From Nitratidesulfovibrio termitidis HI1 (GTDB lineage: Bacteria > Desulfobacterota > Desulfovibrionia > Desulfovibrionales > Desulfovibrionaceae), in NCBI RefSeq assembly GCF_000504305.1, contig NZ_KI632512.1, forward strand, positions 528,388 to 592,387: a DNA stretch of 64,000 bases, given 5' to 3'. Under the pieces are notes generated by a model, which was given only the letters and a program-made list of their open reading frames with translations, ran no database searches and was not told the DNA's origin. The position numbers and the translations under genes are program-made. The first letter of the stretch is position 1. Every line of letters begins with the position of its first letter. This document shows, in pieces, positions 1 to 64,000 of this stretch.

Positions 1-161
1 TGCACCCCGACACCCTGCTGCGCGATGCCGCCGAACTGCTGTTGCACCACAAGTACGGGTGCCTGCCCGTGACCGAGGGCGACAGGCTGGTGGGCATCGT
101 GACCGAGGCGGACTTCCTGAAGCTGACCATCAGCCTGCTGGATGCCGTCGAACACCCCTAG
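1..161 (+). CDS. CBS-domain protein, C-terminal fragment (cut by window edge)
   Basis: The frame is open from base 3 and stops with TAG at 159-161, leaving 52 residues. The fragment reads like the second half of a CBS domain: an amphipathic helix, then CLPVTEGDRLVGIVTEADFL, which matches the usual pattern of 'lpVv-d-g-lvGivt-dl'. CBS pairs bind adenosine ligands and regulate enzymes or transporters, but the rest of the protein lies outside the window, so the partner domain is unknown. A terminator hairpin follows directly. Confidence 0.75.
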   Translation, partial: HPDTLLRDAAELLLHHKYGCLPVTEGDRLVGIVTEADFLKLTISLLDAVEHP

Positions 162-188
162 GCAGGCCGCCCAAACGGTTTGGACACG

Positions 189-215
189 AGCCGCCCGGCT
201 TTCAGGGCGGCTTTT
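189..215 (+). terminator. Rho-independent terminator after the CBS gene
   Basis: An eight-base stem, AGCCGCCC paired with GGGCGGCT across an eight-base loop, runs straight into TTTT. It sits 27 bases after the CBS stop codon and just before the ribosome binding site of the next gene. Confidence 0.75.
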
Positions 216-236
216 CACTTGAAAGGATCAGGAGAC

Positions 237-1547
237 ATGACTGCAGCAAAGAATCTTTCCATCGTGATCGTCTTCGCGGCCCTGCTGGGGCTGCTCGGCA
301 TCGGCGGCTTCATGCTCTTTCAGGACATGGAAGGGCCGGAAGTCATCCTTACCCCGGACACGGGGCGTGCCTCGCCGCATCAGGATCTGAACCTGATCCT
401 GCGCGACAAGAAGTCGGGCATCCGGTCCGTCACCGTCACGGTGAAAAAGAATTCGCACTCGCTGGTCGTGCTGGACAGCGCCTTCACCGATGGCCGTCGC
501 GAACAGCGCGTGGCCTTCAACCTGAAGGATGCAGGCCTGAAGGACGGCGCCTTCGACCTTGAAGTGCGCACGGCCGACACCTCGCTGGCCGGGTTCGGCA
601 AGGGCAACACCACCACCAGGGTCTACCCCCTGCGTCTGGACACCCAGCCCCCGCGCGTTTCGGTAAAGAGCATGCCCCCCTACGTGCGGCGCGGCGGCAC
701 CGGTTCCATCCTCTATTCGGTCAACGAAGATGTGGAACGCACCGGCGTGAAGGTGGGCGACCTGTATTTTCCGGGGTTCAAGCAGCCAAGCGGCGACTAC
801 ATCTGCTTCTTCGCCTTTCCGCACTTTCTCACCGTGGCCCAGTACGCCCCGGAAATCACCGCCGTGGACCTTTCCGGCAACGCCATGGCCAGCCGCCTGG
901 TCATTCGCCCGCTGGACCGGGTGTTCCGGCATGACAACATCAACATTTCCGAAAGTTTCCTGGCCAGCAAGATGCCCGAATTCGAGCAGGACGTGCCCGG
1001 CGACCTGAGCCCGCTGGAACGTTTCCTGAAGGTGAACAACGATCTGCGCGCGTCCAACGAACAGAAGCTGCTGGAAATCGGCAAGGATACCGCGCCGGCC
1101 ATGCTCTGGCACGGGGCGTTCCTGCAACTGCCCAATTCGGCCACCCGGGCCGGGTTTGCCGACAACCGCAGCTACCTGCACAACGGACAGAAGGTGGACA
1201 ACCAGACCCACCTCGGCCTGGACTTCGCCTCGCTGGCCATGGCCGAGGTGCCCGCTTCCAACAGCGGGCGGGTGGTCTTTGCCGGGCATCTCGGCATTTA
1301 CGGCAACCTCGTGGTCATCGACCACGGCCTTGGCCTGCAAACCCTGTACTCGCACCTCAGCGAGATTTCGGCCAACGTGGGCCAGCAGGTGAAAAAGGGC
1401 GACGTCATCGGCAAGACCGGCACCACCGGCATGGCGGGCGGCGACCACCTGCACTTCGGGGTGACCATCGGCGGGGTGCAGGTACAGCCGCTGGAATGGC
1501 TGGACCCGCACTGGATCGAAGACAACGTGACGGGACGTCTGAAGTAG
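237..1547 (+). CDS. M23-family (LytM) murein endopeptidase, membrane anchored
   Basis: 436 residues. Residues about 7-27 form one hydrophobic segment near the N-terminus (a signal anchor or uncleaved signal), so the rest should be periplasmic. The C-terminal 120 residues are a peptidase M23 domain with the zinc ligands visible: H325 and D329 (HLGLD), and H406 in the HLH motif, with YSHL between them. The roughly 280-residue N-terminal part is beta-rich and not recognised. The family cuts peptide cross-links in murein or acts as a scaffold; all zinc ligands are present here, so it is probably active. The ATG at 237 was chosen because AGGATCAGGAG lies just upstream and the hydrophobic segment follows directly. 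It is bounded by terminators on both sides and looks monocistronic. Confidence 0.88.
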   Translation: MTAAKNLSIVIVFAALLGLLGIGGFMLFQDMEGPEVILTPDTGRASPHQDLNLILRDKKSGIRSVTVTVKKNSHSLVVLDSAFTDGRREQRVAFNLKDAGLKDGAFDLEVRTADTSLAGFGKGNTTTRVYPLRLDTQPPRVSVKSMPPYVRRGGTGSILYSVNEDVERTGVKVGDLYFPGFKQPSGDYICFFAFPHFLTVAQYAPEITAVDLSGNAMASRLVIRPLDRVFRHDNINISESFLASKMPEFEQDVPGDLSPLERFLKVNNDLRASNEQKLLEIGKDTAPAMLWHGAFLQLPNSATRAGFADNRSYLHNGQKVDNQTHLGLDFASLAMAEVPASNSGRVVFAGHLGIYGNLVVIDHGLGLQTLYSHLSEISANVGQQVKKGDVIGKTGTTGMAGGDHLHFGVTIGGVQVQPLEWLDPHWIEDNVTGRLK

Positions 1548-1610
1548 CGCCTGCCCTGCCCGGCCACGAGGCCAGGCAGGAAGGGAATGCGAACGCCTTT
1601 TGAACAAAAA

Positions 1611-1643
1611 ACGGGGAGCCCATGGGCTCCCCGTTTTTCTTTA
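1611..1643. terminator. Bidirectional Rho-independent terminator
   Basis: A perfect 24-base palindrome (ACGGGGAGCC and its complement around CATG) is followed by TTTTTCTTT on the plus strand and preceded by AAAAAA, which gives a T-run on the minus strand. It lies between the convergent M23 and DUF488 genes and can end both transcripts. Confidence 0.88.
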
Positions 1644-1827
1644 TCCTTCAGAGTGTTGCGGGAAGATTTCGAGAAAGATCGCTTCCGCGTCCCATGGCGG
1701 GAATCAGTATCCTTCACCTGTCACTTTAAGAACAAACCCGCACACGAACTGACCGCGGGCACCCTCATTCAGCCGCAGGGAAACAGCCCCGGGCAAGGGT
1801 CGGGGAAGTACCGGCATGCCCCCCGTC

Positions 1828-2205
1828 CTACGCGCCCCCCGGTTGCAACAGGAATGCCTTAAGGGCCACCGCGTTGTTGCGTGCCTCGTCCCGCGCCGCG
1901 TAGAGCAACGTGACGCGGCCCGGCCCCGCCGCCATGTCTCGCAGCAAAGCAAGCTCGGGATGGGCGGATGCGCGCAGTTCCGCATGGTAGCGGGTCAGGA
2001 ATTCCCGCCATCGGCCGGGATCGTGCCCGAACCAGCGGCGCAGATCGTCGGACGGAGCCACGCCGCGCAGCCAGTGGTCGATGCGGGCCTTGTCGCGCGC
2101 AAGGCCGCGCGGCCACAGCCGGTCCACCAGCACGCGCACTCCGTCGTCAGTGGCATCAACCGACGGCGCCGTCTCGTACACGCGCCGCACGCGCAGTTCC
2201 GCCAT
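1828..2205 (-). CDS. DUF488 family protein (YeaO-like)
   Basis: 125 residues. The protein carries the hallmarks of DUF488: VRRVYE at the start, VLVDRLWPRG near residues 25-35, FGHDP in the middle and LLYAARDEARNNA near the C-terminus. Members are small cytoplasmic proteins of unknown biochemical role, sometimes found beside redox or stress genes. The ATG at 2205 was chosen because GGAGG sits seven bases upstream; the frame could start further up but has no such site there. It is followed by the bidirectional terminator, and no functional partner is evident. Confidence 0.82.
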   Translation of the reverse strand: MAELRVRRVYETAPSVDATDDGVRVLVDRLWPRGLARDKARIDHWLRGVAPSDDLRRWFGHDPGRWREFLTRYHAELRASAHPELALLRDMAAGPGRVTLLYAARDEARNNAVALKAFLLQPGGA

Positions 2206-2377
2206 GGTTGCCTCCTTGCCTGACGCTCCCTGAACACGCATTCACCCATCACATGCGACACGAGCCTGCCCGTGGCAAGTCCGGGCAGCGGCATGCGTCC
2301 GGAGCCCGGCGGATATTCCCAGACACTCCGCCTCTTCCCGCCCCTCCCCGTGCCATCTGTCCGCCGCGCAAACGGAA

Positions 2378-2403
2378 GACGGGCGGCCCGAAGACCGCCC
2401 GTC
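2378..2403 (-). terminator. Terminator-like hairpin after ppsA
   Basis: A nine-base stem, GACGGGCGG with CCGCCCGTC, has an eight-base loop. Read on the minus strand it lies about 55 bases after the ppsA stop and is followed by TTCCGTTT, a weak T-tract. It is the only terminator candidate in the 250-base gap before the DUF488 gene. Confidence 0.55.
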
Positions 2404-2456
2404 CGTACATTCTGCAACGTGAATCAGGCACGCGCGTGGCGCGTATACCGTCTACA

Positions 2457-5400
2457 CTACCACTTCTTGGCGCGCTGGGCCTCCAGGGCCTTGGCCTGTT
2501 CCTCGAAGCTGGCGAACCCGGCCTGGTGCAGGGCGTCGGACACGGTGCCCGCCCAGTCCCAGGTGGCGTAGATGACCGGCTTGTGGAAGGTGGCCCGGAA
2601 CTGTTCCAGCTCGGAGCGGTAGAACTTTTCCTTGGGGGTTTCCAGGCTTTCGCGCAGCAGTTCGTGCAGGCGGCGCAGCTCGCCTTCGTACCAGTCCATC
2701 AGGTCTTCGGCCTGGGTGTACTTCTTGAGGATGTGGCCGTAGCCCTTTTCCTCCAGCAGCGCGCGCAGGTTGGCCAGGTGCTGGTTGCGCAGCCAACTGC
2801 CCAGTTCCGAGGTGGGGATGTTTTCGGCCTCCACCTCGGCCATGTCCAGCTTGGTCTGGTAGTAGGTGTCGGGCACCACCGAGGCGGACACGATGCCCGC
2901 GATGGCCACCAGGCCGCGCAGGATCTTGCTGTTGGACACGCCCTGGCCGCAGAAGCCCACCTTGCGGGCGCACTTCTGGCCGGTGAAGATGGTCACCAGG
3001 ATGGCCCAGACCACGGCGGGATCTTCCTCGTCGTAGATGTGGCCGAGGCGCGCGTTGTCGCGGTCGGTGGCCAGCACCATCTGGGTCATGTCGTTGGAGC
3101 CGATGGAGAACCCGTCGAACTCCTCGATGAACTGCTTGGCCAGCACGGCGTTGGACGGGATTTCCGACATCTGGATCATCTTCAGCCCGTCGACGCCGCT
3201 CTTCAGCTTGTGCACCTGTTCCAGATAGCGGCGCATGGAGCGCGCTTCTTCCAGGGTGCGCACGAAGGGCAGCATGAGCTGCAGGTTGCACCCGCCGTAC
3301 ACGCCGCGCGCCAGCTTGAAGGCCTCGATTTCCCAGTCGTGCAGGTTGCGCGACACCCCGCGGAAGCCCAGCATGGGGTTGTCTTCCATCTGCTCGAACA
3401 GGTTGCCGCCCAGCAGGTTGCGGTACTCGTTCGACTTGAAGTCGGTGGTGCGGTAGACGATGTCCTTGCCGTAGAAGGCCATGGCGAACAGGGCCAGGCC
3501 CTGCGACAGGGTCTGGACGTAGTGCTCCTTGCCGGTGCGGAAGCCGCGCGAACGGATCAGGGCGCGAATCTTGTCCGGCACGGCGCGCATGTCGTCCATT
3601 TCCTTCTGCAGGCCGCTGCGCAGCCCCACCTCGTGGCGCAGGCGGGCGATCTTGGCCAGCGCGTCCTGCACGGCGGGGATGTCCTCGACGCGTTCCACCT
3701 GGGCGCGCACGTTGGCTTCTATCTCGGCACGGCGCTTCACCGTGTCCGGGTCGATGCCGTTCAGCAGCGCCAGTTGGTCGTCGTAGCCCATGATCACGCG
3801 CACGTGGTCTTCAAGGTCGATGGACGTCTTCAGGATGTCGATGCGGCGGGTGGCCAGTTCCACATGCTCGTCCAACTTGTGGTCCAGTTCGCGCATCTTG
3901 CGGTGCATGACCAGCACCTGTTCGGTGCCGCGCAGGTTCTCGCGCGAGGCCAGGGCCTCGATTTCAGCCGACAGGCCGGTGATGTGGCCCACGTACTCGC
4001 GCAGCTTCATGTCGATGGCGATGAGCCCGGCGGACAGTTGCTCTCGCAGGATCTTGGACAGGCGGGAATCCAGTTCGCGCAGCTTGGCGTGCACGGCGTG
4101 GTCCAGTTCACCGCTGTCGAAGGCTTCCAGCGCCTGCGGATGCACGCCGATGTTGCCCAGCATGAATTCCGCGCGCAGCAGGCCCACCTCGAAGTCTTCC
4201 ACCTCGCGCAGGCGCGAGAGGAACATGGCCTGGCCCACGTCGGCCAGGATCAGGCCTACCTTGGTCTTGGTGGGGGGGAGCTTCGACAGGTCCATCTCGC
4301 CGCCCACTTCGCGCAGGGGCAGCATGCCCCGGTACACCCGGCCCCGGGTGCCGTCCACGGTCACTTCCTGGCCGTCCAGGGCGCGCAGGATTTCCAGGCG
4401 CTGAATGCCGATGACGGCGGGGATGCCCAGTTCGCGCGAGGTGATGGCTGCGTGGCTGGTGTCGCCGCCCACGTCGGCAAGGATGGCGGCAGCCACGCGC
4501 ATGCCGGGCACCATGTCGGGGTCGGTGCGGTCGGCGGCGAGGATGTCGCCCTTGTTGATCTTGTTCAGTTCCAGGGCGGACCGCAGGAACTTCACCCTGC
4601 CCTGCCCGGCCCCGCGCGACGCGCCGTTGCCTTCCAGCAGCACCTCGGCCTGGCTGGCCGCCTTCGGGTGCACCTCGCGGCGGCGCATGAAGATGGTGTG
4701 CGGGTGTTTTTCCAGCTCTTCGTTCCAGCGGGTTTCGGGGCGGGCCTGCACGAACCACAGCCTGTCGGCCGAGTCGATGCAGAATTCGGTGTCCATGATC
4801 ATGTCGCCGTAGGCGCGGCTGATGGCGCGCACGCCCTTGGCCACCTGTTCGGCCTGGGCCAGCGAAAGCGACCAGCGATACGCCTCGATCTCGGGCACGG
4901 AAACCTTCTTGGTGCCGCCCTTCTCGTCGTAGACGATCTTCTTGTCCTTGCAGCCCATCTGGCGGATGACCACCTCGGGCCCGTCGTCACGCTGGAAGAC
5001 GTAGAACTTGTCGGGGGTGACCATGCCGCCCACCACGGCCTCGCCCAGGCCGTAGCTGGCGTCCATGCCCACCAGGTCCTTGCGGGCGGTGCCACGGCAG
5101 CCGGTGGCGGTATCCGCGCTGAAGGCGGTGCCCGAAATGACCGGGTTGATCATGCGCATGATGCACACCGAGAGCGAGGTGTTCTCGATGGCCCATTCCT
5201 GCTTGGCCTTGATGGCGATGGATTCGTCGCCGGTGGCTTCGGCACGGGCCTGCGCGTCCAGGATCGCCTCGCGGCGGTAGGTCATGGAACGCAGGTTGTA
5301 GGCCGATGCGCAGTCCCAGTGGTAGGCGGCGGAGGCGCGGCTTTCGCCCACGATGTTCAGGTAGGTGTCCTGCAACCCGGCAAAGGCCTTCTTGCGCGAG

Positions 5401-6035
5401 TCTTCGCCGGCGGCGGAGGAACGCACGGCCACGGGCACGTCTTCGGCGCCCGCTTCCTTGCAGATGGAGCGATAGGCCTCGCGCACGCAGTCGTCCACGG
5501 CCTTGGGCAGCTCCACGCACAGGATGCCCGCCTGCACCAGCACCGAGCGCTTGCGCAACTGGTCGATGCCTTCCGGCGAGGTGGCGAAGCCTTCCACCAC
5601 GTTGTTGACAAAGGTGCGCAGCTTGATCTGGGTTTCATCCGGCTTGGCGGAAGCCTGGGCGCGGATTTCCTTGGCCAGGTTACGGACGAACTTTTGCAGG
5701 AACTCCGAATCCTTGTTGATCTCCGGATCGTTCCAGTCGATGCGGTTGTATTCCTTGTCCACGGTGGCGCGGACGAGCGATGCGTTGACCCTGGTTTCGT
5801 CGAGCAGGATGTGGAACGCCTGCGACGATATGGCGCGGAACTCGGGTGCGCGGATTCCTTCCACCTGGCTGATGATGGCGGTGTTGTAGTTCTTGCCGCC
5901 GACCAGCAACTCGGCATCGTCGCCGATGCGCACGATGTCGGCGCCAGTCAGCACCAGCTTCTTGGTGAGTTCGGAAATCTCGGCGCCAGCCTTGGCGGCC
6001 TTGGCCGCAGGCTTTTCAACCGGAGTTTTGCCCAT
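2457..6035 (-). CDS. ppsA: Phosphoenolpyruvate synthase-type PEP/pyruvate-binding enzyme with long insert
   Basis: 1192 residues, about 400 longer than E. coli PpsA. The N-terminal ATP-binding domain shows RSSAAGEDS (about 205-213). The swivelling domain has GGDTSHAAI with the phosphorylatable His at about 528. The C-terminal PEP/pyruvate barrel has SDFKSNEY-like TTDFKSNEYR, NPMLGFRG, SIGSNDMTQ and the catalytic Cys at about 1029 in GFCGQG. Between GVHPQAL (about 632) and the barrel (about 837) lies an extra helical stretch of about 200 residues. Expected reaction: pyruvate + ATP + water to PEP + AMP + phosphate. The start has AGGAGG eight bases upstream. It follows pyc on the same strand, and together they link pyruvate, oxaloacetate and PEP. 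All key residues are present, so it is probably active, although the extra segment could alter regulation or partner binding. Confidence 0.88.
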   Translation of the reverse strand: MGKTPVEKPAAKAAKAGAEISELTKKLVLTGADIVRIGDDAELLVGGKNYNTAIISQVEGIRAPEFRAISSQAFHILLDETRVNASLVRATVDKEYNRIDWNDPEINKDSEFLQKFVRNLAKEIRAQASAKPDETQIKLRTFVNNVVEGFATSPEGIDQLRKRSVLVQAGILCVELPKAVDDCVREAYRSICKEAGAEDVPVAVRSSAAGEDSRKKAFAGLQDTYLNIVGESRASAAYHWDCASAYNLRSMTYRREAILDAQARAEATGDESIAIKAKQEWAIENTSLSVCIMRMINPVISGTAFSADTATGCRGTARKDLVGMDASYGLGEAVVGGMVTPDKFYVFQRDDGPEVVIRQMGCKDKKIVYDEKGGTKKVSVPEIEAYRWSLSLAQAEQVAKGVRAISRAYGDMIMDTEFCIDSADRLWFVQARPETRWNEELEKHPHTIFMRRREVHPKAASQAEVLLEGNGASRGAGQGRVKFLRSALELNKINKGDILAADRTDPDMVPGMRVAAAILADVGGDTSHAAITSRELGIPAVIGIQRLEILRALDGQEVTVDGTRGRVYRGMLPLREVGGEMDLSKLPPTKTKVGLILADVGQAMFLSRLREVEDFEVGLLRAEFMLGNIGVHPQALEAFDSGELDHAVHAKLRELDSRLSKILREQLSAGLIAIDMKLREYVGHITGLSAEIEALASRENLRGTEQVLVMHRKMRELDHKLDEHVELATRRIDILKTSIDLEDHVRVIMGYDDQLALLNGIDPDTVKRRAEIEANVRAQVERVEDIPAVQDALAKIARLRHEVGLRSGLQKEMDDMRAVPDKIRALIRSRGFRTGKEHYVQTLSQGLALFAMAFYGKDIVYRTTDFKSNEYRNLLGGNLFEQMEDNPMLGFRGVSRNLHDWEIEAFKLARGVYGGCNLQLMLPFVRTLEEARSMRRYLEQVHKLKSGVDGLKMIQMSEIPSNAVLAKQFIEEFDGFSIGSNDMTQMVLATDRDNARLGHIYDEEDPAVVWAILVTIFTGQKCARKVGFCGQGVSNSKILRGLVAIAGIVSASVVPDTYYQTKLDMAEVEAENIPTSELGSWLRNQHLANLRALLEEKGYGHILKKYTQAEDLMDWYEGELRRLHELLRESLETPKEKFYRSELEQFRATFHKPVIYATWDWAGTVSDALHQAGFASFEEQAKALEAQRAKKW

Positions 6036-6255
6036 TCGTGAATCCTCCTGTGGGGGATAGAAACGCTTGCCTGAAGGTCCGATACCCGAAAACGACGGTC
6101 TTGTCCCACGCGCACGGGGCGTGGGGTGATCAACCGGTGGGTATCATGCAGGGGGCTGGCATGGGGTGCCGGTCTCCTTATGGGGGGTTCTCGCATCGTC
6201 GCCCGCGGCCCGTACAGGCCGGGCCGGGCGGTGCCTGGTACAGCCGAAGGATAGC

Positions 6256-6291
6256 CCGCGCGCGGCCCGGGGGTGCCGGGGCCGCGCGCGG
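6256..6291. terminator. Strong GC hairpin between pyc and ppsA
   Basis: CCGCGCGCGGCCC pairs with GGGCCGCGCGCGG across a ten-base loop, ten bases past the pyc stop on the minus strand. There is no T-tract on either side, so it may act as an attenuator or RNA-stabilising hairpin rather than a full terminator. The rest of the 265-base pyc-ppsA gap shows nothing else recognisable. Confidence 0.45.
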
Positions 6292-6300
6292 AATGTCTGC

Positions 6301-9300
6301 TTATGGATTCAAGGCTTCGCCGCAGTAGGGGCAGAAGTCGATGCCTTCCATGGTGATGGGCCGCGAACACGCCACGTTGGGGCAGGTGCGCGGGATGGGC
6401 CCAAGCTCCACGATCAGTTCGCCTTCGCGGACGGGCATCATCTGCTTGCTTTCGCGGTAGTCGGCGGTCTTCAGCACGCGCTTGACCATGCCGGAAACCG
6501 GGGCCAGCACCGCCTTTTCCTGCTTCATGATGGAGATGTTGAACAGCTCCTCGCCCTGCTTCACCACGTCGCCGGGGTGCACGTACATCACCCACAGGTC
6601 GCCGTTGCTGGGCGCGGCCACGTGCAAGGGATTGGACGGATCGGCCTTTTCCGAGCCCTTGCCGTCGGCGATGGCAGCCTTGGCCACCTGCACCTCGCAG
6701 CTCATGAACTCGGAATCGAGCACGTAGCGCACCACGCTCATGCCCGCCTCGTTGGGGCGCGAGATGCTGAGCAACGAGAGATGGTGCGGCTTGCCGTTGG
6801 AATCGACGAAGTTCAGATCCTCGCCGGGGGCCACGCCCTCGAACCAGACGTCCAGCGGCAGGTTGTTGGGGTTGCCGAAGCGGGCCCGCAACTGGATGGT
6901 CTTGATGGCGTCGCCGGGGTGGTTCAAGTACAGGACGAACTCTTCTTCCGTGGGCTTGCGGCGCATGATCTCGATGTAGCCGCGTTCTTCCGCAGCCATG
7001 TCCACGTCGGTCAGCGAATCAAGGGGCGATGCCTCGGTGCGCGAGGCGATGGCCTTCTTCCATTCGTTGCCGAAGGCGCTTTCGTACACCCAGTCCGCCG
7101 GAAAGCCGAGGGGCAGCTTGCCGAAGCGGCCCAGCAGCAGGTTGCGGAAGGCGTCGTTGCAGTCCTGGTAGATGGACAGGCGCGCCTTGCGCATTTCCGC
7201 CGTCAGGTCTGCCTCGTTGTGCCGGGCCACGTGGTCCAGCACTTCCAGCAGGTAGCGCACTTCTTCTTCGCCGCCGCGCTTGTAGGCGTTGGTCACGGCA
7301 AGGAAGGCGGTGTTCCAGGTTACCTGCGAGCCGGGCGTCACGTCGTGGTAACGCACGATCTTGCGGGTGCCCGCCAGGTATTTGAGCATGTACGGCAAGA
7401 GGTGGATGTACCCCTGCTTCATGGCCCCTTCCTGCGACGACGAGGTGGCCCCGCCGGGCATGGCGTGCTCGACCACGTCGTGGTCGATGCCCTGGAAGTA
7501 CGGCGCGCAGTAGCGGTCGTAGTACGGCATGATCTGCTTGAGCACGAAGTTGCAGTCGCGGATCATGTTCTTGTTCAGGTTGGTCTTCAGGCCCAGCTCG
7601 TCCTCGATGTAGGCGGCAGTGGCCAGCACGTCGCCCTGCCCGTACGAACGGACCGAAGCGCCCAGGGCAACGTCCACGATGTGCGTGCCGGCCTTGGCGG
7701 CGGCCCCCACGGAGGGCACGAACAGGCCGTCGGTGTAGTGGCGATGGTAGTGCAGCACCAGCGAGGGCCAGCGCTTGCGCAGGGCAGAGACCAGAGCGGT
7801 CATGAACCGGGGCGGGCACATGCCTGCCATGTCCTTGAGGCCCAGGATGATCATCTTCGCGGCCTGGTCGGGGCCGACACCGGCCACGCTGCCCACCATG
7901 CGCAGCACTTCCTCGGTAACGCCGAGGTAGTGATCCACGTCGAAGCCCTTGGCCCACGACAGCGACAGCGCGGGCTCGAAGACCACGTCGGTGCGGTTCA
8001 GAGCAACTTCGGCGAAGGGCCGCATGTTCTCGATGTGGTTCAGGAAGTCGAAGCAGCGGATGATGTGGTGGGTATCGCACACCATCTCGCCGGTCATGCG
8101 CATGAGGTTCTTGGGCTGCGGCTTGTACCCCAGCACGTTGGTGGAGCGGATGAGGATCTGCTTCAGCGTCTTGGGCGCAAAGCGGTTCCATTCCTTCGCT
8201 TCCGAGAAGGGGTAGGTCATGTTGGCCATGAGCGCCACGTGGAAGTGGGCGCCGCCGCCGTTCTCGATGGAGAAGAACCCGCAGTTGTCCAGATACGGTC
8301 CGATCAGCGCGTCTTCCGCCAGGCGGAAGCGGTTGCCGCTGTTCGACTGGGTCATGTCACGGGGGGTGGTGTCGGTGAAGTGCACGTGGCCCGCGTCGCG
8401 CAGGTAGTCCAGCAGCGCGGTGCGGTCGCCGGTGGGATACGGCGAGGCGGCGCGGCGCACGGCGCCGGGAATGTGCGGCAGCACCGGCTCGAAGCGGGGC
8501 ATGCGCGGGGTTTCGCGGGTGCGGTATTCACCCAGCTGCACGTAGGGGTTGTAGCCCTTGGCCGAAACCTCGGCCACCAGCCGGGCAAGGCGCTCCGCCT
8601 CGGGGGCGAGGTCGGAGTAGCACATCAGTTCCGGCGTGTTGGCGATGAAGTTGGTGTCCAGGTCGCCAGCGCGGAACTTGGGGTGCTTCAGCACCTGCTT
8701 GTAGAACGGGATGGTGGTCTTGATGCCGCCGATGACGTACTCGCCAAGGCAGCGCTCCATGATGCCGAGCACCTTTTCCCAGCCCTGCCCGTAGGCGATG
8801 AGCAGGGAACCCGCCGAGTCGTAGTTGGACGGAAACTCGTAGCCCGCGCACATGTTCGAGTCCAGGCGCACGCCGGGGCCGCCGGGCGACACGTAGCGGC
8901 TGACCAGGCCCGAATTGGGGGCGAAATGGTTCTGCGGGTCTTCGCAGTTGATGCGCACCTGCATGGCCACGTGCTGCGGCGCGGTGTTCTCCTGGGTGAA
9001 GCGCAGCTTGGCGCCAAAGGCCACGGCGATCTGCTCTTCCACAAGGTCGATGCCGTAGCGGCATTCGGTGATGCCGTGCTCCACCTGAAGGCGGGTGTTC
9101 ACCTCGATCAGGTACGGCGTGCCGTCGGCGGTAACCAGGAATTCCACGGTGCACAGCGAATGGTAGCCCACCTCGCGCACCAGCATGCGCGAGTATTCCT
9201 TCAGCCGTTCGCGCAGTTCGGGCGTGATGCCCGGCCACGGCGACGGCGTGATCTCGATGAGCTTCTGGTGGTTGCGCTGCACGGTACAGTCGCGTTCGTC

Positions 9301-10005
9301 AAAGGCGAACACGTTGCCGTACATGTCGGCGATGACCTGGATTTCGATGTGGCGCACCGCAGGAAGGTACTTTTCCACGTACAGGCGCGGATTGCCGAAC
9401 GAGGCCTGCGCCATGGTGGACGCCTTCATGAAGGCGTCGGAAAGTTCTTCCGCGCGATGAATGGCAAAGATGCCCCGGCCGCCGCCCCCGCCTTCCGCCT
9501 TCAGCATGACAGGCAGGCCGATCTCGTCGATGATGGTGCGCGCGGTGGGAATGTCCACGGCCCCCTCGGAACCGGGAACAACGGGGATATCCAGCTTCTT
9601 CGCCAGCTTGCGAACCTGCACCTTGTTGCCGAGCAGGTTCATGGCCTCTGCGGTGGACCCGATGAAGGTCAGACCGGCGGCCTTGCATTTGGCGGGGAAG
9701 CGTTCGTCTTCGGAGGCGAAGCCCCATCCGGGATGGATGGCGACGATGCCGCGCTGTTTGGCCAGCGCGATGATGTGGTCGATGTCCAGATACGCTCTGG
9801 GGTCGGAACCCAGCAGCAGCAGTTCCTGCGCTGCGGAGGCGGCCGGAGAGGTCTTGTCGATGTCGGTGGCGGTCATGACGGCCACGGCATCGAAGCGTTC
9901 ACGGATGGAACGGCAGATCCGGCGGGCCGGGATACCCCGGTTGGCCACCAGAATCGCCTTGCCCCTCACCTCTTCCAACACCTGCTCGAAGGTCTTGATG
10001 CCCAT
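6301..10005 (-). CDS. pyc: Pyruvate carboxylase with C-terminal zinc-ribbon-like tail
   Basis: 1234 residues, somewhat longer than the usual 1140-1180. Domains in order: biotin carboxylase (residues 1 to about 460; GGGGGRG ATP-grasp loop), carboxyltransferase barrel from about 540 (DTTPRDMTQ), and a biotinyl domain with the acceptor Lys at about 1161 in SIMKQEK. It carboxylates pyruvate to oxaloacetate using ATP and bicarbonate. After the biotinyl domain comes a tail with C1208, C1213, C1225 and C1228 (C-x4-C, then C-x2-C in FCPYCG), which looks like a zinc ribbon and is not part of the textbook enzyme. The birA gene lies 85 bases upstream in the same direction and should supply the biotinylating enzyme. 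Confidence 0.94.
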   Translation of the reverse strand: MGIKTFEQVLEEVRGKAILVANRGIPARRICRSIRERFDAVAVMTATDIDKTSPAASAAQELLLLGSDPRAYLDIDHIIALAKQRGIVAIHPGWGFASEDERFPAKCKAAGLTFIGSTAEAMNLLGNKVQVRKLAKKLDIPVVPGSEGAVDIPTARTIIDEIGLPVMLKAEGGGGGRGIFAIHRAEELSDAFMKASTMAQASFGNPRLYVEKYLPAVRHIEIQVIADMYGNVFAFDERDCTVQRNHQKLIEITPSPWPGITPELRERLKEYSRMLVREVGYHSLCTVEFLVTADGTPYLIEVNTRLQVEHGITECRYGIDLVEEQIAVAFGAKLRFTQENTAPQHVAMQVRINCEDPQNHFAPNSGLVSRYVSPGGPGVRLDSNMCAGYEFPSNYDSAGSLLIAYGQGWEKVLGIMERCLGEYVIGGIKTTIPFYKQVLKHPKFRAGDLDTNFIANTPELMCYSDLAPEAERLARLVAEVSAKGYNPYVQLGEYRTRETPRMPRFEPVLPHIPGAVRRAASPYPTGDRTALLDYLRDAGHVHFTDTTPRDMTQSNSGNRFRLAEDALIGPYLDNCGFFSIENGGGAHFHVALMANMTYPFSEAKEWNRFAPKTLKQILIRSTNVLGYKPQPKNLMRMTGEMVCDTHHIIRCFDFLNHIENMRPFAEVALNRTDVVFEPALSLSWAKGFDVDHYLGVTEEVLRMVGSVAGVGPDQAAKMIILGLKDMAGMCPPRFMTALVSALRKRWPSLVLHYHRHYTDGLFVPSVGAAAKAGTHIVDVALGASVRSYGQGDVLATAAYIEDELGLKTNLNKNMIRDCNFVLKQIMPYYDRYCAPYFQGIDHDVVEHAMPGGATSSSQEGAMKQGYIHLLPYMLKYLAGTRKIVRYHDVTPGSQVTWNTAFLAVTNAYKRGGEEEVRYLLEVLDHVARHNEADLTAEMRKARLSIYQDCNDAFRNLLLGRFGKLPLGFPADWVYESAFGNEWKKAIASRTEASPLDSLTDVDMAAEERGYIEIMRRKPTEEEFVLYLNHPGDAIKTIQLRARFGNPNNLPLDVWFEGVAPGEDLNFVDSNGKPHHLSLLSISRPNEAGMSVVRYVLDSEFMSCEVQVAKAAIADGKGSEKADPSNPLHVAAPSNGDLWVMYVHPGDVVKQGEELFNISIMKQEKAVLAPVSGMVKRVLKTADYRESKQMMPVREGELIVELGPIPRTCPNVACSRPITMEGIDFCPYCGEALNP

Positions 10006-10090
10006 CTAATCCTCGGTATCCTGGCTGTCCGGCCCGCAACGGGCGACCGGAATTGACGTGCGCGCATGCGCGGGGCGCATGGAATACGGA

Positions 10091-11209
10091 TCACGAAGGT
10101 ATGGGCGTGATGCTGCCGGAGCGGAGTATGTGTTCCCTGCCCGAAATGACAATCCGCAGGCCCCCCTGCGGTTCGAGTCCAAGAATCCTGCCCGGACAGT
10201 CACCCACTTCGCCACCGTGAACCACAACCCCACGGCCTACCCAGGCAAGATGCTTTTCCGCGCACGATACGAAATCGGCCCCACCGGCGCGTAGAACTTG
10301 CGCTTCATAGCAGAAACGTGAATCTTCCACAAGATGGCGCCACAGCGTCAACGGCGTGGCGGAAATGCCACGGTCGGCAAGACTTGCGGCGGGCACTGCC
10401 CAGCCTTGCCTTAGCGCCTGGGGCGGCGGTGCCGACACCACGTTGATGCCGATGCCCGCCAGCACCACTCCGCGTTTCTCTTCTATCAGCATGCCGCCCA
10501 CCTTGGCATCGCCCAGCAACAGGTCGTTGGGCCACTTGAGCTGCACGGGCACGCCCAATGCGTTGAAAGCTTCCGCGAACAGGCAGCCGAGGGCGATGGC
10601 CGCCGCATCGGTGCTGAACACACCGGCGGCAGGCAGCCGCAAGGCCGCGTAGATGTTGCCGGGCGGCGATTCCCACGGGCGGCGCAACTGCCCCCGCCCG
10701 GCCCGCTGCGAAACGGCCAGCACGGTCCCCCATTCCGGCAGGGCTCCGGCGGCGGCAAGGGCATGGGCCACGTCCAGGCTGGAGGTGCACGGCCCGCACA
10801 CGATTACCGGCGGAGGGACTGTGCCGGTTATGTAAGACGCGCAAGGAGCGGAAGACGACGAGGCTGCGGATGATTCCGTTGCCGCAGACCCGCCGGGCCG
10901 CGCCGCCAGCATGGCCACACTGCCCACGGTTACGGGAGTAAATTCCGGAAGCGCGGTAAGATCATCGCCCCAGCCGGGCAGGCTGCGCAGCGCTTCGGGC
11001 GGCAGCGGGTCGGCCAGCCATCGGGGGGCATCGTTTGCAGGCTGGCCGGAATACGACTGACCAGATGCCGCGCCGGGCGAAGACCCGGCAGACGGCAGCG
11101 GCAATCCTTCGTGCAACAGATGCACAACAAGGGAGCCCTGCCCCGCCTGGCTGGCGGCAGGCGGCAAGGCGTCGTCGGTGCGGTCTGGCTGAAAGCTGTT
11201 GCGGGACAT
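10091..11209 (-). CDS. birA: Biotin-[acetyl-CoA carboxylase/pyruvate carboxylase] ligase, group I
   Basis: 372 residues from the chosen ATG. The catalytic half carries SSLDVAHAL, QRAGRGQLRRPW (biotinyl-AMP loop) and LKWPNDLLLG, followed by KVGGMLIEE. A C-terminal beta domain follows. The first 110 residues are Pro/Ala/Ser-rich and do not contain an obvious helix-turn-helix, so unlike E. coli BirA it probably does not double as the biotin repressor. The enzyme makes biotinyl-5'-AMP and attaches biotin to the carrier lysine, here most likely that of the adjacent Pyc. The start at 11209 is preceded by CCAGAGG; ATGs at 11224 and further upstream lack such a site. It diverges from cca with a shared 111-base region. 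Confidence 0.85.
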   Translation of the reverse strand: MSRNSFQPDRTDDALPPAASQAGQGSLVVHLLHEGLPLPSAGSSPGAASGQSYSGQPANDAPRWLADPLPPEALRSLPGWGDDLTALPEFTPVTVGSVAMLAARPGGSAATESSAASSSSAPCASYITGTVPPPVIVCGPCTSSLDVAHALAAAGALPEWGTVLAVSQRAGRGQLRRPWESPPGNIYAALRLPAAGVFSTDAAAIALGCLFAEAFNALGVPVQLKWPNDLLLGDAKVGGMLIEEKRGVVLAGIGINVVSAPPPQALRQGWAVPAASLADRGISATPLTLWRHLVEDSRFCYEAQVLRAGGADFVSCAEKHLAWVGRGVVVHGGEVGDCPGRILGLEPQGGLRIVISGREHILRSGSITPIPS

Positions 11210-11320
11210 GGAACCTCTGGACATGAAATTTCGGGGCATGTGCAGGAATTTCCGTGGGGATGGGGCCTTGCGAACCCGGACGCATTTTCGTCCGGGCCGA
11301 AATCGGCTACGCTGCCCCAC

Positions 11321-12703
11321 ATGAAGACATACCTCGTGGGCGGAGCCGTACGCGACCTGCTGCTGGGCAGGCCGATACACGACCATGACGTGGCCTTTGA
11401 AGGCGACGCGGCGTGTTTTGTACGGCAGAACCCGGGTGCCCGCAAGGTTGGCCGCGACGTTGACGTGTACCTGCTGGACGGCGTGGAGCACATGCCCTTG
11501 CGCGGCACGCTGGATGAAGACCTGGCCGCCCGCGACTTCACCATCAACGCCCTGGCGCTGTCTGTCGCAGGGGTGGTGCATGCCCACCCGCAGGCGTTGC
11601 GCGACCTTGCGGACCGCGTGCTGCGCCCGGCATCGCCCACGGCGCTGGCCGACAGCCCGGTGCGGGCCTTCCGCGCCGCGCGCTTTGCCGCACAGTTTCC
11701 CGACTTTTCAGTACACCCGGAAACACTGGACCAGATGCGCACCACGGCCCGCAGCGGTGCGCTGGCCGGTCTGCCCGCCGAGCAGGTCTGCCGGGAAACC
11801 ATGAAGGCCCTGGCCGCGCCCTGCCCCGGCCGCTACCTGAAGGTGCTGCATGCGGGCGGCTGCCTGCTGCCGTGGTTTGCCGAATTGTCGGAAGCTCATG
11901 CGGTGCCCGCCGGACCTGTGCGTTATCACTCCGGTTCGGTGCTGGACCACGTGGCGCGGGTCATGGATATGGCCGCCGTGCTGGCCGGGCGCGAGCAGGA
12001 CAGCGCCAAGACTCCGGAACATGCGGACGTCCGCCCCCTGGCAACGCAACCGGAACTGGTGACCTGGATGGCCCTGTGCCACGACCTTGGCAAAGTGACC
12101 ACTGCCGCGGACGTGCTGCCGCACCATTACGGCCACGAGGATCGCGGCGCACCGCTGGCGCGGGCACTGGGGTCCCGACTGGGCATGCCCACCCGATTCA
12201 TCGAGGCAGGTGATGCGGCGGCCCGGCTGCACATGCGCCTGGCCCGGCATGCGGAACTGCGCCCCGGTACGCGGGTGGACCTGCTGCTGGCGCTGCATGT
12301 GCGCGGCCTGCTGCCCGCCATGCGCCTGCTGGTGCTGGCCGATGGCACCGGCAAGGGCGTGGGCACAGGTCCCGACTGCGCATTGCGACAGCCGGAGGGC
12401 GTCCCCCCTGACCCGGACAAGGGTGCTCCTGTCGTTGCCGGGGGCGAATCCACGGTCGCTTCCGTTCCCGATGATCCCCTGCCCCCATACGAGCCGCCCC
12501 ACATTCCCAAGGCTTGCCTGGCCCGGCTGGAAGCGTTGCGCCAACGCACCGAAGCCGAACTTGCCGTGCTGCTGGCCGTGAAGCTGCCGCCAGACCTGCG
12601 CAACAAGGGGGCCGCTTCCGGCGCGCACCTGCGCGAACTGCGCAGCATGGCCCTGGCCCGGTTGGACGAACGTTACGGCGCCGTGACCGGTCGAGCAGGC
12701 TGA
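11321..12703 (+). CDS. cca: tRNA nucleotidyltransferase / poly(A) polymerase family with HD domain
   Basis: 460 residues. The class II nucleotidyltransferase head begins at once: VGGAVRDLLLGRP, then the metal-binding DHD at 21-23, and ARDFTINALAL further on. A C-terminal HD domain shows YHSGSVLDHVARV and LCHDLGK...HHYGHED, as in the E. coli type of CCA enzyme. A Pro/Asp-rich, probably disordered stretch lies at about 350-395, before the C-terminal helices. Expected role: adding or repairing the CCA end of tRNA; because related enzymes can be poly(A) polymerases, the choice is not certain. ATG 11321 opens the domain exactly, but the ribosome site is poor. The gene is divergent from birA. Confidence 0.83.
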   Translation: MKTYLVGGAVRDLLLGRPIHDHDVAFEGDAACFVRQNPGARKVGRDVDVYLLDGVEHMPLRGTLDEDLAARDFTINALALSVAGVVHAHPQALRDLADRVLRPASPTALADSPVRAFRAARFAAQFPDFSVHPETLDQMRTTARSGALAGLPAEQVCRETMKALAAPCPGRYLKVLHAGGCLLPWFAELSEAHAVPAGPVRYHSGSVLDHVARVMDMAAVLAGREQDSAKTPEHADVRPLATQPELVTWMALCHDLGKVTTAADVLPHHYGHEDRGAPLARALGSRLGMPTRFIEAGDAAARLHMRLARHAELRPGTRVDLLLALHVRGLLPAMRLLVLADGTGKGVGTGPDCALRQPEGVPPDPDKGAPVVAGGESTVASVPDDPLPPYEPPHIPKACLARLEALRQRTEAELAVLLAVKLPPDLRNKGAASGAHLRELRSMALARLDERYGAVTGRAG

Positions 12704-12834
12704 TCTGGCTGATCTGGCTGGCCGGGCTGTCTGGACCAGCCGGGCCTGCTCGCCCGGCAGGCCCGTTGAGCGCATCGGGGCCGTTGGTGCCAACCGGACC
12801 CAACAGGTTGGCGCCCCGCCCTCCTCCATCCGCA

Positions 12835-12872
12835 AAACGCAAAAGGCCCGGCGACAAATGCCACCGGGCCCC
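12835..12872 (-). terminator. Rho-independent terminator after ppaC
   Basis: On the minus strand GGCCCGG pairs with CCGGGCC across a twelve-base loop and is followed by TTTTGCGTTTT. It lies about 40 bases past the ppaC stop and closes the long minus-strand gene run from pyrG. Confidence 0.8.
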
Positions 12873-12910
12873 GTATGCGTCAGTCTGCGTCGGCTGGATA
12901 ACCGCTTCGA

Positions 12911-13831
12911 CTAGCCCTTGAAGGCCTTTTCGAAGTTGGGCACCACCTGCTTCTTGCGGCTCATCACGCCGTCAAGCCACACCGACGTGCCTTCGGGCTT
13001 CACGCCAAAGGCCTTTTCGACCATGGAGGCGTCGTCCGAAACGATCAGCATTTCGGAACCTTCCTTCATGATGTCGGTCAGCAGCAGGAACACCGAGTGA
13101 CGGCCTTCGCCCTTCACCTTGGTGATTTCTTCGTACAGGCCGGCCTTCACGGGCTCGAGGATGGACAGGTCCACCACTTCCAGCTGGCCGATGCCGACCT
13201 TCTTGCCGCCCATGTCGAAGTCCTTGTAGTCGCGGAAGACCAGGTCCTTCATGGACGCGCCTTCAACGGCGGACTTCACCTTGAACATTTCCATGCCCAG
13301 GGCCATCACGTCGGCCACGCCCGCGATCTTGGCAAGGGCTTCGACAGCCTTCTTGTCTTCGGGGGTGCAGGTGACGGACTTGAACATGACGGTGTCGGAC
13401 AGGATGGCGCACAGCAGGCCGCCGGCGATGGCCTTGGGCACTTCGATGCCGTAGAAGTCGTACATCGCCTTGATGACGGTACAGGAGCAACCCACCGGCC
13501 ACACCCACATTTCCAGCGGGTTGGGGGTGGTCACGTCGCCCAGCTTGTGGTGGTCGACCACGCCGAGCAGTTCGGCGTCGGACAGGTCGGCGGGCAGCTG
13601 CGCACGTTCGGTGGTGTCAACCAGGATGACCTTCTGGCCAGCCACGGAGGTCACCACTTCGGGGGCCTTCAGGCCGAACTTGCCGAGGACGAATTCGGTT
13701 TCGGGGGTGCACGCACCCTGCGCGACCGGCTTGGCTTCGATGCCGCGCTTGGTCATCAGGTCGGCAACGCCGATGGCGGCGATGATGGAGTCGGTATCGG
13801 GGTTCATGTGACCAAGGACAAGAGCTGCCAT
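12911..13831 (-). CDS. ppaC: Manganese-dependent inorganic pyrophosphatase (family II)
   Basis: 306 residues, the normal size for the family. The N-terminal DHH domain has GHMNPDTDS (metal ligands H8, D12, D14) and VDHHKLGD in the middle. The C-terminal DHHA2 domain ends with the substrate-binding SRKKQ motif. The enzyme hydrolyses pyrophosphate to phosphate in the cytoplasm. In sulfate reducers it pulls sulfate activation forward by removing the pyrophosphate from ATP sulfurylase, which is inference from pathway knowledge. The start at 13831 has GGAGGAAT at a good distance, and residues upstream in the frame do not fit the family. It lies 153 bases after the PTS EIIC gene, with a palindrome in between. 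Confidence 0.95.
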   Translation of the reverse strand: MAALVLGHMNPDTDSIIAAIGVADLMTKRGIEAKPVAQGACTPETEFVLGKFGLKAPEVVTSVAGQKVILVDTTERAQLPADLSDAELLGVVDHHKLGDVTTPNPLEMWVWPVGCSCTVIKAMYDFYGIEVPKAIAGGLLCAILSDTVMFKSVTCTPEDKKAVEALAKIAGVADVMALGMEMFKVKSAVEGASMKDLVFRDYKDFDMGGKKVGIGQLEVVDLSILEPVKAGLYEEITKVKGEGRHSVFLLLTDIMKEGSEMLIVSDDASMVEKAFGVKPEGTSVWLDGVMSRKKQVVPNFEKAFKG

Positions 13832-13902
13832 GTCGGTATTCCTCCGTTGCATGTGGCATTGGGGTTTGGTGCTGCGAGTAGCTCGCATGCTGCTGCGAAA
13901 TT

Positions 13903-13924
13903 GTTTGTGCCAAATAGCACAAAC
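13903..13924. promoter_or_regulatory. Inverted repeat GTTTGTGC-N6-GCACAAAC upstream of ppaC
   Basis: Two perfect eight-base arms are separated by six bases, about 72 bases upstream of the ppaC ATG and 60 bases after the EIIC stop. The half-sites TTGTG and CACAA have the spacing of CRP/FNR-family operators such as the HcpR type. On the minus strand the right arm is followed by AATTT, so a weak terminator for EIIC is an alternative. Confidence 0.45.
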
Positions 13925-13984
13925 ATTCCCGGCTGCCAAGTACCCCCGGCCCTCGCACCGTCAATTTCCGGTGACGAATGTGAA

Positions 13985-14688
13985 TCAGATGAACGAAGCC
14001 GCCGACGCGGCCAGCAAGGCCATGGCAAAGGCCACATAGGCCCGGCGCAGGCGCAGCGCCAGCATGCCGCCCATGGCGCCCACGAACCACACATGGCCCC
14101 AGGCAATGCCGGGAACGGACGGAAGGTGCCCGATATAGTTGGACATCAACTCGATAGTTCCCACAAGCACAAGCAGGCACACGCAAAACAGGCCCAGGTT
14201 CAACGCAAACAACTCGCCCAGCGAGCGCACCATGATGCGCCACAGGGGCGAATCGCCCTTGCCGGGGTGTTCCGCCACCCTGCCCCAGTGCAACAGGTCG
14301 GTGTACTGCTGGTTGCGCCAGCGGCGGTGCAGGTACTCGACATGCGCACCGGCAAGGGCGGCAGGCAGTGCGAGCAGCGCGGGAATGGCCAGTTGTCCGG
14401 CGGATTCCAGGCCGAAGTGCCCGGCCACGCTCAGGGTCAGCAGCAGGGAAATGATGGAATTGGGGGGTATGTAGGTACCGGCGGGGAACAGATCGAGCCA
14501 GAACAGCTCAAGAAAGATGGCGAGGTGCATGGAAAGCTCCCACTCGCCGGTCATGACGGCCCACAGAAAGCCGATGGCGAGGGGGCGTTCCAGAAAGCCC
14601 AGGTTCAGCGAAAAGCGCAGCAGCGAAAAAACGGCAAAAAAAAAGCGATGGGCAGCGCCAGGGTAAGTACAGGCAGAAAGTCCGTCAT
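13985..14688 (-). CDS. PTS mannose-family EIIC permease, frame interrupted at a run of nine T
   Basis: The ATG at 14688 overlaps the EIIB stop as ATGA. It opens a frame coding MTDFLPVLTLALPIAFF, which stops after 27 codons at 14605-14607. One extra T in the T9 run (14636-14644) joins it exactly to the long frame that continues ...AVFSLLRFSLNLGFLERP and on through ELFWLDLFPAGTYIPPN to the stop at 13985, giving 234 residues. The joined protein is a polytopic membrane protein of the EIIC (ManY/AgaC) family: FxxDxFPAG-like start, several hydrophobic helices, no catalytic His needed. It would be the transport channel of the mannose-family PTS with EIIA and EIIB just upstream. The break could be transcriptional slippage, a real mutation or a homopolymer sequencing error. 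No EIID gene is seen. Confidence 0.72.
14636..14644 (-). other. Poly-T (T9) frame-break site in the EIIC gene
   Basis: On the coding (minus) strand the sequence reads CGC followed by nine T and then GCC. The initiating frame and the long EIIC frame differ by exactly one base here. Ten T, or seven, would make one continuous gene. Runs of nine or more A/T are known sites of RNA polymerase slippage. Confidence 0.7.
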
Positions 14689-15149
14689 GACCACCCCTTT
14701 ATCTGCACCGGTTCGTTGGGCACGCAGCGAAAGTCCAGGGACACGGAGTGGCGGTTGAAGAAGCGCAGGCAGGCTTCGTCATCGTCGGAAACGGAAACAT
14801 GCGCGCACAGCTGTTTCTTGCCGGGGGGGTAGTGCAGGTTGCCGATGTTCAGGGTGCTCATGCCCACTCCCGCGTCGAAGGCGCGGCGGGCGTCGGCGCA
14901 CGTGGCGAAGAGCACGAGCGTGTCGTGCCCGTCGTCCGCGCGCCCGGTACAGTACTGGGCCAGGGCGTCCACCCGCACGAAGTGCACTTCCACCCGGCCG
15001 GGAATGGCCAGCGAGACGATCTGCTGTTGCAGGTCGTCAGCCGCCAGGGCGTCGTTGGCCACCAGCAGGCGTCGTGCCCCGGTGTAGGGCAGCCACGCCT
15101 CGATGATCTGGCCGTGCACCAGGCGGTTGTCGATGCGGAACCAGAGCAT
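14685..15149 (-). CDS. PTS mannose-family EIIB component
   Basis: 154 residues, the usual size. It starts MLWFRIDNRLVHGQI, with the phosphorylated histidine at residue 12 in the RLVHGQ motif, followed by the Rossmann-like core (LLVANDA, VLFATCADARRAFDAG, LNIGNLHY). EIIB takes the phosphoryl group from EIIA and, in transporting systems, passes it to the sugar through EIIC. The start lies four bases after the EIIA stop and the stop overlaps the EIIC start (ATGA), so the three genes are co-translated. An upstream extension of the frame runs inside EIIA and is not family-like. Confidence 0.9.
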   Translation of the reverse strand: MLWFRIDNRLVHGQIIEAWLPYTGARRLLVANDALAADDLQQQIVSLAIPGRVEVHFVRVDALAQYCTGRADDGHDTLVLFATCADARRAFDAGVGMSTLNIGNLHYPPGKKQLCAHVSVSDDDEACLRFFNRHSVSLDFRCVPNEPVQIKGWS

Positions 15150-15153
15150 GGCC

Positions 15154-15657
15154 CTACCCGTTCTTGACCCGGCTGCGCAGCAGTTCGCCAGCCGCCACGA
15201 TACCCTTGGCGCCCGCGTCGCGCGCATCGCGCGAAAGGGCGGCCAGATCGCCGTCGCGCCCGCCAAACACCTTGAGCAGCATGGGCAGGTTGACGCCGGT
15301 CAGCACTTCCACGTTGCCCTTGCCCAGCAGGGCCAGACTGAGGTTGGTGGGGGTGCCGCCGAACATGTCGGTAAGAATCATCACCCCGCGCCCGGTATCC
15401 AGGCGTTTTACCGCCTCGTTCAGCCGCTTCACCGTCTCGTCCACTTCCAGAGAGACGTCCACGCTGATGGAGGCGCAGTCCTGCACCGGCCCGAGTATGA
15501 ATTCCGCCGCGCGCAGCAGCGCCGCGCCGTAGTCGGCATGGGTCACCAGAATCACGCCGATGCGCGATTCCGCGGCGGCCTGGCCGTCTCCGGGGTTGCC
15601 GCTGTCACTGTGGCCCTTGCGGGGCTGCCCTGGGTGATGCTGTTCGGTGGTGGACAT
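15154..15657 (-). CDS. PTS mannose-family EIIA component
   Basis: 167 residues from ATG 15657. The EIIA-Man fold starts after a polar 30-residue lead: IGVILVTHADYG with the active histidine at about 40, then MILTDMFGGTPTNLSLALL, the family signature. It would receive phosphate from HPr and give it to EIIB. The ribosome site of the chosen ATG is weak; a GTG at 15765 would add 36 unconserved residues and reduce the gap to rapZ to 25 bases. It follows rapZ and ptsN, a common arrangement in this group. No ptsH or ptsI lies in the window. Confidence 0.88.
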   Translation of the reverse strand: MSTTEQHHPGQPRKGHSDSGNPGDGQAAAESRIGVILVTHADYGAALLRAAEFILGPVQDCASISVDVSLEVDETVKRLNEAVKRLDTGRGVMILTDMFGGTPTNLSLALLGKGNVEVLTGVNLPMLLKVFGGRDGDLAALSRDARDAGAKGIVAAGELLRSRVKNG

Positions 15658-15790
15658 GCTGGTGCGTTCAGGCCGAGCCTGATGTGGTTGGGGCAAGGTG
15701 TGGACGGTATGCCGTCCGGTGAAATCCGGTCCGACGCGCCACGGCGTCAGGTTCGGGCAGGACACCGACGCAAGCCTCGCATCCTTTCGT

Positions 15791-16789
15791 TCAACCCAGC
15801 TCCATGTGGCGGTGCTCTATGGATACGGCATAATCAGATTTTTTCAAGGCGCGAAGCAGGGCCTCCGCCACCGAGACCGAACGGTGCCGCCCGCCGGTGC
15901 AGCCGATGGCAATGGTCAGGCGATAACGCCCTTCCGTCTCGTACTGGGGCAGCAGAAAATGCAGAAAGTCCAGCAGCTTCGCCAGAAAGGCATCGCCGTG
16001 CCCCGCTTCCAGCACGTACTTGGCCACCGGCTCGTCCAGCCCGGACAAGGGGCGTAGGTCGGGCACGAAATAGGGATTGGGCAGAAAGCGCAGGTCGAAC
16101 ACCAGGTCCGCGTCGGCAGGCACGCCGTACTTGAACCCGAAGGTGACGATGTTGATGCGCAGCGACCGGATGCGCCCCTGGATGGTGCTCCACTTCTTCT
16201 GGATGACCCGGCGCAGGTCGTGGATGGAATAGCTGGAGGTGTCCACCACGAGGTCGGCGGTTTCGCGCACCGGGGCAAGGCGCAGCCGCTCCTGCTCCAG
16301 GGCCTGCTCCAGCCCCATGCCTTCGCTTTCCAGCGGGTGCGGGCGGCGGGTGGTGGCGTAGCGCCGGTTGAGCACGGGGGCGTTGGCCTCTATGAACACC
16401 ACCGCCGGGCGCACGCCCATGCCCTGCAACCGTTCCAGCGACTTTTCCAGGTTGCGCACGAAGTTGCTTTCGCGCAGGTCCATGCCCAGCACCAGCCCCT
16501 GATAGTGGGACAGCGCCTCGCGGTTCAGGATGGTGACCATCTGCGGGGCCAGCGTTGCAGGCAGGCCGTCCACCGTGAAATAGCGCAGGTCTTCCAGCAC
16601 GTTGAGCACCGTGCTTTTGCCTGCGCCGGACAACCCGGTAACGATGATGACGGGAAAGTCGGCGGCGGCCACCAGACTGTCCGCATCCGCGCCCCTGTCG
16701 GTTGCCGCTTGTCCGGAGCTGCCCGGCGCGCCGGGCGAACTGGACGCCGGGGCGGAAGGTGCGGGTGATGACGAGGCCTTGGTGGACAT
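15791..16789 (-). CDS. rapZ: RNase adapter / nucleotide-binding protein RapZ (YvcJ family)
   Basis: 332 residues. A disordered Ser/Ala/Pro-rich lead of about 45 residues precedes [16 protein letters not shown] (Walker A). Family motifs follow: [39 protein letters not shown] and [10 protein letters not shown] near the C-terminus. In E. coli RapZ delivers a small RNA to RNase E and senses cell-wall precursor; in other bacteria the role is unclear. Association with rpoN, hpf and ptsN is conserved across proteobacteria and is seen here too. ATG 16789 has GAGGAG nine bases upstream. Confidence 0.92.
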
Positions 16790-16935
16790 GGCAGACTCCT
16801 CGGGCGGCCCTTGCCGGGTGCCGTTTCGGGGGGGCGCGATGGCTGCGCGCCGGCGACGGGTGAGGATGATGCGCGATACGGCCCTGTGGTGCGCGATGCC
16901 CGGCACGGGCCAGCCGCCCAGGCGTGCTCTGCGCG

Positions 16936-17385
16936 TCAGGTGGTCCGCATGAGGGCCTTGAAGGCCTCGCCGTCCGGCGCGTCGAGCATGGCGCGGCGGA
17001 ACTGCGGATCCTTCAGCAGGCGGGAGATGTGGGCCAGAATGCGCAGGTGCATGCCCGCCACCTGCTCCGGGGCCAGCACCAGGAAAAAGAGGTGGCAGGG
17101 TTTCATGTCCAGCGCATCGAAGTCGATGCCCGGCACGCTGCGCCCCACGGCCACCACGATGTCGCTGATGTTGGCCAGCTTGCCGTGGGGAATGGCCACG
17201 CCGTCGCCTATGCCGGTGGTTCCCAGCGACTCGCGGTCGTGCAGCACGCCCAGCGCAACGGCGGCATCCACTTCGGGATGCCGCCGCACCACGGCCTGCA
17301 CGAGTTCCGCCAGCACCTCTTTCTTGGTGCCGGCGGAGAGCTCGGGCAGGATCAGATCATCGTGAAGATACTCCGAAAGCCTCAT
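16936..17385 (-). CDS. ptsN: PTS IIA-like nitrogen regulatory protein PtsN (EIIA-Ntr)
   Basis: 149 residues. The fructose-type EIIA fold is clear: [17 protein letters not shown] with the phosphorylated H67, then FFLVLAPE and [12 protein letters not shown]. PtsN is normally phosphorylated by the PTS-Ntr chain and acts on potassium transport, phosphate or stress control rather than sugar uptake. It starts nine bases after hpf on the same strand and is followed by rapZ, the standard rpoN-hpf-ptsN-rapZ order. Its own ribosome site is weak (AGGCACC), which fits coupling to hpf. Confidence 0.92.
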
Positions 17386-17394
17386 GTATGGTGC

Positions 17395-17940
17395 CTAGAC
17401 GACCGGATCGATAAGGCCGAAATCGCCGTTACGACGCCGGTAGATGATGTTGACGCGTTCCACCTCGGCGTTCAGGAACACCAGGAACTCGTTGTCGCTC
17501 TGGTCGAGCTGCATGGCCGCTTCATCCATGTGCATGGGCTTGGGGGCGAAATGGTCGGTACCGGTGATGGTCCGCTCGTCGCCTTGGCCCATGGTGCCGA
17601 AGGTGAACACGTCGATGCCCTTGCCCAGCTTGTCGGACTGCACGGAACGGCGACGGTCCTTCTGCTTTTCGACCTGCTTGCGCAGCTGCGATTCCAGCTT
17701 TTCCAGCACCAGGTCGATGGTGGCGTACATGTCTTCGGACTGTTCGACGGCGGAGAAGGTAAAGCCGTCGCCAGCCATCTGCACTTCCGCCTTGTGGCGG
17801 AACTTGTCGACGGAAAGGTTCACCTGCATTTCCAGGGCGGACTTGCCGACGAACCGGCCAAGCTTTTCAAGACGGCGGCGGGCGTACTTCTTCAGGTGGT
17901 CGGAGGGTTCGAAGTTCTTGAAGGTGAAGGCGATGTTCAT
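17395..17940 (-). CDS. hpf: Ribosome hibernation promoting factor, long form
   Basis: 181 residues. The N-terminal S30AE domain (about 1-100) begins MNIAFTFKNFEPSDHLKKYARRRLEKL and includes the typical EVQMAGDGFTFSAVEQSEDMYA-type strand-helix. The C-terminal 55 residues (from about 125; EAAMQLDQSDNEFLVFLNAE, then VNIIYRRRNGDFGLIDP) are the dimerisation domain found in long HPF, which makes 100S ribosomes in one step. ATG 17940 has AGGAGGT at the right distance. The gene follows rpoN by 121 bases and precedes ptsN by nine. Confidence 0.95.
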   Translation of the reverse strand: MNIAFTFKNFEPSDHLKKYARRRLEKLGRFVGKSALEMQVNLSVDKFRHKAEVQMAGDGFTFSAVEQSEDMYATIDLVLEKLESQLRKQVEKQKDRRRSVQSDKLGKGIDVFTFGTMGQGDERTITGTDHFAPKPMHMDEAAMQLDQSDNEFLVFLNAEVERVNIIYRRRNGDFGLIDPVV

Positions 17941-18061
17941 ACGCACCTCCTGCGGTGAGAGTGGGAATGCGGTGCGCGGCCTGCACTTGTGGTGCTGCTG
18001 CCGGATGCCCCGCTGGAGACGGATATCGCCCTGCGCCGGGTGCGGCGCGGGGGGCAGCCCG

Positions 18062-19495
18062 TCAGAACAGTTCCTTCCGCTTGGAAGAGGAGGGAATGTC
18101 CATGGCAGTACGATACTTCGCAACGGTCCTGCGGGCAATATTGACTTTGAGCTGATCCTTCAAAATTTCGCCGATGCGCTCGTCGCTCAGCGGTTCGCGC
18201 GGGTCTTCGTCGCCGATCAGCTTCTTGATCAGCGCCTTGACGCTCTCGGAACCCACCTGGCTGCCGTCGTCCAGTTCCAGCGCACTGTTGAAGAAGAACT
18301 TCAACTCCATGATGCCGTGCGGCGTGGCCACGTACTTGCCGGTGGTAATGCGGCTGACGGTGGATTCATGCATGCCGATGTCGTCGGCGATGTCCTTCAG
18401 GATGAGCGGCTTCAGGCGCGAAACCCCGTCCTCGAAAAAGCCGCGCTGGTACTTCACGATGGATTCCACCACCTTGTACAGTGTACGCTGGCGCTGGTAC
18501 AGGCTCTTGATGAGCCACGAGGCGGAGCGCATCTTTTCCTGGAAATATTCGCGTTCGCCCGCCGAAGCGGCCGCTGCGGCGGAGCGCTCGTACATGGTGC
18601 TCAACTGCAGGTGCGGCAGGCCGTCCTCGTTGAGCATGATGATGAAATCGTCGTCGTACTTGTAGACGTACACGTCGGGGCTGACGAACTGGGGGTCGCC
18701 CCCGCCGTAACTGGCGCCAGGCATGGGGTCCAGGGTCTGGATGAGGTCCAGATACTCCTTCAGGTCCTCCATGGTCAGGCGGAACTTGCGCAACAACGGC
18801 TTGTAGCGGCGCTTCTCCAGGTCTTCCAGGTGGTCGCGCACCAGTTCCACCAGCACCCTGTCGCGCGTGTAGCCCAGCATTTCTATCTGGACCAGCAGGC
18901 ATTCCTGCGCGGTGCGCGCGGCCACGCCCACGGGGTCGAAGCGCTGCACGGCGTGCAGTACGGGGTCCACCTCGCCGGGGGTGACCCCCGCCATTTCGGC
19001 GATATCGTCCACCGTGGCGTGCAAATAGCCGGACGAAGCGATGTTGCCGATGATCACCTCGCCGATGTCCTTCTGCCGCTCGGTCAGCGAGGACAGGCGC
19101 AACTGCCACATCAGGTGCCCTTCCAGCGAGGGCTTGGCGGCGTAGCGCGCCTCGAACGAGGTCATTTCCTCGGGCAGTTCCGATTCGCGCACCGTGGACT
19201 GGCGGCTGGTGCTGGCGAAGTCGCCAAGGTAGTCTTCCCAGTCGGCATCGCGGGCGATTTCACGGTCGTAGGCGACATCCGCGGCAGGTTCGGCGGCTTC
19301 GCGCTGGTCGGGGGCCTCCTGCTGCGGCCCGTCGTCCTGGGCTTCTTCCAGAAACGGGTTTTCCAGCATTTCCTGCTGCACCGTCTCGACAAGCTCCAGC
19401 CGCGAAAGCTGCAACAGCCGGATGGCCTGTTGCAGTTGCGGCGTCATCACCAATTGCTGGGTGAGCTTGAGCTGTTGCCTGAGTTCCAATGCCAT
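18062..19495 (-). CDS. rpoN: RNA polymerase sigma-54 factor
   Basis: 477 residues. Region I is the Gln/Leu-rich start (LRQQLKLTQQLVMTPQLQQAIRLLQ), followed by an acidic region II (about 45-110), the core-binding region III, and the DNA-binding C-terminus with the RpoN box ARRTVAKYR about 20 residues from the end. It directs transcription from -24/-12 promoters with activator ATPases. The ATG at 19495 begins the family start exactly. It is separated from the lpt operon by 384 bases with a terminator-like hairpin, so it probably has its own promoter, and it heads the hpf-ptsN-rapZ-PTS run. Confidence 0.96.
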   Translation of the reverse strand: MALELRQQLKLTQQLVMTPQLQQAIRLLQLSRLELVETVQQEMLENPFLEEAQDDGPQQEAPDQREAAEPAADVAYDREIARDADWEDYLGDFASTSRQSTVRESELPEEMTSFEARYAAKPSLEGHLMWQLRLSSLTERQKDIGEVIIGNIASSGYLHATVDDIAEMAGVTPGEVDPVLHAVQRFDPVGVAARTAQECLLVQIEMLGYTRDRVLVELVRDHLEDLEKRRYKPLLRKFRLTMEDLKEYLDLIQTLDPMPGASYGGGDPQFVSPDVYVYKYDDDFIIMLNEDGLPHLQLSTMYERSAAAAASAGEREYFQEKMRSASWLIKSLYQRQRTLYKVVESIVKYQRGFFEDGVSRLKPLILKDIADDIGMHESTVSRITTGKYVATPHGIMELKFFFNSALELDDGSQVGSESVKALIKKLIGDEDPREPLSDERIGEILKDQLKVNIARRTVAKYRTAMDIPSSSKRKELF

Positions 19496-19879
19496 GCGTG
19501 GGCAACCCCTATGGTCCTGCGCCGAGGCCTGACGGCCTTGCGCTATGACCCTGTAACCTTGCGTTGAGGCCGAACGAGATGGCGACGCGACACGAGGCGC
19601 GCCGACAAGCAAGAAACGGCCCACTGTAGAAATGTGTTCCCTTCCCCAAGAGGTTAGGCAAACCATGCCATAGAAGCAAGATGTATGCAACCGCTGTCGC
19701 CAACACGTCGCAATCCCTCATTGCCATCCTGAAATCGATCGGCGGCACCGTGCAGCGCCACCCTTTTTCACGCAAGAAAAGCCGCAAGAGCCCGCAACGG
19801 ATACGGCGCCCCCCGCACTGCGGAAGGCGCCGTGAAATGAAGACCGTATCGCTGCCGTCCGGCAGCGCCGCCGTGCAGG
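19496..19879. other. Intergenic region lptB-rpoN
   Basis: 384 bases without a convincing gene. The lptB-proximal end has two hairpins: a short GCTGCCG/CGGCAGC and a longer one at 19803-19833. The rest should hold the rpoN promoter, but no box can be named with confidence. Confidence 0.5.
19803..19833 (-). terminator. Terminator-like hairpin after lptB
   Basis: On the minus strand ACGGCGCC pairs with GGCGCCGT, with a smaller CCGCA/TGCGG stem inside, about 50 bases past the lptB stop. There is no real T-tract, so termination strength is uncertain. Confidence 0.5.
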
Positions 19880-20605
19880 CTACAGGCAGAACCCCTCGCC
19901 CAGGTACACGTCCCGCGCACGGGGGTTGTCCACGATGTCCGCGGGGGCGCCTTCCAGAATCACCTCGCCCTGATGCACCAGGTAGGCCCGGTCACAGATG
20001 TGCAGGGTTTCACGCACGTTGTGGTCGGAGATGAGCACGCCGATGCCCCGGTTGCGCAGGCCGGTGATGAGCTGCTGGATGTCGTCCACGGCCAGCGGGT
20101 CGATACCGGCAAAGGGTTCGTCCAGCAGGATGAACTTGGGTTCGCGGATCATGGACCGGGCAATTTCCAGTCGTCGCCGCTCACCGCCGGAAAGGTGCAT
20201 GGCCACGGAGTTGGCCAGGTGGGTGATGCCGAAGTCCTCCAGCAGCATGTCGCCGCGCTCTTTCTGCTGCGCCTTGGAAAGGCCGGTGTGCTCAAGAATC
20301 ATCTGAAGATTCTGGCGTACCGTAAGACGGCGGAAGATGGAACTTTCCTGCGGCAGATAGCTCAGCCCCACCCGTGCCCGTTCGTGCAGGGGCCAGTCGG
20401 CGATGTCGCGGCCATCCAGCTCGACCCGTCCCGATGTCGGCTTGATGATGCCGATGAGCATGTAGAACGTGGTGGTCTTGCCCGCGCCGTTGGGACCCAG
20501 CAGGCCCACGGTCTCGCCCTGGGTCACCGCCAGCGATACGCCGCGCACCACCTCGCGCTGGCCGAACTGCTTGTGCAGGTCTTCTCCGCGCAGCACCGAA
20601 CTCAC
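19880..20605 (-). CDS. lptB: LPS export ABC transporter ATPase LptB
   Basis: 241 residues. ABC ATPase with Walker A GPNGAGKTTT (about 38-47), signature LSGGERRRLEIAR, Walker B FILLDEPFAGIDPLAV, and switch His in ISDHNV. The LptB-specific features are present: LPQESSIFRRLTV (Q-loop region) and HQGEVILEG. It powers extraction of lipopolysaccharide from the inner membrane with LptFG, which are not in the window. The GTG start (20605) overlaps the lptA stop as GTGA; the frame upstream runs inside lptA. It is the last gene of the kdsA-kdsC-lptC-lptA-lptB cluster. Confidence 0.94.
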   Translation of the reverse strand: MSSVLRGEDLHKQFGQREVVRGVSLAVTQGETVGLLGPNGAGKTTTFYMLIGIIKPTSGRVELDGRDIADWPLHERARVGLSYLPQESSIFRRLTVRQNLQMILEHTGLSKAQQKERGDMLLEDFGITHLANSVAMHLSGGERRRLEIARSMIREPKFILLDEPFAGIDPLAVDDIQQLITGLRNRGIGVLISDHNVRETLHICDRAYLVHQGEVILEGAPADIVDNPRARDVYLGEGFCL

Positions 20606-21324
20606 TGGGCAGCCCCCTTGGGGGCGGCAGCGCCCGCGGAGGCGTCCTGTGTGTCCTTGGTGCCCTTGGAATCGGGCGTGGCCTTGGAATCGGACTTGGC
20701 CTTGGAATCGCCAAGGGGGTTCACGTCGCCGGACGAAGTGAACACCGCCTGCACCCGCTTGGTGGAGGTGCCGCGCACCTCGCTGCGGTTCTCGCGGGTG
20801 TAGAAGGTGATGACGTCGCCCTTGATGCTGTTCTCGCCTTCGTGCAGCACGGGGTTGCCTTCCATGACCAGCACGGCGTTGTCCACGGTGTAGGTGGCCT
20901 TCTCGCATTCACCGGTGCGGTTCTCGCGCTTCATGCGCACGTTGCGCTCGGCCACCATGCGGTCGATCTCGCCCGCGTCCATGCCACCGGGCCCAGCAGA
21001 ACCGGCCGAGCTGGACGAACTGGACGAGGCAGACGCATCCGCCCCCTGCCCCGCCCCGGCCTTGCCGGGCTTGGCCGCCTTCTTGCGCAGGTGCAGGGTA
21101 ATCTTTTCGGCCCACATCTCGAAGTCGGGCCGCTGGACGTACACGTCGCCTTCGAAGATCACCACCTGGCCCTTGGCGTCGTACTGCATGCGGTCGGACT
21201 TGACGGCGGTGGGCACGTCCCGGCGCACCTCGGTGCCCGACTTGGCGTCCGCCGCCACGGCGGGAACGGAAAAGGTCAACAGCAGCGCCACGCACAGCGC
21301 GGAGCGGATGCCGGTATGTCTCAT
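20602..21324 (-). CDS. lptA: LPS transport periplasmic protein LptA
   Basis: 240 residues. A signal peptide (RHTGIRSALCVALLLTFSVPAVAADA) should be cleaved near residue 24. The OstA-like beta-jellyroll follows, with VKSDRMQYDAKGQVVIFEGDV and later ATYTVDNAVLVMEGNPVL. Two low-complexity parts are unusual: a Ser-rich linker (about 104-120) in the middle of the jellyroll and a Lys/Asp/Ser-rich C-terminal tail (about 208-240). LptA bridges the periplasm for LPS. The start overlaps the lptC stop (ATGA) and has AGGAG upstream; the stop overlaps lptB. Confidence 0.9.
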   Translation of the reverse strand: MRHTGIRSALCVALLLTFSVPAVAADAKSGTEVRRDVPTAVKSDRMQYDAKGQVVIFEGDVYVQRPDFEMWAEKITLHLRKKAAKPGKAGAGQGADASASSSSSSSAGSAGPGGMDAGEIDRMVAERNVRMKRENRTGECEKATYTVDNAVLVMEGNPVLHEGENSIKGDVITFYTRENRSEVRGTSTKRVQAVFTSSGDVNPLGDSKAKSDSKATPDSKGTKDTQDASAGAAAPKGAAQ

Positions 21325-22097
21325 TGCCTGGTCTCCTGCTTGGTTGACTTGGAAGCGCCCGTGCCCTGTTGTGCGGCCTTGGCCGCAGGGGTCTTCTGGG
21401 CCGGTTTCTTGTTCTCCGGCGCCTTCTGAACGGCCTTCTTTTGCACGGCGGCCTTCTGGGAGGACTCTTTGTGGGACGCCTGAGGAGCGGTGGCCTTGCC
21501 CGACACGGGCTGATCGTTTTCGCCGCCAGTACGCGGGGCCAGCAACATGGACACACCGTCGCTGCCGCGCAGCACGTCGGCGGCCATGTCCCATTCCAGC
21601 CTGGTGGCGTTGCCCGAAAGGCTCTGCCCCTCTATGCGCGCCCCTTCCGGAAAATACATGGTCCGGCTGGTGCCGTTGTACACCATCAGATGGGCAAACA
21701 GTTCGTGGCGGTCGTGGGTGGCATGCACCTCGTCCCACATGCGCATCATCTGCGCCTGCTGCTGCACTTCGCCCTTTCTGGCCACGATGTGCAGCTGTTT
21801 GCCGCCGTCCATCTGGTAGACGATGTCGGGGCTGTCCACGTCGATGATGTTGTTGTTCTGGTGCAGTTGCGCCCAGGTGGCCTTCAGTCGCCACAGTTCG
21901 ATGCCCTTTTCGCCCTGCACCAGTTCAATGCCCTTCATGGCCACGCCCACGGCCTCTTCCAGCGTGGCGGGGTCTGTGGCGGCCCCGGCCATGGCCGATT
22001 CCAGCGCCTTGCGCATTCCTGCCTGCCAGCGCCACACCGCGGCACCGCCGACAACCAGCGCCACCAGCAGCAGAATCAACAGCGTACGGCGTCTCAT
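21321..22097 (-). CDS. lptC: LPS export protein LptC
   Basis: 258 residues. One N-terminal membrane helix (RTLLILLLVALVVGGAAVW) anchors a periplasmic domain with the LptC/OstA-like fold: IELWRLKATWAQLHQNNNIIDVD and later RIEGQSLSGNATRLEWDMAADVLRG. The last 60 residues are a Lys/Ala/Gln-rich tail (KKAVQKAPENKKPAQK). LptC passes LPS from LptFG to LptA. ATG 22097 overlaps the kdsC stop (ATGA), and its own stop overlaps lptA, so the order is fixed by coupling. Confidence 0.88.
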   Translation of the reverse strand: MRRRTLLILLLVALVVGGAAVWRWQAGMRKALESAMAGAATDPATLEEAVGVAMKGIELVQGEKGIELWRLKATWAQLHQNNNIIDVDSPDIVYQMDGGKQLHIVARKGEVQQQAQMMRMWDEVHATHDRHELFAHLMVYNGTSRTMYFPEGARIEGQSLSGNATRLEWDMAADVLRGSDGVSMLLAPRTGGENDQPVSGKATAPQASHKESSQKAAVQKKAVQKAPENKKPAQKTPAAKAAQQGTGASKSTKQETRQ

Positions 22098-22657
22098 GCC
22101 TGCTCCGGCCAGCTTTCCAGCATGCGATCCAGCAGCCCCTGCTCGCTCAGCAGAAAACGGATTGCCTCGCGCACTGCGCCGTGCCCGCCGTTGGCGGTGG
22201 TTATGTAGCGCGCCAGGGCCTTGACCTCGGGCTGGGCATTGGCAACGGCCATGGGCAGACCCACCAGCTTCAGGGGGCCGAAGTCCACCCAGTCGTCGCC
22301 AAGGTAGGCCACCTGCGGCCATTCAAGATGGTACTTGCGGCGGATACCGTCGATGCACTCCGACTTGTCCAGAAAACCGGCATGGTAGTCCTTGATGCCC
22401 AGGCCGCGGATGCGCGCTTCCACCGCGCCGGAGGTCAGCCCGGTGATCACGGCCACGGTAATGCCCGCGGCCTGCGCCAGCTTGATGCCCAGGCCGTCCT
22501 GCACGTTGAACCGCTTGGTCACCCGGCCTTCATCGTCGTAGTACAGGCCGCCGTCGGTCATTACCCCGTCCACGTCCAGCACCAGCAGCGAGATGGATCG
22601 GGCCAAATCTTGGGCCAAATCTTGGGCCTGGTCTTGGTCCAGATCTTCAGATCGCAT
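22094..22657 (-). CDS. kdsC: 3-deoxy-D-manno-octulosonate 8-phosphate phosphatase KdsC
   Basis: 187 residues. HAD superfamily C0 type: [21 protein letters not shown] with catalytic D28 and D30, then AVITGLTSG, and [12 protein letters not shown] near residue 125. It removes phosphate from Kdo-8-P. The N-terminus begins with four imperfect four-residue repeats ([16 protein letters not shown]) coded by 12-base DNA repeats; most KdsC proteins lack this. The ATG at 22657 lies 11 bases inside the 3' end of kdsA, which makes the next step of the same pathway's enzyme its neighbour. Confidence 0.93.
22600..22647. repeat. Four 12-base tandem repeats at the kdsA/kdsC junction
   Basis: Plus-strand units: GGGCCAAATCTT twice, then GGGCCTGGTCTT and GGTCCAGATCTT. 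They end exactly at the kdsA stop and encode the DLAQ-type repeats of KdsC. The 12-base period keeps the frame if copies are gained or lost. Confidence 0.85.
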
Positions 22658-23528
22658 ACGGCAGGCTCCAGAGGGCGGCAAAGTCACGCAGCAGCGGGGC
22701 CAGCTTGTCCAGCGGCCAGCTGTTGGGGCCGTCGCACAGGGCATGGTCGGGGTCGGGGTGGGTTTCCAGGAATACCCCGTCCACCCCGGCGGCCACGGCA
22801 GCGCGGGACAGCATGGGCACGAAGCGGCGGTCACCGCCGGACGAGGTTCCCTTGCCGCCGGGCAGTTGCACGGAGTGGGTGGCGTCGAACACCACCGGCA
22901 CGCCGTAGCCCTGCATGATGGGCAGCGAGCGGAAATCCACGACCAGATTGTTGTAGCCGAAGCTGGCTCCGCGTTCCGTCAGAAGGATGCGCTGGTTGCC
23001 GGTGGAGCGCAGCTTGTCCAGCGCGGGCGCCATGTCCCACGGGGCCACGAACTGGCCCTTCTTGACGTTGACCACCCTGCCCGTCTGCGCGGCGGCCAGC
23101 AGCAGGCTGGTCTGGCGACACAAAAAGGCGGGAATCTGGAGCACGTCGGCCACTTCGGCCACGGGTTTCGCCTGTTCCGGCTCGTGGATGTCGGTGACGA
23201 CAGGCAGGCCTGTTTCCTGCTTGATGCGGGCCAGCCATTCCATGCCGCGCACAAGGCCGGGGCCGCGAAAGCCATCCAGCGAGGTGCGGTTGGCCTTGTC
23301 CCACGAACTCTTGAACACGGCGAACAGCCCGGCTGCCTCTGCGGCCTCGCGCACGGCGTGGGCGGTGTCCAGGGCCAGTTCCAGACTTTCCAGGGCGCAT
23401 GGCCCGGCGAATATGAACCGGCGCGCCCGCAGGCGCTCGTACAGGGCATCCGGCGTCATGCCGCCGGCAGAAGCCGGGGCGACCGGTGATGCAGGGGCCG
23501 GGATGGTGCTGGGTGATTCGGGATGCAT
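22647..23528 (-). CDS. kdsA: 2-dehydro-3-deoxyphosphooctonate aldolase (Kdo-8-P synthase)
   Basis: 293 residues. After a Pro/Ala-rich lead of about 23 residues the DAHP/KDO8P synthase barrel starts: [64 protein letters not shown] and the C-terminal [19 protein letters not shown]. It condenses PEP with arabinose-5-phosphate. Two starts are possible: ATG 23528 with CGGAG upstream, chosen here, and ATG 23459 at the domain edge. It opens the kdsA-kdsC-lptCAB cluster. Confidence 0.95.
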
Positions 23529-23910
23529 GGTTCTCCGTGGCGGTAGGCACGCGGCCGCCAGGCCTTGGGCACGCTGGCTGGCGTGCACGGCTGGCGGCGC
23601 GTTCCGGAAAGATGCTGCGTCATGTCCAGAATGGGCGCGGGACGGAAACGGCGTGTCCCCCTGCCCCGCCGGACGCTTTTACCATCAGTCGGCACCTTTC
23701 GCCACATCGGGGTGAAGGCGGTCCGGCGATGGGCCGAGGTTTAAGAATGCGACGGAATCGCGGCGCGTCAAGGGGTAGGAAATTGAGCCCCGCACGGCGT
23801 CGGGCCAGCATGCGGCATGCCCGCTTCCGCCCATCCCTCACAGACGGCAACGCGCCTTCCGCCGGGGAAGGCGCGTTGCCTCATATCCGTAATGTGCGTG
23901 CCGGGGCGCG
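23529..23910. other. Intergenic region pyrG-kdsA
   Basis: 382 bases. The pyrG-proximal end holds a perfect 15-base hairpin (23846-23880). The remainder presumably contains the kdsA promoter; no clear -35/-10 pair or gene was found. Confidence 0.5.
23846..23880 (-). terminator. Perfect hairpin after pyrG
   Basis: GGCAACGCGCCTTCC pairs with its exact complement across GCCGG, 30 bases past the pyrG stop. It has no T-tract, so it may be an L-shaped terminator or a 3'-end protecting hairpin. Confidence 0.6.
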
Positions 23911-25566
23911 CTACTTGCCCTTCTTGCCGCCGCCCAGGGCTTCCTTCTTGGCCGCCTTGATGAATTCGCGGAACAAGGGGTGCGGGCGCATGGGGTTGGA
24001 CTTGAACTCGGGGTGGAACTGGCAGCCCAGGAACCACGGATGGTCGGGCAGTTCCACGATTTCCACCAGTTCACCGTCGGGCGAAAGGCCGCTGAACACC
24101 AAGCCCTTTTCGGCCATGGCCTCGAAGTAGGCCTTGTTGAACTCGAAGCGGTGGCGGTGGCGTTCGTCCACGCGTTCGGCGCCGTAGGCGTCCCACGCCT
24201 TGGTGCCGGGCACCACCACGCAGGGGTACGCGCCAAGGCGCAGGGTGCCGCCCTTGTCGCTGGAGGCGTCGCGCCGTTCCACCGCGCCCTTGCGGAAGTC
24301 GTACCACTCGGTCATCAGGTAGATGACCTTGTTGTCGGTAAGCTCGTTGAATTCTTCAGAGTTGGCGTCTACAAGCCCCAGCACGTTGCGGGCGTATTCA
24401 ATGACAGCGCACTGCATGCCAAGGCAGATGCCGAAGAAGGGAATCTTGTGTTCGCGCGCGTGGCGAATGGAGCGGATCTTGCCTTCCACGCCGCGATGCC
24501 CGAAGCCGCCCGGCACCAAGATGCCGTCGCACCCGGCCAGCTTTTCGGCCACGTTGGCCTCGGTGATCTCTTCCGAGTTCACGTAGCGCAGGTTCACCTT
24601 GACCTTGTTGGCCACGCCGCCGTGAATCAGCGCCTCGTGCAGGCTCTTGTACGCTTCCTTGAGGTCCACGTACTTGCCCACGATGCCGATGGTCACCTGC
24701 CCTTCGGGGTTGGAACAGGTATGGATCAGCGTCTCCCACGATTCCAGGTTGGCGTTCTTGGCGGGCAGGCGCAGCATGATGGCGATCTTCTGGTCGAAGC
24801 CTTCTTCGTAGAAGCGCAGCGGCACCTCGTAAATGTTGTCCACGTCCACGGACGAGAACACGGCGTCCTGATCCACGTCGCAGAACAGGGCGATCTTGCG
24901 CTTGAGGTCGACGCTGATGGCCTTTTCGCAACGGCACAGGATGATGTCGGGCTGGATGCCGATGGAGCGCAGTTCCTTGACGCTGTGCTGGGTGGGCTTG
25001 GTCTTGTGCTCGCCCGCGGCCTTCAGGTAGGGCACCAGCGTCAGGTGGACGTACAGGCAGTGGTCCTTGCCCAGGTCGCCGCGCAGCTGGCGGATGGCTT
25101 CCAGAAAGGGCAGGCCTTCGATGTCGCCCACGGTGCCGCCGATTTCGATCAGCGCCACGTCCGGCTCGTCCTCGGCCAGGCCAAGGATGGCGTTCTTGAT
25201 CTCGTCGGTCACGTGCGGGATGACCTGCACGGTGCCGCCAAGATAGTCGCCCCGGCGTTCCTTGGTGATGACGCGGTTGTAGATGGACCCCGAGGTGTAG
25301 TTGTTCTTCTGCGACAGCGACTCGCCCAGGTACCGCTCGTAGTGACCGAGGTCGAGGTCGGTTTCCGCGCCGTCATCGGTGACGTACACTTCGCCGTGCT
25401 GGAACGGGTTCATCGTGCCGGGGTCGACGTTGATGTAGGGGTCGAGCTTCTGGATGGTTACCTTGAGCCCACGGGCCTTCAGCAGCGCTCCGATGGAGGC
25501 GGCGGCCAGCCCCTTGCCGAGCGAGGACAGCACGCCCCCGGTGATGAATATGAACTTGGTCTTCAT
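23911..25566 (-). CDS. pyrG: CTP synthase
   Basis: 551 residues, the standard length. The synthetase half begins [29 protein letters not shown] (P-loop), with [14 protein letters not shown] and [13 protein letters not shown]. The C-terminal glutaminase has GGFGHRG, the nucleophile Cys in [10 protein letters not shown], and the closing HPEFKSNP. It makes CTP from UTP, glutamine and ATP, and CTP is also needed for the CMP-Kdo made downstream of kdsA/kdsC. GGCAGGAGT gives a good ribosome site. It diverges from the PurQ-like gene. Confidence 0.98.
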
Positions 25567-26065
25567 GAAACTCCTGCCTGAGTGACTGGTTGCTCTCGCT
25601 CGCGGCGCGCAGACCTTGCCGCACGCCCGTTACAGCGCTCGCCCTTCGGTTGACGCGATACGCAAAAAAACGCCATCAGGACCTTATGCCACATTTTCGG
25701 CATGAAGGTCAGCCGTTGACGTAATGTACCACTGGAACGTAATATCGACGGTCCCGGCTATCCCCAGCGCACGGCAGCATTGCCGCAGCGCCTGAAACAG
25801 CGGGCGCAGGACAGCGGAAACGGTTCGGGCACGGCCCCCGTTTCCGCAGCGTCGTTCAGGCGTCCGAAAATTTTTCCGGCCACTTTCGCGGAAACGTCCT
25901 TGACGGGCAGGCCCCATCCGGGCATGCGTCCCCACAGGCATGCGGACATGCCCGATGGCATGTCCGGGATCAGCCGGACGGCGCAGCGCTGACGAGTAGC
26001 TAGTCGAGGCACATCCCCCTGTCAAGACAGTCAGGACAGACAAGAAACCCATCGAGGAGCAGCGC
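25567..26065. other. Divergent intergenic region pyrG / purQ-like gene
   Basis: 499 bases. On the plus strand a sigma-70-like promoter lies at 25716-25745. Between it and the ATG at 26066 are short stems such as GGACATGCC...GGCATGTCC near 25945-25965, so a 300-base leader is possible. No known riboswitch fold was recognised. The pyrG promoter should lie between 25567 and about 25700. Confidence 0.5.
25716..25745 (+). promoter_or_regulatory. Candidate sigma-70 promoter for the purQ-like gene
   Basis: TTGACG and TAATAT are separated by 18 bases, both close to consensus (5/6 each) in an otherwise GC-rich region. It points toward the PurQ-like gene and would give a leader of about 310 bases. Confidence 0.45.
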
Positions 26066-26875
26066 ATGGCGCAGGTGAACACGCTGGTCATCACCGGCTA
26101 CGGCACGAACTCGCACGAGGAATCCGCCCACGCGGCCCGCCTTGCCGGTGCCGACCGGGCGGATGTGGCGCATTTCGCCGACATCGTGGCCCGCAGGATC
26201 AAGATCGAGGACTACAATTTCATCGTCTTTCCCGGCGGCTTTCTGGACGGGGACGACCTTGGCGCGGCCCACGCCGCCGCGCAACGCTGGCTGCACCTTT
26301 CCGACGCCGACGGGCAGGCCCTGCTGGACCGCCTGAAGGAATTCGTGGCCCGCGGCGGCCTGGCCATCGGCATCTGCAACGGCTTTCAGCTGCTGGTGAA
26401 GCTGGGCCTTCTGCCCGCGCTGGACGGCAAGTACTTCGAGCGGCAGGTGTCGCTGGGCCATAACGATTCGGCCCGCTACGAAGACCGCTGGGTGACCCTG
26501 AAGGTGAACCCTGCCAGCCCCTGCGTGTTCACCAGGGGCATCGAAACCCTGTACGTGCCCGTGCGCCACGGCGAAGGCAAGCTGGTGCCGCTGGACGACG
26601 AGGTGATGGGCCGACTGGTGGCCGAAAACCTTATCACCCTGCAATACGCCCACCCGGAAACCGGCGCGGTGACCATGGAATACCCGTGGAACCCCAACGG
26701 TTCGCCGCTGGGCATTGCCGGGCTGACCGACCCGTCCGGGCGCATCCTGGGCCTGATGCCCCACCCCGAAGCCTTCAACCACCCCACCAACCATCCGGGC
26801 TGGACGCGGGGTGAGCCTGCGACCCTCGGCACTGTGCTGTTCGAAAACGCGGTACGCCACCTGCGCGGCCAATAA
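26066..26875 (+). CDS. Phosphoribosylformylglycinamidine synthase glutaminase subunit-like protein
   Basis: 269 residues. Class I glutamine amidotransferase: VLVIT-like TLVITGYGTNSHEES start, FPGGFLDGDD, nucleophile Cys in AIGICNGFQLL (about 108-118), and the His-Glu pair in LMPHPEAF near residue 234. The GxNSHEE start and GFxxGD loop are typical of PurQ and of the glutaminase part of PurL, which supplies ammonia for FGAM formation in purine synthesis. It is somewhat longer than standard PurQ (about 230) and no purL or purS lies nearby. The ATG has GAGGAGC upstream. The last 22 codons plus stop are repeated 82 bases downstream. Confidence 0.82.
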   Translation: MAQVNTLVITGYGTNSHEESAHAARLAGADRADVAHFADIVARRIKIEDYNFIVFPGGFLDGDDLGAAHAAAQRWLHLSDADGQALLDRLKEFVARGGLAIGICNGFQLLVKLGLLPALDGKYFERQVSLGHNDSARYEDRWVTLKVNPASPCVFTRGIETLYVPVRHGEGKLVPLDDEVMGRLVAENLITLQYAHPETGAVTMEYPWNPNGSPLGIAGLTDPSGRILGLMPHPEAFNHPTNHPGWTRGEPATLGTVLFENAVRHLRGQ

Positions 26876-26957
26876 TCCGAAAAAGTCGCGCGGGGAACCC
26901 GCCACCTTGGGCACCGTGCTGTTCGAAAACGCGGTACGCCACCTGCGCGGCCAATAG
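26807..26957 (+). repeat. 82-bp-period direct repeat of the purQ-like 3' end
   Basis: Copy 1 (26807-26875) is the end of the gene and copy 2 (26889-26957) follows after 13 bases. Both encode the same 22 residues (RGEPATLG...AVRHLRGQ) and a stop (TAA or TAG). The first nine codons differ at eight bases, all silent; the next 41 bases (26834-26874 and 26916-26956) are identical. The downstream copy has no start and is not expressed as a gene. Confidence 0.92.
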
Positions 26958-27006
26958 TCCGAGGCAATTCGGAACCCGCACAGGCACCGCCACATATCCG
27001 CACATG

Positions 27007-27044
27007 ACGCGGGAAGGGAATGCACGCATCCCCTTCCCGCGTTT
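27007..27044 (+). terminator. Terminator after the purQ-like gene
   Basis: ACGCGGGAAGGG pairs with CCCTTCCCGCGT across a twelve-base loop, followed by TTCGCGTTGTT. It lies just after the duplicated gene end. Confidence 0.65.
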
Positions 27045-27065
27045 CGCGTTGTTGAGCCTGGCACC

Positions 27066-27094
27066 TTTTCAAGCGGGGGCCGGGACTGTATAGG
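27066..27094 (+). promoter_or_regulatory. Weak promoter candidate for the gene at 27177
   Basis: TTTTCA and TATAGG are 17 bases apart, about 85 bases before the ATG at 27177 and directly after a terminator. The match to sigma-70 consensus is moderate. Confidence 0.33.
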
Positions 27095-27176
27095 CGAAAG
27101 GTGCGGTACGCGGGCGTGGTCGCGCAATCCCGTATCGCAATACCCTACCCGTCAAGCCCTTGGAGGAGCGCACGCC

Positions 27177-27575
27177 ATGATTCACTGCCATGTCTGCGGC
27201 GTCGATGCCTCCACCGGCTGGGTGCTCGGCTTCGTGCCGTCGCCCGACAACCTGAAGATGGCCCTGTGCCGTGAACACGACACCCGGGACAACCGCAAGT
27301 TGGTCAAGACGGCATGGCGCGCCCTGATGGAGCGTGAAATACATGCCATGAACGAGCTTTCCGGCCACAAGGCGGGCGCGGTGCAGCGCTGGCGGCTGGA
27401 CATCGCGTTCATCGACGGGGGTACGGTGACCCAGGACTGCCTGGAATGCATCGCCACCCCGCAGGCCACCCTGCAGGTACTGCTGCCGGACGGCACCCTG
27501 CGCTTCTACCCCCTGCCCCAGATCCGCCGCTACGACCTGCGCCCCGTGCCCGCCCCTGCTGCGGACAAGGCGTAG
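27177..27575 (+). CDS. Hypothetical protein with N-terminal CxxC
   Basis: 132 residues, not recognised. It starts MIHCHVCG, with another Cys/His pair in LCREHDTRDN at about 31-36, so a small metal-binding knuckle is possible. The middle is helical (KTAWRALMEREIHAMNEL) and the second half is predicted beta (WRLDIAFIDGG, LQVLLPDGTLRFY). No signal peptide or membrane segment. GGAGGAGCG precedes the ATG, and composition matches the neighbours, so it is a credible gene. A terminator precedes it; the next gene follows after 200 bases. Confidence 0.72.
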   Translation: MIHCHVCGVDASTGWVLGFVPSPDNLKMALCREHDTRDNRKLVKTAWRALMEREIHAMNELSGHKAGAVQRWRLDIAFIDGGTVTQDCLECIATPQATLQVLLPDGTLRFYPLPQIRRYDLRPVPAPAADKA

Positions 27576-27776
27576 ACTGCCACGCGCTAGCTGCCCGACT
27601 TGCCCGCCGAACCTGGCCAGGCCATCCGGGGAGTTTCGTTCCCGCGCCGTCTTACCCGGCTTCGTCCCCTTCCGGTTCATGCCCGAGTTGACAGGCACCG
27701 CCTGCGGATGCATATGCAAGCGCTTGCAGACGCCCGGCCCGAGTGGCCACCGCAACCGACAACCACGGAGACGCCC

Positions 27777-28214
27777 ATGTACGCCGACGCCGCCACCGAA
27801 GCCGCCGTGAATGCCTTCATTGCCCAATGGACCGCCGGAGAAGACGGCGCGGGCGTGCTGCCCGTGTTCGTAGCCCTGTGCGGCCACCTGCATACCCATG
27901 ACGGTGCCGTGGTGGAATTCGTCAGCCGCCCTGGCGTCAGTCATTCGCTGCGCGGCACCTTTCCCGGCTGGACCGCCCGTCCGCTGGCCGTGCTGGTGGA
28001 CGTGATCGACGACGACCCCGCCGAACGCTGGCTGTCGGTGTGCTTTCACGATGATTCCCTGACCGACCCGGAAGAACGCGGCGACTGGATTCCCACCGGC
28101 CTTAACGGCAATGACGCCCGCTGCTTCAACCTGGAAGACGGCGATGAAGAGTTCATGCAGTACGTGAAGGATCGCATTTCCGAAGCCTTTGCCCACTGCC
28201 GCGCCAGCGCGTAA
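27777..28214 (+). CDS. Hypothetical protein
   Basis: 145 residues, not recognised. It is acidic and soluble with no Cys cluster, signal or membrane helix. Visible segments: VLPVFVALCGHLHTHDGAVVEFVSRPG, LAVLVDVIDDDPAERWLSVCFHDD (beta), a Gly/Asn-rich loop (IPTGLNGNDARCFNLED), then a C-terminal helix (EEFMQYVKDRISEAFAHCR). ATG 27777 is preceded by CACGGAG; the upstream part of the frame is not needed. A strong terminator follows. The spacing suggests it is transcribed with the gene at 27177. Confidence 0.72.
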   Translation: MYADAATEAAVNAFIAQWTAGEDGAGVLPVFVALCGHLHTHDGAVVEFVSRPGVSHSLRGTFPGWTARPLAVLVDVIDDDPAERWLSVCFHDDSLTDPEERGDWIPTGLNGNDARCFNLEDGDEEFMQYVKDRISEAFAHCRASA

Positions 28215-28246
28215 CACCGCGCAGCACGCCCCTTTTCGCAAAAAGT

Positions 28247-28287
28247 ACGTCCCCCGCTCGCAGCCGCGAACGGGGGACGTTTTCTTT
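28247..28287 (+). terminator. Rho-independent terminator
   Basis: ACGTCCCCCG pairs with CGGGGGACGT across a fourteen-base loop and is followed by TTTTCTTT. It closes the two hypothetical genes. Confidence 0.85.
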
Positions 28288-28332
28288 CGTGCGTGTGTCC
28301 GCTTCACCATGCCGGAGCATGGCAAGGACCGT

Positions 28333-28663
28333 TAGGGGCTGTTTCTGAATCAGGATTTTCGTTCGTTGGCGAGGAAAACAAGCCTGCCATGAAGGAGTGC
28401 GGCAGCCGTTAGATGAGCGAAGCGAATCTTACGGATGGCGACCGCAGAGCGTATTCTTATCATAGTTGACTGAGCCTTAGCCGTAAGGCGAGCGCACGGC
28501 GCGAGTCTTACGGATAAGGACAGCAACGCAATGGCAGGTGACGTTTGACCGCGTTGCGCACGATGCCCGTAAGGCTCGCGCCGTGCGCTCGCCTTACGGG
28601 CACGCTTCGCGCCCTTCGGGTCGGAAGCCAAGGGGCGAAAGGACTATTCAGAAACAGTCCCTA
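28333..28663. mobile_element. 331-bp MITE-like element with 18-bp terminal inverted repeats
   Basis: The left end TAGGGGCTGTTTCTGAAT and the right end, read in reverse complement, TAGGGACTGTTTCTGAAT, differ at one base. The outer TA on both sides fits TA-target elements such as the IS630/mariner group. Inside are two 33-base arms (28481-28513 and 28567-28599) that are reverse complements apart from one base, and each is itself nearly palindromic (CCGTAAGGC...GCCTTACGG). No transposase or credible gene is present. The right end supplies the TAG stop of the adjacent zinc-ribbon gene. Confidence 0.75.
28481..28599. repeat. Paired internal palindromes of the MITE
   Basis: Two 33-base arms, CCGTAAGGCGAGCGCACGG... 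and its inverted copy CCGTAAGGCTCGCGCCGTG..., are separated by 53 bases. Either can fold alone, or both can pair into one long stem. Confidence 0.8.
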
Positions 28664-28939
28664 CGCGAAATCAGGGTCGATGGCCGCCCGCCCATTGTCC
28701 AGCATCACCTTCAGGAAGCGCACGGTGCGCTCGTCCACCGGCACGATGGGAAAGTGCTGCATGCACGAATCGCACTGGGCCATGGAGGGCTGGGTGGGGC
28801 TGATCAACGGCACCTGGCGGCGGCAGTGCGGGCAGGGGTAGAAGAAGATCACTTCCAGCCCGTCAGGGCGCACCGGGTTCAGGGGTTTGCGGCTCTTGCC
28901 GTCCTGCCCGTTGTTCCCGTTTCTGTTGTCACCGGCCAT
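28661..28939 (-). CDS. Small zinc-ribbon-like protein
   Basis: 92 residues, family not named. The centre has PCPHC (C-x2-C) and, 17 residues later, CDSC (C-x2-C), a four-Cys zinc-ribbon spacing. The N-terminal 25 residues are polar and Asn/Gly/Lys-rich; the C-terminal part reads VDERTVRFLKVMLDNG. It starts directly after the gpmI stop (TAG then ATG with no gap), so it is co-transcribed and probably coupled. Its TAG stop is formed by the outermost bases of the MITE, so the native C-terminus may have been longer. Confidence 0.75.
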   Translation of the reverse strand: MAGDNRNGNNGQDGKSRKPLNPVRPDGLEVIFFYPCPHCRRQVPLISPTQPSMAQCDSCMQHFPIVPVDERTVRFLKVMLDNGRAAIDPDFA

Positions 28940-30592
28940 CTATGCCGCCTCCGTGTCGCCGTCGTTTGCAATCAGGGATGCGCCGGTCATCAGGTCCGGC
29001 GTGTCCACGCCCCACAGGCCAAGAATGGTGGGGGCGATGTCCCCCAGCCTGCCGTCATCGCGCAGGCGCAGCAGACGCATGCCATCGGGCCGCGAGGCAT
29101 CGCGCTCTGCCACCACGCAGTGCACCCGGTTGGTGGTGTGCGCGGTCTGCGGGTTGCCCGTGGAATCCAGCAGTTCCTCGGCATTGCCGTGGTCGGCGGT
29201 GACGATAAGCCGCCCGCCCGCGCCCAGCACCGCTTCCGCGATGCGGCCCACGCAGGCATCCACCGTTTCCACGGCGGCAATGGCCGCAGGAATGATGCCG
29301 GTGTGCCCCACCATGTCGCAGTTGGCCAGGTTGCACACCACAAGGGAATAACCGCCCTGCCGCCATTCTTCCAGCAGCAGGTCGGTGACCTCCACCGCGC
29401 TCATGGCGGGCTTCTGGTCGTAGGTGGCCACGTCGCGCGGGGAGGCCACAAGGCGGCGTTCCTCGCCGGGAAAGGGCTCCTCGCGGCCACAGTTCAGGAA
29501 GTAGGTGACGTGGGCGTACTTTTCCGTCTCTGCGATGCGCAACTGGCGCAGCCCCATGGACGACACCACCTCGCCGATGGTCATGGCCAGGTTGTCCTTT
29601 CCGAAGGCCACGGGCACGCCGAAGCTGGCGTCGTAACCGGTCATGGTCACGAAGCCGGAAAGCGCAGGCCGCCTGCCTCCGTCCGCCTCGCGGTCAAAGC
29701 CGTCGAAGGCGGGGTCGATGAAGGCGCGGGTAAGCTGGCGGGCACGGTCCGCCCGGAAGTTGAAGAAGAACACTCCGTCGCCGTCGGCCACGTTGCCCAC
29801 GGGCACGCCGCCTTCGGCCACCACGCGGGGGGTGACGAACTCGTCGGTCTCGCCCGCCGCATAGGCCGCGCGCACGGCGTCGGCCAGCGCGCCGCCCGGC
29901 AGAGAGCCAGCCTCCACCAGTGTGCCTTTGCCCCCGGTCATGCCGGTAAGGGCCGTCCAGGCCAGCGCGTTGCGCTCGTAGCGCTTGTCGCGGTCCATGG
30001 CGTAGTAGCGCCCGGTCAGGGTGGCGATGCGCCCCCAGCCCGCGTCACGCAGGATGGCTTCCAGATCGGTCACGTAGCCTGCGCCGCTGGTGGGCGAGGT
30101 GTCGCGCCCGTCCAGAAAGACATGCACCAGCACGGGTACCTTGCGGGCCTTGGCTGCTTCGATCATGGGGCGCAGATGGCGGATGTGGCTGTGCACCCCG
30201 CCGTCGGAAAGCAGGCCCATCAGGTGCAGCCGCCCGCCAGATGCAACAAGCGATTCCAGCAGGCCGCACAGGGCGGGGTTGCTGGCAAGTTCGCCGTTTT
30301 CCACGGCCATGTCGATGCGGGTCAGGTCCTGATAGACCACCCGGCCCGCGCCGATGTTCATGTGGCCCACTTCGGAGTTGCCCATGAACCCGGCGGGCAG
30401 GCCCACGTCACGGCCCGAACAGGCCAGCGTGGTGCGCGAGGGCAGCGCGGTGAGCCGGTCGAGGTTGGGGGTGCGCGCCAGCGACACCGCGTTGCCCGGC
30501 CCGGCGGGGGCAATGCCCCAGCCGTCCAGAATCAGCAGTACCGTTGGCGTCACTCCATGCCCCTGCCCCTGTGCCGGGCCGGGCGTGCTCAC
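28940..30592 (-). CDS. gpmI: 2,3-bisphosphoglycerate-independent phosphoglycerate mutase
   Basis: 550 residues. The alkaline-phosphatase-like core starts TVLLILDGWG (metal D23) and carries the phospho-serine S73 in FMGNSEVGHMN. Further motifs: HLMGLLSDGGVHSH, FLDGRDTSP, NFRADRARQL and the C-terminal TADHGNAE. It interconverts 3- and 2-phosphoglycerate with manganese in glycolysis/gluconeogenesis. The GTG start overlaps the rsfS stop (GTGA). A slightly later GTG at the domain edge is possible because the first 13 residues are Gly/Gln-rich. Confidence 0.95.
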   Translation of the reverse strand: MSTPGPAQGQGHGVTPTVLLILDGWGIAPAGPGNAVSLARTPNLDRLTALPSRTTLACSGRDVGLPAGFMGNSEVGHMNIGAGRVVYQDLTRIDMAVENGELASNPALCGLLESLVASGGRLHLMGLLSDGGVHSHIRHLRPMIEAAKARKVPVLVHVFLDGRDTSPTSGAGYVTDLEAILRDAGWGRIATLTGRYYAMDRDKRYERNALAWTALTGMTGGKGTLVEAGSLPGGALADAVRAAYAAGETDEFVTPRVVAEGGVPVGNVADGDGVFFFNFRADRARQLTRAFIDPAFDGFDREADGGRRPALSGFVTMTGYDASFGVPVAFGKDNLAMTIGEVVSSMGLRQLRIAETEKYAHVTYFLNCGREEPFPGEERRLVASPRDVATYDQKPAMSAVEVTDLLLEEWRQGGYSLVVCNLANCDMVGHTGIIPAAIAAVETVDACVGRIAEAVLGAGGRLIVTADHGNAEELLDSTGNPQTAHTTNRVHCVVAERDASRPDGMRLLRLRDDGRLGDIAPTILGLWGVDTPDLMTGASLIANDGDTEAA

Positions 30593-31176
30593 TGGTCGTC
30601 CCCTTCCGGGGCCTTGGGCGCGGCAGGCTTGCGGGTGCGCGCGCGGGGCTTGGGTTCCTCTGCATCTGCATCGGCGGACGAGGTTGCCGCGCGCTTGGCG
30701 GTGACGGCGGCGGCGCGTGCGCCAGCCACCTTGCCTGCCATGCGGCGCACGCCGCTGTGGGTGCCTGCCGAGGTGGTGGCGGCCTCCACCGGCGGGGCCA
30801 GTTCGCGCCCGTCATGCAGCACCGGAGCGTCGGACCACAGGCTTTCCAGGCGGAACATTTCACGCACCGGTGGCTGGAAGACGTTGATGATCACGTCGTT
30901 GCAGTCGAGCAGGATCCACTGCCCGGCCTGATAGCCTTCCATGCGCAAAAACTCGATCTTTTCGTCGTCGCACATGCCCAGCATGTGGTCGGCCAGGCCC
31001 TGCGCATGGCGCACGGAACCGGCAGTGACGATGATGATGGACTCGGCAAAGGCGTTCATGCCCGCAAGGTCCAGGGCCAGCACGTCGCGGCCCTTCTTTT
31101 CTTCCAGCCAGCTCACGAAGGTGGCAACCTTCTCGGCGGTGGGGATGTCCTTGAACTTCTTTTCGATGGGTTTCAT
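30589..31176 (-). CDS. rsfS: Ribosomal silencing factor RsfS with C-terminal extension
   Basis: 195 residues; the normal protein is about 105-130. The Iojap/RsfS domain covers about 1-118: VSWLEEKKGRDVLALDL, AFAESIIIVTAGSVRHAQGLADHM and GQWILLDCNDVIINVF. It binds uL14 and blocks subunit joining in starved cells. After the domain comes an Ala/Lys/Arg-rich tail of about 70 residues, probably disordered and basic (RARTRKPAAPKAP). ATG 31176 has ACAGGAC upstream; a longer start at 31230 is less likely. The stop overlaps gpmI. Confidence 0.9.
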   Translation of the reverse strand: MKPIEKKFKDIPTAEKVATFVSWLEEKKGRDVLALDLAGMNAFAESIIIVTAGSVRHAQGLADHMLGMCDDEKIEFLRMEGYQAGQWILLDCNDVIINVFQPPVREMFRLESLWSDAPVLHDGRELAPPVEAATTSAGTHSGVRRMAGKVAGARAAAVTAKRAATSSADADAEEPKPRARTRKPAAPKAPEGDDQ

Positions 31177-31316
31177 GCGGTGTCCTGTGGTCCGGTCGGC
31201 GCGCGGCGCGGCCCGTGTGTTCATATGCATGCGGCAGAAGGTCCGCCGATGGCGTCATGGGAAAATGGAAGGCGATTGCCTGACAGTACGAAACGGGCGG
31301 AAACGCGACCGGAGTG

Positions 31317-31970
31317 CTATTCCTTGCCCTGTGCATCGCCGCCGTGACTCAGCAGCAGCACGGATTCCAATGCCCGTTTGGGCACGCGGTGGGTGCCGTC
31401 CGCGTCACGATGGTAGCGGATGTCGCCATCGTCACCCACGGTGTCCAGTACGCGGGTTTCGGCGGGTACGCCCAGCGCCAGCACCAGCACAAGGTCCAGT
31501 TCGGCAAAGGGTTCAACAGCCAGCCCAAGGGCCGCGCGCACGCCGTCGCGGTCGAACGCGCCGATCATGCAGCAGCCAAGACCCAGCGACTGCGCACCCA
31601 ACTGGATGGTCTGGGCCGCAATGCCAAGGTCGATTTCCGGCGTGGGCGCGCCCCTCCTGTCGCACAACACGGCAATGTAGGCCGTGGGGCGCTCGCCGGG
31701 TACCGGCCCACCCCAGTCCTTGAGATAGGCAGCCCAGCGCAGGTGCGGGAACACCGCCCCATTGCGCGCAGCGTCGGCGCATACGGCGTAGCGCAACGGC
31801 TGGCGGTTGGCCCCGCTGGGGCACACCCGCGCCGTGTCCACCAGGGCATGCAGCGCGGACAGGGGCACGGCGGCATCCTCCCTGAAGCGGCGGCAGGTGC
31901 GCGCAACGCGCACGCACCGGGCAAAGGCCGCGAATTCGGGAGATTGCACGAAAGAATGCGGCACGGTCAT
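31317..31970 (-). CDS. Nitroreductase family protein
   Basis: 217 residues. The flavin-binding nitroreductase pattern is visible: RVARTCRRFREDAAVPLSALHALVDTAR with CPSGANRQPLRYAV for FMN binding, then AAYLKDWGGPVPGERPTAYIAVL, and DLGIAAQTIQLGAQSLGLGCCMIGAFD near the middle. The end (IRYHRDADGTHRVPKRALESVLL) matches a nitroreductase subgroup in which a C-terminal strand crosses the dimer. It probably reduces quinones, nitro groups or other acceptors with NAD(P)H; the substrate cannot be read. ATG 31970 has GCAGGAAA upstream. It stands alone between rsfS and the divergent CoA ligase. Confidence 0.87.
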   Translation of the reverse strand: MTVPHSFVQSPEFAAFARCVRVARTCRRFREDAAVPLSALHALVDTARVCPSGANRQPLRYAVCADAARNGAVFPHLRWAAYLKDWGGPVPGERPTAYIAVLCDRRGAPTPEIDLGIAAQTIQLGAQSLGLGCCMIGAFDRDGVRAALGLAVEPFAELDLVLVLALGVPAETRVLDTVGDDGDIRYHRDADGTHRVPKRALESVLLLSHGGDAQGKE

Positions 31971-32430
31971 GGTGCGAATTTCCTGCGGAATGGCGTGGCT
32001 GGCTGTGCAGCGTGAACGGGTCGGCATGCCGGACTGGCCGGGCGGGCCACCCGTTCACTGTCCAAACATTCCATATACCGTATTCCCAACCGCTCCGCAA
32101 ATGTCTGCATGCTGGGCCCTTCGGCAAACCGGGACGGAAACCCGGGCGGTTGCAAGGACCGGGAAAAAGGCTCACCGGGCCGAAGTAAGCAGGTGGGCCT
32201 TGCGGTGGTGTGCGCTGTCCGTTGGTTGCCCCGCCCGTATCGTCATCTCCCCTTCCATCTTCCCACTTTCGCTCCCGGCCACGCTGGCCAATATCCCCGC
32301 ACCTGCCCGGCATCCTTGACCGCATCCGGCAGTTGGGGCACAAGTTGGCCTTGCCCGACATGTGTCGCACGGGCCGCCCGCGCCAGCGCGCCGCGCGGCA
32401 CCGCCTGCGGTGAACCCGAGAGGAGAGCCC
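31971..32430. other. Divergent intergenic region nitroreductase / CoA ligase
   Basis: 460 bases. It holds a plausible minus-strand promoter (32072-32100). No promoter could be assigned for the plus-strand ligase and no credible gene is present. Confidence 0.5.
32072..32100 (-). promoter_or_regulatory. Candidate sigma-70 promoter for the nitroreductase
   Basis: On the minus strand TTGCGG and TATATG are 17 bases apart, about 100 bases before the nitroreductase ATG, in a locally AT-richer stretch. Confidence 0.42.
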
Positions 32431-33735
32431 ATGATTTTCGACGTCGACCGCGAGACGCTCCCGCGCGAGGAGCTGGAAGCGCTGCAACTGCGCAGGTTGA
32501 AGAACCTCTGCGAGCGCGTCTACGCCAACGTGCCCCACTACCGCCGCCGGTTCGAAGAGGCGGGAGTGACCCCGGCGGACATCAAGCGGCTATCCGACGT
32601 CACCCTGCTGCCCTTCACCGAAAAGCAGGACCTGCGCAACAACTATCCCTTCGGGCTGTTCGCCGTGCCCAAGGACACCATCGTGCGGCTGCACGCCTCC
32701 AGCGGCACCACCGGCAAGGCCACCGTGGTGGGCTACACCAAGCGCGACCTGGACAACTGGGCCGAACTGATGGCCCGCAGCCTGGCTGCCGCAGGGGTGA
32801 CCCGCCGCGACCTCATCCACAACGCCTACGGGTACGGCCTGTTCACCGGCGGCCTTGGCGCGCACTACGGCGCAGAGCGCCTGGGGGCCACGGTCATTCC
32901 CGTTTCCGGCGGGGCCACCAAGCGCCAGGTGCTGCTGCTGCGCGACTTTGGCGCCACGGCCATCTGCTGTACCCCTTCGTACAGCCTGTACCTGCACGAG
33001 GCGGCGGAAGAAGCAGGCATCGACCTGCGTGAACTGCCCCTGCGCATCGGCGTGTTCGGCGCGGAGCCGTGGACCGAGGAAATGCGCGCGGAAATCGAGA
33101 CCAAGCTCGGCATCGACGCCCTGAACATCTACGGCCTGTCCGAAATCATGGGCCCCGGCGTCTCCATGGAATGCGTGGAAGCCAAGTGCGGCATGCACAT
33201 CTACGAAGACCACTTCCTGCCGGAAATCATCGACCCGGTCAGCGGCGAAGCCCTGCCCCCCGGCGCAACGGGCGAACTGGTCATCACCACCCTGACCAAG
33301 GAAGGCATTCCGCTGGTGCGCTACCGCACCCGCGACATCACCTCGCTGGACTACACCCCCTGCGCCTGCGGCCGCACCCACGTGCGCATGCGCCGCGTGA
33401 CGGGCCGCAGCGACGACATGCTGATCATCCGCGGGGTGAACGTGTTCCCCTCGCAGATCGAGTCCATCCTGATGGAAACCGAGGGGCTGGCCCCGCACTA
33501 CCAGTTGCTGGTCACCCGCGAGGGCAACCTGGACAACATCGAGGTGCAGGTGGAAGTTTCCGAAGAATTCTTCTCGGACGAGATCAAGAACCTGCAACGC
33601 CGCGAAGCGCGGTTGCAGAAGACTATCAAGGAATTCCTGGGCGTCACCGCCAAGGTGCGCCTGGTAGAACCGCGCTCCATCCAGCGTTCCGAGGGCAAGG
33701 CCAAGCGCGTCATCGACATGCGCGAAAAGCCGTAG
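32431..33735 (+). CDS. Phenylacetate-CoA ligase-type AMP-forming CoA ligase
   Basis: 434 residues. The adenylate-forming P-loop [14 protein letters not shown] lies near residue 90, followed by [48 protein letters not shown] (about 233) and RYRTRDI, with the C-terminal PaaK domain [17 protein letters not shown]. It activates an aryl acid such as phenylacetate to its CoA ester. In anaerobes without a phenylacetate ring-oxidation pathway such ligases usually work with indolepyruvate/phenylpyruvate oxidoreductases, so the substrate is uncertain. GAGAGGAGAG gives a strong ribosome site. A tandem ACT protein, often a neighbour of this family, lies 2.6 kb downstream. Confidence 0.9.
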
Positions 33736-33762
33736 ACGCGGCACGCAAGATTACGAATGCGA

Positions 33763-33790
33763 AAAGGGGGCTTCGGCCCCCTTCTTTTTT
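33763..33790. terminator. Rho-independent terminator after the CoA ligase
   Basis: AAGGGGGC, a TTCG loop and GCCCCCTT are followed by CTTTTTT on the plus strand. The minus strand has TTTT after the stem, so it may also serve the convergent gene at 33896. Confidence 0.92.
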
Positions 33791-33895
33791 GCACGACAAT
33801 TACTGCGCCCGGCAGGTGTACAGTTAGCGGATATGCGTCCCGCCGGTGTTCTTCCTGTTGCCCCCTGCGCTGCCCTGCCCACAGACGCCTGCCTG

Positions 33896-34264
33896 TCAGC
33901 GTGGCCGCGTGCTTTTCAGGTAGCGCCGGGTTTCCCAGAACATCCCCCCGACAACGCCAATCCCCATCACGGAGGCCAACACCTTCGCCGCAATGTCGTT
34001 GATTTGAAACATCAGAACGGCCAGACACACCAACGCGATCCCCGACAGCATGGTTGAGATGAAATACTGACGGCGCACTTCCAGGGGAATGTACAGATCG
34101 TAGGCAAAAGCAGCGACGTAGGCCTTCTGGTCCCTGCCTTCCCTGAAGTCCTGACGCAGGAAATCCTTAATCTTCAGTTCGGCGGTTCCATTCAGATACC
34201 CACCGACGAGGAAGCAGGGCAGCCCGACGCCCAGCGCCACCAGGGTCATCCACTTGAACAACAT
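33896..34264 (-). CDS. Hypothetical membrane protein, three helices
   Basis: 122 residues, not recognised. Membrane segments lie at about 3-22 (WMTLVALGVGLPCFLVGGYL), 66-86 (ISTMLSGIALVCLAVLMFQIN) and 90-110 (VLASVMGIGVVGGMFW). The stretch between the first two (KIKDFLRQDFREGRDQKAYVAAFAYDLYIPLEVRRQYF) is charged. ATG 34264 has GGAGG upstream. It is monocistronic, between the CoA ligase terminator and the ferredoxin terminator. Composition is slightly less GC-rich than its neighbours. Confidence 0.7.
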   Translation of the reverse strand: MLFKWMTLVALGVGLPCFLVGGYLNGTAELKIKDFLRQDFREGRDQKAYVAAFAYDLYIPLEVRRQYFISTMLSGIALVCLAVLMFQINDIAAKVLASVMGIGVVGGMFWETRRYLKSTRPR

Positions 34265-34419
34265 GTGCCAACCTCCACTTGCGTCCTGTCCCGTCGGTGC
34301 GTCGCGTGTAATCACCTGCGGGCTACGCCCAACGCTACTGTGTCCACCACAGCACCCATACGGCAAAAACTCATATTAACGCTCTGCTGGATATAGAAGA
34401 ACAACGCAAGCAAAAGCGG

Positions 34420-34460
34420 CAACGGCGGGGAAACCTTGCTTCAAGGTAGCCCCGCCGTTG
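34420..34460 (-). terminator. Terminator after the ferredoxin gene
   Basis: CAACGGCGGGG pairs with CCCCGCCGTTG, with an inner ACCTTG/CAAGGT stem, 24 bases past the ferredoxin stop; CCGCTTTTGC follows on the minus strand. Confidence 0.75.
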
Positions 34461-34484
34461 GATTTTAGCGTTTTTCCGTGCCTG

Positions 34485-34991
34485 CTACTTCTTGGGCCGG
34501 ATGTGCGCAAGCACACGGTCGCGGGCCTCGCGCGAGGCTTCCGTTTCCAGCTCGTCCAGTTCATCACGGTCGGCAAAGCGAATGGCCCCGCAGGGGCACA
34601 TTTCCGCGCAGGCGGGGCCAAGGCCCACGGCGCGCCGCCCCACGCACAGGTCGCACTTGCGCACGGCCACGCCCCGGTCAGTGGCAAAAAAAGCGGCATA
34701 GGGGCAGGCAATGACGCAATTGCGCGTCTCGCAGCCCCGGCAGAGCATGGGTTGCAGCACCACCGCCCCGTCACGGTCGCGCATCAGCGCGCCCCGGTTG
34801 CACACCTTCATGCAGTGGGCGTGTTCGCAGTGCTGACAGTAGATGGGAATCATCTGGCCGTCGCCGGTGCGGGCCATGGCGATGCGCGGCGTGTCGTACA
34901 GAAAGCCGCACACGGCCTCGCACGTTTCGCAGCCAATGCACTTGCTGTAATCGATATGCAGGGTCTTGCCCCTGCCCTGGCATTCCGACAT
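34485..34991 (-). CDS. Polyferredoxin, four [4Fe-4S] clusters (HycB/HydN/DmsB-like)
   Basis: 168 residues with 16 Cys in four cluster motifs: CIGCETCEAVC, CQHCEHAHCMKVC, CRGCETRNCVIAC and CDLCVGRRAVGLGPACAEMC. This four-cluster arrangement is that of the electron-transfer subunits of formate dehydrogenases, hydrogenases and DMSO reductase-type enzymes. It has no TAT or Sec signal, so it works in the cytoplasm. It starts seven bases after the FAD oxidoreductase stop, so the two probably form an electron-transfer pair. A molybdopterin oxidoreductase gene lies about 2 kb away and could be a client, which is inference. Confidence 0.9.
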   Translation of the reverse strand: MSECQGRGKTLHIDYSKCIGCETCEAVCGFLYDTPRIAMARTGDGQMIPIYCQHCEHAHCMKVCNRGALMRDRDGAVVLQPMLCRGCETRNCVIACPYAAFFATDRGVAVRKCDLCVGRRAVGLGPACAEMCPCGAIRFADRDELDELETEASREARDRVLAHIRPKK

Positions 34992-34997
34992 GGCGCG

Positions 34998-36089
34998 CTA
35001 CCTCTGCTCGCTGGGGGCGCCGGGGCGCGTTATGACGTCGGCGTCGTAATTATATTCGTTTTCGCGGTGCTGGGCCTTCAGGTCCAGCCAGTTGGTCAGC
35101 GAACGCGCGGCGCGCAGGCCGCTGTACACCGCCTTGCCGATCTTGCTGGGGCCTGTCAGCACGTCGCCCGCCACAAAGACGTTCTCTATGCTGGTCATGT
35201 GCAGCCAGCGCACCTCGCCCTTGCGCACGTTTTCCAGCCCCAGTTCCTTCTGGAACGGCGGGGTGGGGATTTCGCCGATGGAGGTCACGATGACGTCGGC
35301 GGGCAGCACTTCGGTCTCGCCGGTGTTGGCGTCGGCCATTTCCAGCGCCGCCACGTGCTGGCCGGTTTCATCCGCCACGATGCGCAGCGGGGTGCGCCGC
35401 TCCAGCCATTCGCAGCCCACGTCGATCAGCCGGTCCACCTCGTAGCTGCCCGCCGGGGCTTCCTTCTTGGTGCGCCGGTACACCATGACCACGCGCTTTG
35501 CCCCCAGGGCTTTCGCGCTGTGGGCCACGTCCATGGCCGAATGCCCGGCCCCGATGACCACCACGGTGCGCCCTTCCACCGGCGGCACGGAAACATTGCT
35601 GGTGGCGTACTTCACCGCGCGGATGGGGAACAGGAATTCCAGACCGGAATAGACGCCCTTCAGCTGTTCACCGGGTATGCCCAGCTTGCGCGATTTCCAC
35701 GCGCCGCTGCAGATGATCACCGCGTCATGGTCTTCCACCAGTTCGCCAAGGCCCCGGATGTCGCACGAGAAATGGTCGCCCTCTTCTTCGTGCAGGGGGG
35801 CGCTGCAACATATCTTGGTCTTGTTGTGGAAGTTGACCCCGAACTTGCGCGACAGGGTGAACACCCCGCGCTGGATGCGGTCCGCCGGGATGCGGTGGCC
35901 CGGAATGCCGAACAGCATCAGGCCGCCGGGCTTGGGCAGCTTGTCGTAGACCTCTACCTGATAGCCCAGGCACCCCAGGTACCCGGCGGCGGCAAGGCCC
36001 GAAGGCCCGGCCCCGATGATGGCGACACGCCGCCCGTTGGGCGGTGCGGGTTCTTCCCGCATGAAGGCGAAATTCATGGCGTTGGACAT
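34998..36089 (-). CDS. FAD-dependent pyridine nucleotide oxidoreductase (GltD/NfnB-like)
   Basis: 363 residues. The first Rossmann motif [18 protein letters not shown] (FAD) is followed by [19 protein letters not shown], and a second, [14 protein letters not shown] (NAD(P)), near residue 190. The C-terminal FAD-binding stretch is [23 protein letters not shown]. This is the glutamate synthase small-subunit fold without its own N-terminal Fe-S domain; the missing clusters could be supplied by the ferredoxin encoded next. No glutamate synthase large subunit is adjacent, so it should move electrons between NAD(P)H and the ferredoxin or another partner. ATG 36089 has GTGGAGC upstream; the longer open frame lacks family similarity. 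Confidence 0.85.
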
Positions 36090-36268
36090 CGATGCTCCAC
36101 GGTGCTTGCCGTGCGCCGGGCCGCGAAGTGCGACACGCGCAGCGTGCGTGTTCAATATAGCCATGGGCCCTGCTTCCGCAAGCGCCGGATGGGCATGTGC
36201 ATCAGGAAGGACGCATCTGGCCGGGCGTATCGGGGCGTCACATCCGCCTCCGGCCAGTCCGCTCCGGC

Positions 36269-36297
36269 TTGTCAACAGCCCGCCGGGGATGCTATCC
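36269..36297 (+). promoter_or_regulatory. Weak promoter candidate for the ACT gene
   Basis: TTGTCA is followed after 17 bases by CTATCC, about 65 bases before the ATG at 36361. The -35 box is good and the -10 poor. Confidence 0.3.
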
Positions 36298-36360
36298 ACC
36301 TTCAATGACAGCAACGGCAGGGCGAACCGGCCTGCTTCACCCCGCAAAAGGATTGTCGCC

Positions 36361-36792
36361 ATGAAAGTGGAACAGATTTCCGTATTTCTCGAGAACAAGG
36401 CCGGACGCCTGGCCGAGGTAACCCACACCCTGGCCGAGGCGGGCATCAACATCCGCGCCCTGTCGCTGGCCGACACCTCGGACTTCGGCATCCTGCGCCT
36501 GATCGTGCACGACCACGAAAAGGCCAAGGCCGCCCTGAAGGAAAAGGGCTTCACCGTGGGCCGTACTTCGGTGGTGGCCGTGGAAGTGCCCGACCATCCC
36601 GGCGGCCTCGACAGCATTCTGCAACTGCTGAGCACGCGCGGCGTCAACGTGGAATACATGTACGCCTTCGTGCAGCAGAACGGCGCCAACGCCGTGCTCA
36701 TCTTCCGCTTCGACCGTACCGATCAGGCCATCGAAGTGCTGAACGAGGCGGGCATTCCCGTCATTCCCGGCGACAAGCTGTACAAGGACTAG
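36361..36792 (+). CDS. Tandem ACT-domain protein
   Basis: 143 residues consisting of two ACT domains. The first (1-70) begins [32 protein letters not shown], the second (72-143) [31 protein letters not shown]. No catalytic domain is attached. ACT pairs bind amino acids; stand-alone tandem ACT proteins often accompany phenylacetate-CoA ligase-like genes and are thought to sense aromatic or branched amino acids, which would fit the ligase at 32431. ATG 36361 follows AAAAGGAT. A strong terminator follows. Confidence 0.9.
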
Positions 36793-36826
36793 GGACTGCC
36801 AGCAGCGTCCATTCCCTGACCGGATG

Positions 36827-36864
36827 GGGCCGGGTCCGGTTGCTGCCGGGTCCGGCCCTTTTTT
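36827..36864 (+). terminator. Rho-independent terminator after the ACT gene
   Basis: GGGCCGG and CCGGCCC form the outer stem, CCGG/CCGG the inner stem, and TTTTTT follows directly. Confidence 0.9.
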
Positions 36865-36910
36865 CGTGGTTTTCTGGTGCTGCTCTGTAATGACACACCT
36901 CGCGCCGTCT

Positions 36911-36932
36911 TTCCGTGATCGAGGTCACGGAA
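36911..36932. promoter_or_regulatory. CRP/FNR-family operator-like palindrome upstream of the molybdopterin enzyme
   Basis: TTCCGTGA-TCGAGG-TCACGGAA is a perfect inverted repeat of eight bases with a six-base spacer. The core GTGA-N6-TCAC is the classical CRP/FNR-family spacing. It lies about 205 bases before the ATG at 37138 and past the terminator of the preceding gene. Confidence 0.6.
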
Positions 36933-37137
36933 TACATGGTGGGGCGGTGTACGGTGGCTGTGCGGGGAGGGCGGAATACTCGTCACGCCCTGACCGCGCC
37001 CAGCCCGCTCCCTGACCGCCGCCTGACCGGGCCACGACCTGACCACAACCGGGCGGCGTTACGTCACATCATTCGCGGCCAGCCGCTGCCGTCGAGCACC
37101 CTGCCCTTTCGCCAACCCGCTCCCCACGGAGTTTCGC

Positions 37138-39123
37138 ATGCAACGCCTTTCCGCCTGTTCCCTCGACTGTCACGGGGCCTGTTCGCTGGTGGTGCATCTG
37201 CCCGACGAAGAAATATCCCTGCACGACGACCCCGCCGGGGGTGTGCGCGTTTCCGGCAACCCGGACCACCCGTTCACGCGCGGGGTGGTCTGCGTCAAGG
37301 GGCGCGGGCTGGCCGCCCGCCGCCTGAGCCCCGACCGGATTACCACGCCGCTGGTGCGCGGCGCGGACGGCGCGCTGCACCCGGCCACCTGGGACGAGGC
37401 GCTGAGCCTGTGCGCTTCAAGGCTGGACGGGCTGCGCGATACGCCGGAATCCATCCTGCACCTGCGCGGCTTCGGCTATCGGGGGGCGCTGGCCGAAGCC
37501 AGCAACTATCTTTTCAACAGCCTGGGCGCGGCCAGCAAGCGCGGCTCGCTGTGCGACGGGGCTGGTGATGCAGCCTGCGAGGCCGACTTCGGCGCGCCGG
37601 ACCACAACGACAGCGACGACCTGGCCAACGCCGCCGCCATCGTCAACTGGGGCAAGGATCTGGCCCGGTCCTCGCTGCATCTGGGACTGATGGTGCGCGA
37701 CGCCCGCAAGCGAGGCGTGCCGGTGCTGACCATCTCTCCCGGCGGCGACGACAACGACGCCTTTACGGACGCGCGCATCCGCATCCGCCCCGGGAGTGAC
37801 CGCTTTCTGGCCGCAGCGGCCATCCGTCGTCTGTTGACGGAAGACGCCGTGCCGCCGACCATCAGCGAGCGCACGCACGGCTTCGAGCAGTTCCGGGCTA
37901 TGCTGCTGGCAATGAGCGAAGCGGACCTGTTGTCCGCCTGCGACGCCACCACCGAAGATCTGGATATCCTGTGCAAGTGGATGCGCGGTCAGACGGGCAA
38001 TGGCGGCCCCACGGCCAGTCTGCTGGGCTGGGGGCTGCAACGCTACCTGCGCGGCGGCGAGAGCGTGCGGTTCATCAACGCGCTGGTCATGCTGTCCGGC
38101 AACATGGGCGTTTCCGGTGGGGGCGCGTACTACGGCATTTCATCCGGCCGCAGCCTGGACCTTTCGTGGGGCAAGAAAGCTGGCACGCCCGCCCGCACCT
38201 TCCTGCTCTCGCATCTGGCGCAGGAACTGGCGCAAGCCGACCCGCCGGTGCGCTTCCTGTGGGTGGACGCCTTCAATCCGGTGAACCAATCGCCCGACGC
38301 TCCGGCGCTGGCCCGTGCCGTGGAGTCCATCGACTTTACCGTGGTGGTGGAGGCCTTCCTGACCGACACCGCCCGCCGGGCCGACGTGGTGCTGCCCTGT
38401 GCGCTGGTGCTGGAGCGCGAGGAAATCTTCGGCTCTGCCTACCACAACTACATTGCCTATGCCGCCCCCGCCTGCCCCATGCCCGGCGAGGTGCGCCACG
38501 ACTTCGACATCGCGCGCGGCGTGGCGGAGCGACTGGCGCGGCCCATTCCCTTCCCCGACCGGGAAGACGTGCTGCGGCAGGCCCTGCGTTCGCCCTACCT
38601 TGAAGTTTCACTTGAAGAGTTGAAGGCCACCGGCTGGACCAAGGCCAAACGTGCCCCGGTCGCGTGGGAAGGCCTGCGCTTCGCCCACCCCGACGGTCTG
38701 TACCACCTGCCCCAGGCCCTGCACATGGACGGCGCAGCCGTGACCACGGCGAATGGCGTTTCACAGGACGACTACCCCCTGCACCTGCTGACCCTGCTGG
38801 CCCCGGACCATCTCAACTCGCAGGTGGGCCTACCCGAACGCCAGCCCACCGATGATGCCGCCCCGCTCATCGTGCAGGTGGCGCCGGAATGCCCCGCCCT
38901 TGCCGCACTGGACCTGGACCGCCCCGTGTTCATCGCCTCGCCGCATGGCCGCATGCCCGTGCAGGTGCAAACCCTGCCCGGCCTCCACCCCCGCACCGTC
39001 GTCATGCCGCGTGGCGGCTGGCTGGCCCATGGCCGCTCGCCCAATGCCCTCATCGCACCGCTGGCCACCGACATGGGCGACGGCGCGGCGTATTATGAGC
39101 AGCGGGTGCGGCTGGAGAACTGA
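37138..39123 (+). CDS. Molybdopterin oxidoreductase (DMSO reductase family), cytoplasmic
   Basis: 661 residues. The N-terminal [4Fe-4S] motif uses C7, C11, C15 and C52 (CSLDCHGAC ... VCVKG). The molybdopterin domains follow, with GSLCDGAGDAACEADFG at about 136-152, where the metal-ligating residue is expected (a Cys or Ser, so neither a formate dehydrogenase SeCys nor a nitrate reductase Asp is evident). A C-terminal dinucleotide-binding beta domain starts near 545 (LLTLLAPDHLNSQVG). No TAT signal is present. It resembles soluble polysulfide/thiosulfate-like or uncharacterised reductases; the substrate cannot be named. It has CACGGAG upstream and no dedicated subunits adjacent. Confidence 0.88.
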   Translation: MQRLSACSLDCHGACSLVVHLPDEEISLHDDPAGGVRVSGNPDHPFTRGVVCVKGRGLAARRLSPDRITTPLVRGADGALHPATWDEALSLCASRLDGLRDTPESILHLRGFGYRGALAEASNYLFNSLGAASKRGSLCDGAGDAACEADFGAPDHNDSDDLANAAAIVNWGKDLARSSLHLGLMVRDARKRGVPVLTISPGGDDNDAFTDARIRIRPGSDRFLAAAAIRRLLTEDAVPPTISERTHGFEQFRAMLLAMSEADLLSACDATTEDLDILCKWMRGQTGNGGPTASLLGWGLQRYLRGGESVRFINALVMLSGNMGVSGGGAYYGISSGRSLDLSWGKKAGTPARTFLLSHLAQELAQADPPVRFLWVDAFNPVNQSPDAPALARAVESIDFTVVVEAFLTDTARRADVVLPCALVLEREEIFGSAYHNYIAYAAPACPMPGEVRHDFDIARGVAERLARPIPFPDREDVLRQALRSPYLEVSLEELKATGWTKAKRAPVAWEGLRFAHPDGLYHLPQALHMDGAAVTTANGVSQDDYPLHLLTLLAPDHLNSQVGLPERQPTDDAAPLIVQVAPECPALAALDLDRPVFIASPHGRMPVQVQTLPGLHPRTVVMPRGGWLAHGRSPNALIAPLATDMGDGAAYYEQRVRLEN

Positions 39124-39296
39124 ACGCTATGCCAAATGTCCTACCTAGCAGGCCATGGTGTCTGTTGCAATGCATGCACAACAACGGCATTAAATTGCCT
39201 GCTCCGATGGTGACATATGCCTATATTTAAACTTTAAGCATATAAAAGCGTTGTCATCCAACCGTACAGTGCAATTGATAACAGGGCTATCTTGCT

Positions 39297-39518
39297 ATGA
39301 AAAAAGAAAATTTGGAATCCCTGGTTGACTCTCTATCGGATGATGGGTGTGGCTTTGGCGATCCTGAAGCCCGCCGCAATGCCGAACTGCGTCTTCAGAT
39401 ACTATTAGCGCGGCAGCAATCCAATATCGGAAAGAGGTTAAACCTTTTGACGCTCTTTCTGGTCGCGGTCGGCCTGCTCAACTGTGCAATATTTGCATTC
39501 CAGGTATGGGGACGTTGA
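39297..39518 (+). CDS. Small hypothetical membrane protein in a low-GC island
   Basis: 73 residues, not recognised. The first 45 residues are charged and helical (EARRNAELRLQILLARQQSNIGKRL), followed by one membrane helix (LLTLFLVAVGLLNCAIFAFQVW) ending at the C-terminus, so a tail-anchored protein is likely. No clear ribosome site is seen. The surrounding bases are about 38-45% GC by hand count of three 60-base lines, much lower than the neighbours, which suggests acquired DNA. It could also be a chance frame. Confidence 0.5.
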   Translation: MKKENLESLVDSLSDDGCGFGDPEARRNAELRLQILLARQQSNIGKRLNLLTLFLVAVGLLNCAIFAFQVWGR

Positions 39519-39593
39519 CAGGAGTCCTCCGATACCTAGCCGCAACGCCTTTTGGCAGTTTGAATAGGCTTCAAATAACGGCTTCCATCTTCT

Positions 39594-41264
39594 CTACTCC
39601 AACACCAATCGGCTTGCCACGGGCATGCGCCAGCCGGTGCCGAAGGCGCGGTCGGTCACCTTCAGTCCGGGTGCGGCCTGCCGCCGCTTGAATTCCGAAA
39701 TGCGCACCAGCCGCAGCACGTTATCCACCACGGCGGGGTCGAAGCCTTCGGCCACCACGGCGTTGCGGTCCATGTGGTGCACCACGCTGCGCTCCAGAAT
39801 GGCGTCCAGCACGTCGTACGGGGGCAGGCTGTCGGTATCCTTCTGGTCGGGCCGCAGTTCCGCCGAGGGGGCCTTGTCCAGGATGGCCGTGGGAATCAGG
39901 TCGTACCCGGCCTGGGCGTTGCGCCAGCGGCACACCCGGTACACCAGGGTCTTGGGCACGTCGGCGATGACCGCAAGGCCGCCCGCCATGTCGCCGTAGA
40001 TGGTGCAGTAGCCCACGGCCAGCTCAGACTTGTTGCCGGTGGTCAGCAGCACCGCGCCCGACTTGTTGGACACGGCCATCAGCAGGTTGCCCCGGATGCG
40101 CGACTGGATGTTTTCTTCCGTCACGTTTCGCTCGGTGCGACCCAGCGCGCCGAACACCGGGGCCAGCGCCGCGTCGAAACCCTCCATCAGCGGGCCGATG
40201 GGCACCGTATGCACCGTGTCAGCAGGCAGGCCCAGATTGCGGGCCACGGCCAGCGCATCCGTCACGCTGCCTTCGCTGGAATGGGGCGAGGGCATCAGCA
40301 GCCCCCGCACGTTTTCCGGCCCCAGCGCCTCTGCCGCCACGGCGGCCACCAGCGCCGAATCCACCCCGCCGGAAAGGCCCAGCACCGCGCCGGTGAACCC
40401 GCACTTGCGGGCATAGTCGCGCGTGCCCATGACCAGCGCGTGCCACACCTGCGCCTCCGGCTCCGCCGGGTCCGGGCAGATGGCGCCCGTGCCCGCCGCA
40501 ACGTCCACCAGCAGCGTGTCTTCCTCGAACGGACGGCCCCGCGCGATGAGGTGCCCCACCGCGTCAAAGGCCACGCTCTTGCCCGCGAACAGCAGATCGT
40601 CGTTGCCGCCCACCTGGTTGGCGTACAGCACCGGCACCCGGTAACGCGAGGCCACGCGCGACAGCATCCTCTCGCGCACCGCCTGCTTGCCCAGCGTGAA
40701 CGGCGATGCCGAAAGATTGATGATGGCGTCCACCCCCGCCAGCCCAAGGTCCGCCACCGGGTCGGTCTCGTACTGGCGGTGTTCCTGCCAGAAGGTCTTG
40801 TCGTTCCAGATGTCCTCGCACACCGTGACGCCCAGCCGCCAGCCCGCCACCGTCACCGCGCCGCAGTTCACCCCCGGCTCGAAATACCGGCGCTCGTCGA
40901 ACACGTCGTACGTGGGCAGCAGCACCTTGCGCGTGGCCACCGTCACCGTGCCCTCGTGCAGCAGCACCGCCGCGTTGTGCAGCCGGTTGCCCACCGGCGT
41001 GGGATTGGGCACCGGCGCGCCCACCAGCACCGGCGGCGCATCCTTCAGCCGCAGCGCCAGCGCCTCCAGCGCCTTGCGGCAGCCGGGCACGAAATCGCGC
41101 CGCAGCAGCAGATCGCGTGGCGGGTACCCGCAGATGGTCAGCTCCGGCGTGACGCACAGCCCCGCACCCCGCGCCGCCGCATCGCGGACCGCCGCCTCGA
41201 TGCGCGCCGCATTGCCCGCCACGTCGCCCACCACCATGTTCAACTGCAACAACGCGATGTTCAT
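39594..41264 (-). CDS. nadE: NAD+ synthetase, glutamine-hydrolysing
   Basis: 556 residues. The N-terminal nitrilase-like glutaminase has its triad in view: E41 (TPELTICGYPP), K113 (RKVLLPTYDVFDE) and C149 (VTVCEDIW). The C-terminal synthetase has the PP-loop LGLSGGVDSALV near 295-305 and later GNKSELAVGYCTIYGD. It amidates nicotinic acid adenine dinucleotide to NAD+. GGAGAAC precedes the ATG. It lies downstream of dapB on the same strand but is separated by two strong hairpins, so it probably has its own transcript. Confidence 0.96.
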   Translation of the reverse strand: MNIALLQLNMVVGDVAGNAARIEAAVRDAAARGAGLCVTPELTICGYPPRDLLLRRDFVPGCRKALEALALRLKDAPPVLVGAPVPNPTPVGNRLHNAAVLLHEGTVTVATRKVLLPTYDVFDERRYFEPGVNCGAVTVAGWRLGVTVCEDIWNDKTFWQEHRQYETDPVADLGLAGVDAIINLSASPFTLGKQAVRERMLSRVASRYRVPVLYANQVGGNDDLLFAGKSVAFDAVGHLIARGRPFEEDTLLVDVAAGTGAICPDPAEPEAQVWHALVMGTRDYARKCGFTGAVLGLSGGVDSALVAAVAAEALGPENVRGLLMPSPHSSEGSVTDALAVARNLGLPADTVHTVPIGPLMEGFDAALAPVFGALGRTERNVTEENIQSRIRGNLLMAVSNKSGAVLLTTGNKSELAVGYCTIYGDMAGGLAVIADVPKTLVYRVCRWRNAQAGYDLIPTAILDKAPSAELRPDQKDTDSLPPYDVLDAILERSVVHHMDRNAVVAEGFDPAVVDNVLRLVRISEFKRRQAAPGLKVTDRAFGTGWRMPVASRLVLE

Positions 41265-41302
41265 TGATGTTCTCCGGAATGACAGAGGCTGGGATGGACC
41301 TC

Positions 41303-41348
41303 GGGGAGAGGGGAGAAAACTTCTGAAAAAGTTTTCTCCCCTCTCCCC
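41303..41348. repeat. Perfect 20-bp inverted repeat (hairpin) upstream of nadE
   Basis: GGGGAGAGGGGAGAAAACTT pairs exactly with the sequence ending at 41348 across a six-base loop. It lies 39 bases upstream of the nadE ATG. A second copy of the CCCCTCTCCCC part follows at once. It could be part of the nadE leader or a dispersed repeat. Confidence 0.75.
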
Positions 41349-41477
41349 GAACCCCTCTCCCCTCTTTCAAAACTTTTTCATTGGGCACTGACGTCGACTG
41401 CGCACTGCTGCATGGGAAAATGCCCAATCATTCTGGCCCCGAACACCCCATTAAAAAGTTTGGGGGGATGGGGGTAC

Positions 41478-41514
41478 GGGGGAAGGAGACCCTTTTCAAA
41501 GGGTCCCTTCCCCC
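41478..41514 (-). terminator. Terminator hairpin after dapB
   Basis: GGGGGAAGG pairs with CCTTCCCCC, with an inner CCCTTT/AAAGGG stem, 21 bases past the dapB stop. An AAACTTTTTAATGGG stretch follows further on the minus strand. Confidence 0.75.
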
Positions 41515-41534
41515 GATTATTCTTCAATCACCGT

Positions 41535-42314
41535 CTACAGCATGTCCAGCATGGAATACAGCGTGCCGGGCTGCTGCTGGGGCAGCCACTTGGCGGCGCG
41601 CAGTGCGCCTTGGGCGAAGTTTTCGCGCGAGTGTGCCTGGTGGGTGATTTCGATGCGTTCGCCGGGGCCCATGGCGTAGATGGTATGCACGCCCACCACG
41701 TCGCCGCCGCGAATGGTCTGGATGCCGATTTCGTCTTTGGGGCGCTCGCCGATGATGCCTTCGCGGTGGTAGTTGGCCACGTCCGGCAGATTCCAGCCGC
41801 GCGCCTCGGCAAGGCATTCGGCAAGGCGCAGGGCGGTGCCGCTGGGCGAATCCTTCTTGCGGTTGTGGTGCAGTTCCACCATTTCCAGGTCGTACTGTTC
41901 GCCCAGTTGCTGCACCAGTTGCGGCAGGATTTTCAGCAGCACGTTGACGCCAATGCTCATGTTGGGCGCCCAGAAGATGCGCGCGGTCTTGGCAAGTTCG
42001 GCCAGTTCCGCCTTCTGCTCGGCGGTAAGGCCCGTGGTGCCGATGACGTGCGACACGCCCGCCTTGGCGGCGGCGCGGGCATTGGCCAGGCTGGCCTCTG
42101 GCGAGGTGAAGTCCACCACCACGCCGCCGGGCGCCTGGGCAAACACCGCATCCGCGTCGCTGCCGGCGGGGCATTTCCACACGTCGAGCGAGGCCAGGCG
42201 TTCGGGACGTTCGACAACGGCGGCCAGCGTAAGGGCCGGGTCTTCCTGCGCCATGCGGCAGATGGTGGAACCCATGCGGCCACCCGCGCCCGTGACGATG
42301 ATCGAAGTGCTCAT
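41535..42314 (-). CDS. dapB: 4-hydroxy-tetrahydrodipicolinate reductase
   Basis: 259 residues. The Rossmann motif VTGAGGRMGS begins at residue 7, followed by VVVDFTSPEA, GTTGLT, APNMSIGVN and the catalytic ELHHNRKKDSPSGTA. The C-terminal part carries TIRGGDVVGVHT. It reduces HTPA with NAD(P)H in lysine and diaminopimelate synthesis, needed for murein. AAGGAGC lies before the ATG. It follows ligA by 83 bases on the same strand. Confidence 0.97.
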   Translation of the reverse strand: MSTSIIVTGAGGRMGSTICRMAQEDPALTLAAVVERPERLASLDVWKCPAGSDADAVFAQAPGGVVVDFTSPEASLANARAAAKAGVSHVIGTTGLTAEQKAELAELAKTARIFWAPNMSIGVNVLLKILPQLVQQLGEQYDLEMVELHHNRKKDSPSGTALRLAECLAEARGWNLPDVANYHREGIIGERPKDEIGIQTIRGGDVVGVHTIYAMGPGERIEITHQAHSRENFAQGALRAAKWLPQQQPGTLYSMLDML

Positions 42315-42397
42315 GCTCGCTCCTTATGCGTTATGCGCGCGCCACCGAAACCGGATGCGGCCCGGCGTGCGCGGCGTCTGATCTGAAAAAGCAGGGA

Positions 42398-45662
<3,265 letters not shown>

Positions 45663-45666
<4 letters not shown>

Positions 45667-46703
45667 AGAATCTCCTGCAACTGCCGGAAGTTCTCCGGCC
45701 TGCCCACGGTAACCAGGGTGTCGCCGGGGTTCAGTTCGTAGGTCGATTCCGGGTTGAACAGCATGCGTCCGTCGGGCTTCTTCACCCCGATGACGATCAG
45801 GTTGAACCGCTGCCGGATGCCCGACGCCATCAGCGTCTTGCCCGACAGTTCAGAGGCGTCGCCCACGGTCAGCTCTTCCATCTGGATGTTCAGGTCGGTC
45901 TTGGAGTGGGCCAGCTCCATGAACGTGGTCACCGTGGGCCGCAAAATGGACTGGGCCATGCGCAGTCCGCCAAGGTGATGCGGCAGGAACACCCGGTCCG
46001 CGCCCGCCAGTTGCAACTTTCCGATGTGCGAGGCATCGCCCGCGCGGGCGATGATGGCCATGTCCGGGTTCAACTGGCGCGCACTGAGCACCACGTACAC
46101 GTTGGCGGAATCCAGCGACAGCGCGGCGATAAGCGCCCGGGCGTGCCCGATGTTGCAGGCGTTCAGCACGTCGTCGCTGGTGGCGTCGCCCGCAAGGTGC
46201 ACTATGCCGTCGTTTTCCAGCCGTTCCACGGCAACCGGGTCGTTTTCCACCACCACGATGGGCACGCCTTCCTGCATCAGTTCACGCGCCACCACAGAGC
46301 CGATGCGGCCATAGCCGCAAATGACGCAGTGGCCGCGCAGCGAGGATATGGTCTTCAGCACCCTGCGCCTCCCGAGCACTTTGTAAAGCTTGCCATCCAC
46401 CAGCAGTTGCGAGAACGCGCCGAGGATGAAGGCGAAGTTGCCGACACCCGTCAGAATCAGCACCGTGGTCAGCACCCGGCCCGGTGGCGACAGGGGGTGC
46501 ACCTCCTGAAAGCCCACCGTGGAAAGGGTGATGACCACCATGTAGAAGCTGTCCCACAGGGACCAGCCCTCGATGTGCGCATAGGCCCAGATTGCCGAGG
46601 CGAACACCAGCAGCATGGTGCACTGGCTGATGACCAGTGGCCCCCATGCGCCAAGACGGGTGCGCAGCCGATGGTACAGGGTGATCAGCGGGTGTTGCCG
46701 CAT
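45663..46703 (-). CDS. Two-helix potassium channel with RCK (TrkA-N/TrkA-C) domains
   Basis: 346 residues. Helix 1 is at about 22-42, the pore loop and filter TVGFQE at 62-67, helix 2 at about 76-102. The RCK N-domain starts CVICGYGRIGSVVA at about 126, with VVVENDPVAVERLE (nucleotide site) and GDATSDDVL. A TrkA-C domain covers the last 80 residues. The filter differs from canonical TVGYGD. It probably gates K+ (or another cation) in response to bound ligand. ATG 46703 has AGGACAA upstream; a longer frame extends into uvrB and is not family-like. The stop overlaps the glycosyltransferase start. Confidence 0.88.
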
Positions 46704-46839
46704 GCGCCGTTGTCCTGTGTGACCGTTGTGGCCCGGAATGAGCTGGACGTATGCACCATTGCGCACCCTCGCCCGCCGTGGGGCGTGCACCCCATCACCT
46801 GTGCCGACGCGCCGTGCCGCCGACGTCTTCGCCCGTATG

Positions 46840-48882
46840 CTAGCCGGCCCCCGTGGCCCCCAGCAGGTGTTCACGCAGCAGCCGGATGCGGTCGCGCAGT
46901 TCCGCCGCCCGCTCGAATTCCAGTTCCTTGGCGGCCTCGCGCATGTCGCGCTCAAGCTGCTGGATCTGCTTGGCCAGTTCGTGCGGGTCGCTGGACCAAG
47001 GCGCAAAGGTTTCCGCCGCCTGCGCCGCGCCCTTGCGCCCCTTGCCCTTGCGGCCCTTGGCTTCGGCGGCTTCGGCGTAGATGGCGTCGAACGGGGTTTC
47101 CACCGCCTTGCGGATGGTGGCGGGCACGATGTGGTGCGCCTCGTTGTAGCCGGTCTGCCGTTCGCGCCGCCGCGCCGTTTCGTCCATGGCGGCCTGCATG
47201 GAGCGGGTCACCACGTCCGCGTACATCAGCACCCGGCCTTCAGCGTTGCGCGCGGCGCGGCCAAAGGTCTGGATGAGCGAACCCGTGGAGCGCAGAAAGC
47301 CCTCCTTGTCCGCATCCAGTATGGATACCAGAGAAACCTCCGGAATATCAAGACCTTCACGCAGCAGGTTGATGCCCACCAGCACGTCGAATTCCTTGCG
47401 CCGCAACGCCTGGATGATGGCCATGCGCTCCATGGTGTCGATGTCGGAATGCAGGTAGCGGGCGGCCACGCCCATCTCGTTGAAGTATTCGGTCAGGTCT
47501 TCGGCCATGCGCTTGGTCAGGGTGGTCACCAGCACCCGCTCGTCGCGCGCGGCGCGCAGGCGGCATTCGCCCAAAAGATCATCGACTTGTCCCTTTGTCG
47601 GGCGCACTTCCGTGATGGGGTCCACAAGGCCGGTGGGCCGGATGATCTGCTCGGCCACGATGCCCTGCGAACGGTCCAGTTCCCACTTGCCCGGCGTGGC
47701 GGACACATAGATGGCCTGGTTCAGCCGGGCCAGGAATTCGTGAAATTCCAGCGGCCTGTTATCCAACGCAGAGGGCAGCCGGAACCCGTAATCGACAAGG
47801 GTGGACTTGCGCGACCGGTCGCCCTTGTACATGGCCCCCACCTGCGAAACCGTGATGTGCGATTCGTCCACGAACAGCAGGAAATCGTCGGGAAAGTAGT
47901 CCAGCAGGCACGAGGGCGGATCGCCCGCCTTGCGGCCATCCAGATGGCGCGAATAGTTTTCCACCCCGTTGCAGTAGCCCATCTCTTCCATCATCTCGAG
48001 GTCGAGCATGGTGCGCTGTTCCAGCCGCTGCGCTTCCACCAGCCGGTTGCCGCCCTTCAGTTCGCGCAGGCGTTCGCCCAGTTCGTCGCGGATGTCGGAA
48101 ATGGCGCGCACCAGGTTGTCGCGGTCGGACACGTAGTGGCTGGCGGGGTAGATGACCGTCTTGCCCACGGATGCAAGCACCTGCCCAGTGAGCGGGTCGA
48201 TCTCGTTGATGGCGTCGATGTCGTCGCCAAAAAATTCGATGCGCAGCGCCCGCTCGTGATGATAGGCGGGAATGATTTCCAGCACGTCGCCGCGCACCCG
48301 AAAGGTGCCGCGATGGAAGTCGTAGTCGTTGCGCTCGTACTGCACCTCCACCAGCCGGGTGATCAGCGCGTCCATGGAAAGCCGCTGCCCGGTCTCCACG
48401 GGGATGACCAGCTTGGCGTAGTATTCCGGCGAACCCAGGCCGTAAATGCACGACACCGAGGCCACGATGACCACGTCGCGCCGGGTGAGCAGCGCGTGGG
48501 TGGCCGCGTGGCGCAGCTTGTCGATGTTGTCGTTGATGGACGAATCCTTCTCTATGTAGGTGTCCGACGACGGCACGTAGGCTTCCGGCTGGTAGTAGTC
48601 GTAATAGCTGACGAAATATTCCACCGCGTTCTCCGGGAACAGCTGGCGGAATTCGTTATACAGCTGGGCGGCCAGGGTCTTGTTGGGGGCCAGCACCAGG
48701 GCGGGCCTGCCGCAGCGGGCAATGACCTGGGCCATGGTGAAGGTCTTGCCGGAACCGGTGACGCCCAGCAGCACCTGGTCGGTCACGCCCGCCTCGATGT
48801 TGGAGACGATCTGGCCAATGGCCTCGGGCTGGTCGCCGCGCGGTTCGTACTCGGTGCGCAGGATGAACGGGGATTGGGTCAT
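46840..48882 (-). CDS. uvrB: Excinuclease ABC subunit B
   Basis: 680 residues. Walker [13 protein letters not shown] at 40-51, the beta-hairpin [12 protein letters not shown] that clamps damaged [12 protein letters not shown] (motif II), [24 protein letters not shown] and [10 protein letters not shown] (motif VI), and a C-terminal UVR motif in the last 50 residues ([22 protein letters not shown]). It verifies lesions and hands them to UvrC. ATG 48882 begins the domain; the ribosome site is weak. The frame upstream crosses a 15-base repeat array and is probably not translated. Confidence 0.97.
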
Positions 48883-49274
48883 ATGTGTGTCCGTGGCCCG
48901 TTGCGGGCCCGTGATGTATGAAAAGAGTCTGGCGGGCTGGCGCCCCGGCCATGCTGTCACCAGACATGCAGTGATCGGCCATGCTGTCACCGCACATGCC
49001 GTCACCAGGCTCCCTGCCGCGCAACGGCGGCGGGGCCTTCAAACGGCGATGCACCCCGATGAACGCCCGCCGGAGGGGGAATGCAGGCGCGGTTCGGCCT
49101 GCCGCCCCCTTCCATCCGTCGGAAAGATGGTCTAGAAAAATCCGGAAGCGGCACGCCCCGTTGCCTGCACACGCAGGCGCATACCGATGGCCGCCACGCC
49201 AAACCCGACGAAGCACGCGCTTTCGGCTGCCCGGTTCACTACCCCGGCATGCCGGAACCACGCATGGAGCCCGC
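48883..49274. other. Divergent intergenic region uvrB / hypothetical gene
   Basis: 392 bases. It contains a 15-base tandem repeat (48951-49010) and the presumed uvrB promoter. No LexA-type box of a known pattern was recognised, and no gene. Confidence 0.5.
48951..49010. repeat. Four 15-base imperfect tandem repeats upstream of uvrB
   Basis: Units: ATGCTGTCACCAGAC, ATGCAGTGATCGGCC, ATGCTGTCACCGCAC and ATGCCGTCACCAGGC; units 1-2 and 3-4 also form a 30-base repeat. They lie 69 bases upstream of the uvrB ATG. Confidence 0.75.
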
Positions 49275-49796
49275 ATGGAACTGACCGTCATTCCCGTGGA
49301 AGGCACGCCCCCGGTGGAGCGCATCCACGTCATATCCGTCACCATCCGCACCTTCAAGGGGCGGCGCAACGTTCAGGCCCATCTTTTCCGCCTGACCGGC
49401 GAAGCCGCAACCGCCGAGGCGCTGGCAAACCTGCGCGGCATGCCCGGACTTGTCGGCGGCCCGCTGGAGCCGGACGCTCCGGGCGCAGAAGACCTTACCG
49501 GCCCCGAAGCCGAAACCGACGCCCTGCGTACCGTGCTGGAAGCCTTTACCGAGTCGGAACGCGACGCGGTGGTGAACTACCTTTCGCAGCGCTACGCCGA
49601 CCGGCTGACCTGCATCATCGCCTGTCCGCTGCAACTGCCGGTGCCGCGCGGGGTGGTGCCCTTCTCTACCCTGCCGGAAGGCAAGACCATGGGGATCATC
49701 CGCTTCGACGAGGTGCCCCGCTATCCGCTGCCCTTTGCAATTCGCGGTTTCTACGATCTGGCCCAGCACGAGCCGCTGGTGCACGAACAGGAATAA
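49275..49796 (+). CDS. Hypothetical protein
   Basis: 173 residues, not recognised. It is soluble with no signal or membrane segment. It starts MELTVIPVEGTPPVERIHVISVTIRTF and has an alternating beta/alpha look, an acidic loop (EPDAPGAEDLTGPEAE), a helix (LRTVLEAFTESERDAVVNYLSQRYAD) and an ending with strands (TCIIACPLQLPVP; MGIIRFDEVPRYPLPFAIRGFYDL). ATG 49275 has TGGAGC close upstream. It stands alone and diverges from uvrB. Confidence 0.7.
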   Translation: MELTVIPVEGTPPVERIHVISVTIRTFKGRRNVQAHLFRLTGEAATAEALANLRGMPGLVGGPLEPDAPGAEDLTGPEAETDALRTVLEAFTESERDAVVNYLSQRYADRLTCIIACPLQLPVPRGVVPFSTLPEGKTMGIIRFDEVPRYPLPFAIRGFYDLAQHEPLVHEQE

Positions 49797-49975
49797 CCCG
49801 CCGCGCCGCCGTGCGCCACCGGGCAGGGCAACTCCGGACCGGGTGACGCCGGACGTGACAACACCGGACAACAGGTAGTGTCTGGAACGGTGCACCTCCC
49901 GGTACGGAAACGTACGCGGTGCGCTGGCGGGCCGTCTGACCCACTCCACCCGTCGCCCGCTCCACCCATCGCCGA

Positions 49976-50821
49976 CTACAGAGGCCTGAAACCGGCCGGG
50001 ACACGCCAGTGCCTGGCCGGTCTTTGATCGGAACTGGCGTCCACTCCTGTCTGCTGCGCGCCCATCCACGGGGCGTCCGGCCCCGGCGTCAATGTCCGCA
50101 CCGGCAACGCTGAAATATCCGGGCAGCGGGCCTCGCTGCCGTCGGCAAGGCGCAGCCCGCCGCGCACCCCGTCCGCCAGCCGGGCCAGAAATTCCGGGCG
50201 CGGCAGTTCGCGCGCGCCAAAGCGCACCATGTGCGGCGTGGTCTGCTGACAGTCGATGAGGGTGCAGCCCGCCTGGCTCAGCCATGACGCCAGCCAGGTG
50301 AAGGCCACCTTGGAGGCATCGGGCGTCAGGCGGAACATGGATTCGCCGTAGAACACCCCGCCCAGGGCCACGCCGTACAGCCCGCCCACCAGCCTGCCGT
50401 CCTGCCATGCCTCCGCCGAATGGGCGATGCCCAGACGATGCAGCGCCTCATAGGCGTTGATCATGGCGGGCACCAGCCATGTGCCGCGCTGCCCCTGCCG
50501 GGGCGTGCCCGCGCAGCGCCGGATGACCGGGGCAAAGGCCTTGTCGAAGGTAACCTCGAAGGTGTTCGAACGGATGCACCGCGCCAGACTGCGCGCCACG
50601 TGCAGTTCGTCCGGCAGCAGCGCACAACGCGGATCGGGCGACCACCACAGGATGGGCGTGCCCCGGTCGTACCAGGGATAGATGCCGCGCAGGTAGGCAG
50701 CCACCAGCCGGGCGGGCGAAAGATCGCCCCCCACGGCCAGCAGCCCCTCTGGCGGTGCGGCAGCCGGATCGGGGAAATCGGAACCATCCCCGGTCATCCG
50801 ACCCAGCACGCGTACGTTCAT
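49976..50821 (-). CDS. aat: Leucyl/phenylalanyl-tRNA-protein transferase
   Basis: 281 residues; the normal protein is about 235, the excess being a low-complexity C-terminal tail. Family motifs: FPDPAAAPPEGLLAVGGDLSPARLVAAYLRGIYPWY, WWSPDPRCAL, TWLVPAMINAYEALHRLGIAHSAE, GLYGVALGGVFYGESMF and DCQQTTPHMVRFGARELPR. It transfers Leu or Phe from tRNA to N-terminal Arg/Lys of proteins, making N-degrons. The ATG overlaps the clpA stop (ATGA), so it is coupled to the protease genes that use its products. Confidence 0.95.
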   Translation of the reverse strand: MNVRVLGRMTGDGSDFPDPAAAPPEGLLAVGGDLSPARLVAAYLRGIYPWYDRGTPILWWSPDPRCALLPDELHVARSLARCIRSNTFEVTFDKAFAPVIRRCAGTPRQGQRGTWLVPAMINAYEALHRLGIAHSAEAWQDGRLVGGLYGVALGGVFYGESMFRLTPDASKVAFTWLASWLSQAGCTLIDCQQTTPHMVRFGARELPRPEFLARLADGVRGGLRLADGSEARCPDISALPVRTLTPGPDAPWMGAQQTGVDASSDQRPARHWRVPAGFRPL

Positions 50822-53292
50822 TTTCCGGTGGCGGCTTCGTCGCCGCCAAGCGGCTCGTAACGGAACACCAGCCCCAGCCCGGCAATCCCCTGCGCGTCGG
50901 GCGGCCCGGTCTGAACGGAGCTTGTCTGGGCGGCAGTTGTCGGCGTAGCCACGGCCCCGTCAGCGGCCACATTCGCGGCCACGTCAGCAGACGGCGAACC
51001 CTTCGCCGCGCTCTTGCCCTTCCCCTTGCGGGCGGGCTTGGCGGGCGCGGCTGCCGCTTCCGGCGCGGCCACGTCCACGATGGCGGTGCCGCCCTTGCGC
51101 AGCTTGCCGAACAAGACCTCGCGGGCCAGTTCGTCTTCCAGCGCGGTGCGGATCACCCGGCGCAGCGGGCGCGCCCCGAAGGCAGGCTCAAAGCCCTTTT
51201 CGGCCAGGCGCGCGCGGGCCGCCGGGGTCAGTTCCAGACGCACGCGGCGGTCCTTCAGCCCGGCTCCCAGTTCCAGCACGAACTTGTCCACGATGCGCTC
51301 CATGACCGGGGTGGTCAGCCCGGCAAAGGGGATCATGGCGTCCAGCCGGTTGCGGAATTCCGGGCTGAACATGTTCTCCACGGCCTTGCGCCCCTTGCCC
51401 GCCACGTCTTCCTGCGCGGTGGCCCCGAATCCGATGGACGGCGCGCTCATTTCGCGCACGCCCGCGTTGGAGGTCATGATCAGCACCACGTTGCGGAAGT
51501 CCGCCTTGCGCCCGGTGTTGTCGGTGAGCGTGGCGTAGTCCATGACCTGCAGCAGGATGTTGAAGATATCCGGATGGGCCTTTTCGATTTCGTCCAGCAG
51601 CAGCACGGTGTACGGCTGCTTGCGGATGGCCTCGGTCAGCAGGCCGCCCTGGTCGAAGCCCACGTAGCCGGGGGGCGCGCCGATAAGCCGCGACACGGAA
51701 TGCTTCTCCATGTACTCGCTCATGTCGTAGCGCACGAAGCCGATGCCCATGACCTCTGCCAGGCGGCGGGCCAGTTCGGTCTTGCCCACCCCGGTGGGGC
51801 CGTAGAACAGGAAGCTGCCGGTGGGCCGGTCCTCGCGGCCAAGCCCCGCCCGCGCGCGCAGGATGGCTCGCGACAGGATGCCCACGGCCGCGTCCTGTCC
51901 GAACACCACGTTGCGCAGGTCTTCATCAAGGGTGCGCAGGCGGTCGCGGTCGCTGGACGACACCGTGCGCGACGGTATCTGCGCCATGCGCGCCACCACC
52001 TTTTCCACGTCCTTCACGCCGATGGATGCATCGGATGCCGACGCCGCGCGGGCCCCGCGCCGCAGCCGGGCCGCCGCGCCCGCCTCGTCCAGCACGTCGA
52101 TGGCCTTGTCCGGCAGCAGCCGCTCGGTAATGTACCGGGCGGAAAGCTCCACCGCCGCGCGCAGGGCGGGCAGGGTGTAGCGCACCTTGTGGTGGTCCTC
52201 GTAGTAGGGGCGCAACCCCTTCAGGATGTCCACGCATTCGTCCTGCGAGGGTTCCTGCACGTCGATCTTCTGGAACCGGCGCGACAGGGCGCGGTCCTTC
52301 TCGAAATGGTTGCGGTATTCCTCGTAAGTGGTGGACCCGATGCAGCGGATGCTGCCGTCGGCCAGCACGGGCTTGAGGATGTTGGAGGCATCCATGGAGC
52401 CGCCGCTGGTGGAACCGGCACCCACGATGGTGTGGATTTCGTCGATGAACAGGATGGCCCCCGGCACCTTGCCGAGGTCGGTGATGACGCCCTTCAACCG
52501 CTGCTCGAAGTCGCCACGGTACTTGGTGCCCGCCAGCAGCGCGCCCATGTCCAGGGCGAAGATGCGCACGTCGCGGAATTCCTCGGGCACGTCGCCGCCC
52601 GCCACGCGCAGGGCCAGCCCTTCGGCGATGGCGGTCTTGCCCACGCCGGGGTCGCCCACGTACAGCGGGTTGTTCTTGCGCCGCCGGGCCAGCACCTGAA
52701 TGGTCCGTTCCAGTTCCCCGGCCCTACCGATAAGCGGGTCGATGCGGCCATCGCGGGCACGGGCGGTAAGGTCCACGGTGAATTTTTCCAGCGCGTCGGT
52801 GCGCGGCGAATCGGGCGCGCCCTCCTCGCCCTCGGCGTCGCCGGGGCCGTCCCCCTCGCCGCCCTCGGGCATGCCGTGCGAAATGTGCTGCAGCACGTCC
52901 AGCCGGGTCACCCCCTGCGATTTCAGGAAATAGGTGGCGTAGGCGTCGTCTTCTTCGAAGATGGCGGCCAGCACGTCGCCGATTTCCACGGCGGCCTTGC
53001 CCGCCGACTGCATGTGGCGGATGGCCCGCTGCAGCACGCGCTGCACGCCCAGGGTCTGGACGACCTCTGTAGGGGTGTCGGCGGGCAGCGGTTCCAGATG
53101 GGTGGCGAAAAAGGTTTCCAGGCGCAGGCGCAGGGCCTTCACGTCCACCCCGACGGATTCGAGGATGGACTTGCCCGCGTCCTCGCCGGTGATGGCGTAG
53201 AGCAGATGCTCCAGCGTCAGGAATTCGTGGTTGCGCGTCCGCACGTCGTTGACGGCGGCGGTAAGCGCTGCTTCAAGGCGTCTTCCGATCAT
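50818..53292 (-). CDS. clpA: ATP-dependent Clp protease ATP-binding subunit ClpA
   Basis: 824 residues. Clp N domain (1-140; two repeats), an acidic Gly/Glu linker (about 143-160), AAA1 with Walker A GDPGVGKTA (about 217) and GAILFIDEIHTIVGAG, AAA2 with GPTGVGKTE (about 503) and VLLLDEIEKAHPDIFN, and RNRLDAMIPF near 635. The C-terminal tail of about 80 residues is Ala/Lys-rich and unusual. It unfolds ClpS-delivered substrates for ClpP; PSIGFG may be the ClpP-contacting loop. It starts after clpS with a three-base gap and overlaps aat. clpP is not in the window. Confidence 0.96.
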   Translation of the reverse strand: MIGRRLEAALTAAVNDVRTRNHEFLTLEHLLYAITGEDAGKSILESVGVDVKALRLRLETFFATHLEPLPADTPTEVVQTLGVQRVLQRAIRHMQSAGKAAVEIGDVLAAIFEEDDAYATYFLKSQGVTRLDVLQHISHGMPEGGEGDGPGDAEGEEGAPDSPRTDALEKFTVDLTARARDGRIDPLIGRAGELERTIQVLARRRKNNPLYVGDPGVGKTAIAEGLALRVAGGDVPEEFRDVRIFALDMGALLAGTKYRGDFEQRLKGVITDLGKVPGAILFIDEIHTIVGAGSTSGGSMDASNILKPVLADGSIRCIGSTTYEEYRNHFEKDRALSRRFQKIDVQEPSQDECVDILKGLRPYYEDHHKVRYTLPALRAAVELSARYITERLLPDKAIDVLDEAGAAARLRRGARAASASDASIGVKDVEKVVARMAQIPSRTVSSSDRDRLRTLDEDLRNVVFGQDAAVGILSRAILRARAGLGREDRPTGSFLFYGPTGVGKTELARRLAEVMGIGFVRYDMSEYMEKHSVSRLIGAPPGYVGFDQGGLLTEAIRKQPYTVLLLDEIEKAHPDIFNILLQVMDYATLTDNTGRKADFRNVVLIMTSNAGVREMSAPSIGFGATAQEDVAGKGRKAVENMFSPEFRNRLDAMIPFAGLTTPVMERIVDKFVLELGAGLKDRRVRLELTPAARARLAEKGFEPAFGARPLRRVIRTALEDELAREVLFGKLRKGGTAIVDVAAPEAAAAPAKPARKGKGKSAAKGSPSADVAANVAADGAVATPTTAAQTSSVQTGPPDAQGIAGLGLVFRYEPLGGDEAATGK

Positions 53293-53295
53293 GTG

Positions 53296-53682
53296 TCATA
53301 CCTCTTCGAGGGTGCAGCGCAGTGGATAGCCTTCGCGCCGGGCGCGGGCATGCACGAGGGCGACCTTGGTTTCGGCCACCTCTGCCGTGTACACGCCGCA
53401 TTCGCCGACGCCCTTCTCGTGGACGGCCAGCATGATGCGCGTCGCCTCGTCGGGTGTTCTGCGAAACACCTCGACCAGGATCGACACCACGAACTCCATG
53501 GTCGTGTAGTCGTCGTTGTGCAGCAGCACCCGGAACATCCGGGGCTCGCGCACCTCGTCCTCGATGAGGATCTCGGTGTCCCTGCCGCCATCGGGCAAGC
53601 CCGATGGGCCAGCGGGTTCTGAAGGGCCTGCCATGCACGCCGGAATGGCGGGGAAACGCTGGGTGTCGGAATGGGTGCTCAT
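53296..53682 (-). CDS. clpS: ATP-dependent Clp protease adaptor ClpS
   Basis: 128 residues. After a disordered 45-residue lead comes the folded domain: MFRVLLHNDDYTTMEFVVSILVEVF with the N-degron-binding HNDD and Thr/Met, then ATRIMLAVHEKGVGECGVYTAEVAETKV, and a C-terminal strand. It recognises N-terminal Leu, Phe, Tyr or Trp and hands proteins to ClpA. ATG 53682 was chosen; the remaining upstream frame has no conserved residue. It leads the clpS-clpA-aat operon. Confidence 0.95.
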   Translation of the reverse strand: MSTHSDTQRFPAIPACMAGPSEPAGPSGLPDGGRDTEILIEDEVREPRMFRVLLHNDDYTTMEFVVSILVEVFRRTPDEATRIMLAVHEKGVGECGVYTAEVAETKVALVHARARREGYPLRCTLEEV

Positions 53683-53895
53683 GGGTGCTCGTTTCGCTGT
53701 TTCCGGGTGGCCGCCAGTGTCCGCGCCCCGGCATGTGCCATCGCTGTCCGGCAATGCCGACGTGGCCGCGCGGGCCGGGCACGGCGGCACGCTCTTATAC
53801 TAACATCGCGCCGCCCGCTGTCGAGGGGCTTGCGGTCACACAGGGCAAGACCGCAAGGCCGAATGATCGTGACCTTTTTCAGGCGGGGCCGGATC

Positions 53896-53925
53896 GCGCC
53901 CCATTGCGCCCCATTGCGCCCCATT
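53896..53925. repeat. Three 10-base tandem repeats
   Basis: GCGCCCCATT occurs three times in succession, 29 bases after the CYTH gene stop and about 210 bases before clpS. Confidence 0.8.
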
Positions 53926-53953
53926 GCACGGGGTCACACCGGATGGCTCCGGA

Positions 53954-54604
53954 TCACTCCGCGCCAAAGGTGCCTGCCCCGCCCCCGCCGTTGCCGAAAA
54001 CCACCCGGCGCGCGGCGGCAAGCCCTGTCGCGTCGAACGTGAAATCCTCTGACGGGGGCAGCCCTTGCGACGCCCGCCACTGGCGGTTCAGATCGTGATA
54101 CGTTGCGGTGGATGCGCGCGCCCTGTCAAGGCCAAGCCTGTCGGCCACTGCCAGAATGGCCTCGCGGTCGCCCTCCAGTTCCGCCACGGGGCCAAAGGGC
54201 ATGGTGTCGAGGCAGACGTGCACCCCGGCCATGCGCCACACCTCGCGCACCTTGTCGTAGCCGAAGGCCACGCCGTACCCCAGGCCCGTCAGCACCTGGT
54301 GCATGGCGTCCGCATCGGCCACGCCGGTCTGCACCTCGTCCCACACCTTCACGTCGGCGGGGATGGAGGCATGCGCTGCGTCCGGCGGCTTTTTCATGGT
54401 CAGCACCGCGGCGTGCAGGTCCGGTCCGGTCTTGGTGCGCAGGCGCAGCAAGGTATTTGCCGCGCGCAGTTCGCGCCCCGGCGTGTCGTACACCCGATTG
54501 CATTCCAGATATGGCGAACCGCCGATGGCCCCCAGCGCTTGCAATGCGCCGCGAAGCGCGGCAAGGTCCGCCTCGGGGAACTTGATTTCGATTTCCAGTG
54601 CCAT
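53954..54604 (-). CDS. CYTH-domain protein (CyaB class IV / triphosphatase-like)
   Basis: 216 residues. The ExExK signature is EIEIK at residues 4-8, followed by [25 protein letters not shown], and a C-terminal [21 protein letters not shown] with paired acidic residues, the tunnel arrangement of CYTH enzymes. Members act as class IV adenylate cyclases or tripolyphosphatases/thiamine triphosphatases; the substrate cannot be decided. ATG 54604 has GGAG at a good distance. It diverges from crcB. Confidence 0.83.
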
Positions 54605-54726
54605 GTGAACTCCATGGACCGCGTCCCCGCCATCCCGCATTCCCGCTGCCATCGCGGCAGCACGTGGAAGACGGAGACGAGGCACGGCCGGGCGCCGCCC
54701 CGTGCGGCGCGAAAGAGGGCCTTTTC

Positions 54727-55101
54727 GTGCAGAAGATCGTCTTGCTGGGCCTTGCGGGCGCCCTGGGCAGCCTGAGCCGTTACGGCCTGGCCGGGCTTGT
54801 GCAGCGGGCCGCGCCCGGTTCCTTTCCGCTCGGCACCTTCGTTGTGAACATCCTGGGCTGCCTGCTGTTCGGGTTTGTCTGGGGATTCTGCGAGCAGCGC
54901 ATCTCCCTGCCTCCGGACGTGCGCACCATCGTGCTGACCGGCTTCATGGGGGCGTTCACCACCTTTTCCACCTTTACCTTCGAAAGTCTGGGCCTTCTGG
55001 AGGCCGGGCAGTGGGGGGCCTTTGCCCTGTACGCGGGCGGCCAGCTGCTGCTGGGCCTGGCCCTGGTGTGGCTGGGCCTTGGCGCCGGACGGCTGGTGTA
55101 G
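54727..55101 (+). CDS. crcB: Fluoride exporter CrcB/Fluc
   Basis: 124 residues and four membrane helices. Family motifs: [11 protein letters not shown] near the N-terminus, [14 protein letters not shown] in helix 2 (the pore Asn), and [17 protein letters not shown] in helix 3 (Phe box). The dual-topology Fluc dimer exports fluoride. The GTG at 54727 with AGAGGG upstream gives the standard length; earlier starts run into Arg-rich nonconserved sequence. No fluoride riboswitch was recognised in front of it. The DUF190 gene follows after 108 bases. Confidence 0.93.
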
Positions 55102-55209
55102 GACACCGGACGACTGGTCCGAGACACCGGACGGCCACTCTGGGCCAGCTCCACGCCCTGCCCGCCCATGGAAAAACGGCATTGCATCCGCAACCGGAAG
55201 GAGCACGCC

Positions 55210-55647
55210 ATGCGCATCATTTCTGGCGACGCCCTGCGTCTGCGCATCTACACCGGCGAACGCGACACCCACAAGGGCCGCGCCCTGCACGACGTCATTC
55301 TGGAATCGGCCCGGCGCGAAGGACTGGCGGGCGGCACGGTATTCCGTGGGCTGGCGGGCTTTGGCGCCAACAGCGTGGTGCACACCGCGCGGGTGCTGCG
55401 CCTGTCCGAAGACCTGCCCATCGTGATCGAAATCATCGATGACGCCCCCAAGATAGAGGCATTCCTGCCCCGCGTCGAGGAACTGCTGTCCGAGGGCCTG
55501 GTTACCGTGGACCCGGTGCGAGTGCTGCTGTACCGCCACGGCCCCGGCAAGGAAACGCGCCGGGACAAACAGACAGGGCAGACAGGGCAGACAGGTCAGG
55601 CGGGACAGGGCAACGACAGCCGGGGCAGCGGCAGGCAGGGCATCTAG
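55210..55647 (+). CDS. DUF190 family protein, CrcB-associated
   Basis: 145 residues. The PII-like DUF190 fold is clear over 1-105: ALRLRIYTGERDTHKGRALHDVILESARREGLAGGTVFRG and GFGANSVVHTARVLRLSEDLPIVIEIIDD. A C-terminal tail (GQTGQTGQAGQ) from nine-base repeats is probably disordered. The family is often next to crcB or khpA-like genes and may regulate or replace CrcB; function unproven. GGAAGGAG precedes ATG 55210. Confidence 0.88.
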   Translation: MRIISGDALRLRIYTGERDTHKGRALHDVILESARREGLAGGTVFRGLAGFGANSVVHTARVLRLSEDLPIVIEIIDDAPKIEAFLPRVEELLSEGLVTVDPVRVLLYRHGPGKETRRDKQTGQTGQTGQAGQGNDSRGSGRQGI

Positions 55648-55692
55648 CACGCTCCACGCCCCATATCCCGCATCCGCATCACGGATGCAGAA

Positions 55693-55722
55693 ACGGCAGG
55701 ACCGCCAAGGCGGCCCTGCCGT
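55693..55722. terminator. Bidirectional hairpin between DUF190 and the sulfite reductase
   Basis: ACGGCAGG/CCTGCCGT outside and CCGCC/GGCGG inside give nearly complete pairing. It lies between convergent genes, 46 bases after one stop and 32 after the other. T-tracts are weak on both sides. Confidence 0.6.
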
Positions 55723-55753
55723 ACGCATTTCATGCGGGCTCGCGCCCCGCGTC

Positions 55754-56431
55754 CTACCCGGCGGCGGGCAACAGCGCGGCGCGAATGGCCTCTATGCCGG
55801 TCTTGTCCACGTACTTGGACACCCGCAGGCGTTTGCCGGAGTTTTCGCGGTACAGGGCCATGAAGCGCTGCACCAGGTCCAGCGCCGCCTCGCGGGTCAG
55901 GTCTTCGGCCAGCACGTCGCCGATGCGCGGGTGCCCGCCGGAATTGCCGCCCACGATCACCGTCCAGCCGCGCTTGGTGCCCACCAGCCCCACGTCGCGC
56001 AGGTAGCTTTCGCCGCAGCACATGGGGCAGCCGGACACGCCGAACTTGACCTTGGCCGGGAAGGGCTGTTCCGCCAGCGTCTGTTCGATCTCGATGCCGA
56101 GCCCCAGCGAATCCTGAAGCCCCAGCTTACAGACCGCAGTGCCGGGGCAGGCCTGCACGTAATGCACGCACAGTTCCACGGCGCGGCCCACATCCATGCG
56201 CAGGTCTTCCCAGATGGGTTCCACCTGCTCCGCCGTCATGCCCACCAGGGCAAGGCGCTGACCGGAGGTAATCTTGATGATGGGGATGGCGTACTTGCGC
56301 GCCACGCGGGAAATGGCGTCCAGGATTTCGGGCGACAGCATGCCGCAGGGGGTGCGGGGCACGATGGCGTAGGTCTGCTTGTCGCGCTGGAGAATGGCGC
56401 CTCTCGGTTCCGGCGTGCCGGTATCAGTCAT
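55754..56431 (-). CDS. Small (assimilatory-type) siroheme sulfite reductase
   Basis: 225 residues. One nitrite/sulfite reductase half: a ferredoxin-like domain with TSGQRLALVGM, then the siroheme-[4Fe-4S] cysteines C95 and C101 (ACPGTAVC) and C135 and C139 (GCPMCC). This is the size and spacing of the single-subunit low-mass sulfite reductase known from Desulfovibrio. It reduces sulfite to sulfide in the cytoplasm with an external electron donor. It may alternatively reduce nitrite. AAGGAGC lies before ATG 56431. No DsrAB-type genes are near. Confidence 0.9.
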   Translation of the reverse strand: MTDTGTPEPRGAILQRDKQTYAIVPRTPCGMLSPEILDAISRVARKYAIPIIKITSGQRLALVGMTAEQVEPIWEDLRMDVGRAVELCVHYVQACPGTAVCKLGLQDSLGLGIEIEQTLAEQPFPAKVKFGVSGCPMCCGESYLRDVGLVGTKRGWTVIVGGNSGGHPRIGDVLAEDLTREAALDLVQRFMALYRENSGKRLRVSKYVDKTGIEAIRAALLPAAG

Positions 56432-56569
56432 GTCCGATGCTCCTTGGTCCGTATGCGTTGTCGTTGAGGGGAACATGGCGACCACCCCGGGGAAAGCCCC
56501 GTGGCAATCGCCACATGCGTTGCGTGTACCGATGTGCGGGGGCCTGCGGTCCGATCGCCGTCATCGGGA

Positions 56570-57640
56570 TCAGCAGGCCCGGATGATGGCCGGGGCGATT
56601 TCCATCAGGGAAACCACCTTGCGCACGCCGCCCAGCTTGATGGCCTCCTGCGGCATGCCGAAGACCACACAACTGGCCTCGTCCTGGGCAATGGTGTGCG
56701 CGCCCACGTCGAACAGTTCCTTCATGCCCGCCGCGCCGTCGTCGCCCATGCCGGTCATGATGGCGGCCACGGCGTTGCGCCCGGCGTACCGGGCGGCGGA
56801 ACGGAACAGCACGTCCACGGATGGCCGGTGCCTGCGCACCAGCGGGCCTTCGCGCACCTCGACATAGTAGCGCGAGCCGTTGCGTTTCAGCAGCATGTGC
56901 AGGTTGCCGGGCGCGATGAGCACCTGGCCGCGCCGCATGGCATCGCCGTCCTGCGCTTCCTTTACCGTTACCCGGCAGATGACGTTGAGCCGGTTGGCAA
57001 AGGCGGCGGTGAAGTGTTCCGGCATGTGCTGCACGATGGCGATGGGCGGGCAGTCGGCGGGCAGCGCCTCCAGCACCACGCGCAGGGCCTCCGTGCCACC
57101 GGTCGATGCGCCGATGACCACCACCTTCTCGGTCTGCTGCACCGTTGTGGTCAGCGGGGTGGCGGCGGGCAGCACCGCATCGGCGGAAAGCTTGGGCGGC
57201 ACCCCGGCGGCCAGCGGGCTGAGTTTGCGCAGTCTGGCCCGGGCGGCGGCCTTCAGCGCATCGCAGATGCGGATGCTGGATTCCTCCAGAAACCGCTTGG
57301 TGCCCATGCGCGGCTTCTGGATGACCTCCACTGCGCCGTATTCCATGGCCTTGAAAGTGGCCTCGGCCCCCTGCTCCGTCACCGACGAACAGATCACCAC
57401 CGGAATGGGGTGCTGAGTCATGATCTTGCGCAGGAAGGTGATGCCGTCCATGCGCGGCATCTCCACGTCCAGCAGGATCACGTCCGGGGCCACCGTTTCC
57501 ATGCGCTTGGCCGCCACGAAGGGGTCGGATGCGGTGCCGATGAGTTCCAGTTCCTCGTCGCTGGCGACGATGTCGGCCAGGGTCTGGCGGACCAGGGCCG
57601 AATCGTCCACCACCAGTACCTTGATGCGGCGGGCGGTCAT
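56570..57640 (-). CDS. cheB: Chemotaxis methylesterase/glutamine deamidase CheB
   Basis: 356 residues. Receiver domain with phospho-acceptor D58 in [11 protein letters not shown] and the acidic pair VDDS at 11-13. Linker of about 50 residues, then the methylesterase domain with triad S179 (GASTGG), H205 (VQHMP) and D301 (MGDDG). It demethylates receptors when phosphorylated by CheA. The ATG overlaps the cheR stop (ATGA). It ends the cheA-cheR-cheB group before the sulfite reductase gene. Confidence 0.97.
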
Positions 57641-58524
57641 CGCGTCCTCCGGTAGACGGTGGGCGCCACCTGTTCAAGCGGCAACGCCATGCCGGTAAGA
57701 CTTTCGGAGTGGCCGATGAACAGGTGCCCGCCGGGACGCAGGCACTGGCAGAACCGGCTGAACAGCCCTTCCTGCGTGGGCTTGTCGAAGTAGATGATCA
57801 CGTTGCGGCAGAAAATGATGTCCATGGGCTCGGAAAAGCTGAAGGGATCCATGAAGTTCAGCCGCTCGAAGCGCACGGCGGAGCGCAACTCCGGCCCGAT
57901 GCGCACCAGGCGGCGCGTACGGTCGCGGCTGCGCAGCAGGTAGCGCTTGCGGAACTGGTCCGGCACGTTGTGCACCCGCTCCTCGTCGTACACGGCGCGC
58001 ACGGCCTGTTGCAGCGCCCGTGACGAAATGTCCGTGGCCAGGATGGAAAAGCTGAAGCCGGGGGTGCGTTCCTCGTAGTCGCGCAGCACCATGGCCAGGG
58101 TGTAGGGCTCCATGCCGATGGAACAGCCCGCGCTCCATACCCGCAGGGGGCGCGAAGCGCGCAGGCGCGCTGCCTCGCCCGTCCAGCCGGGCAGCAAGGT
58201 GGAGGTCAGATAGTCGAAATGGCGCGGCTCGCGGAAGAATTCCGTGGTGTTGGTGGTCACCACGTCGATGAAGTTGCGCAACTCCTCGGCAACGCCCTTT
58301 TCCGTGAACAGATAGTCCACGTACTGGTCGTAGCTGGCCATGCCCAGCACGCGCAGCCGTTTTTGCAGGCGCGCCTCCAGCATCACCCGCTTGGAGCCGG
58401 GCAGCTTGATGCCCACCTGTTCGTAAACGAAGCGGCTCATGCGGTCGAACAGCTTCTGCGACATGGGGCCGGGGCGGGCACAGCCTGGGGGCAGGGCCGG
58501 ACCGTCACTGCGGGTGGAGTTCAT
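57637..58524 (-). CDS. cheR: Chemotaxis protein methyltransferase CheR
   Basis: 295 residues. N-terminal helical CheR domain ([30 protein letters not shown]), then the SAM-binding domain: [70 protein letters not shown] and [12 protein letters not shown]. It methylates glutamates of chemoreceptors. ATG 58524 overlaps the cheA stop (ATGA). No pentapeptide-binding beta-loop problem can be judged by eye. Confidence 0.97.
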
Positions 58525-60695
58525 GCACCGCCCCCGTGCGACGCCACCGGAACGCGCTGCCCCCGCTGGGGCTGGTCCGCCGCAAGCTGCACCAGGCCGG
58601 GCACGTCCAGGATCAGGGCCATGCTGCCGTCGCCCTTGATGGTGGCGCCGGAAATGCCCGGCACATCCTTGTAGATGCGGCCCAGGCTCTTGATGACCGT
58701 CTGGTGCTCGCCCACCACGCAGTCCACCACCAGACCGAACCGGCTGCCCTGCGCATCGACCACCACCACCTGCTCGATGGCGGGCGCGGGGCCGGACGAG
58801 GCGAACAGCTCGCGCAGGCGGATGTAGGGCACGATTTCCCCGCGCAGGTTGATGATGCGCTGCCTGCCCTCGGCCGCGCTGGGGGTGGCGTGTTCCGCGC
58901 ATTCTTCCACGTGGTTCAGCGGAATGACGTACGATTCGCCGCCCACCAGCACCTGCAGCCCGTCGATGATGGCCAGGGTCAGCGGCAGGCGGATGGTCAG
59001 GGTGGTGCCCTTGCCCACCGCGCTGTCCAGTTCAATGCGGCCGCGCAGCGCCTCGATGGAACGCTTCACCACGTCCATGCCCACGCCCCGGCCGGAAACG
59101 TTGGTGACCTTTTCCGCCGTGGAAAAGCCGGCGGCGAAGATAAGCTCGATGGCCTCGCGCGCCGGCAGGTCCGCATCAGGGGCGATAACGCCGCGCTTGC
59201 GGGCAAGGTCCATGACCCGTACCGGGTCGATGCCCGCGCCGTCGTCGGCGATGGTGATCAGCACCTCGCCCCCGGCATGGGCCGCCGAAAGGGTTACCGT
59301 GCCGGTGCGCGGCTTGCCCGCGGCGGCGCGCACGTCGGGCGATTCCACCCCGTGGTCCAGGCTGTTGCGCAGGCAGTGCACCAGCGGGTCGCCCAGGCGT
59401 TCTATGACGGTCTTGTCCAGTTCCGTCTCGCCGCCCAGGGTCACCAGTTCCACGTCCTTGCCCAGTTCCGCCGAAAGATCGCGCACCAGGCGGCGGAACT
59501 TGCTGAACGTGGTGCCGATGGGCAGCATGCGGATGCCAAGGGTGGTGTCGCGCAGTTCGTCGCTGAGGCGCTCCAGTTCCTCCACCAGCCCCAGCAGGCC
59601 GGGGTCGCTGCGCAGATGCGCCGCCTGCGAAAGCTGCGCCTGCACGATGACCAGTTCGCCCACCAGGTCCACCAGAAAGTCCAGCTTGGACGCGGCAACC
59701 CGGATGCTGGCCCCGGAGTCCTCGCGTACGGAAGATTCCTTGTCGCGCGTCTGGCGGATGGCCCGCATGGCCTGCTGCTCGGCCAGCGCGGCGTCCACCT
59801 TCTCGGCCTCCACCACGCCCGCGTCGGACAGCAGCCTGCCCAGGGGGCGCTGTTCGTCCAGCACGCGGTGCAGGTCGTCGGCGCTGACGTCCCCGCGTTC
59901 GATCAGGATTTCGCCCAGCCGCTTGTAGGCGGCATCATCCACGATGCGCGCATCGTCCACCAGGCGGATGTCGATGTCCGCGTCATCCTCCACGAACAGG
60001 AACACGTCGCGAATGGCGGCCTCGTCCGACTCGGTGGAAAGCAGCACGTCCCACCACACGTGGCAGAGTTCGGGCTGCAATTCGTCAAGGCCGGGCACTT
60101 CGCTGAAGTGCGGGAACACCTGCGCTCCGCCCAGGTCGCGGAGTTCGTCCAGCAGGGACAAGGGATTGGCGCCGCTGAAAAGAATCGGCGGCGCGGGGCG
60201 AAAGCGCACCCGCCAGGTGCGGGCGCAGGGGGGGCACGGCGCTTCCGGTTCCGCCGGGCATTCACCGTCGGCGGCGTCGTGCGGCGAGGCATCGGCGGCA
60301 GTGACGGCTGCGGGCACCAGCGCCCGCAACGAGGCGGTGATGGCGGCGGCGTGCGTCAGGTCCGGGGCGTCGCCGGTGACCGCGCAGTGCAGCAGTTGGG
60401 CGATGTGGTCGCGCGAGGCCAGGGTCAGGTCCAGCAACTGGCGCGTGACGGGCACCTCGCCGTTGCGCACCCGGTCGAACACCGTTTCCACGTCGTGGGT
60501 GAAGTGGGCGATGTCGTCAAAGCCGAACATGGCCCCGGAGCCCTTGATGGTATGCATGGCCCGGAACACACGCGCCACCAGGTCGCGGTCATCGGGCTGC
60601 GCCTCCAGTTCCAGCAAGGCCGTTTCCAGCTCCGCCAGCAGGTCCTGCGCCTCTTCGATGAAGGCTGCCCTGTTTGCGTCTTCCTGCGATTGCAT
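58521..60695 (-). CDS. cheA: Chemotaxis histidine kinase CheA
   Basis: 724 residues. HPt domain with phosphorylated H48 (MHTIKGSGAM), a middle part with a Cys/Pro-rich linker (about 145-165) and response-regulator binding region, dimerisation near 340-400 (LDFLVDLVGELVI), the HATPase with HCLRNSLDHGVES, IADDGAGID and VSGRGVGMDVV, and a C-terminal CheW-like domain (RLPLTLAIIDGLQVL, LRGEIVPYIRL). It phosphorylates CheY and CheB. No CheW gene is in the window. A 276-base gap separates it from cheY. Confidence 0.97.
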   Translation of the reverse strand: MQSQEDANRAAFIEEAQDLLAELETALLELEAQPDDRDLVARVFRAMHTIKGSGAMFGFDDIAHFTHDVETVFDRVRNGEVPVTRQLLDLTLASRDHIAQLLHCAVTGDAPDLTHAAAITASLRALVPAAVTAADASPHDAADGECPAEPEAPCPPCARTWRVRFRPAPPILFSGANPLSLLDELRDLGGAQVFPHFSEVPGLDELQPELCHVWWDVLLSTESDEAAIRDVFLFVEDDADIDIRLVDDARIVDDAAYKRLGEILIERGDVSADDLHRVLDEQRPLGRLLSDAGVVEAEKVDAALAEQQAMRAIRQTRDKESSVREDSGASIRVAASKLDFLVDLVGELVIVQAQLSQAAHLRSDPGLLGLVEELERLSDELRDTTLGIRMLPIGTTFSKFRRLVRDLSAELGKDVELVTLGGETELDKTVIERLGDPLVHCLRNSLDHGVESPDVRAAAGKPRTGTVTLSAAHAGGEVLITIADDGAGIDPVRVMDLARKRGVIAPDADLPAREAIELIFAAGFSTAEKVTNVSGRGVGMDVVKRSIEALRGRIELDSAVGKGTTLTIRLPLTLAIIDGLQVLVGGESYVIPLNHVEECAEHATPSAAEGRQRIINLRGEIVPYIRLRELFASSGPAPAIEQVVVVDAQGSRFGLVVDCVVGEHQTVIKSLGRIYKDVPGISGATIKGDGSMALILDVPGLVQLAADQPQRGQRVPVASHGGGA

Positions 60696-60971
60696 GCGGT
60701 ACTTCCTTGTCCGGCCCGCCTGATCATGCCGGGCACGCTGATTCCGCCAATTCCGTCAATACCAGGGGGCCCCGGTTCCGGGAATCCGGCCCGCCCTTGA
60801 TCGTGTTGCCAGAAGGACAAACGGGGCGCGTTGAAGGGGCACACCCAGCCTGTGCGGGGTTTCGAGACCTGGTGAATTGCCAGGCTGGTGGGCCGGTTGC
60901 CCCCGGCTTTCCCGTTCAGCCTTGCGTACCCAACCGGTGTTCCGGTGGCCCGTCGATGCGCCCGGCCGGAC

Positions 60972-61334
60972 CTAGCCGAGCACCTTCTTGACCACGGCCA
61001 GCAACTGTTCCGGCTGAAACGGCTTGACGATCCACCCCGTGGCCCCGGCGGCCTTGCCTTCCTGCTTGCGCGTGGCCTGCGATTCGGTGGTCAGCATGAC
61101 GACCGGGATGAACTTGTACGCGGGGTTGGCGCGAATCTGCCGGATCAGCTCTATGCCATCCATGTTGGGCATGTTCAGGTCGGTGATCACCATCTTGATG
61201 GGGCCGGAGAGCTTGCTCACCGCATCCTTGCCGTCCTTGGCCTCGATGACTTCATACCCGGCGTTGCGCAGGGTGAAGCCTACCATCTGCCGGATGCTCG
61301 CCGAATCGTCCACCGTCATGATGAGCTTGCTCAT
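60972..61334 (-). CDS. cheY: Chemotaxis response regulator CheY
   Basis: 120 residues, receiver only. D9 and D10 (TVDDS), phospho-acceptor D52 (VITDLNMP), T82/T83 region (MLTTES) and K104 (WIVKPF) are all present. It carries the signal from CheA to the flagellar switch. It sits upstream of cheA on the same strand. CGAGGGAT serves as ribosome site. A 200-base gap separates it from the receptor-like gene. Confidence 0.96.
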   Translation of the reverse strand: MSKLIMTVDDSASIRQMVGFTLRNAGYEVIEAKDGKDAVSKLSGPIKMVITDLNMPNMDGIELIRQIRANPAYKFIPVVMLTTESQATRKQEGKAAGATGWIVKPFQPEQLLAVVKKVLG

Positions 61335-61536
61335 GAGATCCCTCGTGCTCGAATGTTCGGAGTTGGCGGTTCAGCGCCGGGCATGGCTGACGGCGACATC
61401 TCCTGGCCGGTGTCGGCCTGTCGGTCGCGTCAGGCCACATGGGCCACATGGGCCGTCTGGTCCGGATGAGCCTGATGGTCACCGGGCCGGTCATGCGTCC
61501 GGCGAGCATCGCGGAGGGTGCCGCGATGCCGTGTTT

Positions 61537-63357
61537 TCAGAAAAGTTCCACGTTGTCGCCGTAGCCGTCCCCGCTTCCGTCGGCGGCAGCGTCTTGCGCC
61601 GCATGACCGCCGCCCAGCACGCGGCCATGCAGCACCCGTTCCTGCTCCATGGTATAGCGGTCACGCATGGCGGCCAGGCGGTGCGATGCAGCCGCCCGCG
61701 CCGAGGCAGGCACCCGTTCCCGCAGCATGTCCGCCGTCTCGCCCATGTCGTCGGCGGCCCCGGAAAGTCCGGCCACCACCTGCGCGTCGAAATCCAGCCC
61801 CTTCACCGCATGGTCCACTTGGTCGGCCAGTTCCGTGCAGGCCAGTCCCACACTGGCGAACAGCCGCGCGGCCTCGCCGTTCACTTCGCGCAGGCCACGG
61901 GTAAGCCCTTCCAGTTCCTCGGAAATTTCGGATACTCGCGAGGAGTCGAGATAGGCGGTGGCGTAGGTCTTGAGTTGCCCGGCCACACCGTCCACCTCGC
62001 GCAGCAGGGTGGCCAGGGCCGTGGTGCTTTCGCCCGCGTCCTGCGACAGCCGCTGGATGGACGAGGCCAGCACCCCCAGGGCCTTGCCCTTTTCACCGGT
62101 ATGTGCGGCGCGGATGCTGGCGTTGAGCGCAATGAGCTCTATCTCGTCGCCGACGTCTTCTATGTCTTCAAGAAAGGCGCTCATCTGCGCCACCATCTCG
62201 GCCACCTCGACCATGACGTGGCCCATGCGCTCGCCCTGCTCGGCCAGCGACAGCATGCGCGTGGCGATTTCCGACACGCTGCTCTCCATGTGGTCGAGAA
62301 CGGCAGTGCCCCCGCAGCCTTCGCCCAGGCACGTTTCGTCCGAAAACCCGCCAGTCCGCTGGCCCACCCCGCGCACGCTGGCGGCAATGGCCGTCAGTTC
62401 GCGCCGCAAGGTGGAAACGGCATCGGAAAAACTGCCCCGGGCGTTTTCCAACTGGGCCTGCTGCAAGGCGCAGATGTCCGCAGCCACGGCCAGTTCCACG
62501 GCCAGGGCCTCGTCGGCTGGGGGTTCGTCCGAAGTGCCGGGGGTGCTGGCGGAAGAATTGGCGGGGGAACCTTCCAGACCCGCGCGGGCGTCGGCCAGGG
62601 CTTCCTCCACGTGTTCCACCTGCTGGCGCACGATGTCGTGAAATTGCAGGGATCCTATGATGTGTCCCATGGAAACGGCAATGTCCGCCGTGTGGCCGCG
62701 CACGTCTTCCGAGGCCTTGCGGCTGCCCTCGGCCACTTCGTGCAGGGTGTCCATGTTGTCACGGATGGAGCCGAACACCGAATAGGCGCATTCACGCTGC
62801 ATCTCGTGCATCTCGCGGGTGCTGGCCTCCGCCTTTTCGGCCAGGGTGTCCAGCGTCTTGGCCTGCTGCATGATGCGATCGGAATATTCGACGATCTTGT
62901 AGCCCAGCTTTTCCACATCGTCGGCAAGGGTGCTGAAGCCGCGCCCGTCGGAGCCCAGGCGGGCGCTTTCGATGCGCGTGGAAATGCCCAGCATCTGCAG
63001 GGTGCGCACCACGCGGGCGTAGTCGCGTATGGATTTGGAAAGTTCGTGCACCAGTTCGCGGGCGCGGGCCAGCATGGCGACGTCTTTGGCATCATCGTCC
63101 ACGTGGCAGAGGGTCTGCATGGCGTCCAGTTCCGCCACCAGTTCTTCCAGAATATGGCGTACGGTGTCGCCCGAGGCGATGTGGTTCAGCTTCTGGCTGT
63201 CCGCGGCGATATCCTGCACCCGCATGGCCACGTCCTGCAATTCCGCGCCAAGGGCAAGAAAGTCGTCTTCGCGCCGCTGCACCAGCAGGGCAAGCCCGCT
63301 GCCCACACGATCAAGCCGCTCCCGCACCTCGCGCGCCAGCGCCGTGTATTCCTGCAT
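61537..63357 (-). CDS. Soluble chemoreceptor-like protein with two signalling-type helical repeats
   Basis: 606 residues with no membrane segment or signal. It is helical nearly throughout. Near residue 125-165 lies ISTRIESARLGSDGRGFSTLADDVEKL and near 408-450 IELIALNASIRAAHTGEKGKALGVLA; both look like the MCP signalling-tip hairpin (NLLALNAAIEAARAGE..GFAVVA). A Ser/Pro-rich linker (about 263-285) joins the halves. Cys-rich DETCLGEGCGG (about 345-355) is a possible metal or redox site. It probably works with cheA/cheY encoded next, with H-NOX upstream as a sensor candidate. GGAGACGGG precedes the ATG. Family name uncertain. Confidence 0.75.
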   Translation of the reverse strand: MQEYTALAREVRERLDRVGSGLALLVQRREDDFLALGAELQDVAMRVQDIAADSQKLNHIASGDTVRHILEELVAELDAMQTLCHVDDDAKDVAMLARARELVHELSKSIRDYARVVRTLQMLGISTRIESARLGSDGRGFSTLADDVEKLGYKIVEYSDRIMQQAKTLDTLAEKAEASTREMHEMQRECAYSVFGSIRDNMDTLHEVAEGSRKASEDVRGHTADIAVSMGHIIGSLQFHDIVRQQVEHVEEALADARAGLEGSPANSSASTPGTSDEPPADEALAVELAVAADICALQQAQLENARGSFSDAVSTLRRELTAIAASVRGVGQRTGGFSDETCLGEGCGGTAVLDHMESSVSEIATRMLSLAEQGERMGHVMVEVAEMVAQMSAFLEDIEDVGDEIELIALNASIRAAHTGEKGKALGVLASSIQRLSQDAGESTTALATLLREVDGVAGQLKTYATAYLDSSRVSEISEELEGLTRGLREVNGEAARLFASVGLACTELADQVDHAVKGLDFDAQVVAGLSGAADDMGETADMLRERVPASARAAASHRLAAMRDRYTMEQERVLHGRVLGGGHAAQDAAADGSGDGYGDNVELF

Positions 63358-63686
63358 CTGCGTCCCGTCTCCAGTGGTTCTGCATCCCCGCGATGCCCGG
63401 ACTGTCGCGGCATCAAACCCGCCGCACCAAAGTACCCTGCCGTGTCATGGTCCCTGCCCTGCGGCGTTGCTGCGCGCCGCCGCAGCCCTCCCGGCCGTCT
63501 TTCTTTCCCCCGGGCAGCCGGATTGCGCCATCCCGGCGCGCGCCCGTGCCGCCCGCCGTCCTGCCCGTGCGCACAGGCAAGGGCATCAGCAAATGTATGG
63601 TACCGCACCGCCCATCGTGTTTAAAGTATAAAATGGGGAAGCCCCCGCGAGAAAACGTCCCCTTTCCGTCAATGGACATTGCGCGC
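63358..63686. other. Intergenic region H-NOX / chemoreceptor-like gene
   Basis: 329 bases. Near 63620-63640 is an AT-rich patch (AAAGTATAAAAT) that gives TATACT on the minus strand and could be a -10 box for the receptor-like gene; no matching -35 box is clear. No gene is seen. Confidence 0.45.
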
Positions 63687-64000
63687 TCAGTCCAGAAAGC
63701 GGATTTCCGCTCGTGCCACATGTTCGCTCTGCGGGGTCAGCCTGACATCGACCTTCCGCTTCATGAAGTCCGCCGCACCAAGGATGATGCCCTCGAAATA
63801 CTCGAACAGCGCGCGTGAGGATCGATAGGTCATCACAAGGGTGTTCCCCTTGTCCTCATAGGTGAACGCTGGTGGATTGATGCCGGGATAGTCCTTGGTG
63901 AGCTGCTTGTGCAGTGCATCCATGCCCAGGTACAGTTCCTTCAGGTCGTTGGTCTTGAAGTAGCGGCGGTACATCCTGTAGAAACCATCCATGGTGTAAC
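63687..64000 (-). CDS. H-NOX (heme NO/O2-binding) protein, C-terminal part, cut by window edge
   Basis: The frame is open through base 64000, giving at least 104 residues of the C-terminal part; the internal Met at 63992 is probably not the start. The H-NOX signature YxSxR is present as TYRSSR, in the context FTYEDKGNTLVMTYRSSRALFEYFEGIILGAADF, preceded by the family's PGINPPAF turn. The proximal heme His lies outside the window. H-NOX proteins bind NO or O2 at heme and signal to kinases, cyclases or chemoreceptors. It is directly upstream of a soluble chemoreceptor-like gene and cheY-cheA, which points to gas-guided taxis. Confidence 0.85.
   Translation of the reverse strand, partial: YTMDGFYRMYRRYFKTNDLKELYLGMDALHKQLTKDYPGINPPAFTYEDKGNTLVMTYRSSRALFEYFEGIILGAADFMKRKVDVRLTPQSEHVARAEIRFLD

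Follow-up and report, generated by a model that had tools for sequence, protein, structure and literature searches.

The window, i.e. the whole analysed stretch of 64,000 nucleotides from Nitratidesulfovibrio termitidis HI1 (genome of 4.26 Mb, one contig), carries on its minus strand the genes for sigma-54, S30AE/HPF, EIIA-2 and a RapZ-like protein, followed by those for the PTS components EIIA, EIIB and EIIC and by a DHH/DHHA2 gene (Table 1). The start of the latter is an ATG picked by eye, and its product is a probable manganese-dependent pyrophosphatase. The closest named matches were Nitratidesulfovibrio oxamicus, N. liaohensis and Desulfovibrio sp. A2. The EIIC start codon (ATG at 14688) shares bases with the EIIB stop codon in an ATGA overlap, EIIB ending at 14685. 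The frame opened by this ATG meets a run of nine T (T9, 14644-14636) and then a stop after 27 codons, precisely the broken frame and the coordinates that the first-pass annotation had read from the letters. The 217-residue EIIC frame is open past T9 down to 13985, and in this genome it contains no ATG, GTG or TTG between its preceding stop and T9.

Table 1. Features at the EIIC locus; positions are those of the window.
Feature	Position	Strand	Remarks
EIIC, 5' part in the ATG frame (0-frame)	14605..14688	-	27 codons and stop; codes for the N-terminus
T9 slippery run (U9 in the mRNA)	14636..14644	-	exactly T9 in 231 of 248 readable loci of the order
EIIC, main frame, 217 aa, mannose/sorbose family IIC (by profile comparison)	13985..14638	-	-1 relative to the ATG frame
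PTS EIIB (sorbose/mannose family), from ATG	14685..15149	-	PF03830, 145.1 bits (tested as 14685-15152)
PTS EIIA (mannose family), from ATG	15154..15657	-	PF03610, 70.0 bits (tested as 15154-15660)
DHH/DHHA2 gene, downstream of EIIC	12911..13831	-	PF01368 and PF02833 (tested as 12911-13939)
Upstream genes: RapZ-like, EIIA-2 (ptsN-like), S30AE/HPF, sigma-54	15791..19690	-	

Profile comparison assigns EIIC to the mannose/sorbose IIC family, as a distant member. The window protein scored 25.0 bits against the Pfam model EII-Sor (PF03609), below the cut-off of 26.3, and 29 of 30 aligned EIIC relatives matched the same model at E <= 0.001. None of the NCBIfam IIC models attained its own cut-off on the window EIIC. 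The EIIC profile matched the ManY structures 7dyr and 6k1h weakly, with profile position 17 on residue 30, and a PDB search with one natural in-frame relative gave no match. Because of this alignment, T9 would fall in what we take to be the first membrane helix of ManY.

Relatives of EIIB and EIIA were found at the same locus in all 248 readable loci of the order, gene order lying outside this count, and a relative of the DHH gene was found in 155 of the 248 within the short flanks examined. EIID, HPr and EI are grouped together elsewhere in the genome, far from EIIA, EIIB and EIIC, and EIID (C1:3851143-3851652, locus L305) adjoins HPr and EI, which amounts to a split mannose-type PTS. The genome thereby combines linked EIIA and EIIB genes with an EIID, as is characteristic of a mannose/sorbose PTS. 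DVU1632 of Desulfovibrio vulgaris is presumably the orthologue of the window EIIA. In excerpts of a published study, the EIIA DVU1632 and PtsI are described as cofit (r 0.89), with defects on alternative nitrogen sources (PMC10102598).

Conservation of the run and the offset across the order

A search with the single protein matched 197 of 288 genomes of the family, and a profile search identified EIIC in 252 of 348 genomes of the order, with 96 remaining unmatched. The loci were read in all 252; four were dropped on account of an unreadable N-terminus (G338, G175, G081 and G094), leaving 248 readable loci from 48 genera and six families. Second loci (G337, G040, G102, G281, G283 and G285) were not counted, and the named contigs L010-L014 were excluded as possible duplicates of members of the genus. 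Start classes were assigned from ATG or GTG codons at -80 to -27 from the anchor, ignoring in-frame TTG.

Exactly T9 stood at the same place in 231 of the 248 loci, and in 230 of these 231 genes the ATG frame was offset by -1 from the EIIC frame. The offset start was ATG or GTG in 223 of the T9 genes and TTG in one, and six had an additional in-frame ATG or GTG beside the offset start. A comparison of run lengths among relatives had been proposed in the first-pass annotation; within the genus, T9 and the stop were identical in seven of seven other Nitratidesulfovibrio genomes examined. Five named public contigs, some of them possibly from the same assemblies, showed the same run and the same stop. 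The genes bearing T9 range from 22 to 73% GC, and 45 of them have 65% GC or more. In the N. termitidis genome, exact T9 has 16 matches with both strands summed; its presence at EIIC is more than chance. Two overlapping frames that code for one conserved protein are hence joined at a slippery run, and run and offset are retained among diverged homologues.

The first-pass annotation had considered a sequencing error or a true mutation equally compatible with the broken frame. Nine-base runs are indeed error-prone, and a single genome could not exclude an error. Given that the same run recurs with the same offset in 230 of 248 genomes from six families, a sequencing error can be regarded as refuted for practical purposes, and the purifying selection on EIIC after the run (see below) likewise leaves a recent loss-of-function mutation with hardly any credibility.

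Seventeen genes lack T9. Fourteen of them are in frame and carry T10, T8, T6 or no run, one (G023) lacks any run and offers starts in both frames, and two (G051 and G254) are irregular. Conversely, a single gene with T9 is in frame (G010), owing to an extra base beside the run. In Fisher's test the association of run and offset gave p 5e-23 (230/1 vs 1/16), although species are not independent. On a FastTree tree of 247 EIIC rows, built with the residue at the run removed and without G254, which was too short, we counted 13 changes of frame state and 12 of T9 state. Among the independent pairs on starred branches, 10 of 11 change together, none changes against and one changes without the other (p 0.002). 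G051 was coded as not offset in the tree and as offset in the Fisher table. The offset has accordingly been lost in few lineages only. Uninterrupted relatives without a long T-run, which the first-pass annotation had named as a finding that would speak against slippage, do exist, but they are few, and in them run and offset are absent together, which supports the link of the run to the offset.

Some of the exceptions merit a description of their own. In G051 (L231) the run is T8, the usual start lies in the third frame and an in-frame ATG is found only at -33; faulty assembly or decay of the gene could explain this. G254 (L096) has T10 and is in frame over the run, with EIIC broken further downstream. 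Of the six genomes of genus g43, three are without T9 and have EIIC in frame (G284 with T6, G285 with T8 and G283 with T6; loci L276, L277 and L280), and the other three retain T9 with the offset, so the change could be dated there.

Homopolymers near the 5' ends of genes can serve phase variation, as stated in excerpts of PMC2831843, and a run that switched within a population from T9 (off) to T10 (on) would leave both lengths among sequenced genomes. T10 does occur in four of the 248 genes, three of them in frame (G075, G108 and G221) and one over the run only (G254). However, mixed lengths would be expected between species under such switching, against which T9 stands at 231 of 248 with T10 in four and T8 in five, and we regard DNA phase variation as very improbable.

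In a sample of the phylum, 118 of 395 genomes were matched, 16 of them inside the family. The longest T-run near the start was seven in the 80 loci read from the 102 matching genomes outside the order (22 were left unread), and an in-frame ATG or GTG was present in 74 of these 80, with TTG only in six. As far as sampled, T9 appears to be a trait of the order. No relatives of the 217-residue EIIC were found in viral contigs and plasmids.

Selection on the two frames and translation starts

Sequence differences were counted by codon position in 367 within-genus pairs. Their identity is 75-98% downstream of the run and 70% or more upstream of it, and the pairs share part of their ancestry. Over the 32 bases that precede the run, 661, 244 and 1020 differences fell on positions 1, 2 and 3 of the ATG frame; in the 150 bases after it, 1844, 773 and 6598 fell on positions 1, 2 and 3 of the EIIC frame. 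The third-position peak thus moves from the ATG frame to the EIIC frame at T9, which means that the selected frame changes at the run. With a dN/dS of 0.062 among eight congeners, EIIC after the run is, by this measure, under purifying selection. A block of 39 bases around the run is invariant in the genus, which alone proves little since an invariant block of 35 bases is also found upstream in EIIB.

Translation of EIIC from an internal or non-canonical start of its own, with the run left uncrossed, would make a frame change dispensable. Some ATG, GTG or TTG does precede the run in the EIIC frame in 65 of 230 genes, and in-frame starts also exist downstream. Nevertheless, 165 of the 230 genes have no such codon before the run, back to the stop or over 120 nt, and 71 have none even when CTG, ATT, ATC and ATA are counted. 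The next EIIC-frame start after the run is scattered, from 1 to over 70 codons in. The lack of a start before the run in 165 genes and the scatter of the downstream ones make a start within the EIIC frame unlikely, and the bases ahead of the run show the conservation of a coding sequence in the ATG frame; taken together, we give this explanation practically no weight.

The stop in the offset frame lies 3 to 78 codons from the run, the commonest distance being 12 codons, found in 101 of the 231 T9 genes. This variable tail led us to reject a conserved short peptide, and it lends no support to the earlier suggestion of two useful products, a 27-residue peptide and EIIC. Since the distance from run to stop varies, the short peptide looks like a by-product. 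A tract of Phe-Phe-Phe that by itself forces T9 was considered as well and rejected: Phe is encoded by TTT in 1835 of 3520 codons after the site, and the in-frame relatives often have other residues there.

The frame change at T9 and its possible use

Some programmed frame change is almost certainly used at T9. We propose that EIIC is read by programmed transcriptional slippage at this run, for which we estimate a probability of roughly three in four on the basis of sequence comparison. RNA polymerase would slip on the nine T during transcription of EIIC, and a fraction of the mRNAs would gain one extra U or undergo an equivalent net change. Translation of the slipped mRNAs from the ATG would lead into the 217-residue EIIC frame and produce the complete permease, which has Phe-Phe-Phe close to its N-terminus, and the unslipped mRNAs would yield the 27-residue dead-end peptide. 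The slip would thereby limit EIIC to a fraction of the level of EIIA and EIIB, encoded in the same operon. That slippage at T9 is the route to full EIIC had already been raised in the first-pass annotation, and the conserved offset and the coupling of run and frame now support it strongly. We infer from this pattern that the slip happens in cells, at the level of transcription and at a rate that may serve dosage control.

The ATG frame reads NNT TTT TTT TTG over the run, and slippage by one additional U and -1 ribosomal frameshifting would therefore give the same protein. In the latter case, ribosomes would shift at U UUU UUU or U UUU UUG on an mRNA that stays U9. The shift needed is indeed -1, T9 contains both heptamers of the X XXY YYZ type, and the residues of the product would be identical to those of the slippage product.

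The two ends of the run help to separate these mechanisms. The first base is a fourfold wobble position (Ala or Gly) in 185 genes and is T in all 185, compared with an expectation of 25.5 derived from these codons further along the gene. The ninth base, a Phe wobble position in the EIIC frame, is T in 230 of 230 genes compared with 119 expected; this wobble set was chosen by T9 but is hardly chosen for the result, as it contains 230 of the 231 offset genes. Fixation of both wobble ends as T favours transcriptional slippage, given that frameshifting on one heptamer would leave one end free, although tandem use of both heptamers would account for two fixed ends. With its nine T the run has about the A/T length known from slippage genes, and a need for each base is suggested by their conservation.

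No RNA structure beside the run stood out from the folding z-scores of 91 loci, with means of -0.03 and -0.35 downstream, +0.49 and +0.36 upstream, and -0.33, -0.14 and +0.17 in controls. Shine-Dalgarno-like motifs (AGGA-like) were present at -24..-6 in 21 of 231 genes, compared with 11 and 8 in control stretches. The absence of a prominent structure at these loci favours slippage during transcription over ribosomal frameshifting, for which neither a conserved structure nor a widespread Shine-Dalgarno-like motif offers a stimulator. Frameshifting is, however, possible without a strong stimulator, and the motifs are about twice as frequent as in the controls. No second T-run of at least nine bases follows the site in the 231 genes. 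According to excerpts of the literature, the RNA:DNA hybrid has a length of nine (PMC5574713), and selection against A/T runs shows at length nine in many genomes (PMC1088944); the coincidence of both lengths with the run again argues for transcription. Weighing these points, we consider programmed ribosomal frameshifting unlikely, though clearly a stronger contender than phase variation, a sequencing error or recent mutation, or a start within the EIIC frame. Where transcriptional slippage has been quantified in Shigella and Citrobacter genes, the values given in excerpts of PMC4256274 range from 15 to 55%.

If EIIC is made by slippage, the question arises of why the order keeps a frame that needs it. 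T10 restores the frame across the run, yet it stands in only four of 248 genes, and a one-base change of a nine-base run should be an easy mutation. This suggests that the slip as such is favoured. The simplest advantage would lie in limiting the permease subunit in relation to EIIA and EIIB of the same operon, but a benefit through dosage lies beyond what sequence data can demonstrate. With somewhat less confidence than in the slip as such, we lean towards the view that nearly the whole order makes a core transporter subunit only by slippage at T9 and that slippage itself is the selected regulator, acting as a fixed or conditional limiter of EIIC relative to EIIA and EIIB that may respond to nucleotide pools. 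An out-of-frame T9 is kept through an order in a transporter gene whose EIIA-EIIB-EIIC neighbourhood is conserved, which opens the question of why a broken frame is retained to direct testing in a sulfate reducer. One would expect annotation pipelines to call such genes pseudogenes or to shorten them.

Comparison with known slippage systems

If our reading is true, the EIIC run may be the most widely conserved slippage site known in a non-mobile chromosomal gene. Excerpts of the published work assign programmed slippage to mobile elements, secretion genes, dnaX and reduced symbiont genomes (PMC1088944, PMC4256274, PMC5009743). Our literature searches and the accessible text of the main surveys gave no mention of the gene, which supplements or databases could contain; supplements aside, neither Desulfovibrio nor phosphotransferase is named in the accessible parts of Antonov 2013 and of the Atkins 2016 review.

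A parallel is found within the N. termitidis genome itself. Seven of its 16 T9/A9 sites belong to one IS family, which we take to be IS3. In six copies (L309, L310, L314, L318, L320 and L321, all outside the window, with A9 around position 1500 of the respective locus) an HTH transposase frame that is open for 96 codons ends shortly past A9. An overlapping integrase-core frame takes over beyond it, open for 261 codons in five copies and for 206 in L320; L315 is a remnant. Their A9 may represent a slippage or frameshift use of the known kind. IS-element transposases in general resemble EIIC in having a nine-base run where two frames overlap (excerpts of Baranov et al. 2005, PMC1088944); they belong to mobile elements, however, whereas EIIC is non-mobile and lies beside EIIB and EIIA.

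In Thermus thermophilus dnaX, too, slippage on a nine-base run, A9, sets the ratio of products (PMC1088944, excerpt). There the slip leads to the shorter product, whereas EIIC would depend on it for its main product, and the short product seems to have no function. Citrobacter tssM1 and Yersinia tssM3 are out-of-frame genes expressed by homopolymer slippage without RNA stimulators, as far as excerpts of PMC4256274 extend, and in this respect they are close to EIIC. They differ by their A-runs and by being secretion genes, and the Citrobacter gene needs both product lengths according to the same excerpts. Poly(A) genes of Buchnera and Blochmannia, in which slippage mends frames in 12-50% of transcripts (PMC5009743, excerpt), come from reduced AT-rich genomes, whereas the T9 of EIIC is also present in GC-rich ones.

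A further counterpart is mxiE of Shigella flexneri. The mxiE run consists of nine T, as does that of EIIC. In excerpts of the published work, one extra nucleotide in the U run joins overlapping frames and the longer product requires the slip, i.e. an extra U (PMC1088944), with an efficiency of 20-30% (PMC4256274). While mxiE is a plasmid-borne regulator of secretion, EIIC is a chromosomal permease gene whose site has been kept through an order.
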